A program made the translations under genes and the position numbers. From NCBI RefSeq assembly GCF_001625215.2, contig NC_030381.2, positions 54,051,214 to 54,115,213 of the forward strand: DNA of 64,000 nt. Reading direction: 5' to 3'. Source of the stretch: Daucus carota subsp. sativus. Lineage: Eukaryota > Streptophyta > Magnoliopsida > Apiales > Apiaceae. Shown here one piece after another: positions 1 to 64,000 of the stretch. Under the pieces are notes generated by a model that worked only from the letters and a program-made list of their open reading frames with translations, was not told the DNA's origin and made no database searches. The first letter of the stretch is position 1. Every line of letters starts with the position of its first letter.

Positions 1-137
1 CTTGTGGTCGTGATTATGAATCGAACTTCACCGGGTTTATCGATCCGGCCCAACTAATCCAAACAAGGCCCTAAAACTAATCTATAAAATGCTCAAAACA
101 TTTTATTAATCAAAAGCTCAAGGGCTTGAAAATACAA
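1..137 (+). promoter_or_regulatory. Upstream region / 5' leader of the RECQL2 gene
   Basis: Non-coding sequence directly upstream of the RECQL2 start codon. It is probably mostly transcribed leader, because the window begins only 137 bases before the ATG. I see no convincing TATA box in it. The core promoter probably lies outside the window. Confidence 0.4.
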
Positions 138-3100
138 ATGGTAGACACCGAAGAAATTTTACAAGAGCTTCTGACCGTTGAGGCCGAGCTTCAAGACGTT
201 CAAGGTACTTAAACACACACACACGCACAGTTTCAATATATATATATAATATAATTTTAATTTTTTAAATTATATTATTTAATTTGATTATCTGTCTCAC
301 TGTCATTGTGTTCGTCTAGAATCAATTGATTAGTAGATAGTGATTTCTTGATTATCTCTTGAAAATACGAGTAGTGTCGGTTGTCGCGGTTTCAATAATC
401 AATTGATTGTATAGTGTGAATATGTGATAGGTTATGGAGATGTGATTGTTGTTTTCTGGTAATTTTTCGCTTTAATGAGTGCTGTTGTGTAATGTGTATG
501 TGTTTGTAAGTAGAAACAAGTTTTTGTTTAGTTTACGACGATTAACGTGTCTCAGTCGGTCAGGGGAAAATGTGCGTAGACGTTATTGTTAGTATACGGC
601 TTGGAGAAGTTGTTTCCGTGAATTATGATTTTTTCCATAAATATGTGTGAATACTGAATACTTTGGAATATTATGAGAGTTTTTAAAATGATTTGAGAAG
701 TAGCGAGTCAGTATAACACGAAAGACTGTGAACGGAGTAATGGAAGTATTTAAGCTTTGTTGAAATAATGCGTCTTATTGTATATTAGTATTTTGTTACT
801 TTTGCAGACCAGATAAAGGTCTTTTTGGATCGGCAAGAGAAGTTGTATGATAGAAAGTCTGAACTGAAAGCGTTGCTTGAAAGCTGTGAAGTATCGGCAT
901 GCGAAATTAAGGATGCCGCAACTGGGACTTCAGAGAACTGGTCTGGGGAATTTGAATGGGATTCTCGAGCAAATGATGTTCGGTTGAATGTATTTGGGAT
1001 AACTTCTTACCGTGCAAATCAGCGAGAGGTCCATTCTGTTTCAGTCTGTTTTCCTGCATTAACTTGTACTCAAGATGGACTAGTGTAATGTGCTAATTTA
1101 TCTTCATAGTAAAACTTGTTATATTTAACAAATAAACCTTAGCAATATAATACCCGACAGTGATTCAGGTGAGAACATTTTGTATGTGTGAACAGGGAGA
1201 ACAGTTCTGCACTTTTCAAAAAGTGCGGAACAACTGTTTTGCAAATATTTGTTATTTGTTTTGTTCAGCAGCAAAACAACAGGGTTCTCACTTCTCAGTG
1301 TTTTCACAGTAAAACGTGTTCTCCACTGAACGTGGCCCTATAATACCCTATAAATTGGATATCTTCATAGTAAAACTTGTTAATTGCTGGAACCAAACTG
1401 CATAAATGCTTATAGTTGGTACATACTAAAAGTAGTCTTAGTTAGAAATTACAATATGTTATGATATTTATGAATTCAGATGTGGCAATTTTACATGGCC
1501 AGATAATAAATGCAATCATGAGTGGAAGGGACGTTTTGGTAATCATGGCTGCTGGTGGCGGTAAGAGCCTTTGTTACCAACTTCCTGCTATCATGCGTGA
1601 TGGAGTTGCTCTTATTGTCAGTCCTTTGCTTTCTCTTATTCAAGACCAGGTGCTTAAATACCCAATTCTCTTGTAATACGAATCAGTTATGTTATAAGTT
1701 TCTGACCGCAATGGGTAGTTCAGGTAATGGGTTTGGCTGCTTTAGGCATCCCAGCATACATGTTAACCTCAACAACCAGTAAAGACAATGAAAAATTTAT
1801 ATACAAGGCTCTTGAGAAGGGTGAAGGAGAGCTTAAAATACTGTATGTCACGCCAGAAAAGATTTCAAAGAGCAAGAGATTTATGTCAAAACTCGAAAAG
1901 TGTTACAATGCTGGCCGTCTCTCTCTGATTTCTATCGACGTGAGTTCATTACTTTGTCTTGTGCATTTTTTTTGCAATAATTTGATCAATTCTTAGGACA
2001 AACATCACTGTTGATACCTTAAAAGTCAACCATGCAAATATATTAGCATGGCTTTGGGTGTTAATATCCACAGGCTCATATTTTTAAAATGATGTATGGT
2101 TTGTGTTTGATATCTGGAATGGTCTGTCAAGGAGGCACACTGTTGTAGTCAGTGGGGACATGATTTTCGTCCAGATTACAAGAATCTTGGTATTTTGAAG
2201 ACACAATTTCCTAGCATTCCTTTGATTGCTTTGACAGTAAGTGGAAACCTTCCCAGATTAGTGACTTTTATCTATTATGGATCATTATGTATGATGCTTC
2301 TGTTTGTTGATTGGTTACAGGCTACGGCAACGAAGAAAGTCCAACTAGATCTGATGGAGATGCTTCGCATACCAAAATGTGTGAAATTTGTTAGCACTGT
2401 GAATAGGCCAAATCTTTTCTATATGGTATGAGCCTTCAGCTTCTGTACATTCTTTTATTTCTGCTGATAATTTCATTTCTCAAACAAGGTCTTCTCCGGT
2501 AGGTACGAGAAAAGCCATCTGTTGGAAAAATGGTTATTGATGAAATTGCCGAGTTCATACAACATTCGTATTCAGACAATGAATCGGGGATAGTTTATTG
2601 CTTCTCTCGAAAAGAGTGTGAACAGGTAGGCAACTGTGTCATATTTAATAATGTCAAGATTTTTTAGTCCAATTCGAAGAATAGCTTTAAGAAACCATGT
2701 TTATAAGATACCTAAAACCACTAAAATGCCAGATATTGTAAAGACCAATGTCCTTCATATTTTTTTTCAAAATCTAGGTTGCAATGGAGCTACGTGGGAA
2801 AGGAATATCTGCTGATTATTATCATGCAGATATGGAAGCAAACTCTCGTGAGAAGGTTCATATGAGGTAAACTTTGTTAATTTGAGATGCTAGTACATGC
2901 CTCTTTCTCCATTATTTCATATATTTCTATGCTTTCTTATTAACTCTACTTCTTTTTGAATGTTTATAATGATTTCTGAAGATTCACATTGTAAACCAAA
3001 AACTCATCTCATTTGCCAACTGAAGTTGTCTTTTTTAGTACAATGAAGCTGCTGACTGTAATTTTATATTAGTCTATCATATTTTGGGCTTGCTGAGGTC

Positions 3101-6100
3101 TCTTATAAACTAAATTAATATAGGTGGAGCAGTGGCAAGTTGCAGGTGATTGTTGGTACGGTATGTATACTTGTATCGCTGTTCTTCGATTGAATTTATG
3201 CTTTCTCTTACCATGTCGAATGCTGAGACTAAAAACCTTCTTACAGGTAGCCTTTGGAATGGGAATTAACAAACCAGATGGTTAGTTTACAATTACTATT
3301 CTCTGTTTTCAAGAAAGATGTTGCTCTTGAAACTAATGATGTTTCTAATGTGATATTTTAAGCATTGAGCCATTAAACTGTTATTTCACTTTTGTATTGG
3401 TTGTTGGTGTTAATTCAAATGATGATTGACCACTGACCTTTACTCAGTCGAGCTAATCATCTTATTATCGTTTTCTATTTTTGGTGTTAATCTCTCTTTA
3501 AGTTTTACATTTTTGCTGTTTAATTAGAAAACAATATAGATCAGAGATGTACTAAACCACTCTACAGCCTGACCTCCAGCACAACCTTTTCTCCCGCAAA
3601 ATTAAATTAAGAGTCACCACCCCACCTTTGCCATGTTTTTTCCCATTAACATGCCACAATGATTTATAGAAGAATTGGTAAATATGTCATCCTACATAAT
3701 TATCATTACCATCTTAAGATAAACAACCCTTGTCGTTAGAAAGCCATGTTATCAACAATCTCAAGGGCTACATTCTAGTGTTTGATTATCCAAAACTGAC
3801 TTTGATGCCTCTTATTAAAGCAGAAATAATATGTTAGGAATCATTTTTTAGTTTGCTGTTCTTACGTTATAAACATGTTTTATATTAGTCATGTTTATGA
3901 TGATTCCTTTTAGTCAGGTTTGTCATCCATCACACGCTCAGCAAATCAATGGAGACATACTACCAGGTCTTTGTTGTGTTTCACTAAATATGCTTTTATC
4001 ATAAATGGTTAAAATAGGTTTTTTTTATTTTCTTACTTGACTGGTTACAGGAAAGTGGCCGAGCCGGACGAGATGGGCTTCCTTCAGAATGTCTACTGTA
4101 CTTTAGGCCAGCCGATGCTCAGAGGCAGGTAAAAATTTTATTTATTTATTTATTTGTCCGGGAGTCAGGTACAAATATGTTTGAAAAGTTATGGGATACA
4201 TTCATTATATCCTATTATTATTTTGTAATATGTTTCTCACTCAGAGCTCGATGGTCTTCTATGAGAATTGTGGTTTGGAGAATCTTTATGGCATAGTTCG
4301 TTATTGTCAGGTGTGATTTATAATCTGATTTCTCACTTCATAGGAACCTTTTTTTCTTTATCAAATTTAAAGTATCTATTGTGCATAATGCCCTCTTAGC
4401 AGTTCTTATCTTTATGCACTCATGTAAAGTCCAAATTCTGTTCCAGTCAACATAACTTTCAGTACTTCTTTCATTGCAGAGTAAAACAGAATGCCGCCGA
4501 AGTGCTTTTTTCGGGCATTTTGCGGAGCCCTTGCAAGATTGTAATGGTATTCATCATTTTGTTGCATTTCATGGTCATCTGAATTTATATCCTTTAAAGT
4601 ACACTGCTGCTCATGCAATAGTAAACTCACATTGTACTAATGTTGAATGTTTCAGAAATGTGCGACAACTGTTCCTTTTCAAACGAAGTCAAGGAAACAG
4701 ATGTATCTGGTATGTTATGTGATCTCGTCGGAAGATAGTTTTTCGTTAATCATTTCTAAACATTTTTGCTTAAGCTTGTTATGGTAGTTACTCTTTGTGT
4801 ACCTGCACTATATGCTCATTGCTTATGTTCTCGGAACCGGAAGATCTGCAGCTTTTGGCATTGAATCCAGATGCTGGCGTCTAATATTTGTATTGAAAAT
4901 TTTGGCATTTATGCATGGGAATATATGATATTGGGAAACTGGTGGCTGACGGCAAGTAACCAAATTGTTGTTAATTAATGGTTCTGTGTTCAGTCGAAAA
5001 AATGATTCTTGTACCTGTATAGGGTAGTAGATAATCATTACTACCCTATTTTTTCAGTTGTATATAGTCAGAGGATATATAAAAGCCAAAAGATGATTTC
5101 TGGGAGTGTTTGATCTCCTATCATATATTAGGATATATATTTCATAATCATTTATAGTCTGTTAAAGTTTATTGAGGATAGTACCATATACTTTCTCAAT
5201 TCTTTAGCTTTTGAAATATGCACATCTATCTTTCATCATGTTTTAATGTGGCCGTGCTTCTTTGGTACGAGACTACAAGCTACTTCCACAACATCTATTC
5301 ACCTATTTGTCTTGTCCTATATATTTTTAAACTGAGAAACTATTATTTGAGAGTAATACGAAAAATGGTCAGTTACATAAATGTTCCATTAAGTAGAGCC
5401 ACAGTATATGATGTTATTTTATTAAATCTTTTACGAAGCTGGTCATGCTCCCCAAAACATTGCTGATGATCATTCAAGTAGAATAGGAAAGCAAATTGAA
5501 AGTTTACTGACCAGTCTGCATATTATGCTGGAATATTTTCAGGCCATGCAAAAGTTATGGTATCCTTGCTACAAGATATTCAAGAAAATGACCAGAGAGT
5601 GACAATGTTACAACTAGTGGATAAGATGAAAGTTAAGAACAAGGGAGCAGGTAACTCCTTGGCTCTGGGTCATTATCTGTGGAAAAATATGGTTTCCAAT
5701 TCCTGGTTATGGCATTCAATCTAGTTTGTACCCATGATTGTACTTCAATTTTTGTTCTAACTTGTTCGTGGTATCTGATATCATAATTGCCTCTGCCTTT
5801 ACGACACAGATCCCGAGCTAAAGAAGGATGAATTAGAGCAACTCGTGGTTCAGCTTATACTAGATTGTGTATTGGTATGTAAACAGTTAACACTGTGAGT
5901 ATTTAGACATCATTGTAATGATTAATTAGGTCAGCAGTGACTAAAATGTTTGATACTTAAGAGCACAACTCCTGGGTATCACAAATGGCTTATACATGGA
6001 TCAAGTGGTTAAATGATTGAGACATCCTCAGTCTGTAATTTAATTTTAGCTCGAGAGATCAAGGCCTAGTGCTCAGATTTATTAAGTTTTGTAAGAAAAT

Positions 6101-8346
6101 TCGCCCTTGTAACTTCATTTAAAGACTAAAACTTGTAATTCAAGGGATATTTGTTATGTTCCTTGAAGCTTCCTATTGTATGCCATCAGTTAATTGACTG
6201 CTATCAGCAAGCAAGATTAATTAAGTTTATCGGTTTAGAGTACTATCTACTATTGTATGTGTCTTTGTACTTGGACAAATTAAAGAGTATAAGGCCACAG
6301 AGGGAAACGACGAGACGCTACCAAATCCAGAAAATCTGTGAATCTTTTTGTAGGATGCATGTCTTTTTGATAAATTATGCCATATTCAACTTCTTGGGCA
6401 TACTTGAGCATATTTATAACACTCTGCACCATTTGTTTTTCAATATAAAAAGATACGATACCTTTAATGTCTGGCTGCTTCCTTCATTTGTTGCAAAATC
6501 TTTAAATATTCTGTTTATAGTCTAAAGTTTTGAATTATGCAGAAAGAGGAATTTCAGCATACAGCTTATACTACAAATGCATATGTGACAGTAGGGCCAC
6601 TTGCAAAACAAGTACTACAAGGTACATGTGTTTCCAGTATGATATATTATCAGTTCATTTATGCCTTAATATGGGTACCACAAGAAGAGCATTAGAAGGT
6701 ATTACTGATTTACTGGTTTATTTTTTCTAAAGGTCGTTTTTCTTTCTTTTGAAAGATAGTTCGTTTACACTCAACTAACTAAAAGGTATAACATATGTTT
6801 TTCTGTGAAGCATGTGTGTGGGTGAGCGGATACTCAAATTTGGGAAAACTTTAAATACGGTTTTTTTTTTTTGTGGGGGGGGTGGGGGGGGGGGGGTGGG
6901 GGGGGGGGGGGGGGGGTTCCCTGTTGCACAGTTCTGTACCCTGGAGTCTGCGCCCTGCTACCCAGCTTTTCTGTTAATTATATTATATAACTAGGGTCAT
7001 TTAGAAGCTATGTCTGCTAAATCTATTTATAAAAAAAAATGGTGTTGCTGCAACACTGTTATCCATTTTTTAATCTAATGTTTCACTTGGTTTGTGTGTG
7101 GTCTGTGGAACATGGACAGAAGAAATTTGGACCAGGTGGATGGCAGATATATGGTGTTTTTTTTCATAGTTAGGGATACAGTTGATTTTTTTAAGATAAT
7201 GAGAAGCTGTAGCCTGTAATCACATTTATATTTTCTGATTTTTTCATGCAGGGAAGAAGATTGTTAAGATTGTAAGTAGGTTACAAAAGAATAGCAAGGA
7301 GCTGGTGAAAGCATCCAAGCGTAACAGGTCTTCAGAATTAGAACTTAAGCTTGACGAATTGCGGAAAGAACTATCTGCTGTTCAAGGAGGAATATTTCCT
7401 CATTCTGTATTATCTACTCCGCAGATCAGCAGACTGAGCTCTCAAAGACCTATAACTATGAAAGAGGTCACTGCCTTGATACCAACATCATTTTATGTTT
7501 ATAATACACTACTTCTCATTCAATATCCTCTAATTGTGCTTAAATTTAATCAAGAAGCAACTCCTTGGAAATGCCATACTTTGTCATCACCTGCAAATGT
7601 AACTGGTGTTTGTATTATTGTATCAAATTATAAAGAATTAATATAAACGTCGTGACTTCACAGGAAATTTCACCATGGAAATTTTGTGAATTTGTTAAAT
7701 GCACACTATTAGTTCTCAATTAATAGTAAGTAGGTTATGACACTTACCAATTTTCTGTACATATCAAACGTCTGGTGAAGTTTTTGAGTAGCTATACATA
7801 CATGGGTTATTGCCTTGTTGGCTTGGATCAGCGAGTTAGTCAAAGGAGCATGGAGCATCTTTGACCCCGTTCAGGCACTCCTTGATTCTCTGATAGCAGC
7901 TTGATTTGAACCAACTTGCTGTACTTTTTTCTTTTTTTTTAATATTTTGATTCACCATAAAATGATCCTTGAAAGAGAATGCATAAATACCTAGTCATAA
8001 GAAGGCCGTCATTGTTATGTTATGCGGACAGCATAGATGGTATATTTCCATGTTTAAGCACTGGATTTTCTGTTAAAGATTTTGCATTCTCTATATTGCT
8101 TGTTACAAAAATGAAGCTGAAGTTTTGGTATATCTTCTGCAGTTGGAAAACATTATTGGAAAGCTAAAGACTGAAAAATACGGGAGTAAGATATTAGAAG
8201 AAATCAAGAGATACGAGTCTGAGAACCAGAAGCTGGATCAGTTTGCAGATTGTTCATTGAGCAAGGAGCATAGAAGGAACCATGCTAAGAAGCTAAAATC
8301 TGCCAAGAATCTCGTCGTCGTCAAAAGTAGTGAAGATGAGGGATGA
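138..8346 (+). CDS. RECQL2: ATP-dependent DNA helicase Q-like 2 (RecQ family)
   Basis: 3'-5' DNA helicase of the RecQ/BLM/WRN family, acting in the nucleus on recombination intermediates. Arabidopsis RECQL2 is known to partner a separate WRN-like exonuclease. Exons: 138-204, 808-1028, 1503-1649, 1724-1939, 2132-2236, 2321-2425, 2503-2625, 2778-2866, 3124-3160, 3247-3280, 3914-3966, 4051-4128, 4245-4310, 4480-4546, 4656-4709, 5543-5650, 5810-5874, 6543-6621, 7252-7466, 8143-8346. Phases join without a break to give 710 residues, close to the roughly 705 of Arabidopsis. Visible motifs: Walker A AAGGGKS (Lys117), DEAH at 217-220, motif [12 protein letters not shown] from 399, and the RecQ zinc cysteines C452, C468, C472 and C475. 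I see no HRDC or exonuclease domain, as expected for this subtype. The ATG at 138 gives the expected short acidic N terminus ([11 protein letters not shown]). Intron 18 carries a striking poly-G tract. Confidence 0.95.
1160..1300. repeat. Foldback (MITE-like) element in RECQL2 intron 2
   Basis: GTGAGAAC at 1169-1176 is mirrored by GTTCTCAC at 1284-1291. The interior contains a strong hairpin around 1199-1240, where AACAGTTCTGCACTTTT faces AAAGTGCGGAACAACTGTT. Inverted ends plus an internal palindrome in an intron fit a small non-autonomous DNA element. No clear target duplication was found, so the family is unassigned. Confidence 0.45.
6861..6916 (+). repeat. Poly-T / poly-G tract in RECQL2 intron 18
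   Basis: Twelve T (6861-6872) are followed by an almost pure G run (6873-6916) broken only by single T at 6874, 6883 and 6897. The uninterrupted G blocks are 8, 13 and 19 bases long. On the transcript strand this could form RNA or DNA G-quadruplexes. Long homopolymers are also hard to sequence, so the exact length is unreliable. Confidence 0.85.
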
Positions 8347-9579
8347 TAGGAATACCGGTTTCTGTGTATGGCACCTTTCTGTACCCTACCAATTAGTTGA
8401 AATGAAGTTTTATTTTCTCTGTTTCCACCTTATATGGCCCAGTACTATATATATATATATATTTTTGATCTCATTGATATAACTGGAGCCTGAAATCAGA
8501 CTATAAAAGTCTGTTTGTATTTCATCTAATGATAGTTTGCTTTAGAGAATTACAAGCTGAAGAAGTAGTTCACAAAATCCATGTAGGCAACATCTCATCC
8601 TTATTAATTTAGATATCGAACATGAGGATTCCTCATGAAGTCTGTGTTTCAATTTCAATAATCCTTGCATCGTCAATTGTCACTGGTGGAGAATGTAGTC
8701 ATCATCTTATCCTTATTAATTCAAATATCGAAAACTAGGATTTCCAATAAAGCCTATGTTTCATTTTTATAATCTTTGATTATTATTGTTATTTGTTTTC
8801 TATGAGTGTGTCGGCTGTGAATCCAAGGTGTCATCTTGTCTGTTGTCATTGGTGACGATAGTTGTCAACTTATTCTTATTAATTCAGATTTCGAACACGA
8901 GGATTCCTAAGATGAGGATATGCTTCGTTTGTACAATCTTTTGTTGATTATTATTTTATTATTTATTTTCGGTAGACAACAAGCATTAAATATGTTATAA
9001 TAACAATTTCTTAAATGTCATTGATGGAGAAAAGTATTGTTTGCAAAAATAAAACTTCTCATTTGTCAAATGTCATTGACAGAGATCCAAATGTATTGTT
9101 TGTAAAAATAAATGTTCTCATTATTATGTGTCCACTTCAGTTTAATAAAAAATTTCAAATAATATCGTTTTTATTTATAATTTAATATTAACCTATATCC
9201 TTAAGCAAATGATTGCAAGCCATGATAAAAGTAACTTTTACGATCAATAAAGCATTTTGTATAATTAATGCTCGAGAAAACCATACTCTTGTTACTTGTG
9301 TTAAAAAGTTTGACATCCCATTTGAATCAAGATGAATGCACACTTATTGGAAGACATCCCATCTAACTCTCATTTATTCCCAAGGTTACCTCGATGAATA
9401 CACACTTGTTCGAAGGCGTATCAAACAGTTTTTAAGCTTCCAACAACTCCTCATTCTGTGCATATTCAGAATATACGGTAAAAACTTTTTTTCACTGAGT
9501 TAATATATCAAATTTTAGAACTAATTAATACTAAGTTAAAATAGCACTAAAGTTCAAAAGTAAAATACCAACTAACCTG
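8347..9579. other. Intergenic, 3' side of RECQL2, with diverged tandem repeats
   Basis: AT-rich spacer with a (TA)n run near 8446-8462. A roughly 65-base module (core TTATTAATTTAGATATCGAA, then GAGGATTCCT and GTTTCA...AATC) recurs in three diverged copies starting near 8600, 8713 and 8875. A second pair of about 60 bases (AATGTCATTGA..GTATTGTTTG.AAAAATAAA) lies near 9013-9070 and 9068-9125. No gene is recognised. Confidence 0.6.
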
Positions 9580-10870
9580 TCTTGGGGTTGAAGCGCATGA
9601 CATCGCGTGCAACAAGATCATGGGGATCATTTTCAAAACTGAGAAAATGAACCTGTAGCCGTGGATAATGGTGGATCTCCTATGACTGTAGTGGAATATG
9701 TCGATAAGCCAACATTTTCCTCAAATCAAATCCAATGTCAAGCAACCACTAATGTTTATTACATTTTGGTTCCAAATTGTTTGAAAAGTAATGACAATTA
9801 TTTAACAAACAACTCTCAAAACGATTTTCATTGCCTCAAAAGTAATGACAATTGTTTAACAAACAACCTCCAAACCGATTTTCATTGCATCAGTCCATAA
9901 TATTATATCCACTCACATAATACATGTATTTATATTGACTCCTTGAAATATTACTTTTACCGTAACAAATTTCTAATTATAGGCAAAACAAAAACATACA
10001 AAGGACAAAATAATGATTGTTACACTAATTCCTAAATGAAAAAAGAGTATATAATAACTAGTCTTGCATTAGTGTTTTGAGTAAAAAAGAGTAATAGATT
10101 TTGAGAAAAAAAATATCAAGCTACTAGTATAATAGATTATGTTGTGCAACGATAAATAATTACACAGTCCGAATATTAAAATTTTATTTTTTGTGTTGAT
10201 AAGTCAACATCTTCCTCAAATCAAATGTAATGTAGGTAATGACAATTTTTAACAAACAACCTTCTAAAATGAATTTTAATTGCATCATATTTGGGCAGAA
10301 GATTAAAAACAACAAACACTTTCATATCTCTCATTGGAATCAATATCCAGATCCAAGAAAATCAAAACGAATATTATATGATCTAAGAATTCGATGTCTC
10401 ACCGAAATCAAGAAATCCTTCACTACGGTATCCAACAAGTATTGATCAGCGATCTTGTTTCCAGTTCCGTCTGGATAGTCTAATTGATTTTGTAGTTTCA
10501 ATAACAAATTAGTAACTTGCTCTAAACACCATAATATTCACGTACAGAGACTAAACAAAAATCACAGAAAAATTGAGCAACTGCAACACTTGATGTTTTC
10601 ACAAGTTTATCACAAATTTAGATAACATACTAATAGCAACAAGTTTATCACAAATCATCAATCAGAAAATCATCTGTTTAGGTATCAGGTACATAGTTGT
10701 ACACTATGTATCTCCAATCCGGAATATGTCGACATACGGAGCAATGGCAGCCCGTCTCCTCCCTACCTCCACGGGTATAAGCATAACAGGTTGAGTAGCA
10801 CCATAAACAAGAGTGATTGTGTATGTGTAGGTAGTCTAGTCATCAACAGAAGTGCTCCTCATTGTCTATG
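9580..10870 (-). pseudogene. Unidentified exon-like remnants, minus strand
   Basis: Three separated minus-strand stretches read like protein but I cannot name them. Around 9583-9655 the frame contains FENDPHDLVARDVMRFNPKT followed by a donor-like CAG|GTTAGT. Around 10400-10490 it contains LDYPDGTGNKIADQYLLDTV and then a donor-like TCG|GTGAGA. Around 10709-10835 it contains YGATQPVMLIPVEVGRRRAA and ends in a stop. Their order does not form a single gene model. They may be scraps of a decayed gene or of a captured fragment in a mobile element. No function is proposed. Confidence 0.3.
9784..9893. repeat. 54-bp tandem duplication plus a nearby third copy
   Basis: AAAAGTAATGACAATTATTTA begins a unit of about 54 bases repeated head to tail (near 9784-9837 and 9838-9891) with a few differences. 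A third diverged copy lies near 10235-10285. A short phrase, GATAAGTCAACATCTTCCTC near 10198, also matches GATAAGCCAACATTTTCCTC near 9704, so a larger segment was probably duplicated. Confidence 0.7.
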
Positions 10871-12726
10871 TCTATATGAAAACATATGACGTACAGAGAA
10901 CCCAAAAGCCCAAATATTGACATTTTTAAAGTCCCGTGTCAGCCCATAGAAACAGTCAGAAAGCTGAGAGCATACCCCTTCCCATTCGAAAATTCATTTC
11001 TTACTCAGTATACTTGAGCTAGTAAAAAAGGATGGTGTAACATTATTATATATAATAATGTTATAGTTTATTATTGATATTTCGATAACCAAAAAATCAC
11101 TTTAGTTGACGGTACATATTATGTTAGATTTATTCAAACCACTTAAATAGTTTAATCAGCTTTCCGATCAATTTTTAATAAAGTGTAACGGTATCTCTTA
11201 ATTTTTAATAAAATGTAACGGTATCTCTTCGAAAAAATATAAAGTATAACGGTAAATCTGTGATTAAAGTTTTTTGAGTTTCATAACCCAAATAACAAGC
11301 TTATTTCTCAGGTGACCAAAATACTATTTAAGCCATTTTTAAGATGTAATAGATTTTATAAATATTTTTCACATATTTTATAATTATCTAAAATTATTAT
11401 TTCGCATCAAATTTTTAAAATTTCTTGAATTAAAGAAATTCTTATTTGTCTTTTTAATACAACTCATCCGTGTGTGTGTATATATATGATATAAAAAATT
11501 ATGTATTTGTCTCTGAAATGATAATAAATAATTGACCTCATTCATTAGTAAAATATAATTAAAATTAATGGATATTTTCTTAAATTATAATATCAAATTT
11601 TAATCTCAAATAATAATTCTGATCTAATACATATTTTTTTCTTTTTAATTAAATATATATTATATTCAATATTGTTGTGGCCTAAAAATTAATTTTTTAA
11701 AATGTTTCAGAGTATCATTAAAGTGTTTTTCTAATATTTTTTACACTTGTTTCTTAAATTTTGGTATTACAATCATGAAATAAAAAATTACTTATATAGT
11801 AATAGTAATATGGTATAATATGCACATATATTAGAAATGTAAATTAAAAATAATATGACAAATATAAGAAAACTTTGGAATATTGAAAAAATAAAAATCT
11901 TTTTATGTAATATATACTTTAGAGTCATATCTTTTCAGTTTTTATATGAATGAGATATAAGAATTTATAACATTGGTGGGTTAATATTTTAATTCAAACA
12001 TACTTGTCAAATCCACTAAAATTTAGATTATAATATTTTTTTTAATTTCCATAAAATTGTTAATCAACACATTTGATTTATATTTACACATATTATTACA
12101 TTTAAATCTAAATAAGTGATAATTCAAATGCAAAATTTTAAATATCATAAAAAATAAACTGTATGCATGTTACCGAAATATTAGTTTAAAAAATATATAT
12201 GTTACAATATAAGTAAAGGTTTCTGAACATATATTAGTTTGAAAAATATATATGTTACAATATAAGTAAAGGTGTCTGAGCATCATCGTTGTTCACGCCT
12301 CACACTCAAACTTTGATTAACAAAATTATTTTATGATTTTTATAAATTTCATTCATAATATTTTCAGGATTAGATAAGATTTTTGTTTCTGAATAAATAT
12401 ATAATATTAAATTTATTTAGAAGAAAAGAATTTTATAAAAATTTGTGGAATTCTGTTTCAAAAGAGTCTTACAATCTGTGCCATGCCGTCCCGTGTACTC
12501 CCCTTCGGCACAAGGAGGGAGTGAATACATGATAAATAATCATACAACCAAAAAAATTTAAATATACCCGTTATCTACATAACTAACTCAACAATTAAGC
12601 TCCCCTGCTATTTCTATCTCTATTCGTGTCTTTGTTCAACAGACAACTCAAGGTAATCTCTTCCACATTTTTTAGCAGTCCAACTGACAAGGTTAAAACT
12701 TAGAAGAGTGAAAAAAGTATCCTCCT
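10871..12726. other. AT-rich intergenic region between two convergent genes
   Basis: No gene is seen. It holds a perfect palindrome near 11037-11063 (AACATTATTATATATAATAATGTT), a 30-base tandem pair near 11170-11229 (ATTTTTAATAAA.TGTAACGGTATCTCTT), and a roughly 58-base tandem pair near 12180-12285 containing ATATATATGTTACAATATAA. The right end is the 3' flank of the minus-strand methyltransferase gene. Confidence 0.6.
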
Positions 12727-15700
12727 TCAAACCTTTTGAATAACTCGGAGTTTAGCGCTTCTGCTCCTCACATTCAACTTCTCTTCATCTTCGGATGGTG
12801 TTATGGGTCTCTTGGTGAGAATAATTGCATTTTTGCCTTTTATCATCTGTCGAACCCATGCTTCTTGTTCATCAATGGCACGATTAAGCTTTATTGCGTC
12901 TTTGTCATTTGAGCATGAACCTCCTTCTGCTATGGCTTGATTTATATCGCTACTGGTGCTAAAAATATTGAGAAATGTTTGCTTCACTATTCTGTCCTCC
13001 AAACTGTGGAAGGAAATTACAGCAAGCCTTCCTCCCGGTGCAAGGCAATTAAAACATGTATGCAGAGATTCCTCAAGTGTCCTGAGTTCGTCATTTACAG
13101 CAATTCTTAGGGCTTGAAATACTCGTGTTGCTGTCTTTATCCAACCTTGCCTCCCTCCTTGAAAATATGATTTAAATGTGAAAAATAATATCATTTAGAT
13201 ACGGAATAATAGCATGAAGTTACAACCTGCAGCTATTCCTAGCAGTTCATGTAGCAGTGCATTAGCAACTGCCTACTTCTGAACCAAGTACAGTAAATAA
13301 CAGTACTCTGAATATCTGAGAAAATAGGAATGTACCAAGGAAAGGGAACCTACCTTTAGCATTAAAAGTTGAATTTCGAATAAGATCTACAAGTTGACCA
13401 GTTGAATGCAAACCTCCACTCAAACGAGCCTTAACAATTTTGTTCTGGAGAGAGCGCCAATTGCTCTCCTCACCATACTCCCGCAGGATTCTCCCCAATT
13501 CAGTATCTGGCCATGAATTTAATATGTCTTCTGCTTTCAGACTAGCCTGTCATAGCCCTGTTACAATCAGTCAATTGGAAATAAGTATGAACATGCATGC
13601 ATGATGCGATATATATTCTCCGGCACAGGTCAAACAACATTTTGAATAAGAAGACCTCTAAGAGTATCATTAGTTTCCTGCATCAATTTGTACTTCCTAA
13701 AAGATAAGGGAAATATTTGTTGAAAAAAACATATTCTCCTCGATCTCACATTACAGTTTAAAATGCTAAAACTAAACTTCATCAAACAGGAAAAATTATA
13801 TAAAGTAATCAGAGTCTGGAAGATCAAATAAAAACAGTTCATCATTCTACACACAGTATAATAATCTAGTGTAGTTATCCACAGCAACTTACTAAACTAG
13901 ATATAGTGAACATAGCAATCTGGCGGCTCCTACCTTAGGATTCATTCGCATATCAAGTGGTCCATTATTAAGCACGCTAAAACCTCTTTTGGAATTGTTC
14001 ACCTGCATGTAGAAAGATTTTGGTTATAAATTTGAATGAGAAGTTAAGCGTTCCAATATAACTAATATAGATATACACCAGTTGAATCATATCATAATAT
14101 CCCAGAACAAACACACAACCATATAACTATATAAGTACGTCAAATTTTCAACTGCAGGGACAAAATCAGCATGTCAAATTTAAGTATATTTCGCTTTGAA
14201 TTTTGTTTATTATTGATATGATAATATACAGTAATAATTCATATTTAGAAGTTCTTTAAACATTCATCACCATTACAGAGCCACTTAAACTGTACCAGAA
14301 ATTCAGATTTATATTTGTATATTTTCTTTGCTGACATGAAAGGCATTCATATTGACTTATTAAAACAACCATCAATGACCAGTAATGGACATCTTAACCC
14401 AATAAGGTATCCCCCCTCGGGACATCTCCCTTTGAGGTAGTTTAAGAAAAGAAATTATAGGCTGCAAGAAAAGTTGGATTAAAATGTCATAGGTAATGAA
14501 TGAGAACGAGTAGTCTTTAAGAATGTAAGGAATTGAGGTACAAGACCTGCATGGATGACATTCCCAAGTCCATTAGAATTCCATCAATTCCAGAGACTTT
14601 AATGTTCTTATCAACCTCAGAAAGCACAGACCTGACATTTCTAAAATTTTCAACTGCTATGTGTGTTTTTGGGATTAAAGCTGAACTGCAAGATTTAGCA
14701 TGCAAGATGTCGTCGATCCGAGCTCGAGCCTTTTCATGAGCTACAGGATCAACATCCATTCCAACATACAACTGCATTTCAGAATGGGCCTGAATTATCT
14801 GCAATTCATAACGATAAAAATGATATTAGTGCATAGAGTAAAAGAAAAACAAACAACACAAAAGTACGTTTATAAAATACTACATACTAAACGACATTCC
14901 TACTTAAAATTCAGTTGGCAACACAACAGTCGTATGGGTACAAAATGAAAATTAAGCATGTCAACAGGAGACAGTATTGTTAATTCATAAACACGGCTGA
15001 AAATTTATTATTCAAGAACAAACAGACTGAAAATTTATTATTCAAGAGAACTGAAGAAGTTACAAGAAAGCGGACATCTACCTGACCCTAACAGTGAAAG
15101 TGTTCGTACTCCATACCCAACTTATGATTGGCTTTGGAATACACTTAATACCATTCTTACAAATTTAAAATTCTAGTTCCATCTCACTACTACAAGATGA
15201 ATGCTCAATCCTAATTTTCATCTATGTCCTCCTTCGCAAACCTCGTCCTTTAATACTCTCTCATTTTCCACTCTTCCTTTTTACATCCTTTACTTTCACA
15301 ATTAAATTTTGTTCACAATATCCAATTCCTCTTCTATCTCATTCAGTTCAGTCAACCAAACCGAGCATAAAAAAATCCAGAGTTGCTTATTATATGCAGT
15401 TCCAGTCTCTTATAACCCCCAGAATAACACCAGTTAGTTCATACCCAATATAAACTATCACACTCTACACAAACAAAATCATTCCCACATTTCTCAACAT
15501 CATAAAATCAAAACATCCCACTAAAGACACCAAAAGCACGTCATAACATACAATACCTACACAAACAAATTTGCACCCTGATACAGGATTACTAAGTATA
15601 ACAGAGCTAATGTGGCAAGTTTACTAGGAAATACAGTAATTGTTTTTATTTGAAGCTATATTCTGCTAAGTATTTCTATCTAAGTGGCAATTGTCATGAA

Positions 15701-16603
15701 TAAAAGGATACATCAAATTCTATCAAAACTCCTCTCTGCGCCTTTTCACTTCTCATCTATGATTTATATTTCCCATAAATTTATCGTTTGATATTCTCCT
15801 TGGTTGATTAGACCTGAATTTGTGCCAAGTCATTCTCGAATCAATCGTCAACTACATTATACCCACATCCCAAAACACCATAAAAATCAAAACTTTCCAT
15901 TATAAAAACCAAATGAACATTATTACATACAATACCTGCACAAACAAAACCACACCCACATTTCAAAACACCATAAAATCGAATCTATTAATCATACACA
16001 CCAAACGCACATCACTACATACAATCCCTCAACAAACAAAACCACACCCACATTTCAAAACACCATAAAAATCAAATTTTTCCATCATAACATACAATCC
16101 CACACAAACAAAGGCACACCCACATTTCAAAACACCATAAAAATCGAAACTTTCCATTACAAACACACACACACACATACCGCAGACGAATGCCCAGCAG
16201 CACCAAGAGTACAATCCACAAAACTCCTCAGCTGAACACACCCAAAAACCTCCAAAACCTCACCAAGCATCACAGGTATGTGGGACCCACTGTCCCCAAA
16301 TTTCAGCACAGCCTCCTCATCAAACTCCTTATCAGACCTGGTCCTACGTTTCACAGCAGCTAAATCAGCCAATCTCTTGCTTTTTACATCATCTTTGATG
16401 GCATCATTGATGTTCTTAGTGGTGGGTTTTTGATTTTGTTTGGTTTTCTTGGATTTTTTCTTGGTTTTTGATGTGATTTTTGAGGTGGTGGTGGAGAAGG
16501 AGATGAGGAGGCGGCGGTGGGGCGGAGAGAAAGAGAGGAGCGGCGGTGATGGGGAGAGAGAGGAGTTGAGAAAGAGGGTTTTGAGGAGTGATGCTGCTGC
16601 CAT
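12727..16603 (-). CDS. CMAL: Chloroplast 16S rRNA (cytosine-N4) methyltransferase, MraW/RsmH family
   Basis: Bacterial-type RsmH enzyme that N4-methylates a cytosine in the decoding centre of small-subunit rRNA. The Arabidopsis homologue CMAL works in chloroplasts. Exons on the minus strand: 16603-16181, 14798-14547, 14002-13934, 13546-13354, 13157-12727. Phases match and give 455 residues. The first ~45 residues are Ser/Pro/Thr/Arg-rich with no acidic residues, as in a plastid transit peptide. Family motifs follow in order: [10 protein letters not shown] (131-140, SAM loop), [25 protein letters not shown], the [17 protein letters not shown] block, and [13 protein letters not shown]. The frame stops just after LRVIQKV, where the family normally ends. 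Intron 1 (14799-16180) is long and carries a minisatellite. Nearest gene upstream on the same strand is the FRS gene, 1.0 kb away. Confidence 0.94.
15480..16170. repeat. Degenerate minisatellite in CMAL intron 1
   Basis: A unit of roughly 75-105 bases, with core CCCACATTTCAAAACACCAT then AAAATCGAA.CTTTCCATTA and ACATACAATACCTRCACAAA, recurs at about 15484, 15850, 15955, 16045 and 16118. The copies nearest exon 1 are the most alike. The array abuts the intron 1 donor, leaving an (AC)n run at 16161-16178 a few bases inside the intron. Confidence 0.75.
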
Positions 16604-17614
16604 GGCTGATAAAAATTCAAGCTTTCATTTGATTTGCGAAAATAAAGTTTTCTAATAATAAATGAAGTTGTAAAATTTTATTTATTAATTAATTGATTAG
16701 TTTATATTTTAAATTGAAAAAAGTTACATATAAGAAAGAAATGTTCTACATTTGTTACGAAATATAACGATTCAATATCTCTCTTCTATTTGTTTTGAAA
16801 TATTTATGATTATTAATTTCAAACAATCATGCCTAATAAATTAGTAGGTAAATAATAATAAGTATTATCCTTATATTTAATTTTATATTAATAAAAAAAA
16901 CAGGATATGTGTGCGGGTTGTAAAAATATTATCGTAAAGGTCAGATAATCATTTGATAATTTTTTTACTTTTTATTTACATCAATGGTGAAATGAACAAA
17001 TTTCAAATTAACCTAACTTCCTGTCAAATTTGAAAAGTAGCTTTTACTTGAAAACATGCTTTTTTAAAAAAGCAATTTTTGAACTAAAAAATTGTGCTCG
17101 GATTTAACAAACATTTTCACCAATTTCAAACTGATGCTTCTTGTACCCGTCCTAGTAAACTTTAGCATTTGTATTTGCATCAGCCCATTCAATAGCCTAG
17201 TTGAAAGCATGATTTAACTTATTCTTTACAGGAGCTTCCAGCATGTATTATTTTCAATAGACTAAAATTTCCTTCTGTTACATCATACTGACAGATAGGG
17301 ATGTGATCACTAAAACAGTGAAAGTGGTTTGCTCATTCATAATCCTAGTTTTCGCGATTAGATGAATTTAGTCGGTTAGTAGCCAATCTTCCTGGGGGAA
17401 AAATTTCCCTTTGCATCCTATCCTCTTTGTCCACTGCTGAAGTTGAGCTTGGGAGGCCTGATCAGGACTATTTTGGTTTGAGTTTGTTGGATTATCTGTG
17501 TCGCAGCTCAGATGAAGAATCTCTCCCAGACAATAAGAACTATCTTCCAATACATTCAAGGAAAGCTTTACTTGGATAACAAGAAGTCCGAAAGGAGATG
17601 CTTACAACATATAT
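16604..17614. other. Intergenic: CMAL promoter side and FRS 3' flank
   Basis: About 1 kb between two minus-strand genes. The right part (17360-17614) is probably the FRS 3' untranslated region. It contains a 63-codon open frame (17368-17559, minus) with coding-like composition (SPDQASQAQLQQWTKRIG) that might be an alternative last exon, but I could not join it convincingly. The AT-rich left part is the CMAL promoter. No mobile element is recognised. Confidence 0.45.
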
Positions 17615-20600
17615 TCACAGTTGCTCACGAATGTACACCATTGATCTCAACATGGAACTCAGTGTATCTTTTGAAACTTGAAATTTCACCTCTGTTATTC
17701 CTCCGGTAGTCTTGGTATCTTGTAGCTAAGACACGGAGAACAACTCAAAATGAGAGGAAAAACAAAAAAACATAGAATTAAGTACTATGATCTTCATGTT
17801 TGAAATTGCAATCAGCAATAAAGCTATAAAAATAAGTTCAGTCATTAAAGAGGGGGAAATGGAGTGAATATGATCCAACATAACAGCCCCATTCGTCCTC
17901 AGAAATTATCTCAAAGGGTGCAGCATCAAATATTTCACTCAACTTGGACAAGGACGCAAAATTTTGAGCAAGTGTCAAACTCATATTGCACTAGTAAGGA
18001 AGAGGGATGATTTAGATGGTTGCAGGCTTAAGTGGTAGTGGGTTGGGGGAATTTTCGAAGTGAACACCAAGGCACCCCATAGAAGTGTACAAGTCAATTC
18101 TTCTGCGGCAAAGTTTTCTATTCCAACTATAAAGGCTAAAATCCCCGTTCAAGGGATTGACGGACCCAGACTTCAACTTAAATCAAGCCTCTGTATCTAA
18201 TGAGCTCATGTGAAAAGCTATTTGAGTGTGTGTGAGATATTTTTTTATAAGAAATGAACGCAAATATCCAATTTTTTTGTAATGAAACACCAAATAATGT
18301 AAAGATGTTCAAGACATCACGGAAGATCCTTAGACAACTTTTTGGAAAAATGTGCTGCTGAAGAGGCACTAACATACTGAAGGACAGGAAAATTAAATTA
18401 TGGCACTATCTTTTTTAAAAGTTAAACTACATAAGAGGGTCTAGTTCTGTGACTTTGACGGCTATGGTGTATTATATATATATACACATCTTGTAATAAG
18501 CCTGTAAAATCCATCCATCTAGGCATGAGTTGAATGGAACATGGTCGATCCATGTGAGAATTATTGCAATAGAATTAAGCCTGCAGTAGCTAAGCTAAAA
18601 TAGAAGCAAGTTCACATAAATAAATGCACACTGACAAATGAACAAAACAGTCTAGCATGGTATATTTTATGAATATAATAATACAAAATTAAACATATAA
18701 GTGAGAGGTGAACACCTTTAAACTTATAACTGCTACTCTATTAGCTGGAATTGAAAGCTGTTGGCTAATGCGCATCATGGATTTCAACATAGGCTCTAAA
18801 GAAACCCTTGTGAGCCTAAATTGCACTTCTGATTCTGTCGGAGGGTTGTCATTGTCTTCTTGTAGCTACAATTCGGCAGACAAAAGAACTGAATAGGTAA
18901 AAAAAATGGCACATCGTCCTAAATGATAAAGTTATGATTCCACCGACTATCTCATAATCTAGCATCTGGTATCAAACAGAACATTTAATTGTATGTCTAA
19001 GTGGAGAGAAATAGTATCCTTGCAATATTTACAGAATACATGAGGTAGCAACTAAAGGAAAACATGTATATGAGTTGGAATGACTTAACTATCTGCTCAT
19101 ATCACCAAGAAAAATCATGCAAGTTGAAGAAAGAACACATACCTTAAGGTTGATCACAGCTATTTTATGTAGTGCTGTGGAATCCTTTGCTTCTAAGACC
19201 CAAGTCATGGATTTAAAGCATGTGAGAACTCCCTGCAGATTATATATAACAAAGAAACAATCTTATTGAAGATTTCATGTTTTGTAACATGAAAACTACA
19301 GTCTTCCCTGCATATTACCAGGGTATCAGGAGGGCCGCTTTCACAATTGACACACATTGGAGCAATACCTAGATGGCTTGGATCTGCAACAGGAACACTG
19401 GAATTGTTACGATTATAACCATTTGGTGTTGCATTTTTTTGAAGGCCACAATGTATCATTCACAGTCAGGTCAGATGCCAATATAGGAGTCTTATTATTA
19501 TCTTGCTGGTTATTGACTATGCTCCGAAAGTTTGGAGGTGAAACTTTAGCTATGCTTTGCTTCATAACAGCAACTTTCTTAGAAACATCTTTCAGTACTT
19601 TCAGAACAGTATTATAGGTTTCTGCAGTAATTGCTCCTTCCTCTGCAACGTTGATGGCCTTCTGGCATAGACTATTAAAACGCACAGTCAATGAATCCAT
19701 ATCTGTTGTATTAATATCAATTTTTTCTGACCAATCATCGATTCTGGCATTTTTGGTCCACCTCTTGATTATATAATGGGAAGGAAGCGTGGGAACATTT
19801 GTCACAGTGAAAACGGTCAATATGTGCCTACAGAGAATACCAGAGTACTCAAACATCTGGCAACTGCATTTTGCATTCATCTCCGAGACATTCCATGTGA
19901 CCGTGTAGGCTTTGTGGTCATATTCATATTTTGCAACTCTAAATTTACTGATGACTCCGTCATCTTCAATCTTATTGGCAGTATATATAAAAGTTTCAAC
20001 TAGTTCCTCCTGGAACTTCAAAAAAACCATTTTGCTGTAAAGATTTGCTGCCTGTCGTTCCATTGGTGATGGTGTTTTCAGGTCTGGGGTGGAGCAAATG
20101 GTATCATAATCTGCAAGCGCCTCTCTTTCAAATGAACTTTCCAGTGCTCTTTCATACTGCGTAAGGAATGAGGATATGGTGGTCTGCTGATTTACATACC
20201 CACTGAAAAAGGAGTGTAACCCCTGGTCAGCTGAAATCGTAGCAAAAAATGTACCCCGGAAATAAATTGGAGCCCACTGTCTGCGAGCATTATACACAGC
20301 TTGAAGCCACTCAATCTTCTGAAGACCAAATTTATCAATGAGAGAACACCATGATAATTCAAAATCCTCAATTGTCTCTGAAAAGTTGATACAACTATAA
20401 AGCTCTCCATAGAAGGGAGGATGTGAAAGAAAGACATTTGATAACCTCTCCTGACCTTCTCGCAAAATATGCCACTTGCAAATACAATGACGAGTTTTCG
20501 GAAACACGTGATTAACTGCAGACTGAATTGCTCTGTCTTGGTCAGTAGTTAAGGAAACTGGAGGACGGTTATTCATTGCAGAGAGCCATGTTTTAAATAA

Positions 20601-21533
20601 CCACGTAAAAGACGACTCAGATTCATCCATGAGCAATGCACATCCAAAAAGAACCACTTGACCATGGTGATTTATACCAGTGAAGGGAGTGCACGGTACC
20701 AAAAACCGATTAGGTCTATACATGGTATCAAATATAACAGCATCCCCAAAGTGACTATATGCATTCCTTGATCTTGCATCAGCCCAAAAGACGTTTGTCA
20801 AGTGATTTACATCATCAAGTTGTATGGCATAAAAGAAGCCAGGGTTTTCAGCCTGCTTCTTTTCAAAATAGTTAAGAATATTATGAGCATCCCTTCCCAA
20901 AGTTCTCCTCGCGGTATAAGATTGAGAAAAATTCATAGGGCCCACATTTCTAGGTGGTATTTCTGCACCGCTATTATTTAAATCCCCTTGACTAGGACCA
21001 CAGGATACAAGGTTCCCATCCATAGAGATTAACATATCACTCGAAGCATCAAAAGTTTCAGCAACATTCTTCTTAGCACCAGCAAAATGTCGTCGTGGTC
21101 TAATAGAATGAACCGTATTGGAACCCACATTAGAATGATTATGCTTCTCCACAAATTTCGTCACTACCCAACAATCTAAATCTCTCCTCTCTACCCTAAT
21201 CAGAGCATTACAACTCTCCACATTCTTCCTCCTAAAAACCTCTCGCGAACACGAAAACTCCCAACTAATAATATCCCCATCCGGCTTACTACGACTGTAC
21301 TGACCAACACGGATGCTAAAACCTTCACGCTTAGCATATGCCTCATAAAATGACTTTGCAACTTCTTCCGATTCAAACTCTCTACCAACATACGGCTTCT
21401 CACTTCCACAATCATCACCAACAATCTCTTTCTCACTCAAACACTCAAAACCCTCTTGTCTTTCTCCACCAATACAAACTTCAACATCTGACCTCCCCCT
21501 CCTCTCTCTCTCACTAATCACTTCAACATCCAT
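17615..21533 (-). CDS. FAR1-RELATED SEQUENCE protein (domesticated MULE transposase), frameshifted in this sequence
   Basis: FHY3/FAR1-type nuclear DNA-binding factor, nearest in memory to FRS5-like proteins. Exons (minus): 21533-19319, 19232-19143, 18865-18716, 17725-17615. Domains: FAR1 zinc domain about 62-134, MULE transposase-like core about 267-357 (D269, D331), SWIM zinc finger with C556, C558, C568 and H570. The last three exons are all phase 0 and encode repeats of a C-terminal module (FKSMTWV.., [14 protein letters not shown].., [13 protein letters not shown]). Exon 1 is 2215 nt, one base too many. In the T7 run at 19434-19440 (A7 on the coding strand) the frame leaves the family sequence and stops at 19413, giving 706 residues instead of a predicted 854. 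The frame after the run continues with the family's usual [13 protein letters not shown]-type linker. A leader intron is likely, with a donor near 21830. The cause may be a sequencing error or a real lesion. Confidence 0.88.
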
Positions 21534-23907
21534 ATATTAAAATCTTTTCACATTAAATTCTAGCAATAAATGTGGCCTACTAGGGTTCAAATGAGATATA
21601 TATACCCATAAGCTGCTTAATTAAGGGTCAAATGTACGCAAACCTTAACCAACTCGGAACTCTGGGAGACTGTTTCCGTAAAGACCCGATCTTTTTACCA
21701 AAATAACCAAATTTCAACCATAATAACACCAAATCTTGTCAAAATTCACATTCTTGCAGCCTCAATTTACAGAATGAAAAAATTCAAGCTGAAAAAATAT
21801 TCAAAAATGAAGAAGTTGAAAAGATCATACCTTTTAGCTCAAATTGTAAATGGGTTTTCTTGAAGCTAAGAGCTCATCAGAGTTATGTTTATGTATATAA
21901 CAAGAATAATTTGTGAAAAATTGAAGTGGAAAAGACATTGAGCTGACTGATGAGTGTAACAGAATTTGGTTACTTCATGTCTTCTTGTGACCCGCTTCAT
22001 TTGATTGACCCGACCCGTATTAGTACACGGGTACAGTATTAAAAAAGTTTCTGTTTTTGTCTTTTCCGATTTTTTTTAAAACATGTTCAAATTTAAACAG
22101 GCTTCTTTGGAAAAAAAATTCGTTAAATTGTCATCTAATGACATAATAATATTGTAAAATTGTAAGAAATTTAATTATTATTTTTAAAATTGTAAAATAT
22201 ATATTAATCAAAATAATCATCTTCCTATCGATTTATGTCCATATTTAATTTATCTTAGCGTACAAATCAAAAATAAAAAAAATGAACATAAATTGATAAA
22301 TTAATTACATGTTTTTCACACTGTTATTCCTCGAGAGCAAAACAATTAATTGAAATTTTAAAATACTGACCGGTCAAAACTTGTAATATTGTGATTGTAG
22401 GCTTGCAGCCATCACATTATTGACCGTTTAATCCAATTTTTAAGAAAATTTATTTTTACCAACCAGCTAGCTTCATGAGGACATAGAAGCTTAATTCTAA
22501 GCCCAGGTTCTCGCCAAGCATTTGCAATTTTAATAAACTGACAATTTTCTCATCATTTTCTGAATATCGTCAAAAACAATTGTGATTCTAATTAAACTTT
22601 AATTAAGTTTTAAGTATAACTTAAATCATGATTAATTAGCACCGAATTTTTAAAAGATAATTTAAAATATTGATCAAATATTTCAAAAATATAATATATT
22701 ATCGCTAGTTCAAATTAAATATTCCTCAATTTTATGAATCAAAACTTGGGATTAAATACATTCTTCTAATATTTTTATACGCACCTCTTTCGTTATATAT
22801 ATTTATTTATTTATTTATTAATTTACAATTGTGGACTAAAATTCAGACCCCAATTTAAAAGAATCTTCAGCTTTTACCAAAAAAATATCTTCACAATTCC
22901 TGTACATCGGCTCTTCTTAGTTCTTTTTAATATTTCATTCCCAAATCTTCCCTCCAAATTACATTCTACCTTCACAATTTTTTTCATTTTATCAAACTAA
23001 ATATAACGTCATATTTACCAAATCTCTTAATTTACATATTTTTAAAACATCTCTAATAAAATATTTAAAACTTCAAATCAGTGTAAATTTTAATATAAAT
23101 AAAATACATTTCAATGCAACCCTATTTCTATGTATATATCAGTGTTAAATAGGATATAAACGAATTGGAATTGATTTCATGAATAGCGAATTTTTCGTTT
23201 TTTGGTACTATAATATTTATAATATTTTGGTGTAATGCAAGTCTACTTCACATGCTTGAGAAAATATTTGAATCGGAAATTCTCACATGTTTGAGAAAAC
23301 ATTTGAATCGGGAATGAGAATGAAAAATACGAAAAAATACAATGAGAATCTACTTATTAATCCAAATACAAATTCTGATGCTCACGCCTCACTGATCAGC
23401 CTGTGAACCATTAACCAAATGCCAACAAAATTTTCAGACCGTCGTTTCAATTATTATAATCACAACCTGAGATAAAAAGACAAGCACCCTCCAATCCTCC
23501 ATTAACATTACAGTGTTCTGACACTTAAAAAAAAAAAAAAAAGCAATTCAAGAAAGTAGTAAAAAGACAAGCACTTTAACTTACCTTGTGCTGGTGCTGA
23601 TTCACTCCACCACTATATGCTTATTTCTATACAATGTCAATGTCATTCACTTTCTTACATTAGCTTACTTGTTAAGAAACTTACTTGCATTCATGATCGC
23701 TATCGAGATTTACGAGACCCTAGTCAAAATCAGTTTTAAAGACCCAAATCTGTATATAATTTGTATGTTTAGTACATTTTTCTATAAAAATTTCAAAAAT
23801 TACGGGGTCTTAAGTGAGAGACCAGGTCTTGTTCGTCTATAGTCAGGGTTACGTTTCCGTGCTTGCATTCTTTTTATATACTTGATCATAGTTCATTAAG
23901 TCGAGGC
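21534..23907. promoter_or_regulatory. Shared divergent upstream region between the FRS and bZIP genes
   Basis: About 2.4 kb separates two divergently transcribed regulatory genes. 21534 to about 21900 is probably FRS leader, with a likely leader-intron donor (AAAAG|GTATGA, minus) near 21830. The middle is AT-rich with TTTA repeats near 22800-22822, a short tandem pair (CACATG.TTGAGAAAA.ATTTGAATCGG) at 23250-23312 and an A16 run near 23528. No other gene is seen. Confidence 0.5.
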
Positions 23908-26099
23908 ATGGATAAAAAACCAAGTGTACAAGGCAATAAGATGAACAGGGTTTCATCTGAGATTGATTTAGAGGATATTTTTAAGCATAGTATCAGTGAT
24001 GAAGTTGCAGGTACAGACGATCATAAAAATGTTAAGATTCGTCGCATGAGTCGAGGTGGTTTTGCTGATATTTTTAAGCATAGTATCAGTGATGAAGTTG
24101 CAGGTACAGACGATCATAAAAATGTTAAGATTCGTCGCATGAGTCGAGGTGGTTTTGCTGATAGTTCTGATGCTGGTGGTCTTTTTCGTGTTGATGAGCT
24201 TGCTGATCTCCCCTCTTTTCCTTTCCCCAATCAGGTACCTCCGCGTTATATAATTAGTAGTAACGACTTGTTCTGTGGAGTTAAAGGGTGTTGCACAGCT
24301 ACATAGCAGTTTAATCTGTTATACATGATAGTTATTTTGCTTGTTTTCACAAGTTCAACCCGAGAAATTTATTTTAGTTATGCACATTTGAATTTTTGTT
24401 AATTGATGCTTAATCTGTTTTTGTGACATATAAATATATAATAGATGCTTAGTCTGTTTTCTAGAGGATGAAACATATAATTAGGATGATTCTACAGTAA
24501 TTAAATAGGTATTTATTACTAAATTGATACTATGGTAATCATATTGAGATCTGGTTTTAACTGTTTTAGTACTAATCACTTGTTATGATATAACTTGTAT
24601 TTACGTAGGCAGTCACTTTTGTTTTTCGATTATCCCTGTAATTGGTTAAGCCCACACTAATAATAATAGGACCCTCCGTATACACATAAACCACCTAACT
24701 AAAATCAGTCATTCGTCTGCCACGTCACTTAGGAAAAAAATTGTGACAGAATTTGGGATACGTAGCATTAATCTGTCCATAAATCTTCATTTGTTAGTTT
24801 AATTTGAAATTGCAGGAGATTATGAATGGCTTTTCGAGTTGTACTGAAGTAACAGGAGCGCCACTCTGGAGTCAGAGTTATAGTACTCCCAAGCACTCTT
24901 GTGTAACAGCCACAATGGATTCACAATCATCAATATGTGGTATGTAGCTGTTGTATACGAGAGTTTACATTTACGAAACAATTTTTTTAATTATTATTGT
25001 GTCTCTGAAATCCGAAGAGGCTAGCATAACTAGCAGATTCTTTATTATTGCAGCTGGGAGTCCAACTTCAGCCACCAACTATTTGCCCAAAAGTGGTGAT
25101 AATCAAGCTGTGGGTGTTACTAGCGGTTCATCGCATGATTTATCTGATGATGATGATCTAGATACCGAAGCTGGTCCATGTGAGCAGAGTGACCAGGTTG
25201 ATGTAAAACGTATCAAAAGGTATGATTAGTGTGTGTAAAATCATAAAATTATAAAAATGAGATTGCTTGATAATTATGTGGTGAGAGCTTGCTAAGATCC
25301 CCTGACATGGTTTATGCTTTATTTAGAATGGTCTCCAACAGAGAGTCTGCGAGGCGTTCCAGAAGAAGAAAACAGGCTCATTTAGCAGATCTCGAGCAAC
25401 AGGTGTATTTTTATAGTAGATGTTAATTTATGAGCTCTACAAGATTTTTTTCGAATGTTTTCAGTTGATACTTGACTCATGGCTTCCTGCAGGTGGATCA
25501 GCTTTGCGGAGAAAACTCAACTCTGTTCAAGAATCTGACAAATGCTAATCAACAGTTCAAAGATGCAAATATGAATAATAGAGTCCTAAAGTCAGACGTG
25601 GAAGCTTTAAGAGCCAAGGTACCAAAGATTCTCAACTTTCCACAGCACAAAAGTTAAAATTTGTGTATCCAAACATGTCATTTGATCAAATCCAGAATTT
25701 CAAATGAAATTCAAGTTCTCAAACAAACCACAAAATTAGTTGAATACCTTAAACTTCAGTGCTGGTGTACATGTGCAGGTGAAATTGGCTGAAGACATGG
25801 TTACGCGAGGCTCCCTAACCTCCAGCATTAGCAACTTACTGCAGAATCATTTAAACACGCCACATTCATTCGGAACACATAACATGGACAGGGTCGGCAA
25901 TGTCTCGCCAACTATCACTGTCTGCGGAGACAATTCTTCGTATCATGGACTAACAGGATCAGCTCAGACCTCAACTATGGAGCATGACAATGTTGAACAC
26001 TTCAATGGCATTGTGGATAATGGCATTATGAACGAGGCTGTAAGCTGTGCGTCGGAGATTTGGCCCTGGGGACCTCATGTTCCAACAATGTCTAAGTAG
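23908..26099 (+). CDS. bZIP transcription factor, group C (Opaque2/CPRF2/bZIP9-like)
   Basis: Nuclear DNA-binding dimer of the group C bZIP class, which typically binds ACGT-core sites and heterodimerises with group S factors. Exons: 23908-24234, 24816-24939, 25054-25219, 25327-25402, 25493-25618, 25779-26099. Together they encode 379 residues. The basic region N210-RESARRSR (N-x7-R218) is followed by a leucine at the canonical spacing and an extended zipper: L228, L235, L242, A249, A256, L263, L270. The basic region is split across the exon 3/4 border as in this group. I chose ATG 23908; the open frame extends upstream only through non-ATG codons. Exon 1 contains an exact 93-bp tandem duplication (residues 23-53 = 54-84). 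An acidic stretch, [13 protein letters not shown], lies before the basic region. The subgroup member is not certain. Confidence 0.93.
23974..24159 (+). repeat. Exact 93-bp in-frame tandem duplication in bZIP exon 1
   Basis: Bases 23974-24066 and 24067-24159 are identical, and each encodes the same 31 residues (starting [19 protein letters not shown] and ending SRGGFA). No mismatch is seen, so the duplication is very recent or an assembly artefact. Confidence 0.95.
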
Positions 26100-26925
26100 A
26101 TGTGAACTGTGATTTTCTTTGTTCTCTGTTAGCTAGACTTTCCTAAGTTGTGTTTTATTTTGGTTTTTGTCGTGTACCAGGACTGTTGTGTTGAATATTT
26201 AAATGTGTGTGTTGTTAATTAATGTTGCAACGCCAGACAATTTGTACATTTTCTGTGCTGAGGTTTTCAGCGATTTCTAACAAAAACTATACTAAGAGCC
26301 GGCCAACTAAATTTGAGACTCTAAGCTGACTTGAACATGAAGCTTTTTTATATATAAAAATATTTTTTTATTTAAAATAATATGTATTTTAGATTATTAT
26401 AAAATAATTATACACATTAATTATTTATGATAAAAAGATAATTAATTATCTTTATGTTTCAAACAAAATTTATATACCATTTCATGTGTTGTTCTTTTTA
26501 TTTATTATTAGGTTTATTAGTACATTAATGTAACATTTAAATTAATTAATCATTAAAAAACCACTATAACAAAAAAAATAGAAATCATATAATTTATAAG
26601 AATAAAAATATTATGAAAAATAAATATTATATATTGAGATAATAAATTTTATTACATTTAGTAAGTACTTAATACACATATGACTAAAAAAATTTAAAAT
26701 CATTTGATTCATTTAAATCTCATTTTTAAGTTAATCTTATTTATATTTATTAATATTTCATGTTATATATATTATCTTTTTAAAGTATAATAACTCGTAT
26801 TTATTTTAAATATTTTGTTTTTTTGTATTTATAAACAAAAAATTAATTATTGTTATAAAATATATATAATTTTATAAAATTTTGAGGACCCTTTCAGGGT
26901 TGGTGTTGAGTCAGCCCTGACTATA

Positions 26926-27144
26926 CTCCCTCTGTTCCTCAGGATATATTAACGAACTATAAGCTGCTGTGGATATAGATGTGCAAACTATTTTTAATTT
27001 TTTTTCTAAATTAAAGTTTGGGTGTTAAATTATTTTTAAGGAAAAAATCTCAAAAATTAGTTTCAGAACTATATTTTATAAGAGCATTGAGATGCGTGTC
27101 AAACAGTTTGAAAAAAACGTATAAAATTAAATAGAACAGAGGAG
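26926..27144. mobile_element. Stowaway-like (Tc1/mariner) MITE
   Basis: 219-bp element. The left end is CTCCCTCTGTTCC and the right end is its imperfect inverse, GAACAGAGGAG. It is flanked on both sides by TA (26924-26925, 27145-27146), the target duplication of Tc1/mariner elements. It is non-coding and AT-rich inside. Confidence 0.75.
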
Positions 27145-27370
27145 TAATATTCAACCTTTTTAAAATAATAATATAAATAATCAATGAAATTTATCAGTGT
27201 TAATACGTTTTAATAATTAGTCTTCTATATCTTAAAAATGAGCATTTAGTTTGTTGTTGAGATATCTAATTATGCTTAGTTCTGATGTCAATTTCATAAA
27301 CAAATTTTTAAATTTTATTAAAAAACACCTTTCTTATAAGAAAAGCCTCACATATTTTATATTACTTAAA

Positions 27371-28010
27371 CTAGTGAAAAAAACCGCGCTTCGCGGCGGC
27401 GTTAATTTTGCTTCGAATTGAAATTATAATAGCATAAAAATTATTTTGAGTCATCTTAATCAATATTATAATAGCATAAAAATTATTTTGAGTTATCTTC
27501 CCGTTAAACATATCATAAATAAAAAAAATTATGATTGGTATAAAAATTTGTTTAAGTGGACATCTTGTCAAACACAATACTAATAATAAAATTAGTTCGA
27601 ACCCCTCTCGCGTCAAAGATAATATTAATCCATAATTATTATTTTTATGATAAAATTAAATATTATAATTTAGATCAAAATTAGTTTGAGCCGCTCTCTT
27701 GTCAAACACAATACTAATAAAAAAACATTATAGTTTATATATTAGTTTGAGTCGCCTTACTGAAACACAATACTAATAAAAATTATCCTAATTATGATAA
27801 AATTAAAGACTATAATTGTATAAAAATTATTTCGAACAGTGGTCCCGTTTTAACAAAAAAATTATATTATAACATAGATATAAAATTATATTAGCCATTT
27901 TCCCGTCAAACACGATACTAATAGAAAATTTATATTATTTAGATAAAAATTGGTTTGGGCCGCCTCCCGTGCCCGTCAAACATAATACTAATCAAGAATC
28001 ATTTACATTA
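27371..28010 (-). mobile_element. Helitron-type 3' terminus with degenerate AT-rich repeats
   Basis: Read on the minus strand, CCGCG-AAG-CGCGG (27396-27384) forms a perfect 5-bp GC-rich hairpin. Nine bases later comes CTAG (27374-27371), followed by T. This is the signature of a Helitron 3' end (hairpin plus CTRR, inserted before T). To the right, 27415-28010 holds degenerate repeats with GTCAAACACAATACTAATAA. The 5' end was not found, so the true length is unknown and no Rep/helicase is visible. Confidence 0.55.
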
Positions 28011-29699
28011 TCATAAAATCAATATATGATTCCTATTTTATATATCCTATTTTATTTGTTAATTATTTTTATTCTATGAATCCTATTTATTAGTTAAAAA
28101 TTATAATCTATAATTAATTACAAAGATTTATAAACTTATAATGACCGAGTGGCTCATAATCAGAGGAAAAAGATATTGTAGTGAATAGAATAAAATTGCA
28201 CAAAATATGAGTAAATATCTTATAATAAAACACACAAAAATTATTAGCAATATTTCATTATAAATAATTGCAATTATACAGTTACCTTACCTAAGTCCTT
28301 GTGCCCTCCGTTGTTGCCTCTGTATATATAAACTCAAGAATATTAATTTGCAAGGTTTTGCAACAATTTTGAAGGTAAGAGCATTTGTATGAAGTGTGAC
28401 TGTTACAACTGTGTCCCGTTCTTCCCGTTAGCACTCTTTTCCAATCCCACGGGACTATAAAAGAATTGATTCGATAAAGCTCTGAAAATATTAGAACGAA
28501 AGATAGTAGACAAATAAAATACATGCGGTGCCAAACTTTAAAAACTAACGGTTAACCAAAAGAGGCGTTCATAACTTATGCCCCAGATCAGATACCACCT
28601 CCATTCTCCGCGAGTTCAAGCATAGCAGAGTGCAGACTGAGGGAAGATTCTTTTTAAACCTAAACGAATAAAAATAAAAAAATAGATAATAAAAAATAAA
28701 TTTCTTGGATTCTAGTTGTATTGTCTTTTAACAAAAAAAATCGAATTCTTCTTCTCTTTAAACTCAAATATCTTTTATACATTTTAGAATCCGATAAGAA
28801 AAGAGTTGTATTACTTTTAGAATTCTTGAACCTGATTTTTTGAATTATAACTATATTTTCTATCCGAAATTTAAGAAAAATCAGAAGACTGAATCGAACA
28901 ATTCTGGAGACGCCCGCATCCTCCTTTATATATATATATTGATGATTGATGATTACAGAATACTAAAAGGACACTACCTAACACATTCTGACTTTTGGTT
29001 AAAAAATTTGACAACCAAATTCAAAACCGATCGCCGAACAATAATCTGGTTCTTAATCTCTGAATCTTAAAATTAGAAGCGAAAGTGAGTGATATTTTAA
29101 TAAATTATATATAATTTATAAATTTTAATATATACTATATCTAGTTTAATTTTATATGAATTTAACAAAAAAATTAAAGAATTGATATAAAAATTTTATG
29201 ATTTGAATATAATATTTTAAAATCTAATGAACGGAATCTGATTGGAAGGAAATTGTGGAATGCTTCAATTCTTCGTCGGATTTATGATAAAGAAAGTAAC
29301 ACCATCAAATCCATCACTTCTTTCCTAGTAGAAGAATACCCTTTTATGACCTATACGGTCCAAGTCGTTATGTGAAACAATAATAGAAATTATAGAATAT
29401 TTGGTTGTTCTCCTACTTTGTGGTTCCCGTTTGGAATACGAGATTATTGTAACAAGCATTTAGCAAACACAGCCGACTGTTTTGATTTTTCAAACTCAAA
29501 AACATACATGTGAACGCGAGACAAGACTCACAACTCACAACAACTTAACTGATCAACTCTTCAAGCTCACGTGTCCTCTTGTTTCTCTGCGAATGCACCC
29601 ACTCTTCCTTTTATACACACACAACATAGAATTAAGACTGTTTGGTTTACTCCACCTCTTCAACATCTCTCTCTTCCCCTCAGGCATTTCGTCATCAGG

Positions 29700-29975
29700 T
29701 GTGTAATCAAATCTCTCTCCCACCCAATCTCTCTGCTCGTTGATAATTCTCTCTCTCCCTCTTTCTCCCTCTCTCCCTCTCCCTCCTCTCTCTCTCTCTC
29801 CCAATCTCTCTGCTCGTTGATAATTCTCTCTCTCCCCTCCCTCTCTCTACCGTTGATAATTCAGTCACCTCTCTCTCTCTCCCTCCCTCCCTCTCCCTCT
29901 CTCCATCTACTGTTGATAATTCAGTAATCTCTCTCCCATTCTCTCTACTGGTTGATAATTTAGTCATCTCTCTGT
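29700..29975 (+). repeat. CT-rich array with repeated GTTGATAATT, probable leader of the ABC1 kinase gene
   Basis: Long pyrimidine-rich blocks (CTCTCTCCCTC) alternate with five copies of GTTGATAATT(C/T), near 29738, 29816, 29853, 29912 and 29951. CT-rich tracts are common around plant transcription starts, so this may be promoter or leader of the downstream gene. The open frames read through it are only repeat artefacts. Confidence 0.6.
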
Positions 29976-30443
29976 CAATTAATTTCTCTCTTGGCTGAAT
30001 TTGTTGTTTGCTATATTCACTGCGAATCTTTGATATTTCAATGATAGATTGAATTTCGACCTGTTTGTTTATGTATATGTTTTTCATTGAATTATCAGTT
30101 CCATATTAACTCATTGTTTTGTCATTTGTGTATTTGATTTGATTGCTTCCTTTGTTAATGGCTCTTAGAAATTACATATGCTTATTAAACTTTGAGTAAG
30201 TTAGACTTGTAGAGATTGTTTAGATGTTTATGACACATTTTAGTTTTTGGCCTGCATCAAGTCGATCTCATGCGTATTGACCTTGTCCCCGTCATAGCTT
30301 GTATATTATATATTGATCATATTAATCGTACATTTTTATTTGTTGTCGTGTCGCTTTAATAATGCTCATTGTCTAATTGCTACATTGTTTTGCTTTTTGT
30401 TTGACCAATATCTTTTGAAGAACTTGCAGACAAGAGACATTAG

Positions 30444-33400
30444 ATGGCCTGGGGAAACATATATACTCGGCGCGTGAAAGTTTTCACGTTGGCTCTTGTA
30501 ATGTACTTGGACTATAAGGTAAATGAATTTCTTTATTCCTTTTCATTTGCTACTGAGATATTGAATGTCAAGTACAACTTCTTTTGGGAGTTTATGTAAC
30601 GTGTCATTAGTTTCTTGTCTTGTGGTTGGATTGATTTAGGCTTTGCAAAAGAGAGAGAAATGGGTGAGTAAATCTAAACGAGATGCCTTGTGGGAAAAGC
30701 TTCATGAGCGCAATGCAAAGCGAGTCCTGAAGGTTATAATTGAATTGGAAGGAATGTGGGTGAAACTTGGACAGTACATGTCCACACGTGCCGATGTCCT
30801 CCCGGATGCATATATACGCGTGCTTACGCAGTTGCAAGATTCTCTTCCCCCTCGCCCTTTAAAAGTGGTAATGCTTTTCAAAAATCTGTTTTAAGATTAA
30901 TAAAAATGTCGGCCTTTACAATTTTCCATACTGAGTTATTGTATTCAGAAGGCAAAAATAAGTTAAAGCAGAGTTAGGCATCAGCATGTCTTACTTACCT
31001 ATAACTAGTGAATGTTATGTTGGGAAAAGTATTTTGCCCCAATATTTAATACTGTGCAAATTATTGAATAAAAAATCTAGGCGTTTTTGAACTGAATATG
31101 AGAACTGTTAAAGAAACATCGTATTTAACTAATTAATCTCTTTTTTCCTCACAGGTTTGTGAGACCATACAGAAAGAATTGGGAAAATCAATGGGGGATC
31201 TGTTTCTAAATTTTGTTCAAGTTCCTCTGGCAACCGCATCAGTAAGATCCTTGTACCATATAGTATAATATATAGCAGCAATACTCAATCTTTGACCTTT
31301 GTGGAGGTGGTTTCAAGTTCTCTCGGGATTGATTGTTTGAACTGTGACAACGTGGAGTTTTATTTAGCATGTTGTTTCTCCTCTGTTGCTTTTCCTAATT
31401 CCAGATAGCCCAAGTTCATCGTGCGACCCTAACTGATGGACGGGAAGTGGTTGTTAAAGTTCAGCATGAAGGCATCAAGGCAATTATCTTGGAGGTCGCT
31501 CATACTTTTTTTAGTTTTATCCCAATTTGGGCATTATATTTCAATTTGATCTTATGAATTGATTTGTTGGTATATTTTTGGTGCAGGACCTGAAGAATGC
31601 AAAATCCATTGTTGACTGGATTGCGTGGGCAGAGCCGCAGTATGACTTTAACCCAGTTATCGATGAATGGTGCAAAGAAGCACCTAAAGAACTGGATTTT
31701 AATCGTGAAGCTGGTGTGTGGAGTTTGTTAATAATAATAATCTGTTGACTCTAATTTTGTTAATAATAATAATCTGTTGACTCTGATCAAAGCGTCATCT
31801 TTCTTGCCACCTGTTAGAGAATACGAGTTTAATATCCAGAAACCTTGGTTGCAATGATCAACATGATGAGAAAGTGCCTGCTAATCACGTGGATGTCTTA
31901 ATTCCCGAAGTTATTCAGGTAAAGAAACGGGCTGAACACACAAAAAGTATCTATCAACATTACAAATTAAGGAACCCAATTGAAGTGTATAAATATATGT
32001 CAACATGACATTTCTTACAATTTACGAATTCTTAGTGGTGATTTGGAGTGAAATTGCAATTCTAACAGTCACTTAAAATCCCTATTGCCCCACACTACAT
32101 ATCTGTAGTCAAACTAAGAATCCCTATTGACCTACGGTATATATTTATATGACTACTTGAATAAATTATTTATATTATACAATGTATTGTAAAACACTAA
32201 AACCTATGTTTACTTTTAAGTAAAAAAGTATATTTTTACATTTTAGTAGCTGATGTATGCATTTACAAATGTATTTTGCCATTTGTTCACTATATAGCTA
32301 CGAATATTGGTCATCCCAACTATTTTCAGCTATTTCTTATTATCATGTTATCATTTTAAATGTTTGTTAACAATGGCAGTCAACTGAAAGGGTCCTCATC
32401 CTCGAGTATATGGATGGGGTTCGTTTAAATGACTTGGTATCACTTGAAAATTTGGGTGTTGATAAGCAAAAACTTGTTGAAGAAATTACGCGTGCATATG
32501 CGCACCAAATTTATGTGGGTGGTATATTCAATGGTGATCCTCATCCAGGTACAGTTTTTTCTTCCCCTTCCTAAATCTTCAGCTAATTTCTTATTGGATT
32601 TTTTGCAGTAACATAGATTTTGTCACATTTTGTTTCAAATGTGCATCTGATTATTCACAATTTTGATCGAGGGATCTAATTTTGTTTGGCTATATATCTA
32701 GGGAATTTTCTTGTCAGCAAAGAGCCTCCACATCGTCCAATTTTGCTTGATTTTGGTCTTACTAAAGTTTTGACGAGTTCTATGAAACAAGGTTTAGCAA
32801 AAATGTTTCTGTCATCTGTTGAGGTTGGTTATCTTTTACCAAGATAATAATAATTAGAAAATTGTATCTGCAAGATATACTAGTAGATTACCGAGCCCAA
32901 GAAATAATTTTCACATGATAATGGTTCATGAAGTTGAGAGAAAATTGAAAGCAGATTGTAGATTTACGTTAGGCCTTAATCCGGGATGTCAATTAGGATT
33001 CTTTAATCAATCGTTTTAAGGCAACTTGTTTTTCTTGAGTATTAACGATTTATTACACCCAGAAATCTGCTGTTGGTTTGTAATATATTACTGTCTGATA
33101 GCTGGTTCGTCATGAGATAAACTTTCTGAAATTGGTGAAATATGCAGATTTTGTTTGGCAGTTGAATATAGCCCAAGCCAAACTGATAACCTTGTAAACC
33201 ATTTTCAAAATCTGTCTCTATTATCTTCAATTTTTCTCCCAATTAGAACTTATTTATGCAAACCTCATCTCAATGTTTAATATTTTTCTCCAAAATTGGA
33301 ACTTACCCGTTTAACAAATTTTCTCTTCATTTGTAACAGTAATGAAACAAGTTACTATAATTTGCATTGCTCTAAAATGAATTGAGAGTTTAAATAGTAC

Positions 33401-36400
33401 TTACAATATTATTATCTTTTACTCGATTCATACCGGAGAAAAGGTTTTTTATTTGATTCAATATTGCATATCCATTGAGCATATCACTTTGTAAACTTGG
33501 TACTTTATAAGTACCTCTTCAGTAGCTATGGTGTCAACTGCAGGGTGATCATGTGGCACTTCTGTCTGCTCTTGCGGAAATGGGATTTAGATTTCGAATG
33601 GACTTGCCAGATGAGGCAATGGATCTAACAGCTTTAATATTCCGTAATTCAGCACCTACCAGAGAAGAAGATGTGAGTGACAGTTTAAAAATTGGCATCC
33701 ATGTTTATTATATGCCAGGAATCATAATATAGTTTGTTTTTTCTTATTAAGGAACACTTGAAATCTTACAAGGAGAAAGCAAAACTTAAGAAGGAAAGCT
33801 TGAAGCTCAGTCAGAAAGAATCTCGTCGCTTTAATCCTGTAAATATAAATGTCTTTTTCATTTTTGTTGCATAAACTATATTGTCCATGCATTTGGTACA
33901 TAAACATTAAAGTCTGCCATATCAGTTTAATTTTGCTAAAATATCTGTTCATATTAAATAGTTTAATAGTTAAAGTTTGTACCAGATGCTGTGCAAGCTT
34001 GGTTTTAACATATTTACTGGAAATTGAAGGAAGCTCAGCTTCATAATGATAATAATATATAAATTTGTATCAGTCTCATTAGACTTGTCCATTTTGTTTC
34101 TTTCTTTCCATAGCCAAGAACCTCATAAAGTTTATTTACAGGTTGATGCTTTTCCGGGTGATATTGTGATCTTCAGTCGGGTTCTCAATCTACTAAGAGG
34201 TCTTTAAAAATTCTTTTGTGCTCATCTGTGATGTCGACTAATGTTACTGATATAAACTGTAATCGATATCTGTTTAGGGCTTTCATCTATAATGAAGGTT
34301 CGCATAAATTATGTGGATATCATGAGGCCGTTTGCTGAATCTGTTTTACAATGGTAGGTCTGTAATGTCTTAGAGTTTTTCATCTTGTGATCCCTGCCTT
34401 CCAATTAGGTTACATAATTTTAAAACAAGCTGCTTTCAGCAATATTGATAATGGCCCGAGATTAAATGCGCAATGGATATACAACACTCCTGTTCATTCT
34501 GATGTGGAGGCAAAATTGAGGAATTTATTAGTTGAGCTGGGGAATGCTAATAAAATTCTTGGAATACAGGTACATATATGTGGATATATTGATATTGGAC
34601 ATAATAGCTTACTATTTAATTTTTCAGTTATTTCCTCTGGAAGCCTTTCTTACTGCACTCAGTTATAATGGAACATGAGAGACATTGTCATAAGTAGTCA
34701 AGATAAGATCTGTAGTTCTTTCAAAACTGTGAACCATGGATGCAATTGCATGCATATTACACATTAAATACTTTAGTCACAGGCTCACAGCACAATTACT
34801 CGCATGAATCTTTTAAGAATCAACAGAATCAATATTGACTATAATTTTGCTGAAAATGTTACTTGAAAACGTTATGGAGTAACTTCCTATTTTTGTTGGC
34901 AAAGCCGTACCGTAGTTCTATTGTGTGCCTGATGTTGTAGTCTGGGAGGCATCTCTTAATGTTGTATTATCGTAATACATTATGTTCTATGTAATCTTGA
35001 CTTTAGGTATGTGCCTACAAAGATGGGCGAGTGATTATTGACACTGCTGCTGGTGTGCTCGGAAGATATGATCCTCGTCCTGTTCAACCTGATACCCTAT
35101 TTAATGTGTTCTCTGCAACAAAGGGTATCACAGCCGGAATGGTACATTGGCTTGTTGATAATAGGTGTGTAATCGATTCTAGATCTGCTCTATTATAACA
35201 TTTCTTCAGATCTTTGTTGTGTTATCTGTTAAAATGTTATTATTCTACTATATTCTAATATGTACTCACCAGTCCAGTTAGTCATTTACATTGCTGTGCA
35301 AGAATGAATGATTACATCTGACATAGCAATCGATATATGTCTACAACAGCTCTATCTTAAATTGCAAAAATTTTCGATCACTTTTTCAAGTGAATTAGGG
35401 AGCAATCAGGTCATCTTGACTTGTCCAGAACAGAAGTAAAAATCAGGGCATCTTGTCCCACAATGATCTTGCCGTATGATGTCCTGACCATCATTTAATT
35501 TAGTAATAGACTTTAAAATATGTAGCCAACATGTCTGACTGTTAGACAAACTGTTACACCATGATTGCCCAATGAACTATGGTAATTGGACGATTTCATT
35601 TAAATTTTGTAGCCATGCTCTCAGCAAGCCTCAATATTTCTTTGAACTGGGGCTTTCTTCTACTGATATATATATGAAATATTAAGAAGCGAAAACAAGT
35701 GCATGGAGTTCGGGTCTTCTTAGGTGGTTTCCTTATATGATCATTAGTACTCGACCATTTTTAAAGTTAGGTACCAATAAAACCATCTGATGGCATTGAT
35801 TTATTTTTATTTTGCTATTTTTTCATATTAGTCTCCTTTGAGCTGTCTTTATTTTGGATTTATCAAATAGAGTGAACCATATCAGCTAAATAACTGTCCT
35901 AAAATTGGTATTGCAGAAAATTGAAGCTGGATGAAAATGTTGCAGATGTATGGCCAGAATTCCGATCAAACGGAAAAGATGGAATAAAGGTTTGGCATTT
36001 TTTACACAACTAATATAACTTTTTCATTTGCTATGTGATTTTCCCTATGTCAGGAGATTTTTGTACAGAGTACTGCATTTATGAGAGCATGGATTCCTCT
36101 TTTATCATCGTTGACTGTTTACCAAACTATAATTCCAGGACTAAATTCATTTACCTCTCTATATTCCATAACCCCTTTTTTGTCTTGTGTATTTAGTTTC
36201 CATCACTTTTCAGTTCATTAAAGTGAACTGAGGTGCAGTATAATTTGGTTTATGGACTTTAAGTATTCGGTATGGTAAAATGAGAACAAATGGGACATTG
36301 GCTGTGGATTATAGTCCGGGGTAAGAAATGTAGCCTGGTTGCTAAAAAAGGACTTGTGCACTATCTTACCCGCACTTAGGTACGGTTGTTAGACACGGGT

Positions 36401-38864
36401 GCAGAAAATCTGAACTTTAGAAGGGCTTATAAAATTCTGGGTTTCATGGGAATTTCTTAAAATCCAGGCTACAATTTGAATCTTTTTAGATGCTGAGGGG
36501 TCAAATTTCAATGAAAAATATATGCCCATTTAAGATTCTGAGAGAAGACTGGACCTTATATAAAAACCCGAGTGCAAATGATGGATTTTCCAGGGTTATA
36601 ATCCTTGCAGATGTACGTAGCCTTAATAATTTGATAATTCTGTATACCTTGATGGTAAGGTTATTGCTGTTTTTGGCTCTAACAGGAGTTAAATTATTAA
36701 CTGACAGCGACCTCTGTCTTTTGTTTGAAATATCATTTACGTGACGTTATTGCCTTCTTTTTTCTGTTTCTGTAGGTGCACCATGTCCTCAACCATACAT
36801 CTGGTCTGCACAATGCTCTCTCTGATCTTAGTCGGGAAGATCCCTTATTACTGTGCAACTGGGATGAGTGCCTGAATCGCATTGCAGAGGCTGTCCCTGA
36901 GGGCTCACCTGGACAACAGCAGCTATATCATTATCTCTCTTTTGGTTGGTTATGTGGGGGAGTTGTTGAGGTATTGTTAATTGATGATTCTCACTGACTG
37001 GATGGTTAAATTTGCCTCTCTTTTCAGTTATATACTTATATTTAATTAAATTTGATAAAGGATATATGGTCTTCAGTATATATAGTTAGAGCCACAGGTG
37101 AGTTCATATTTCTTAAAGATCTGCTGATTGGAAAATGATATACTGCCAGAAAACTAATTTACATTGACTAGGATGCCTGTATGTTTGAAGCTATGCAGTA
37201 GTAAGGTCTGGTTATATGTCTCCCAAGAGGCATGGGCATGGTTAAAAGTTTTTTATATCTGTATACAGTGTTAAGACATATCTGAGCGGAAAGTCTGATG
37301 AAGGGTTAAATATCAAAGTGGTTAATGAAGTGGAGGTCATATATCACTTTTCTCACCAATGTTAATGGGTATCATTTTGATCACTAAAGTCATAATAAAT
37401 ATCAAACAGGTACCTCTAAGTATGTGTTCGAGGAGTAAAAATGATATTTATTGAGTTCTACACATTTTTCTTAAATGTTATCACAAACAAGTGAAAAGTT
37501 GTGAATTCTCAAATTTTGCTTTCCTTACCTCTGGCTGGGCGGTTATAGTCTGTTTTGCAATTTATCAGTTTTATCCCGCATTTAACATTTATGTAGGTGA
37601 TATTACCTTCACTCTTTATTGGAAGATCATAAAAACCTGAAAATATTTTTTGGTTATTTGTGATTTGATTGTGCAGCATGCATCCGGAAGAAAGTTTCAG
37701 GAGATTCTGGAAGAAGCTTTTGTTCGGCCTCTTGGCATTGAAGGCGAGCTATATGTTGGAATTCCTCCAGGCATGATGATTTTAACCTGTTAAAGTCCCC
37801 TACTATATCTTTTTAAATTCTGTACGCTGTCTGACTTAAATCCTAGGAGAAACCGGATTATACCGCGGCCTGGTTATGTTTTTTGTCAAACAAGATAATG
37901 TTGGATACTATATAGGTTGTGTATTATCTTCGGTCTTCGGATTCATTACACTCGTTAATCCTTTGCAGGTCTGGAAACTCGACTTGCGACACTTACAGTA
38001 GATACTGAGGATCTCAGCAAACTCTCTGGAATCGCTAGCCGTAACGACCTTCCTTCAAGCTTTCAGCCAGGCGATATTCTTCAGATGCTTACTACCCTTC
38101 CAGCCACATTCAATACACTTAATGTTCGCCGTGCCATCTTACCTGCTGCTAATGGACACTGCTCTGCCCGTGCACTTGCTCGTTACTATGCAGCTCTTGC
38201 TGATGGTGGTGTCATCCCTCCACCACATTCCACTTCTTCCAAGCCACTGCTTGGCAGCCACCCCCATATTCCAAAATTCAGTGCCAAGAAAATTGATAAG
38301 AAGTCTAAAGGTCGCAAGAGCAAGGGAGCCTATGAAGCCTTGAGCACATCTGATAAGTCTGAACCGGTCACGACTGATGAACATACCATTAATCTTAATG
38401 GTAGAGATGAAAGCCACATATCCATTGATTCTGTACCTACTGCTGGCAGTAGTCGCAGCAGTAACAATAATAATATTACTAACACCAGTGCCACTGACCA
38501 TCATGAATATGGTTCCAAGATATTTAATGATGAATCAATTCATGATGCATTCTTAGGTGCTGGACAATACGAAAACATGATATTTCCAAACGGAAGTTTT
38601 GGACTTGGATTCAAGAGAATCAAGTCGAAGGATGGCTTCCTTATCGGCTTTGGGCACTCGGGCATGGGAGGATCAACCGGCTTCTGCGACATGAACAACA
38701 GATTTGCTGTCTCGGTTACAGTAAACAAGATGTCATTTGGGAGTGTTACTGCTGCTATCATCAAGTTTATTTGTTCAGAACTAAACCTTCCAGTTCCTGT
38801 AGAATATTCTGGATCAGGAGGACCTGATATCTCAGCAAGTTTGGAGAAGCCGATTATAAATTAA
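30444..38864 (+). CDS. ABC1/ADCK-type atypical kinase fused to a class C beta-lactamase-like domain
   Basis: Orthologue type of Arabidopsis At5g24810. Exons: 30444-30518, 30640-30867, 31155-31241, 31405-31494, 31587-31713, 31818-31918, 32380-32548, 32702-32823, 33544-33672, 33752-33838, 34142-34199, 34278-34353, 34440-34569, 35007-35164, 35917-35989, 36776-36970, 37677-37770, 37969-38864. They encode 964 residues with continuous phase. Kinase half: WVKLGQYMSTRADVLP, ASIAQVH, VVKVQ, NGDPHPGNFL and LLDFG, the ABC1 catalytic set. Beta-lactamase half: S529-x-x-K532 in FSATKG, a Tyr motif YHYL (621-624) and a C-terminal GHSG. A hydrophobic stretch near residues 8-20 may anchor the N terminus. The intron after exon 17 starts with GC, not GT. 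The Ser/Asn-rich insert around 38380-38500 resembles the variable linker of the family. Substrates of both domains are unknown to me. Confidence 0.93.
31727..31795. repeat. Short tandem duplication in ABC1 kinase intron 5
   Basis: TTTGTTAATAATAATAATCTG followed by TTGACTCT occurs twice in a row, about 35 bases apart. It is intronic and nearly exact. Confidence 0.8.
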
Positions 38865-39749
38865 GGAAAATTTTCTTCTCTTAGGCTACTGTAACGATAT
38901 GTATACACATGGGCATGACCCTAAATTCATCATAGAGGAGCTTTAAGCTTGATACTCTATACACAGGTACATAGGAATACTACACAATCCAGATTACTTC
39001 TTGTAGCACATTGTAGAATGTTGTTAACGTTGTAACGATGTGCATAAAATTTCATAGGCTTGATATTTCATCTGTTTCCTGATGATTTGCTCATATTATG
39101 AATTCAATTGCATCATCCTCATTCCCGTTCCAGTTCGGGGTGAGTGAGAATCGAACGTCGGTCACCCCGAAACTGGGACAATGAGAGATAAGCCCTTGCC
39201 ACTTAATGATCTCCTGAAGGTAAATCATGTAAAGAATTATCATATGCTTCGTAGTGCAAACTTGTGCATGTATATCTCTGTTCTTAAAAATTTTCACATG
39301 TAATAGTACTGTCTAAAATTCCCTGTAATATTATCTGGGAATTGATAGATATATACTCTGAACTTTACTAGTTAAGCTCCAGGAGTACATTACAAGAAAT
39401 CCTCTCTAGGAAGAATAAGAAATGAACTCTAATAAGTCTTCTGATCATGGAACTGCAGAGGAGACGGTCGCGATAAGCAAAAAATTTGCTTAATGCAAGT
39501 CCCAGCAGATGATCCCAGTACCAAATCACGAGATGTAATACTTCCTGTGCATTAGATATTGGATTGGTATCTTAAGCAAATCAAGTGGTCAAAGTACACC
39601 ACAAACAGAGCAGCAGAACAAAATTATGGACTAGTAAAAAACAACAAGATCTAACGACAAGCTTGCTATATTATGATATTAAAAGGTTATCGAAAATATA
39701 ATTATCGTAATACCTGATTGCGATCGCAGGTAAGAAAAACTTAAAGCAT
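38865..39749. other. Convergent 3' flanks of the ABC1 kinase and RlmH genes
   Basis: The spacer lies between two genes that converge. 38865 to about 39060 is probably the ABC1 kinase 3' untranslated region. A SINE-like hairpin segment lies at 39117-39200. The remainder is the RlmH 3' flank. No further gene is seen. Confidence 0.5.
39117..39215 (-). mobile_element. Possible tRNA-derived SINE fragment
   Basis: On the minus strand, AAGTGGCAAGGGCTTATCTC resembles an A box and GTTCGATTCTCAC a B box, with spacing like a tRNA-derived SINE head. Between and beyond them, CCAGTTTCGGGGTGA faces TCACCCCGAACTGG, making a strong hairpin. No tail or target duplication was found, so this is tentative. Confidence 0.35.
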
Positions 39750-42198
39750 CTAATGGTGGTACTTTTGTCCTTTAAGTATAGTCCATGCCCTGTATGTTAA
39801 ACAGGAAAGGTGATTCTATTATTGGTTCCCAGAACATGATGGGAGTAAAATTAGTGAGATGAGTCACCTGTAAAGCTGTTCCATGAGTACGATCAATGCA
39901 ATCTGATGATTTAAGACCAACGATGACAACTTAATTGATACATCAGCCCGTTCTCGCAATTGCTTTCCATGACCATATGGTCCACCAATGCAAAACAGTA
40001 AATTCGAAGCACCCTAACACCAATGTTGAGAAAGTGAATTCACATTCATGTTATTTATAAGGGTCGCGCTCAAGAGAGAACCGGTCCTTAAAATGGAACC
40101 AGGGAACCACTAAGGTTCTGCTGCAGAACCCTAAATTTTAAATAGATTTTTAGGATCTAAATCTAAATACATGTTTTTATAGTTTTCATATACAGTATAC
40201 GTATATGGCTAAGTAAATGAAAATGTAATTAAAACTACTTGGGCCCTGAGGTTACTGAGAGAACTTAGCATAGTCATTTTTTTCTTCTCCCCATACTTTG
40301 TCTGTTACTGTGTTTCTTAATCCCGTTTCTCTTCTTAACTATTCAAAACAAATTTTTCTTCTCCGATAATTTGTGGTTCAAGCTTGTAGTCAAATCATAC
40401 TTTTAAAGCGTCTTGCAACCATCACATATCAATACACCACGCAGTTTAATGTGTGACACCTTATCAGTTATCAATTACCTAATATACAACAGCAACAATA
40501 TAATCCCTGCAACTAATTATCCATAAAACAGGATATAACATCCAAGAGAGAAAATATATGTAACTCCAGAAAAACGGAGCTCAAGACGAACTTCATACCG
40601 TGTTTCCGGCATCCCCGATCAAGTTAGCAACTTGCTCAGACCCTACATCAAGCCCATGTTCATCCAGCATCACAACCTGCACATGATATCATAATTTGGA
40701 ATCAAAGTTTAGGTGACAGGAGAAAATTTACTGTCAGATACTAGCAATAGTTGTGATGGCATCTTTTGAGGAAAGACACGGTTCAAGGTAGAACTTTTCA
40801 GCTCATACCAAGGCACATAAGGTTCCAGGCATCTAAATGGCACAAGCCAGGAGCCTCAACGTATCAACAGATGCTATGGTTGTCAGACAATTTAATCTGG
40901 CGCACAGATTATATAGGACCCAGACCAGAAGCCTCTACCATTTATCACAATTCACACATTAAAATCATTGTGTCCTACTCTGTATACTTAACTTATAAAT
41001 GAATTCTGCTTCTATATCGCCCCTTCTTATTTATAATAGCAGAAGTGTCAGATGTAATCTCATAATTTACAGCAACCAAAGAACATGACATTGAGCCCAT
41101 TAAACATGAGAATATTAATGTAGACCTACTTTTTGATATGTCTGAAAAAAATAAGAGCAAGTTGGGACAAGTATATTGTGTGAATACAGGCATACCAAAT
41201 GACTGAAATCACAGCATGATCCATGTCAATGGTTTTCAAGGCTTTACCCAATCGCCATGCTTGATAGTTTTCATTACAGCCATGTCTTCCTGTTCAATTT
41301 GTGCCATGACATCACTGAAAATAATAGTATTACATTGTTACTTGCAAAATCTTGTCTTCCTGTTCAACTTGTATTGTACCATCACATCACTGCAAATATG
41401 ATTATAAATTTATAAAACATTTTTACTCAAACTCTTGTATTTCTTTGAGGCAAGTTATCATTCAACATGCCTCGTATTTAGGGGCAAAGAACTACCATTT
41501 TAAGGTGTATCTTCTTTAATCTTTACACTACTAATAACAATTTTAAGGACGGAGACTGCAGTCAGGTGATAAATAAAAAAAACAGAAATCCAGTACACTT
41601 GAAAATTATCAACCTGCAGAAAGCTTGAAAGAATCCTAATTGTTCATTATAAATATGTTGGCTTACAACATTTTTTCCCTGCAAAACCTATCTCCCTCCA
41701 TCGAACATATTTATTTACTCGATTCACTCGCTTTTACTGGACCTAAATCAATCCAAAAGTGCTAGCAATTTGGTATACATTAGTTATTGACTCTTCATTT
41801 TATAAGGGCCTCAAACACTCTTTATCTTGGGATGTTACACTAACAACCTTTCATCATAACTCAATGGTAAACAGCATCAACAAGCAACTACACATTACCT
41901 ACTAGCAGTCCTCCATAACTCAATGTAGCTAAAGAACATTGTTTCTTTTTTTTGTGCTAAATAGCTAAAGAATGTTGTTAATAACACACTGGCAAACTAT
42001 CAATCATATTCGATAAAAATCTTGCTCAGTAAAATAAAAACCGCACCGAGCATTCTTCGGATTAGACCTAATCTGCACATCCTCAATCCTGCAATACTTG
42101 CTGATCTTATCAACATACTCATCAACTATCAGCTGCACACCAGCTGACCTATTCTTTCCCACTGTTAAAACCCTGACTGGCAACACTCTCTGCACCAT
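39750..42198 (-). CDS. RlmH-type 23S rRNA pseudouridine N3-methyltransferase (SPOUT family)
   Basis: SPOUT-fold enzyme related to E. coli RlmH, which methylates a pseudouridine in helix 69 of large-subunit rRNA. The plant form presumably acts on organellar ribosomes. Exons (minus): 42198-42047, 41314-41248, 40676-40599, 40013-39868, 39789-39750. They encode 160 residues, the usual RlmH length. Motifs: LPVRVLTVGK at the N terminus, VVMLDEHG, the SAM-knot FCIGGPYGHG, VLNHQIALIVLMEQLYRAW, and C-terminal GQKYHH. The chosen ATG gives almost no N-terminal extension, so a transit peptide is not visible. An upstream leader exon outside this model is possible. Intron 4 borders a dispersed repeat (40068-40200). 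Confidence 0.92.
40068..40200. repeat. Dispersed repeat copy A (in an RlmH intron)
   Basis: GCTCAAGAGAGAACC, then ACTAAGGTTCTGCTGCAGAA, CCTAAATTTTA, GGATCTAAATC and AATACATGTTTTT match, in inverse orientation, the segment at 54665-54895. GGTTCTGCTGCAGAACC is itself palindromic. Two copies of one family in introns suggest a non-autonomous DNA element. Confidence 0.7.
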
Positions 42199-42995
42199 TT
42201 TGGCACAGAATTAAATTAGATTAAGTTAAGTGGAATCAAATTAAATTAATCCTGAAAATAGTTAATAAAACGGCACCTGGAAATTTTATTCATTTATCGT
42301 GGGGAGATCCCGGACAAAGCGAACGATGTCAACAATTTATAAGCGTTAAAATATTATTAAATTTTTGCAATAAATCGCTTATCTGGGACTCGGACCCTTA
42401 TCGAGATGGAATTAGAAAGATGTATAAATTGTATTATTCTATCGAGATTATTAATTCGAGTTTACCAGGGATTGGCCAGTGTATTTACATGCTCGTCCTG
42501 CGGAAAGTGATTAAGTTGAAATCAATTTGATTATTGAGGTGTAAGAATGATTATAATAATTATTAGATAATAATACTATCGTGCGTGTTAATTACCTGAA
42601 GGAGATGAAGGAGAAATGTTCGGCGAAGAACTCGCGAAGACCGTCATACAATTGGGCGGCGGTTATCATATGCGCGTGGGAGCTCGAAGAGTACGAGGAG
42701 CTAACGGCATCTATCTATATCTTGTAATAATGTTTCGTTATTTGTTTTCTTACAAGTTTTTTGATATTTTAAGTATAACATTCTCTCAGTGCAACCCGAT
42801 GTCTCGTAATATTATAAGTCTCATTATAATAATAAAAAAACTAAAATTGAATTAATACATCATAATTAATATAAATAAATTTTAAATGTCAAAATAATAT
42901 ATATCAGTTTGTTTAAATTATAAATATAAAGATGTAAAGCCCTTAAAAATATAATAAAATATTGTTACATACATAAAAAGAAGTTAAATACATAG
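42199..42995. other. RlmH upstream region with an orphan GC-richer segment
   Basis: Mostly AT-rich. Bases 42596-42710 stand out as GC-richer. On the minus strand a frame reads MITAAQLYDGLREFFAEHFS and ends at a good donor (CAG|GTAATT, 42597). On the plus strand a 40-codon frame from ATG 42605 is also open. The minus-strand piece could be a leader exon of RlmH, but its phase does not join the RlmH frame. Unidentified. Confidence 0.35.
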
Positions 42996-43004
42996 TTTAT
43001 TTTA

Positions 43005-43149
43005 ACTATTTTTGGTAACATCCACAACAATTAGATAAAAGAGTATTTGGGCATTTATAAACACGAATAAATAATTAATGTATATCAATTTGTTAGCAAT
43101 TTTAGACCGACATGCGGTGGTTTTTTTGGTCTGGTAAGGATCTAGTTGT
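43005..43149. mobile_element. LTR-like fragment (fossil), copy 1
   Basis: Diverged relative of 43496-43650, sharing ATAAAAGAGTATTTGG, AATAAATAATTAAT and the TTTGTTAGCA..TTTTAGACCGA phrase. The partner copy begins TGTAACACCCC, a start often seen in Ty3/gypsy LTRs. It is broken and old; the family is only a guess. Confidence 0.25.
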
Positions 43150-43478
43150 GGGTTTGGGATGTTTTTTTTGCTACCCTTTGGGTGCGCACTGGGTAAACCC
43201 ACGAGCTCAAGTAATAGCCTGCAAACCACGTGAACCAAGATAAACCGCACTTAAGCGAGCAGCCGCTACCCTTTGGGTGCGCACTGGGTAAACCCACGAG
43301 CTCACATAATAGCCTGCAAACCACGTGAACCAAGGTAAACCGCACTTAAGTGACAAGCTTTGGCCAGGAGGCATAATCACAAATATCGCTTCCTTCGAGA
43401 GTCGAATCTGTGACCAAGAGGATACAAGTCCCCTCTTTAACCAGCTGAACCAACCCTTGCGGGCGGGTTTGGGATGTT
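43150..43478 (-). mobile_element. Au-like SINE with 14-bp target duplication
   Basis: The element occupies 43164-43464 on the minus strand. The target duplication GGGTTTGGGATGTT is exact at 43150-43163 and 43465-43478. Read on the minus strand, the 5' part is tRNA-like (GGTTGGTTCAGCTGGTTAAA, then GATTCGACTC as a B box). The 3' part contains TGCGGTTTACCTTGGTTCAC and GGGTTTACCCAGTGCGCACC, as I recall for the plant Au SINE. It ends GGGTAGC plus an A tail (T run 43162-43169 on the + strand). The 3' segment is tandemly duplicated with a 95-bp period (43170-43264, from 43265). It is non-coding, and open frames across it are spurious. Confidence 0.85.
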
Positions 43479-43495
43479 ATGAATAGTAAGGGGGT

Positions 43496-43698
43496 GTTTG
43501 TAACACCCCACGTCGATTTAATAAAAGAGTATTTGGATTTTTAACAGATAAATAATTAATAGGTACTAATTTGCTAGCATTTTGGGCCGAGCTGTGGTGA
43601 GTTGTTGGGTCCGATATACATGTTTCTCAGGCTTGTGAATTTCGGAAAAATTGAAATATTAAATTATTTATGGCAAAAACCTAAACCGAACATATCGG
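43496..43698. mobile_element. LTR-like fragment (fossil), copy 2
   Basis: Begins TGTAACACCCCACGTCGA and resembles 43005-43149. Such a start is common in Ty3/gypsy LTRs. No internal region or second end is recognised. It looks broken and old. Confidence 0.25.
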
Positions 43699-43998
43699 TA
43701 TATCCCTATTACAAGAGGGGGACGTACGCATACCATACACTTGTAACACTTATAAAGAGTTAAAGGAGTAAGGAGATTTATTTAGAAAACCCACGGTTTA
43801 GCGCGTGATAAAAACAAAATATACACACATATATGTGTAAATACATGTATATAATCTATCACCCAATTCTATCATCCACTTTTTTGAAATAGTTCTAGGC
43901 CAATCTCGTCCAGATTAAAAAATTCTCTGATCTAGTCTGTATTTACACATATATGTGTAAATACATGTATATCCCTATTACAAGAGGGGGACGTACGC
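43699..43998. repeat. 269-bp tandem unit: copy 1 and the start of copy 2
   Basis: Copy 1 is 43699-43967. Copy 2 starts at 43968 with the same 31 bases (TATATCCCTATTACAAGAGG...). It is then interrupted at 43999 by the Mutator-like element and resumes at 47294. 43722-43937 and 47286-47502 differ at only a few positions. Both contain the phrase CCCACGGTTTAGCGCGTGAT. Confidence 0.85.
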
Positions 43999-44105
43999 GA
44001 AGCCTTTTCCTGATTGCCCATGTTTTCATTCCCATTTCCCAATCTACCCACATTCGTTGCTTTCTTCCCAAACTACCCAACTTTTACCTTTTCCAAAATA
44101 AACAA
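43999..44105 (+). repeat. Left terminal inverted repeat of the MULE
   Basis: C-rich repeated phrases (TTGCCCA, TTTCCCA, CTACCCA, ACTACCCA) align with the inverse complement of 47180-47284 over about 100 bases, with interspersed mismatches. Confidence 0.8.
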
Positions 44106-44414
44106 GACTTGATATGGACCCCACCAGATTATTATGCAGCAAAAGGACAAGAAATCACATGCACCCCTCATGTACATTTTGCATATATATATCACTTAGG
44201 TTTCATGTTTTTTATTAAATTGACCCTACGGTTTCTTAATTAATCATTGTCAATTATAATTAAAATTAATTGAACATATCAACAAAAAAACAAACATCTA
44301 ATATTAAATTTAACAATTCTAAAATATTTTATCAAAGAAGTTTAAAATAAAATTAAACTTGATAATTAAAATACAACAAAATAATATTTTTAAAACAACA
44401 TAATATTTTTAAAA

Positions 44415-46572
44415 CTAATGTCCGTGATGTGGACATCGGCGACTCCGTCTTGTATGACCTTCTTGACCGCATCTCCCACAAGTTTTAACTCTTTGAGAAT
44501 TATCCATTTCCGTTCGAATACGTTGACTTTGTCCTCTTTGTCCACGTTTCTTCCTCTTCTTCCTCAGATTTTCGTCAGCAATAAGGGTACCATACATCTC
44601 CCAATTGTATGCTAGTGGAAACGTCCAATAAGCTTGATTGGGTAGTGGATAAAATTCGTACTTCCACATTTCATACAATATTGTTAGATTGTGATAACCT
44701 TCGATGTATTGCTTCCAATCGAGATTACATACTAAACACGCAGCAACTATATGTGAACATGGAGAGTGATGCCGACTCCATTTTCCACAAGAACAGAAAC
44801 CTTGAAACAAATTTAGTGTGTGTTTGTTTCCTCCTTTCCAAAATCCATTTGTTGTTCGATAACGTGCAGTAATAACCTCAAAGACCCCTCTTTGCTCATT
44901 ATATGGAATAACCTTGTGGGCTGAAGCCTTCTCTTTTATTTTCTCAAACAGCTCTCTCGATTTTTTACAATATGTATGTCCATCCGGAAGGTCACTCAAT
45001 GTTTGAGTGCGCCTTTCTGCAACCAACTTGACAGAACGATAATAGATATACTCAATCATAGATGTGACTGGGAGAAAACGAGCTGACCTTAAGAGTCCAT
45101 TGAAACTTTCAATCATATTTGTAGTCGCCTGACCATACCGATATCCTCCATCGTGAGACATAGTCCACATCTCCAACGTAATCTTTCGTAACCACTTCTC
45201 AGCATCAGGATTAAGCTCTTTTATCTTGTCCATAGCTGCTTCAAATTTTCTCAATTGAGAAGTATTTCCAGCCAACCAACATAACATCTTCAAATGAGAA
45301 CCAGGAAAATGTGAACTAAAATTGCTACGAACATGCAAAAGGCAAAATCGATGTAAACCCATATCGCCGGTGAATCCACTTTGTTCCATTTTCATTGCTT
45401 CGATAATTCCAGCGTGACGGTCTGAAATTATACATATACCTTTTCTATTTTGACACACATATATTCGAAGGTGGTATAAGAACCATGACCAATTTATTGT
45501 CATTTCTTCATTAACTAAAGCATAAGCAAGTGGGTACTGTTGATTATTTGAATCAAAACCCATAGCAATCAACAACTTTCCATTGTATCTTCCTTTCAGA
45601 AACGTACCATCAATGCTTATAACTGGTCGAGCATGTTGCCACCCATCTATCATTGGTTTAAATGCCCACCACACACGCTTACACACAGATGTGTTATGAT
45701 TTATAGGATCAGCTTCAATTAATGTAACCGTACCTGGATTATAATGCATCAAAGCACTAAAAAATCTAGGAAGTTTGGAATAAGAAGTTGTCCAATCTCC
45801 ATACACATCTGATATTGCCTTTTGCTTTCCAATCCATGCCTTCTTGTAACTAACATGATATTGGTACATAGATGTGATTTGATTCATGATATTATGCACT
45901 TTTAAGTATGGACTCTCCGTGATCTAAAATAAAAGAATAATGAGATAATAAGTAGCAATTCAAAATATATGTTAAATGATTATGAAAGAACTGAACTTTT
46001 GTTCTTACTTGTTGTTTTATAACACTAGCGATTAAGCTCGAGCTGAGTTTCTTATGATCCCGTTGAAGTGTTCTCAAAAGACAAGTATGTTCGGCAGGCA
46101 GTTTTGTTATTTCAAAATAACCACTCGACTTTCGTTTTATAACTCGAATTCTCCATGGACATTCGTCTACGATACATTTCGCCTCAAATCTTGTTGTATC
46201 GCTCTTGGAAACACGATAATTTCTAGAATCTCTTATATGACTCGTTTGTATTGCATTTATGGCAGTTTGCTTATCTACAAAACATTGGCCAACAAACAAG
46301 TCATCAGTAAGAGGGTTTAAGTTAGAAGGAGCACCTGAACTATTGCTAAACTTGTTAGAAGTGGCTTCTTCTGTGAACCATGGTGCAGTAGGAACATATT
46401 CTTCATCATCTTCATCATTATCACTATTTGTCGACTCAGAATCACCACCATCATCAGTGTCATCCCCATCTGTTCCAATTTCTGAATCATGTAAAGGACT
46501 AAATTCATCGTCTCTACTCAAATTATAGATAAGATTCGATCTCATTATATCATCATCGATAGAATTCTCCAT
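44415..46572 (-). CDS. MuDR-family (MULE) transposase
   Basis: Transposase of the surrounding Mutator-like element. Exons (minus): 46572-46009 and 45923-44415, joined in phase 0 across an 85-bp GT-AG intron; 690 residues. The N-terminal part is acidic (DGDDTDDGGDSESTNSDNDE). It is followed by a zinc-type DNA-binding domain with C-x4-C and H-x-C (CIVDEC ... EHTC). The catalytic DDE triad is visible: D293 in SIDGTF, D356 in ISDRH, E460 in NMIESFNG. A SWIM zinc finger (C565, C567, C577, H579) follows, then a basic run KKRKKRG and a C-terminal zinc knuckle CGRCGQEGHT. ATG 46572 directly follows an acceptor-like TTTTTTGCAG, so a leader intron is likely. All hallmarks are present and no stop interrupts the frame, so it may still be functional. 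Confidence 0.92.
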
Positions 46573-47179
46573 CTGCAAAAAATAGTAAGATTATTAGTAT
46601 AGCATACTAAAATACATGAACTAAAAAAATGCAAAGAAAAAAAAACCTGATTAGCTTGATATATATCAGCACATATTGCAAGGTATATATAGCCATCCGA
46701 AAATTTAGATCCAAAATTTAGCAATTGGACAAGACATAAAGTATGAATAGTTGAGTTGATATAAAGCCAAACAGTTGAAATGACAATTCTACATTTAAAT
46801 TTGAGTAGACAATACACTTTAAATTTGAGTAGACAAAAGCCTTTAAAGTTAAGCATTATTTTTCAAAAAGCTAGATATTGTGCAGTATATATTATTTTGT
46901 AAATAGTTGATTTGATAACTCATAAAAAGTATCAAAATTATATAATGTATTAGATTATATATAATGACATATTGTTATTATTTATTAAATATTTTTTAAT
47001 ATATAATTTTTAGTTATTTTTAATGTATAAATATGTTAAAAATGAATTTAAATTTGATGAAAGTAGATACGTAAGTTATATGAAATTTGGGTGGCTTGTT
47101 TGCAATTTATGCATGTAGGTGTATAAGATAAAATTACCTGTGCATTGATTTAAGAGCATGTGGGCCAGGCTTTTTGTTT

Positions 47180-47284
47180 TTTTCATGGCTGAAGTATAAA
47201 AGGTGGGTATTTAGGGAAAGATTGAATGAAAGTGGGTAGTGTGGGAAAAATGAATGAGAGGTTGGGCAATTTGGGAATGGATTC
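47180..47284 (-). repeat. Right terminal inverted repeat of the MULE
   Basis: Inverse partner of 43999-44105. Read outward-in on the minus strand it begins GAATCCATTCCCAAATTGCC and continues with TTTCCCA and CTACCCACTTTC. Confidence 0.8.
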
Positions 47285-47293
47285 GACGTACGC

Positions 47294-48794
47294 ATACCAT
47301 ACACTTGTAACACTTATAAAAAGTTAAAGGAGTAAGGAGATTTTTTTTGGAAACCCACGGTTTAGCGCGTGATAAAAACAAAATATACACACATATATGT
47401 GTAAATACATGTATATAATCTATCACCCAATTCTATCATCCACTTTTTTGAAATAGTTCTAGACCAATCTCGTCCAGATTAAAAAATTCTCTGATCTAGT
47501 TTAAATTCGTATTTTACGGATTGAATTCGTGTCGAGATTTAAATAGGATTTGATTTTACCTTCACCACATAAAATCATCTATATATACATAGATTTAATA
47601 CACGTGTTAATAAAAAAAAATTAAGTTGTTTTTACTAAGATACGTGATGATTTTATTATTACAAAACTACTATATAATTTTTATACACAAAACGTGTATA
47701 ATTTCTAATAAATTATTATCTAAAACCGATTTTAGACACCTTTATATATATACATATTGCATATTTGCATATTTGTATATGCATATTGTATTTTCACATA
47801 TTTATAAAACGAACCTATTTTATAAATGACGATAAGGACATAAATTAAATTTTGATATATTTATTATATACAAATATGTCACTCATATTTTAATATACTA
47901 AAATAAAAAATAAAGGAAACTTTTATACTGTCTCGCTTTTTCAGCGCATCCGCACCCATTTCTTTTAATATCGTCTTGGGCTATTGAACGATCGCATCAA
48001 CATCACATGGAGTGGATTAAGGTAGCCATAGCTTTATTTTTATGTTTTTATAAAGAGAAACGTGTGAAAAGGTGGGCGACTAGTGTGTCTTTCTTGACCA
48101 CATGACCCTTATTATATTCCTCCCGCCCGGCATTTTTACATGATGATATAGCCATACATCAGGATAGATATAGATATTAAGTAAAATATGTAAATTTGTA
48201 TAAAATAAATAGCCAAATATCATTATTTTTTATATACCGACTACAAATTCCATGCACTTTAGGATCGGTTTAATATTCGTTATAAATAAAAAAACAGTAA
48301 GAAATAATAATAATTCATAACAATCAATTATAAACAACATATATTTAACAAAAAAATTATTTAATAATAAAAATAAATAATTCTTCTTCTGAAAGATATA
48401 TTTCATAAAAAATCTATAAATCAATATCATCTCGTGAAAAAACTCACAAATAATATATTACTTAGGAACGAGAGTTTGACACATGTTTTAATACTCCTAA
48501 AAAACATAATTTTATAATTTATTTTTTGTTTTTATTTTGATTAAAAATTTGATGTTTGAATTTTTGTACAAAAATTCTTAAAAATAAATTACAAAACTAT
48601 ATTATATAAAAGTCTTAGAATACATACGTTTTAAAAAAATAAAAAGTCAGAGGAACAGCTATCGTTATATCGTACATGTGCCGAGACATATTCGAACACC
48701 AAGACTTTAACACAGGTTGTGATAAAAAGACTCTCCATATGAGTAAAAAATGGGCACACAATTCAAAGCAGAGTCGGTAAACCGCCGACCTTCT
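47294..48794. other. AT-rich intergenic DNA, beginning with the rest of tandem copy 2
   Basis: 47294 to about 47502 completes copy 2 of the 269-bp unit. The remainder is very AT-rich with TA/CATATTTGCATATT-like runs near 47740-47800. Around 48480-48620 lies sequence resembling the interior of the Stowaway-like elements. No gene is seen. Confidence 0.5.
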
Positions 48795-48963
48795 GGTGTG
48801 TGCCATGGGCACATGCTAATCACTAAAATCTATACATTTGGAGGGTTTTGATTGGTGTGGTGGTTGTAAATGCAGGGGGTCCACCATTATTAGAGAGTGT
48901 AAGCCAATCAAAAACTTCGAAATTCATAGATTTTAGCACTTAGTGTGTGCCCATGGGCACACC
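48795..48963. mobile_element. MITE with ~38-bp terminal inverted repeats
   Basis: The left end GGTGTGTGCCATGGGCACAT followed by CTAAAATCTAT is mirrored at the right end by ATAGATTTTAG and CCCATGGGCACACC. Inner phrases GTTTTGATTGG and CCAATCAAAAAC continue the foldback. The element is about 169 bp and non-coding. I could not find a target duplication, so the superfamily is open. Confidence 0.65.
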
Positions 48964-49268
48964 ATAGAAAAACCGTTAGAAAAACCATAAATTCACTGAA
49001 AATCTAATTTCGCTGGCTTTATTAATTTCCGAAAATTCAACTCAATATCAATAAATTTAAATTCAACTACCACCACTTAAAAAAACACAAAATCGAAACA
49101 AACCTGCAACTACTTCATTCAGACAACACATCGGTTACATCGACAAACTCTCTTCTACTTCAACTACTTCAATCTCTACTTTTATTTACACACACGCATA
49201 AATATATAGACACACACGTTGATATCATCGTATATAAAGTCTTAAGTGTTGCTTCAAAGGCCTCTACT
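48964..49268 (+). promoter_or_regulatory. Promoter/leader of the coiled-coil gene
   Basis: AT-rich stretch between the MITE and the ATG at 49269. The CTACTTCAACTACTTCAATC area (49157-49180) and the (AC)n-like CACACACGCAT segment look like transcribed leader. I see no certain TATA box. Confidence 0.35.
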
Positions 49269-52200
49269 ATGGCGGCCTTAAGGTTGTTCATGTTGTTGTG
49301 TGTAGTGTTTGTCTTAATTGTAAGCAGTGTAAGTGGCGAAAGTGATGCTTCATCCACCGTTGATCACGTTGTTGGATCGGACGGTTCTGATGATGTTAAG
49401 ATTCAAGTGGAGCAACTCAAGGCTAAGATTCATTCACTTGGTGAGTTCGTTTTTTTTAATTTAATTTTGTATTTGATTTTATTTTATAATTTAATTGTTA
49501 ATGCTAATTGTTGTAGATTAGACACCCGTGTGTGTGTTTGTGTTGTTGTTTTAAGTTTGTTATGGAAGTTTATGTCATAATTTACGTGTTAATGCTCCCT
49601 CCATACATACGTATATGTCGTGGCGCATTCTAAAACTCTTATAAAATATGGTTTCGCGAGTTGTTTTACTTATTTTTTCGTGTGAATAAGTATTTAATAT
49701 TTAAATTTTATCCAGAATCAGAAAATTTAAAAAATTAGTTATAAAATTATATCTTATAGAAGCCTTATAATACGTGAATGTTGTCGATGCAAGAAAACTG
49801 TATAGAATCGGATGAGACAGTAGTATGTGAGTATCTGGCTTTTGTTGTGATTAAGTAAATTTTAGGAGGTGGTGTTAATTGTTTTCGTGTGCGTGTAGAG
49901 GTTATAGAGGTTGGGGTTTATATGAGAATCGGAGAATTGTGACAATGAGACTTTGCGTGACGAGATATGCTTGAACACAAACTGCACAACAGTACAGAGG
50001 AAGTTAGCAGTATAGGAACCTAGGAAAAAGTGGAGAACATTAAGTTCTCCGATTCTCATTTGAGCCGGAAGTGTATGTTGTTTGTTGACTTAATTTGGAA
50101 TAGCTATTTGATAATTGTATCTGTCAATGGATTGCAGTAGTGTTGTGTCTGACATGAAAATTTTAGGAAGAGCTAAAATTGAACACCGAAATTTATCTAT
50201 ATGGATGGTCTTCATCTTCAGCGTTTTAGCTACTTGGAATTATTGAACCAGTCACATAATTTTAGGAGTATGAGATACATTTAATATATCATGAAGATGG
50301 ATTTGCACTGAATATGTACAATACTTGTTAGTTCATTGTTCCATGATGCTGTGACTTCGTCTGACATGGTTTATGTATCAAGAGTCACATGTTGATTTGA
50401 AGACCCAAGAAGCAAAAAGTAAGGATGATAAAATATTGGAGAAGGAGAAGATTATTAAAGAGAAGGCAGATACTATAGCTTCGCTGCACAGTGAGATAGC
50501 TTCTGTCCAAGTAAGAGAGTTTAATGTCTGAATTGAAATGAATCTGTTCAACCTTGTAGTTATTCAAGAAGCAGTTTGTTCCTCTTTGTCAACCAATTTT
50601 ATATTGTTTCTCAGAAAAAAGGAAACTCCGTTGTTGAAGAGCAGCTAGCCAAGGCTCATGCCCGGGCTGCTGAGCTAGAGAAGCAGGTTAGTTCTTAGTT
50701 GTGCAAATCTTTTAGGAATAGATGCAAGTTAATGTGATAGATGACATATGTTTTCCTTTAAAGGTGGAGAACCTAAAGAAAGAGACTGAACTGAGGGCCA
50801 GAGAAAAGGGTGCGTTAGAATCTCGGGTATCTGAAGCCGAGAACAAAGTTCGTGAAATAAGTTCAAAGCTCAAAAGTGTATGTTCATATTCACTGATTGT
50901 GTAATGAAGCTCTTGTTGTTAATGTTGAAACTTTGACCATTCACATATTCTTTTGGATATAGAAGATTTTGTTACCTTTTATTTATAAAACACTTGAAGA
51001 TTGTAACACTTAAAACAGAAATATTTAGGATCCATGTAGTGGTTTCTGCCAAAATCTTACTTTAGTTTATTCGCAGCTCAAAAAGAGTATTGATGAAAAC
51101 AAGGTCAAGATTAAGAAGACTGAACGTGCCCTTCAAGTTGCTGAAGTATGTTGGTACACGGGCCTTAAAATTTGTATATATGCATCAAATATATTTTACT
51201 AGTCATCTTCTGGTACAGTATAACAAGTTTACAACTACCTCTTAACCTGAATTACTTGCAGGAAGAATTGATGAAGACAAAATTCGAGGCCAATGCAAAA
51301 ATTAAGGAGTTAACAGAGGTACACCACCTGTACTTCTGCCTTCTTTTTTTTTCGTCTCTTTATGTACTCGATATAGTGGGGCCTAATGTGCTCTCATTAA
51401 CTTATTATTTTAATCTCTTTGCTCCTGTTGATAAATATATTAGGATATTTTGAGGTGAAGAGTTGCAGTCACAATTTCCTATATGAACATAATGGTACTG
51501 TGTATGACCACAGATATAATAACACTAAGGTTGTGTTCACTTGGAGTGAATGGAATGGAGGGAGAATGGAATGAATTTTGTACTCTAAAATGGTGTTGAT
51601 CAAAGAAAATTAATATAATTTTCATTCGTTCAATCATTCCAACCTTATTATTTTAACTATAACTCTAACCCACATGTTTTGGAAGGAATGCTCATTCCAT
51701 TTCAACATCATGTTTCTTCACAATCTTTCTCACAAAAAAATTAACTACATTCATATTTTGTCACCATTATCTCATACTTTCTTCTTTCTCCTTAGAACTT
51801 CTATATAATTTTTCATTCCATTCTCCCCTCATTCCATTCCATAAAGTGAACACAACCTAATAGATTGATCATCAAACCTGGTTCCACACGTTATCATCCC
51901 GGGTTCCAGACGTTATCATCTCTTTATGCCATATACATTTTTACAGTTTATCAACTCGTAACTATGGAAATGGGAGTGCTCAGTTGGGCTTAAATGGAAT
52001 GGTCAACTGATCTACCAAGAAAACCTTCCTTTGATTGATTCATAGCATCCACCAAGAGCATGCTGTGAATTGATTGGTGACGGAGTCCCCAAATGCTTTT
52101 TAATGTTTAAAATATATGTGTAACAATTTGATTTACTTTTCTATAAACCAATCTTTGCTGTATTAAAATTGACTTCATCTATAAGATTTGTAACTAATAT

Positions 52201-55200
52201 GTGAGGTTTTCCAGTTCTGCTTTTTTAATATTAATATTATATCTGTAAGAATTTTATTTTACTTTTATGGGTACAAAATCTTAGGTGTATTAAAAACCAC
52301 TTCATGTCTATCATTGTAACCAGGTTCATAGTGCATGGCTACCACATTGGCTTGCAGCTCATGTGTCTAGTTGTCAGGTAACATATTACAGACACGCCAT
52401 ATTCTTTTGCTCTCCTCAGTTTTGACCTTACTCCAAATATACAGTCATATGTGGAGACACAATGGAATATGCATGGAAAGCCTGCCGCGCAACTAGTGAT
52501 CGAAAAGGTACTACAGTTTATTTTCTGATAAGTAGAAAGGACTACAGTTTGCTTGCTTGTTTTGGTTGCCAACCGAATATCTTCTGTTGTTGGTTTCATG
52601 AGGTTTCTCTTTCATGCTGCCAGCAAGGGATGCCAATAAAATTATGAAGTCATTTTTCGCTTCAGAGTGTTTTGAACGACTTGTATTCATTGCATGCGTA
52701 TTTCACTTTTCTGTCCAGGCAAAAGTAAAGAAGGAACAGGTTGAGAAGTGGGCTGAACCCCATGTGGAGATCGTGAAAACTGTAAGGCGCTTTTGAAAAT
52801 TTTGTTGTCCGCAATGCAGTTTAACTTGGTTTCACTTTTTTTATGATGAAGTGTCTACATTAAACCTAGGCAAAATCTATTTCTTTATATATATTATTAT
52901 AAGTATAATCTAGATAATTATACAGCTAGGGGATCCAGTGAGCCATTGGCAATCAGTGTATCGGCAATAACATATTAACATGTTCTGTGAGACTACAGAT
53001 CTACATTTAGTTGTGTTGGTATTGCAGTTGGCATTTGGCATGTGAAATATGCCAGTATGTGCAAACGGTCATTATGTATACATCTTAAGTAAAAATTGTT
53101 AGCAATCAAACTGTCAGAAAAACCTCAATACTTGATTGACGTGGAGTAAGGAATAAAAAGATTTGATTTGTATTTCTTCTATGCTACAATTGATGAATAA
53201 AGGTAATCGTAAATTATTATAAACTCTACTCATATTAGATATAGGAGGCGAGTATATAAACAGAAATACTTTATTCTATCATTGTAGAGTACTAAAACAA
53301 ATTGTTCCTTCTTTTTACTTAGGAAAGTGAAGTGCTCTTAAGAAGCTTATGTTAATTATAAGTAGCTTCCTTATTATTAGAATTATTTTTAGGGTCCTTA
53401 GAACTGAGGACTGGTTTTTGGTGGACGAGATATAATCTTTTATTATTTTTACTTTTTCAGAGTTAATCGGATTGAATTTATGACCCTTTATATAGGGTTT
53501 CCACTTACCATCCATTAAATTTCTTCCTTCCCCAATCCAGAACCCTGGGGGTGGTGGTTCTGAATCATCCTAGTTTTTATCTTTTAACTGTTGTTATTTC
53601 ATTATCCCTCCTTGTAATCACAATCCTACCTCGTTGACTGTCAATTACAATTGAGGTTATGTTGAGTTGGAGGAGCAATATTAGTTTGTAAAGTTCTAAA
53701 ACAATGTTACCACTGATAATATAGCGGTATTATATAGAGCTGAATTTTTATTGTCTTCTGTTTTGTGTTCGAAACACAGAAATGGATCCCTTCTGTCAAG
53801 GATCAATGGTTCGTTATCAAATCTAAAGCCGAACCCCATGTGCAGTCATTCACCACAAAGTTTATTGAGGTTTATGAAACATCCAAGACTGCCGTAAGTC
53901 CGCATGCCATCAAAGCACAGGAAGTTGTTAATTCATATTATCAGGTAAAAACATGCACCACATAATTTTATGTCAAGTAATGCTATTTAGTTGCTTAGAC
54001 AGTCTATCAATACATAAAGTGTACTTAAAATGACAGGAAGCCAAGAAATTTAGCAAGCCACACATTGATCAGGTTGCCAGCGCAGCAAAGCCTCATGTCG
54101 ATAAAGTACATGGTGCTTTGGAGCCATACTTGAAAGAGGTGCTTCATGCTTATGGAAAATTTGTTGAATATGCGACTGCGTACCACCATGAGGTACGAAT
54201 GCACGGCATATTGAATTGGGTTCCTCTCAGTCTGTATATTTGATTTTATCACTTGATATAATTAGGTTTTCTTGGGATGAGAGATAAGAGTGATAAATTT
54301 TATGACTACAAGAAGGCAGTAGAATAGAATTCCTTTGAGCCCTTGTAGAAGGCTGGAGTCCTAATTCTCACAGCAGTCCAACATTTGCTGCATACTTCTA
54401 ATTAGCCTCTTTTACTTTAAAATAGTGACATTATATTATGTGGTTTTACTTTGAAATAATACATAACGGAATGCATGAACATTAATACCAATTTAGCTTG
54501 ACCTTCTAAATTGTTTGTTGATCCGTTGTTTGAATCTTAGGATTAACTTTTAAGAGGGGAGGGAAAGACTACAATCAAAGTCCCAACACAAATATTGTGG
54601 GTGCCTGCTAGTTAATGAAAGTATTCGGTATCTCAAGACAAGGGTCATGTTCCTCCTAGAACCCTTAGCTTATTTCTAGTATTAATTAGGGTTCTGCAGC
54701 AGAACTGCACATGCAAAAAATGTCGTGTTTATGTATTATATTTTGAAATTATTTTTGAACACACACAACAATGCAAAAAACATGTATTTCGATTTAGATC
54801 CTGAAATCCTATATAAAATTTAAGGTTCTGCAACAGAACCTTAGTGGTTTTATTTTAAGTATGGGTTCTCTCTTGAGTGCTGCCCCTCAAGGACTAATAA
54901 TTATTATTTTTAAATATTTAAGGTTCAAGGTACTTTGCAAGAATCACTTCGAAAGCATGACCTGACCAAAGCAATAGCAACTAAAGAGTTGGTGTGGTTT
55001 GCGGTATGAATCTGTAAATTATTTGTTGTTCTGTCAATACCTTATATATTATTATTCTTCAACTCTTCTGTTATATTTCAGGCCTCAGCATTATTGGCTC
55101 TGCCAGTCATCATTTTGTTCAAAATTTGTTCAACGATGTTCAGGTTAGTTTCTCTATCTGACTCTGTAAATTTATCTCAGTTCTACATTAATGGTATATA

Positions 55201-55779
55201 ATACAGTTTTACACTCACACTTTCACACACATATATAGGGATAGTTAGAGATCTGTTTGTTGCTCAATGCTCAGCGACACCATTTGTTATTTTCTTAAGT
55301 TTAACTATAATAACTAGTAAGTCCAACTGTCATCTTAATTGTAAAAATACCTGGAGGAATATGCAAATTTGCATTGTTAAATTTTAATTATTTTTTTTTA
55401 CTTAAAAAAGAGATACCATGATGACATTGTTGGAAACTTCGTGATAAAATCACAGAAAAAAAAAAGATTATGTAATGCTCCTTCGTTTATGATTGTTCCT
55501 GGCTTTATTTGAACCGAAAAGTTATATTTATAAGAAAATAAAGTTCAAGAAAGAAACTGCGCAGTGCATGCCAAGTTTTCCATGCACACAGGCAACCACA
55601 CTGACACAGGACCACCCATCACTTCTTGATGCAGATAGTTTTAATTATACAGTTTCTGTGATTTGAAAGTTTGATGATTTCCTATACCGATTTGCAGTAA
55701 GAAACAACAAAAACCCAATCGAACTGGCAATACTAACCATTCTCGTCGAAAGGCTAAACGTGGGCATGCAGAGAAGTAG
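49269..55779 (+). CDS. Secretory-pathway coiled-coil membrane protein (At2g24420/At4g31340-like)
   Basis: Plant family often annotated myosin heavy chain-related; its molecular role is not established to my knowledge. Exons: 49269-49440, 50383-50510, 50615-50686, 50764-50877, 51077-51145, 51262-51318, 52324-52377, 52445-52507, 52719-52781, 53780-53944, 54037-54192, 54923-55003, 55082-55143, 55698-55779. They encode 445 residues in continuous phase. There is a signal peptide ([18 protein letters not shown], about 5-24). A long Lys/Glu-rich coiled coil follows (about 50-210). Repeated modules come next (WAEPHV, KAEPHV, KPHIDQV, KPHVDKV). A hydrophobic helix lies near 394-420 ([16 protein letters not shown]), and the tail is very basic ([13 protein letters not shown]). 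The topology suggests a lumenal coiled coil with a short cytosolic tail. Introns 1, 6 and 11 carry transposon-like inserts. Confidence 0.92.
49598..49830. mobile_element. Diverged Stowaway-like MITE in intron 1 of the coiled-coil gene
   Basis: Starts with CTCCCTCCATACAT and ends near ATCGGATGAGACAGTAGTA, a degraded inverse. The interior (TTAGTTATAAAATTATAT, CTTATAGAAGCCTTATAATA) resembles the interior of the 26926-27144 element. Borders are approximate. Confidence 0.45.
49922..50059. repeat. 15-bp perfect inverted repeat around a 108-base loop
   Basis: ATGAGAATCGGAGAA at 49922-49936 is exactly mirrored by TTCTCCGATTCTCAT at 50045-50059. It lies in intron 1 of the coiled-coil gene. It could be a tiny foldback element; no target duplication is evident. 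Confidence 0.7.
51529..51857. mobile_element. Tourist-like (PIF/Harbinger) MITE in intron 6 of the coiled-coil gene
   Basis: 329-bp element. The left end GGTTGTGTTCACTTGGAGTG is matched by the right end AAGTGAACACAACC. Near-terminal GAATGGAATG...GAGAATGGAATGAA also recurs in inverse. It is flanked by TAA on both sides (51526-51528, 51858-51860), the 3-bp target site of PIF/Harbinger elements. It has no coding capacity. Confidence 0.8.
54665..54895. repeat. Dispersed repeat copy B in intron 11 of the coiled-coil gene
   Basis: Inverse-oriented relative of 40068-40200, sharing GGTTCTGCAACAGAACCTTA, GATTTAGATCC, AACATGTATTT and GGGTTCTCTCTTGAG. GTTCTGCAGCAGAAC near 54693-54707 forms the other end, so the copy looks like a foldback of about 200 bp. 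Confidence 0.7.
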
Positions 55780-57234
55780 TACCATAGAATTGGATGATGT
55801 TATCATGCATATTTGAGGTATGTTCCAACTGTTAAACTACTCGTTCCCCAGAAATTGTGTTCTTTTCTTGGTTGATTAGTATTGATTCAATGTTTTTTAA
55901 GTTTTTCCTCCTCTTTCGTCAGATGAAATATTCTACTAGATCAGTTGACCACTCCACTTAAGGCCAACTGAGCATTCCCCTTTTCATACTACGAGTTCTC
56001 ATGAGTTACTATCACATGATTACATTGTTTGCAATATGTTATTCTTTCTGTAAAAATAGCTATGTGTAGTATTTTATGAAGAGGAACTTGTCTACTGTAG
56101 TTTCAAACCAATCATTGATGACATGGTGCTATTTTACGACAAAAAATAACCTTTTTTTTTTTGCTGACTTGTGGCAATAGCTTCATCTATTTTAGCACAA
56201 CCATTGGACTATCGCTAACTTTCAGCCTGCTTTTGTTTTTTTGCGTCTAATCTGAAGTTGCTTTTCTTACTCTATCGTAGGTGTGGTCAACACTGTTTTC
56301 AATAGGTCTTTGCAAGTTCATTTTCTCCACTATTGCTTAACACAGGCCGCTGCTGCTTCTGATTTCTGAAGGAGGCTTCTGATTTCTGAAGGAGTCATCT
56401 CTATCATCCATATTCCCCTTCCACCGAAAGTTTTAGGCAGTGATAATACGTATGTAGGTTGTTCACAGTAGATGTAATTGTTCCTTTTGCTCGTAAGGTT
56501 TTTGAATTTACAGAAAGAACTTCAGTTACAACAATGTATCCACAGAGGAAATATATCTTTTGTAATACGTTTCGAGCTTTTCATCACTCAATATAGTATT
56601 GTTTGCAATCTGTTTTTCTGTGTCTTTAGACATGTCGTCGGTGAATGTGGGCACATGTTTTATGGAGAAACAATCGATGACGAAGACGTTTTGAGGTTGT
56701 AACGGAAAACACAATGATCCCAATGATTCAAACCTTGTTAAGCTATAACTTTTGCTTAGCTTCAAATTCAAATCATAATCAAGCACTCCAATGATTTATA
56801 AGATATTTGCAAGTCAGATTATATGGTAGCAGTAGCTTCGAGTCAAAAACAAAATCAAATTTTAATCATAATCGAATAAACTCAGCTAACATCCAGTCCA
56901 AAAATTTAAATTTTAAAATATAATCCAATCAGCTTATGTCACATGTAGTCCAAAAACCATATCATAATCATAAACGAATTTAGCTCACGTTCTCATCTAA
57001 AAAGTCATATCATAATCAAATAAACTCAGATACCTCTAATATAAAAATTTCAAATTCAAATATAAATCGATTAAGTTCTTGTAACCGGTCATATCATAAT
57101 CAAATAAACTCAGATACCTCTGGTATAAAAATTCAAAATTCAAATATAAATCGACTAAGCTCCTGTGACCATATTCTAAAAAATCATAATCATAATCGAA
57201 TTAGATTTGCGAGATAAAATCCGGTATATACCTC
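55780..57234. other. Intergenic, 3' flank of the coiled-coil gene and upstream of a small membrane-protein gene
   Basis: No gene is recognised in the first part. A 20-base phrase GGCTTCTGATTTCTGAAGGA is doubled near 56352-56393. From about 56860, phrases such as CATATCATAATCAAATAAAC, CTCAGATACCTCTA and CAAATATAAATCGA are repeated in the upstream region of the next gene, ending with an exact-spaced tandem pair at 57004-57171. Confidence 0.5.
57004..57171. repeat. 84-bp tandem duplication upstream of the small membrane-protein gene
   Basis: 57004-57087 and 57088-57171 are near-identical head-to-tail units starting GTCATATCATAATCAAATAA. They lie about 110 bases upstream of the ORF's start codon, so they may multiply a regulatory site. 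Confidence 0.85.
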
Positions 57235-57242
57235 TATAAATA
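57235..57242 (+). promoter_or_regulatory. TATA box of the small membrane-protein gene
   Basis: TATAAATA in the context CCTCTATAAATAGAG is a textbook plant TATA box. Initiation about 30 bases downstream would fall after the first ATG (57259), favouring the second ATG (57283). Confidence 0.7.
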
Positions 57243-57282
57243 GAGGTATCAAGCCCTCATGCAAGCTACAACTTTTCTTACC

Positions 57283-57588
57283 ATGGAGAAAGAATTGGGT
57301 GATGCAGAATGTATTAAAGCAGTAACGATATGGGTAGCCATAGTTATGGTCTTCGTCCTCAAATTTGTGCTCGACCCTCCTCTAATTTTAGTGTTATTCA
57401 TCGCCATTGCGGTAGCTTTGATCATTCCTTTCATGTATAAACCAGCAGCTCAAGAAGAAGAGGAAGAGTGTTCTATGCGTTTATTGTCACGGGAAAATTC
57501 GGACTTTAACGAGAGATTTATGGGCAACTATTATGACACATACGAACATCAAATAATGGAACAACGAGAGCATGCAACGTTATTTTGA
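57283..57588 (+). CDS. Small two-helix membrane protein, unidentified
   Basis: Intronless frame of 101 residues from ATG 57283, or 109 from ATG 57259. I prefer 57283: it sits in a strong context (ACCATGG) and lies downstream of the expected start of transcription set by the TATA box at 57235. Two hydrophobic helices are predicted: AVTIWVAIVMVFVLKFVL and PPLILVLFIAIAVALIIPF, separated by a short LDPP turn. A cytosol-like tail with EEEEE and a C-terminal acidic/polar stretch follows. I do not recognise the family. The TATA box, good start context and typical membrane-helix pattern argue that it is a real gene and not chance. Confidence 0.6.
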   Translation: MEKELGDAECIKAVTIWVAIVMVFVLKFVLDPPLILVLFIAIAVALIIPFMYKPAAQEEEEECSMRLLSRENSDFNERFMGNYYDTYEHQIMEQREHATLF

Positions 57589-58514
57589 GTGGCACTAGTT
57601 ATGGTTTTATGGTTCCGAATAATTATGACGGTCTTTGTTACGAGTTATTTTGAGATTTATTTTGGTATTGTTTGAGAAATATAATGACCATGACTTTTGA
57701 GAGTTATTTTGATAACTTGTGGAGAATATTATTCAATTTTGTACGCATGGTTCTTAAGAATATAATTTTTGCCTTTTCTTTATGTCATGGTAATCACGTA
57801 TTTTAAGATATGTATAAAATATATTTCATAATTTATTTTTAATTTTTTATTAGAAATTTAAATATCAATTTTTTTCATAAATAAAATTAAAATAATTTAT
57901 AAATTATATTTTACAAAAATAGTAAAATACGTGTCAAATTCTATCCCTCAGTAATCTCGATAATACTATAACTTTTGAAGATTGTTGGGTTAAATCAATG
58001 TTTTAAAATTCAATCGAAAGTTATCAATATTTATGATCAACGTATTTAATGTTTCAGAAAATACATATTGAAATTTGGCTGAATTTATACTATAATTTTT
58101 TTAATATTTACATAATTATTTATTTAAGGGCCACTTAATATTTTATATTTATAAAATTAAGTACAAAATTCATATTCACCTATTATTTCAAAGCAAGTAT
58201 TTTATTTTATTAAAATTGCAAGGTAGCATAAATTATTCAAACCTATGGGCTATGCCAGGAAAACAGTATGAATTTTTTATATCCAAAAATCAAACCGCCC
58301 TAAAATATACGTTTTTAATAAAAAGGAAGGAAACTAAAAAAAGAAAAAAAAAAAAGACAACTTCTCGCACTGTCTTAAACAAGGTGGACCCCGTCCATAG
58401 TTAACTCACAGTAGCACACAGTAACCAAGTATACATGACAATAAGATACATTATGTGTATGTATATGTAAGTATAGAACTGTTGCATCCTGATCTAAATT
58501 GATATTACAGAAAG
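57589..58514. other. Intergenic, upstream of the uricase gene
   Basis: AT-rich. CACGTATTTTAAGATATG near 57795 is mirrored by CATATTTT...AAAATACGTG near 57924-57933, suggesting a MITE-like foldback at about 57793-57936. The acceptor-like ATATTACAG just before 58511 suggests that the uricase leader contains an intron. No other gene is seen. Confidence 0.45.
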
Positions 58515-58925
58515 ATGGGTGAAATAATTGATGGGTACAAGTTTGAGCAGAGGCATGGGAAGAGCAGAGTTAGAGTAGCCAGGGTGTGGAGGAGCCAGGA
58601 AGATGGCGTTCATTTGTTTGCAGAGTGGAGTGTTGATGTTTCTCTGCTCTCTGATTGCGTCTCTGCTTATGTTGATGCTGATAATTCTGGTATTGTGGCC
58701 ACTGATACCATGAAGAATACTGTAAGTCTTTAACCCCTTGTTCCCCTTTCTTTTATTGAGAGAGAGATAGGGGAGAGAGAGGGAGAGAAGGAGAGAGATG
58801 GGGGAGAGGGAGCATATGATCCTGTAAAGAAGAGAGAGAGAGAGAGAGGGAGAGGGAGAGGGAGAGAGAGATAGGGGAGAGAAGGAAAGAGATGGGGGAA
58901 GTGGGAGAGAGAGAGCATATGATCC

Positions 58926-58960
<35 letters not shown>

Positions 58961-60413
58961 ATATGATCCTGTAAAGAAGCTTGTAGTAGTTAAAAGATTA
59001 GATTTCGATCCCTCCCCCTATCTGAAAATTACATTGTGAAACTGATGCTAATTTTTTTATATATGTATAGATGAAGATGTTTAGGTATTTATAGACAGAT
59101 GATGTGCATATGATCTTGTAAAGAAATTTGCTTGATTGGATTTTGGTCACATCTGATTATTTTGTTTAGTGTGAGATTGATGCTAATTTGTTCTGAATTT
59201 TGATAAAGGTGATCTAATTGAAGCTTGATCTTGTTTTAGATATGTATATGAAATTTTAAAGAATGGTGCTGATTGAAAGTTTTTTACCTTGTTACGTTTG
59301 TGTCAAGTAGAAGGGACTTCCTCTGTTGGGTTTAGATTAAGACTGAGTTGAGTTCCAGAAGTAATTAAACGGGTGGATGAAGATCAAAATAAAACCTGGA
59401 ATTGGGCGTTTGAAACTGAGAGATTTAAAGAGGGACAGACGGATAATGGAAAAGATAGAATTGAGAGGGAAAATTTTAGGTCATAATTGTAAGTTAACCA
59501 TGTTGCTAGATCGGTGAAGCTTAATTAAAATCTTCCAAAAGTAACCTTTTCTAAAAGTATCACCTCTTATGAGGAATCTATAATATCATGGATAGTAGCC
59601 CTGTTCTAGTTTTCCGCAGCTACTAAAAAATCCATATGGACCCACAAATTATACTCTCGTTTTTATAATTTTTTTCTTCTAATGCATCACCAACTTTCTT
59701 CAGTTACAGTGTACATAACTTCTGCATTGTTCTGATTTCAAAAAAAAAAAAAAAAAAAAACTTCTGCATTGTTCTGGTTCTGTCATTGCCATTACCAAAC
59801 CTACCCCGTATACTGCTACTTCCTCTTATGTCATTTGTTCAGACTTAAGTTCAGAGTGTACTTGGGTCTCGGTTGAAATATATAATGATAACACCCGATT
59901 TGCATGACTGTCAGAGGTCACAAGTATCACTGAGCTGTCATTTTGGTTATTTAAAATTATGTTATGGTTTAATTGCAGGTATATGTGAAAGCTAAGGAAT
60001 GCTCGGAACAAGTTTCAATGGAGGAATTTGCAATTGTACTTGCTAAGCACTTCACATCTTTTTATCAGCAGGTAAATTTACTGTAAATATATTTAGAAAA
60101 ATTCTTTGAATTGCTTTCACTGAAGTCGCTTCTTCACATTTATCTCTCGTTATATTATATATCTGTTTTCTTATAAGAAAATATTTTGTTAATTTCTTTT
60201 GGGCAGATTTCTTGACATCATTTTGAATAATCTTTGGCTCCAGATTGTGTGTTGTTTACTTGCTCTTATTTAAGACTACTATTCAAATTTCTTTACACTG
60301 CAACCCTAGCCTCTCGATTTCTACTTTCTTTCTCTAGTTTTTATTTATCAATCTTTTGTTCGCAAGTTTGTGGTCCTGTTTACTCTGGAATGAAAGCTCC
60401 ACATGGGTTGTGT

Positions 60414-60452
<39 letters not shown>

Positions 60453-61859
60453 AATAACTTCAATATTAGTCTAAGGGATGCTAGAGAACTTTAGTAGGTT
60501 TTGCTTGTATAATCTCTTACGGTTTTCTACAACAGTACAGCTTCTAAAGATACGGTGTTGCTGTTCATTTTGTACAGGTAACAACTGCCATTGTTAAGAT
60601 TGTGGAAAAGCCATGGGAGCGATGCTACATAAATGGGCAACCACACAAACATGGTTAGTTTTTTCTATCTACTAAAGCCATTAATACATAGTAGTTAGTT
60701 CAGATGCTTTAAAGTGCCCGCCAATTTTGCAATATTTATGCTGCTGGTGACAATTGTTTGTGTTGAAGGCTTTAAACTTGGATCTGAAAAGCATACTACA
60801 GAAGTTGTCTTGACAAAAAGTGGTGCTCTGCGGGTGACTTCAGGTATTGAAGGCTTGTCGTTGCTGAAGACAACACAGGTTAGCTATATTATGCTCAAGT
60901 ATTTAAATGCACCGGTTATGCTTGTTTCCCTTAATTGCTTAGTCTTTAAGATATTAGATGTTGACTTTAATGAGTTTCTTGATAACAGTCGGGCTTTGAA
61001 GGATTCGTTAGGGACAAAAACACCATTTTACCTGAAACGCGTGAGAGAATGCTTGCAACAGAGGTCTCTGCTTCATGGAGGTTATTTTTGCACATTTACC
61101 GACAAATGATTACATATTACCAGAAGTTATTCTTGTGCTGTTCTATAAAAGAGTAACATTATTATCTGTACTTATAATCTACTTCTTTCCACAAAAGATT
61201 AAGAAGTTGCGGTCTTATCATGAATTCTACTATTACTTGTAATGCAGGTACCCATTTGAATCTCTCGCAAGCATTCCTGTCAAACGGCTTTACTTCACTA
61301 AGATGTACCTAGATGTGAAGAATGTTTTAGCTGAAACATTTTTTGGTCCTCCGAACAAGGGAGTCTACAGTCCATCCGTTCAAGCCACGCTCTATCAGAT
61401 GGGAAAGGCTGTTCTTGGCAGGCAATCTCTCTCCCCCACATCTATGCAATCTATCTAATTAATCTGCTATGGCAAAACATTGACTTGGTTCATTATCATT
61501 ATGTCAGGTTTCCGGATGTATCATTCATCCAGTTAAAGATGCCGAATATACATTTTCTACCAGTCAACTTATCAAGCAAAGACAATCCAGTAATTGTTAA
61601 GGTACCAGATTCTTACTCTTGAGATATGAAAACCAAACTGATACTAGTTCAGATAAAGCGATTTAGGAATGTATACTAAATTAAGAAAAAGTTGAATATC
61701 AAATGTTATGTCCATGGAGTCATCATGGTTAACCCTTTCACTCATGAGCTTCATTTTCTAATGCTTTTGTTGCAGTTTGAGGATGATGTGTATTTACCAA
61801 CAGATGAACCACACGGTACCATCGAAGCAAGCTTGAGCCGAACAATGTCGAAGCTGTAG
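58515..61859 (+). CDS. Urate oxidase (uricase), peroxisomal
   Basis: Oxidises urate to 5-hydroxyisourate in peroxisomes during purine breakdown and ureide formation. Exons: 58515-58721, 59979-60071, 60578-60653, 60769-60878, 60989-61080, 61248-61421, 61508-61601, 61776-61859. They encode 309 residues, the standard plant length. Catalytic residues are present: K16 (HGKSRVRV), T63 (VATDT) and H266 (PNIHF). The signature blocks LPETRERMLATEVSASWR and GVYSPSVQATLYQMG are also there. The protein ends SKL, a canonical peroxisomal targeting signal. Intron 6 begins with GC (CAG|GCAATC), not GT; only this border gives the family sequence GRFPDV in phase. Intron 1 carries a long GA array and intron 3 a GT/GA microsatellite region nearby. 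All residues needed for activity seem intact. Confidence 0.96.
58756..58975. repeat. GA-rich microsatellite with repeated CATATGATCCTGTAA, uricase intron 1
   Basis: (GA)n and GGGAGA blocks are separated by three copies of GAGCATATGATCCTGTAA near 58810, 58914 and 58958. A diverged fourth (CATATGATCTTGTAA) lies near 59107. This is expansion of a compound unit, not a gene. Confidence 0.8.
60415..60452. repeat. (GT)n(GA)n microsatellite, uricase intron 2
   Basis: About eight GT units run directly into about thirteen GA units. Intronic. Confidence 0.9.
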
Positions 61860-62325
61860 AAATGTTTCTACAGGCATGAAATTTATACCAGTGCCATCAG
61901 TGTTATGTTTGCTGTAATCCCATATGATAAAACTTTTGTTTTTCTTTTTTCACTGTGAATCTTAATAAATGTGTCAGAAGCAAAAGTTGATGTTAAGTTT
62001 ATGTTGGTGTCTACCAAATTGTGATTAATATTTCTTCTCTTTTGATTGGTCATGATTTTTGATAATATAGATGCTATAAGATGATATATTTGGTTCAATT
62101 AGAACCTATTTTGATTCAAAATTATATAGCCAACATATTCAAGAAATATTATACATCTACGCACTGGAGTGTAGTGATTACATGGTTTTCTGCAACTGAT
62201 ATTTGATAACAAAAAAAAATTAATTAATAATATATAAGAAATTATTATGAAACCTTTTTTTGAATAAAATTAAATAGGTTCCTAATACCTTTTTATTTAT
62301 ACTAATGCACATTTTAAAATATATG
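61860..62325. other. Uricase 3' flank and spacer
   Basis: 61860 to about 62050 is probably the 3' untranslated region of the uricase gene. The rest is an AT-rich spacer before the tRNA gene, with nothing else recognised. Confidence 0.5.
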
Positions 62326-62406
62326 GTCGATATGTCCGAGTGGTTAAGGAGACAGACTTGAAATCTGTTGGGTTCGCCCGCGCAGGTTCGAACCCTGCTG
62401 TCGACG
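62326..62406 (+). tRNA. tRNA-Ser (anticodon UGA)
   Basis: Cloverleaf by eye: the acceptor stem GTCGATA pairs with TGTCGAC (one G-U). The D arm is GAGTGGTTAAGGAG. The anticodon stem ACAGA/TCTGT encloses loop CTTGAAA, with TGA at 62359-62361. A long variable arm (GGGTTCGCCC) marks class II serine tRNA. The T arm is GCAGGTTCGAACCCTGC. There is no intron. A TTTT terminator follows at 62408-62411. It reads UCA codons, with wobble to other UCN. Confidence 0.95.
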
Positions 62407-62715
62407 ATTTTGTGTTTAAAATCTCTTTTGGGTCTCAACTAAAGCAGTTGTACTTATTCAAATAAAGTTTAAAATGTAATTACTACTCGCAGACTCCCAG
62501 TCCATCCGTCCAATTTCATAAGGATTTTTCCCCTGCATATGCAATGCGGAGGTGCAAGTAATGCTACGTGTCTCTGTTATTATTATTTTTAGCTGATTCC
62601 ACTATCATCTGTCATCCGTATATATGTATTGTGATGTTGTTTTTTTCTTACTCTGCTATGTTTTTTCAGCTCTAAATGACTGAGTTTTAACTCAACGACT
62701 ACCTTTTACTACTTT
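62407..62715. other. Spacer downstream of the tRNA
   Basis: No feature seen beyond the tRNA terminator. Mixed composition turning AT-rich. Confidence 0.4.
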
Positions 62716-63620
62716 TTATTATACACATGGATTAAATCTAAAATGTTTTTTTTCACTTTTGTTGTCCAATATAGTAATTATATCAATATTATTAATTCTA
62801 TAATCTGACTTTTTTTTCCAAAAATTTCATATATCCATTTTATTATTCATATTTTAACTTTACCAACATAAATACATGAATAATTTCTGTAATATTCCAA
62901 TCTATATAATGATATTTACTATTTTAATTAAGATATTGGATATTTTAAAATTTAAAATTTTTATACGCCGATTATTTACCAAAATATATTTTATTTTTAT
63001 TATATACCATAAATTTCGACAAGTTTAAGAATTTTACAATACAGAATATAATAAACATATAATAAATCTACTATTATATGTTGTACCGAACTAGTTATTA
63101 TATAATAAACTAGTTCTGTACAATATATAATAAATATATTATATATATTTGAATACATATATTTCTATTTATTTTTTATTAATGTATTGTATTTTTTCAA
63201 TTAGCTAATATATTTATTATATGACGTAGGAAACTAGTTATTCATATTTCAAAAAAAATAATTAAATATCTGTTTTATTATTCATGTGTCAACCTTAACG
63301 ACAAATTTACTATAAATAAAATATGTTTATACTATTAAAATAAAAAATACTAATATAATTCGCTATAAAATTATCAAACTTGTCAAAATTTATGACATAT
63401 TATAAAAATAAAATATATTTTAGTAAATAGTTGGCGTATAAAAATTTAAGATATCCAATATCTTAATTAAAATAATAAATATCATTACATAGATTAGAAT
63501 ATTACAAAATAATTCATGTATTATAAATATGTTGCTAAAAAAATATGAATGATAAAATGGATATCTGAAAGTTTTGGGAAAAAATGTTAGATTATAAATA
63601 CCCATGTGTATAATAAATAG
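62716..63620. mobile_element. AT-rich foldback element with long inverted arms
   Basis: The left arm, 62716 to about 63060, and the right arm, about 63330-63620, are diverged inverse copies. They share TTATTATACACATGG, ATATCCATTTTAT.ATTCAT, TTTAATTAAGATATTGGATA, TTTTTATACGCC and AAAATATATTTTATTTTTAT. The centre holds a near-perfect palindrome at 63087-63129 (TTGTACCGAACTAGTTATTA and its inverse). No coding capacity is seen. A large non-autonomous foldback or MITE is likely; the superfamily is unknown. Confidence 0.65.
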
Positions 63621-64000
63621 CAGTATTTAGAGTTGAAAAAACATAATAGAGAGTATATAGTTAAAGAAAAACAACAACAGAATACACACATACAGTGTGG
63701 AATACACGTAGCTAAAGAAAACTGAAGAAAAATAACAATAGAGTGTACATGTACAGGTGACAGTGGAATCCACGTCATTCTGTACATAATTCTGTATCCC
63801 TCTCTGTAAACATAGCATTACTCTATAACAAATCCCACAGCCACCTTCACAAATTTCACTCCCTTACTTCACACTCTCTCCCGAAACAAAAATCTCGCTC
63901 TCACTCCCTCTCTTTCCGTCTCACTCCCTCTCTCAAAAATGAGTACTAGAATTACATCAACCCTAGACACTCATAGGTGGCACCATGCTAGGTCTCATAG
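63621..64000. other. Unresolved right edge
   Basis: CT-rich stretch at 63865-63936 (CTCACTCCCTCTCTTTCCGT), followed by ATG at 63939 opening a frame MSTRITSTLDTHRWHHARS that runs to the window edge. This could be the start of a gene cut by the window, or part of a repeat. I cannot decide. Confidence 0.25.

Follow-up and report, generated by a model that had tools for sequence, protein, structure and literature searches.

A possibly autonomous Mutator-like element with an exact 9-bp target duplication and a local empty site in the carrot genome

Plant Mutator-like elements (MULEs) of the MuDR type encode a transposase with an N-terminal DBD_Tnp_Mut domain, a MULE catalytic domain, a SWIM finger and a C-terminal CCHC-like motif, and are bounded by inverted ends and target site duplications (TSDs) of 9-10 bp; in maize, mudrB is the second gene of an element of this type. 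The definition of MULEs in PMC6446971 includes a TSD of 8-11 bp, and terminal inverted repeats (TIRs) are stated there to be present in most MULEs and absent in some. Plant MULEs of the Jittery/FAR1 type, as tabulated in that source, combine a SWIM or CCHC motif with a single gene. For carrot, Mutator-like MITEs are described in PMC8227079.

The element described here lies in a 64,000-nucleotide stretch of carrot DNA (the window) and shares with the MuDR type the domains, inverted ends and TSD listed above, its domain content pointing to that type. It differs from MuDR-type elements in that its left and right ends are 74% identical over the first 100 nt (gaps excluded) and not near-identical. 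A mudrB-like second gene is not apparent among the open reading frames, none of which, besides the transposase, exceeds 105 aa while lying wholly inside the element. A single gene and a SWIM or CCHC motif are also features of Jittery/FAR1-type MULEs but, unlike those, the predicted transposase has no FAR1 domain at E <= 0.1 in Pfam and carries the MuDR DNA-binding domain instead. The carrot MITEs belong to the same superfamily and host, and the element has 623-bp derivatives of MITE size, but only two full-length copies of this form were found. We found no description of the element among the literature matches listed for carrot Mutator-like elements, several of which concern carrot Stowaway MITEs, or in the available part of PMC8227079.

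Element ends and transposase gene

We identified a 3286-bp element recognizable as a MULE by its TIRs, its TSD, an empty site and copies elsewhere in the genome. It is, with a probability of about 0.9, a structurally complete DNA transposon of the Mutator superfamily with a local empty site. Its parts are the following.

43990..43998, plus strand: left TSD, GACGTACGC, exact and the same as the right TSD
43999..47284, minus strand (that of the transposase gene): the MULE, 3286 bp
43999..44105, plus strand: left TIR, 107 nt, by strict alignment
44415..45923, minus strand: transposase exon 2, 502 codons and a stop, with the MULE catalytic domain, SWIM finger and C-terminal zinc-knuckle-like motif (reading frame, Pfam, alignment)
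45924..46008, minus strand: predicted GT-AG intron, 85 bp
46009..46572, minus strand: transposase exon 1, 188 codons, with the MuDR-type DNA-binding domain DBD_Tnp_Mut (reading frame, Pfam)
47174..47284, minus strand: right TIR, 111 nt, by strict alignment
47285..47293, plus strand: right TSD, GACGTACGC, exact and the same as the left TSD

Strict scoring aligns the first 107 nt of the element with the reverse complement of its last 111 nt (score 60). A lenient alignment, the one compared with shuffled sequence, reaches approximately 290 nt with a score of 58, whereas 500 shuffles of the right 300 nt scored 17.7 on average and 30 at most. The 9-mer GACGTACGC occurs three times in the window versus 0.02 expected, and three occurrences were reached in none of 100 shuffles. 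An earlier note on this DNA had described TIRs of about 100 bp and an exact 9-bp duplication, and both are borne out; the duplication falls within the 8-11-bp range and the 107/111-nt ends supply the inverted repeats by which MULEs are recognized.

The two exons are predicted to encode a transposase of 690 aa with zero internal stops. Pfam matches to MULE (PF10551, E=2.3e-16), DBD_Tnp_Mut (PF03108, E=2.1e-13) and SWIM (E 7.5e-7) reached their cut-offs, and Transposase_mut just did so (1.2e-4; 21.6 bits, cut-off 21). When exon 2 from the window was aligned with five relatives from the same genome, the residues that we take, from knowledge of the superfamily, to form the DDE triad (D293/D356/E460 in the whole protein, whose numbers are the exon-2 numbers plus 188; exon-2 D105, D168, E272), the C-X2-H motif (exon-2 C194, H197) and the SWIM finger (exon-2 C377, C379, C389, H391) were invariant in all six sequences. 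The same holds for the presumed knuckle, C-X2-C-X4-H-X6-C (exon-2 C482, C485, H490, C497), and its X6 spacing before the last cysteine is probably a trait of the group and not a lesion, because all six sequences have it. The zinc knuckle claimed earlier is thus upheld at the level of residues but not by Pfam, in which zf-CCHC_6 scored 16.2 bits, under its 22-bit cut-off. A sequence search against solved structures returned four weak and uninformative matches, the best being a pentatricopeptide repeat protein (E 0.0012, 24 residues).

At the position of the intron, GT-AG is kept in six of nine aligned copies; of the other three, L009 has GT-AT, L013 shows no intron in the alignment and L014 has lost the region. 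An apparently intronless relative (L062) was considered as proof of splicing and dropped, as its long open frame keeps an in-frame stretch of intron length at this place. Taken together, the Pfam matches and invariant residues identify a MULE-type DDE transposase, and its frame runs uninterrupted between conserved ends, in agreement with the two-exon, 690-residue protein with DDE triad, SWIM finger and no visible lesion that had been proposed. The parts needed for autonomy are present in the sequence, which looks competent for it, and the original reading of a possibly autonomous Mutator-like element is supported; we grade autonomy as possible.

Empty site and duplicated flank

The third GACGTACGC in the window, overlooked in the earlier note, lies just upstream of the element in a second copy of its flanks. 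Empty sites were among the checks proposed in that note.

43698..43936, plus strand: upstream flank copy with no element inside: the target preceded by 23 bp of left flank, then right-flank homology
43721..43729, plus strand: third GACGTACGC, present once in the upstream tandem unit, where it marks the local empty site
43938..43965, plus strand: perfect 28-bp palindrome joining both flank copies, resembling 43820-43852
47285..47507, plus strand: right flank 3' of the element, with 43721-43943 as its counterpart (identical at 215 of 223 positions)

In the upstream unit, left flank and right flank are separated only by one GACGTACGC, with the element missing. Positions 43698-43729 and 43967-43998, which cover left flank and target, are identical at 32 of 32 positions, and 43721-43936 differs from the right flank at 5 of 216; the right-flank homology seems to end there, and extension to 43943 brings the count to 8 of 223. 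The two units of the tandem duplication are 269 bp apart, the upstream one being empty, and the palindrome, which looks like a template-switch filler, is followed by GTATAT leading into the second left flank. When a 316-bp right-flank piece was searched against the genome, it matched itself, the 216-bp upstream copy and two short stretches, one of 37 bp and one of 28 bp, of which the second is local too.

The simplest order of events would be a tandem duplication first and insertion of the element into the second unit later. According to general knowledge of the superfamily, from which the reaction steps are taken, the transposase would have made a 9-bp staggered cut in one unit, gap filling would have produced the target duplication, and the other unit would have kept the empty site. 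The right-flank copies show approximately 1.2% change per copy versus 0.67% private change in the element, figures that lean to duplication before insertion but are based on counts too small to decide. Alternatively, flank duplication and empty site might have arisen after insertion, either when a break at the left end underwent template-switching repair or through precise excision from a duplicated copy. The palindromic filler with its resemblance to nearby sequence and the position of the junction next to the element would fit such an origin, which we consider unlikely, as an older duplication and a simple insertion take fewer steps and the divergence figures, small as the counts are, lean the other way. 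It is similarly improbable that the element itself made the tandem empty site, in an aborted excision at its left end repaired by copying of an empty allele with two template switches and the palindromic filler was left behind. We retain insertion into one unit of an existing duplication as the preferred reading.

Farther left of the element, a sequence of about 122 bp (43500-43622) has at least 58 other genome pieces at 75-85% identity, often clustered by two or more (40 of 129 candidates scored), and appears to be an interspersed repeat. A 95-bp tandem repeat of 1.9 copies occupies 43170-43350.

Genome copies and deletion derivatives

The search for other copies suggested at the outset covered 441,086,747 bases in 11 contigs (nine large ones summing to 440,708,879 and two of 250,368 and 127,500). 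At least 82 pieces matching the element DNA were detected, spread over all nine large contigs; there were 84 candidates, 40 of which were scored, and 20 places were then fetched. Four near copies were identified, on C3 (3008 bp), C2 (1852 bp), C1 and C7 (623 bp each), with aligned pieces 96-99% identical to the window element. These values come from blastn and separately aligned pieces, as mafft of whole near copies misaligned the 623-bp copies and gave 18-20% apparent difference. Each of the four carries its own exact 9-10-bp TSD. More broadly, exact TSDs of 9-10 bp at different sites were found in seven of eight copies, a count that includes the window copy and comes from 15 listed loci, an end being unset for seven; the eighth (L010) has one mismatch in 10.

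All four near copies are internally deleted. The C3 copy (L011) has coding deletions of 237 and 17 bp and a stop, with an imperfect 13-bp overlap at the junction of the larger deletion, and the C2 copy (L014) has a deletion of about 1.43 kb with a 2-bp insertion at the junction. Both 623-bp copies share the same two deletions and thus lack the transposase; the junction overlaps are 7 bp long, identical at one junction and matching at six of seven positions at the other. Because the near copies are deletion derivatives with their own exact TSDs, the family has transposed. The two 623-bp copies, which show 7 differences in 623 positions, have the same deletions, no transposase and different targets and TSDs, so this form was itself mobilised in trans. 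A dedicated genome search (32 candidates, 32 scored) revealed no full-length 623-bp copies beyond these two. Presumably, the encoded MuDR-type transposase acts by binding to both ends and mobilises the element together with its internally deleted relatives, and interrupted repair of the donor gap would account for the internal deletions; the window copy or a sister may have moved the derivatives. For the window copy, we infer both splicing and catalytic activity.

Such copies bear on the possibility that the locus is a host gene domesticated from a MULE transposase and flanked by remnant ends, comparable to FAR1/FRS and MUSTANG, which are examples of domesticated MULE-derived genes. The uninterrupted coding sequence and a low dN/dS (see below) would be compatible with domestication, which had been linked in the earlier note to a lack of other copies and to conservation of the locus as a single-copy gene across related species; the former is contradicted by the copies found. 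A domesticated gene would be expected to have neither TIRs, TSD nor mobile copies, but here the inverted ends are conserved across copies, the TSD is exact and accompanied by a paralogous empty site, and the near copies are moved deletion derivatives with TSDs of their own; in addition, the selection signal is common to relatives with TIRs and TSDs, so a host function is unneeded to account for it. We therefore regard domestication as very improbable.

The contrast of diverged TIRs with an intact gene had been raised as a puzzle. The divergence is real, as left and right ends are 68-74% alike (mean 71.7, 25 comparisons) among the five near copies, the window copy included, but the puzzle dissolves in that the left ends of these copies are 95-100% alike over 100 nt (mean 96.8) and the right ends 95-98% (mean 96.5). 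Decay of the TIRs in the window copy can be ruled out, the left-right divergence being alike in all five. Because all five have the asymmetry and transposed with it, it was inherited from their common ancestor and is no sign of a dying element. In more distant relatives, the two ends of the same copy are 73% (L009), 82% (L010) and 91% (L020) identical.

Nine relatives were checked for lesions in the transposase gene: L009-L014, with DNA identities of about 85% or more, and three at about 75%. All six of the former are broken. Stops, frameshifts or sizeable insertions or deletions interrupt L009, L010, L011, L012 and L013, whereas L014, the alignment of which is meaningless over its deleted part, has lost exon 1 together with part of exon 2. 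Of the three at about 75%, L024 and L026 carry both stops and frameshifts. The third, L025 (the L039 place, region C6:25796521-25798011), is 76% identical in exon-2 amino acids and, before the terminal stop, has stops only in the presumed intron; lesion calls in the N-terminal coding part of these three are less sure, as the alignment there holds several compensating indels. With inverted arms of 104 nt that are 95% alike, L025/L039 may represent a second MULE subfamily, possibly autonomous. Among the examined copies at about 85% or more, the window copy alone is uninterrupted, but the wider group has another apparently intact gene.

Selection, age and other sequences of the window

Pairwise dN/dS values, calculated by NG86 with our own script and with L014 left out, were 0.12-0.30 in seven of eight comparisons, three of these seven having saturated dS (above 1). 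The eighth, against the 3008-bp copy, was 0.67 on 17 changes and is uninformative on selection since the burst. These ratios indicate purifying selection along the transposase lineage and describe that lineage more than the window copy, because several partners are broken copies.

In 1797 shared sites, the window copy has 12 private substitutions, the 3008-bp copy 7 and the 1852-bp copy 16. Across 605 sites in the five near copies, the only shared split unites both 623-bp copies (4 sites), so the relationship looks star-like, as after a burst. Because of its 12 private substitutions in 1797 sites, the window copy is no brand-new insertion; at about 7e-9 substitutions per site and year, its age would be roughly one million years, and the element appears to have moved fairly recently in evolution.

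The same figures suit a further possibility, compatible with the main reading, in which the window copy is intact but inactive, through silencing or a hidden amino-acid defect, and another element, since lost or outside the examined set, moved the derivatives. The private substitutions would be consistent with this, and the star-like pattern leaves the window sequence not established as the parent. On the other hand, the window gene is free of stops, frameshifts and changes in catalytic residues, whereas all six other checked copies at about 85% or more carry lesions and both 623-bp copies lack the transposase. We put an inactive window copy at somewhat less than an even chance, and continue to treat the element as a complete and possibly autonomous transposon.

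A separate family of 7.6-kb MULEs (L047 on C2, L049 on C3, L048 and others) has an exon 2 about 53% identical to that of the window, with an interruption between its two coding parts at the same place as in the window gene. Three of its places match at all 4503 of 4503 bp, and a further five are 99.7-99.9% identical over that length; two of these places are identical over the entire element length of 7564 bp, with different 8-9-bp TSDs, AATCTTTT(A) and CCGATTGC(A). Its ends (L069-L074) are inverted repeats of about 430 bp, nearly identical. Compared with the window element, this family has longer, nearly identical TIRs, a length of 7564 bp and several copies at 99.7-100%, and would be the stronger candidate for current or very recent activity.

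In the window itself, a 707-codon frame (stop to stop) at 19413-21536 on the minus strand, about 22 kb from the mobile MULE, has FAR1, MULE and SWIM domains and looks like a domesticated FAR1-related gene. Two pieces on the minus strand (12730-13194 and 16160-16624) match the MraW methylase family, one at 6.6e-34 and one under the cut-off, and are perhaps exons of one gene. A tRNA gene was identified by Rfam at 62326-62406 on the plus strand (59.8 bits).

The element is ordinary in kind and well preserved, its features being standard for the superfamily. It shows that left and right ends that differ strongly can pass through several transpositions instead of marking decay. As an intact MULE with an adjoining empty site and four deletion derivatives, it offers a compact system in which to test MULE mobility in carrot, and it would be a candidate marker for mapping Mutator-like insertions in this species.
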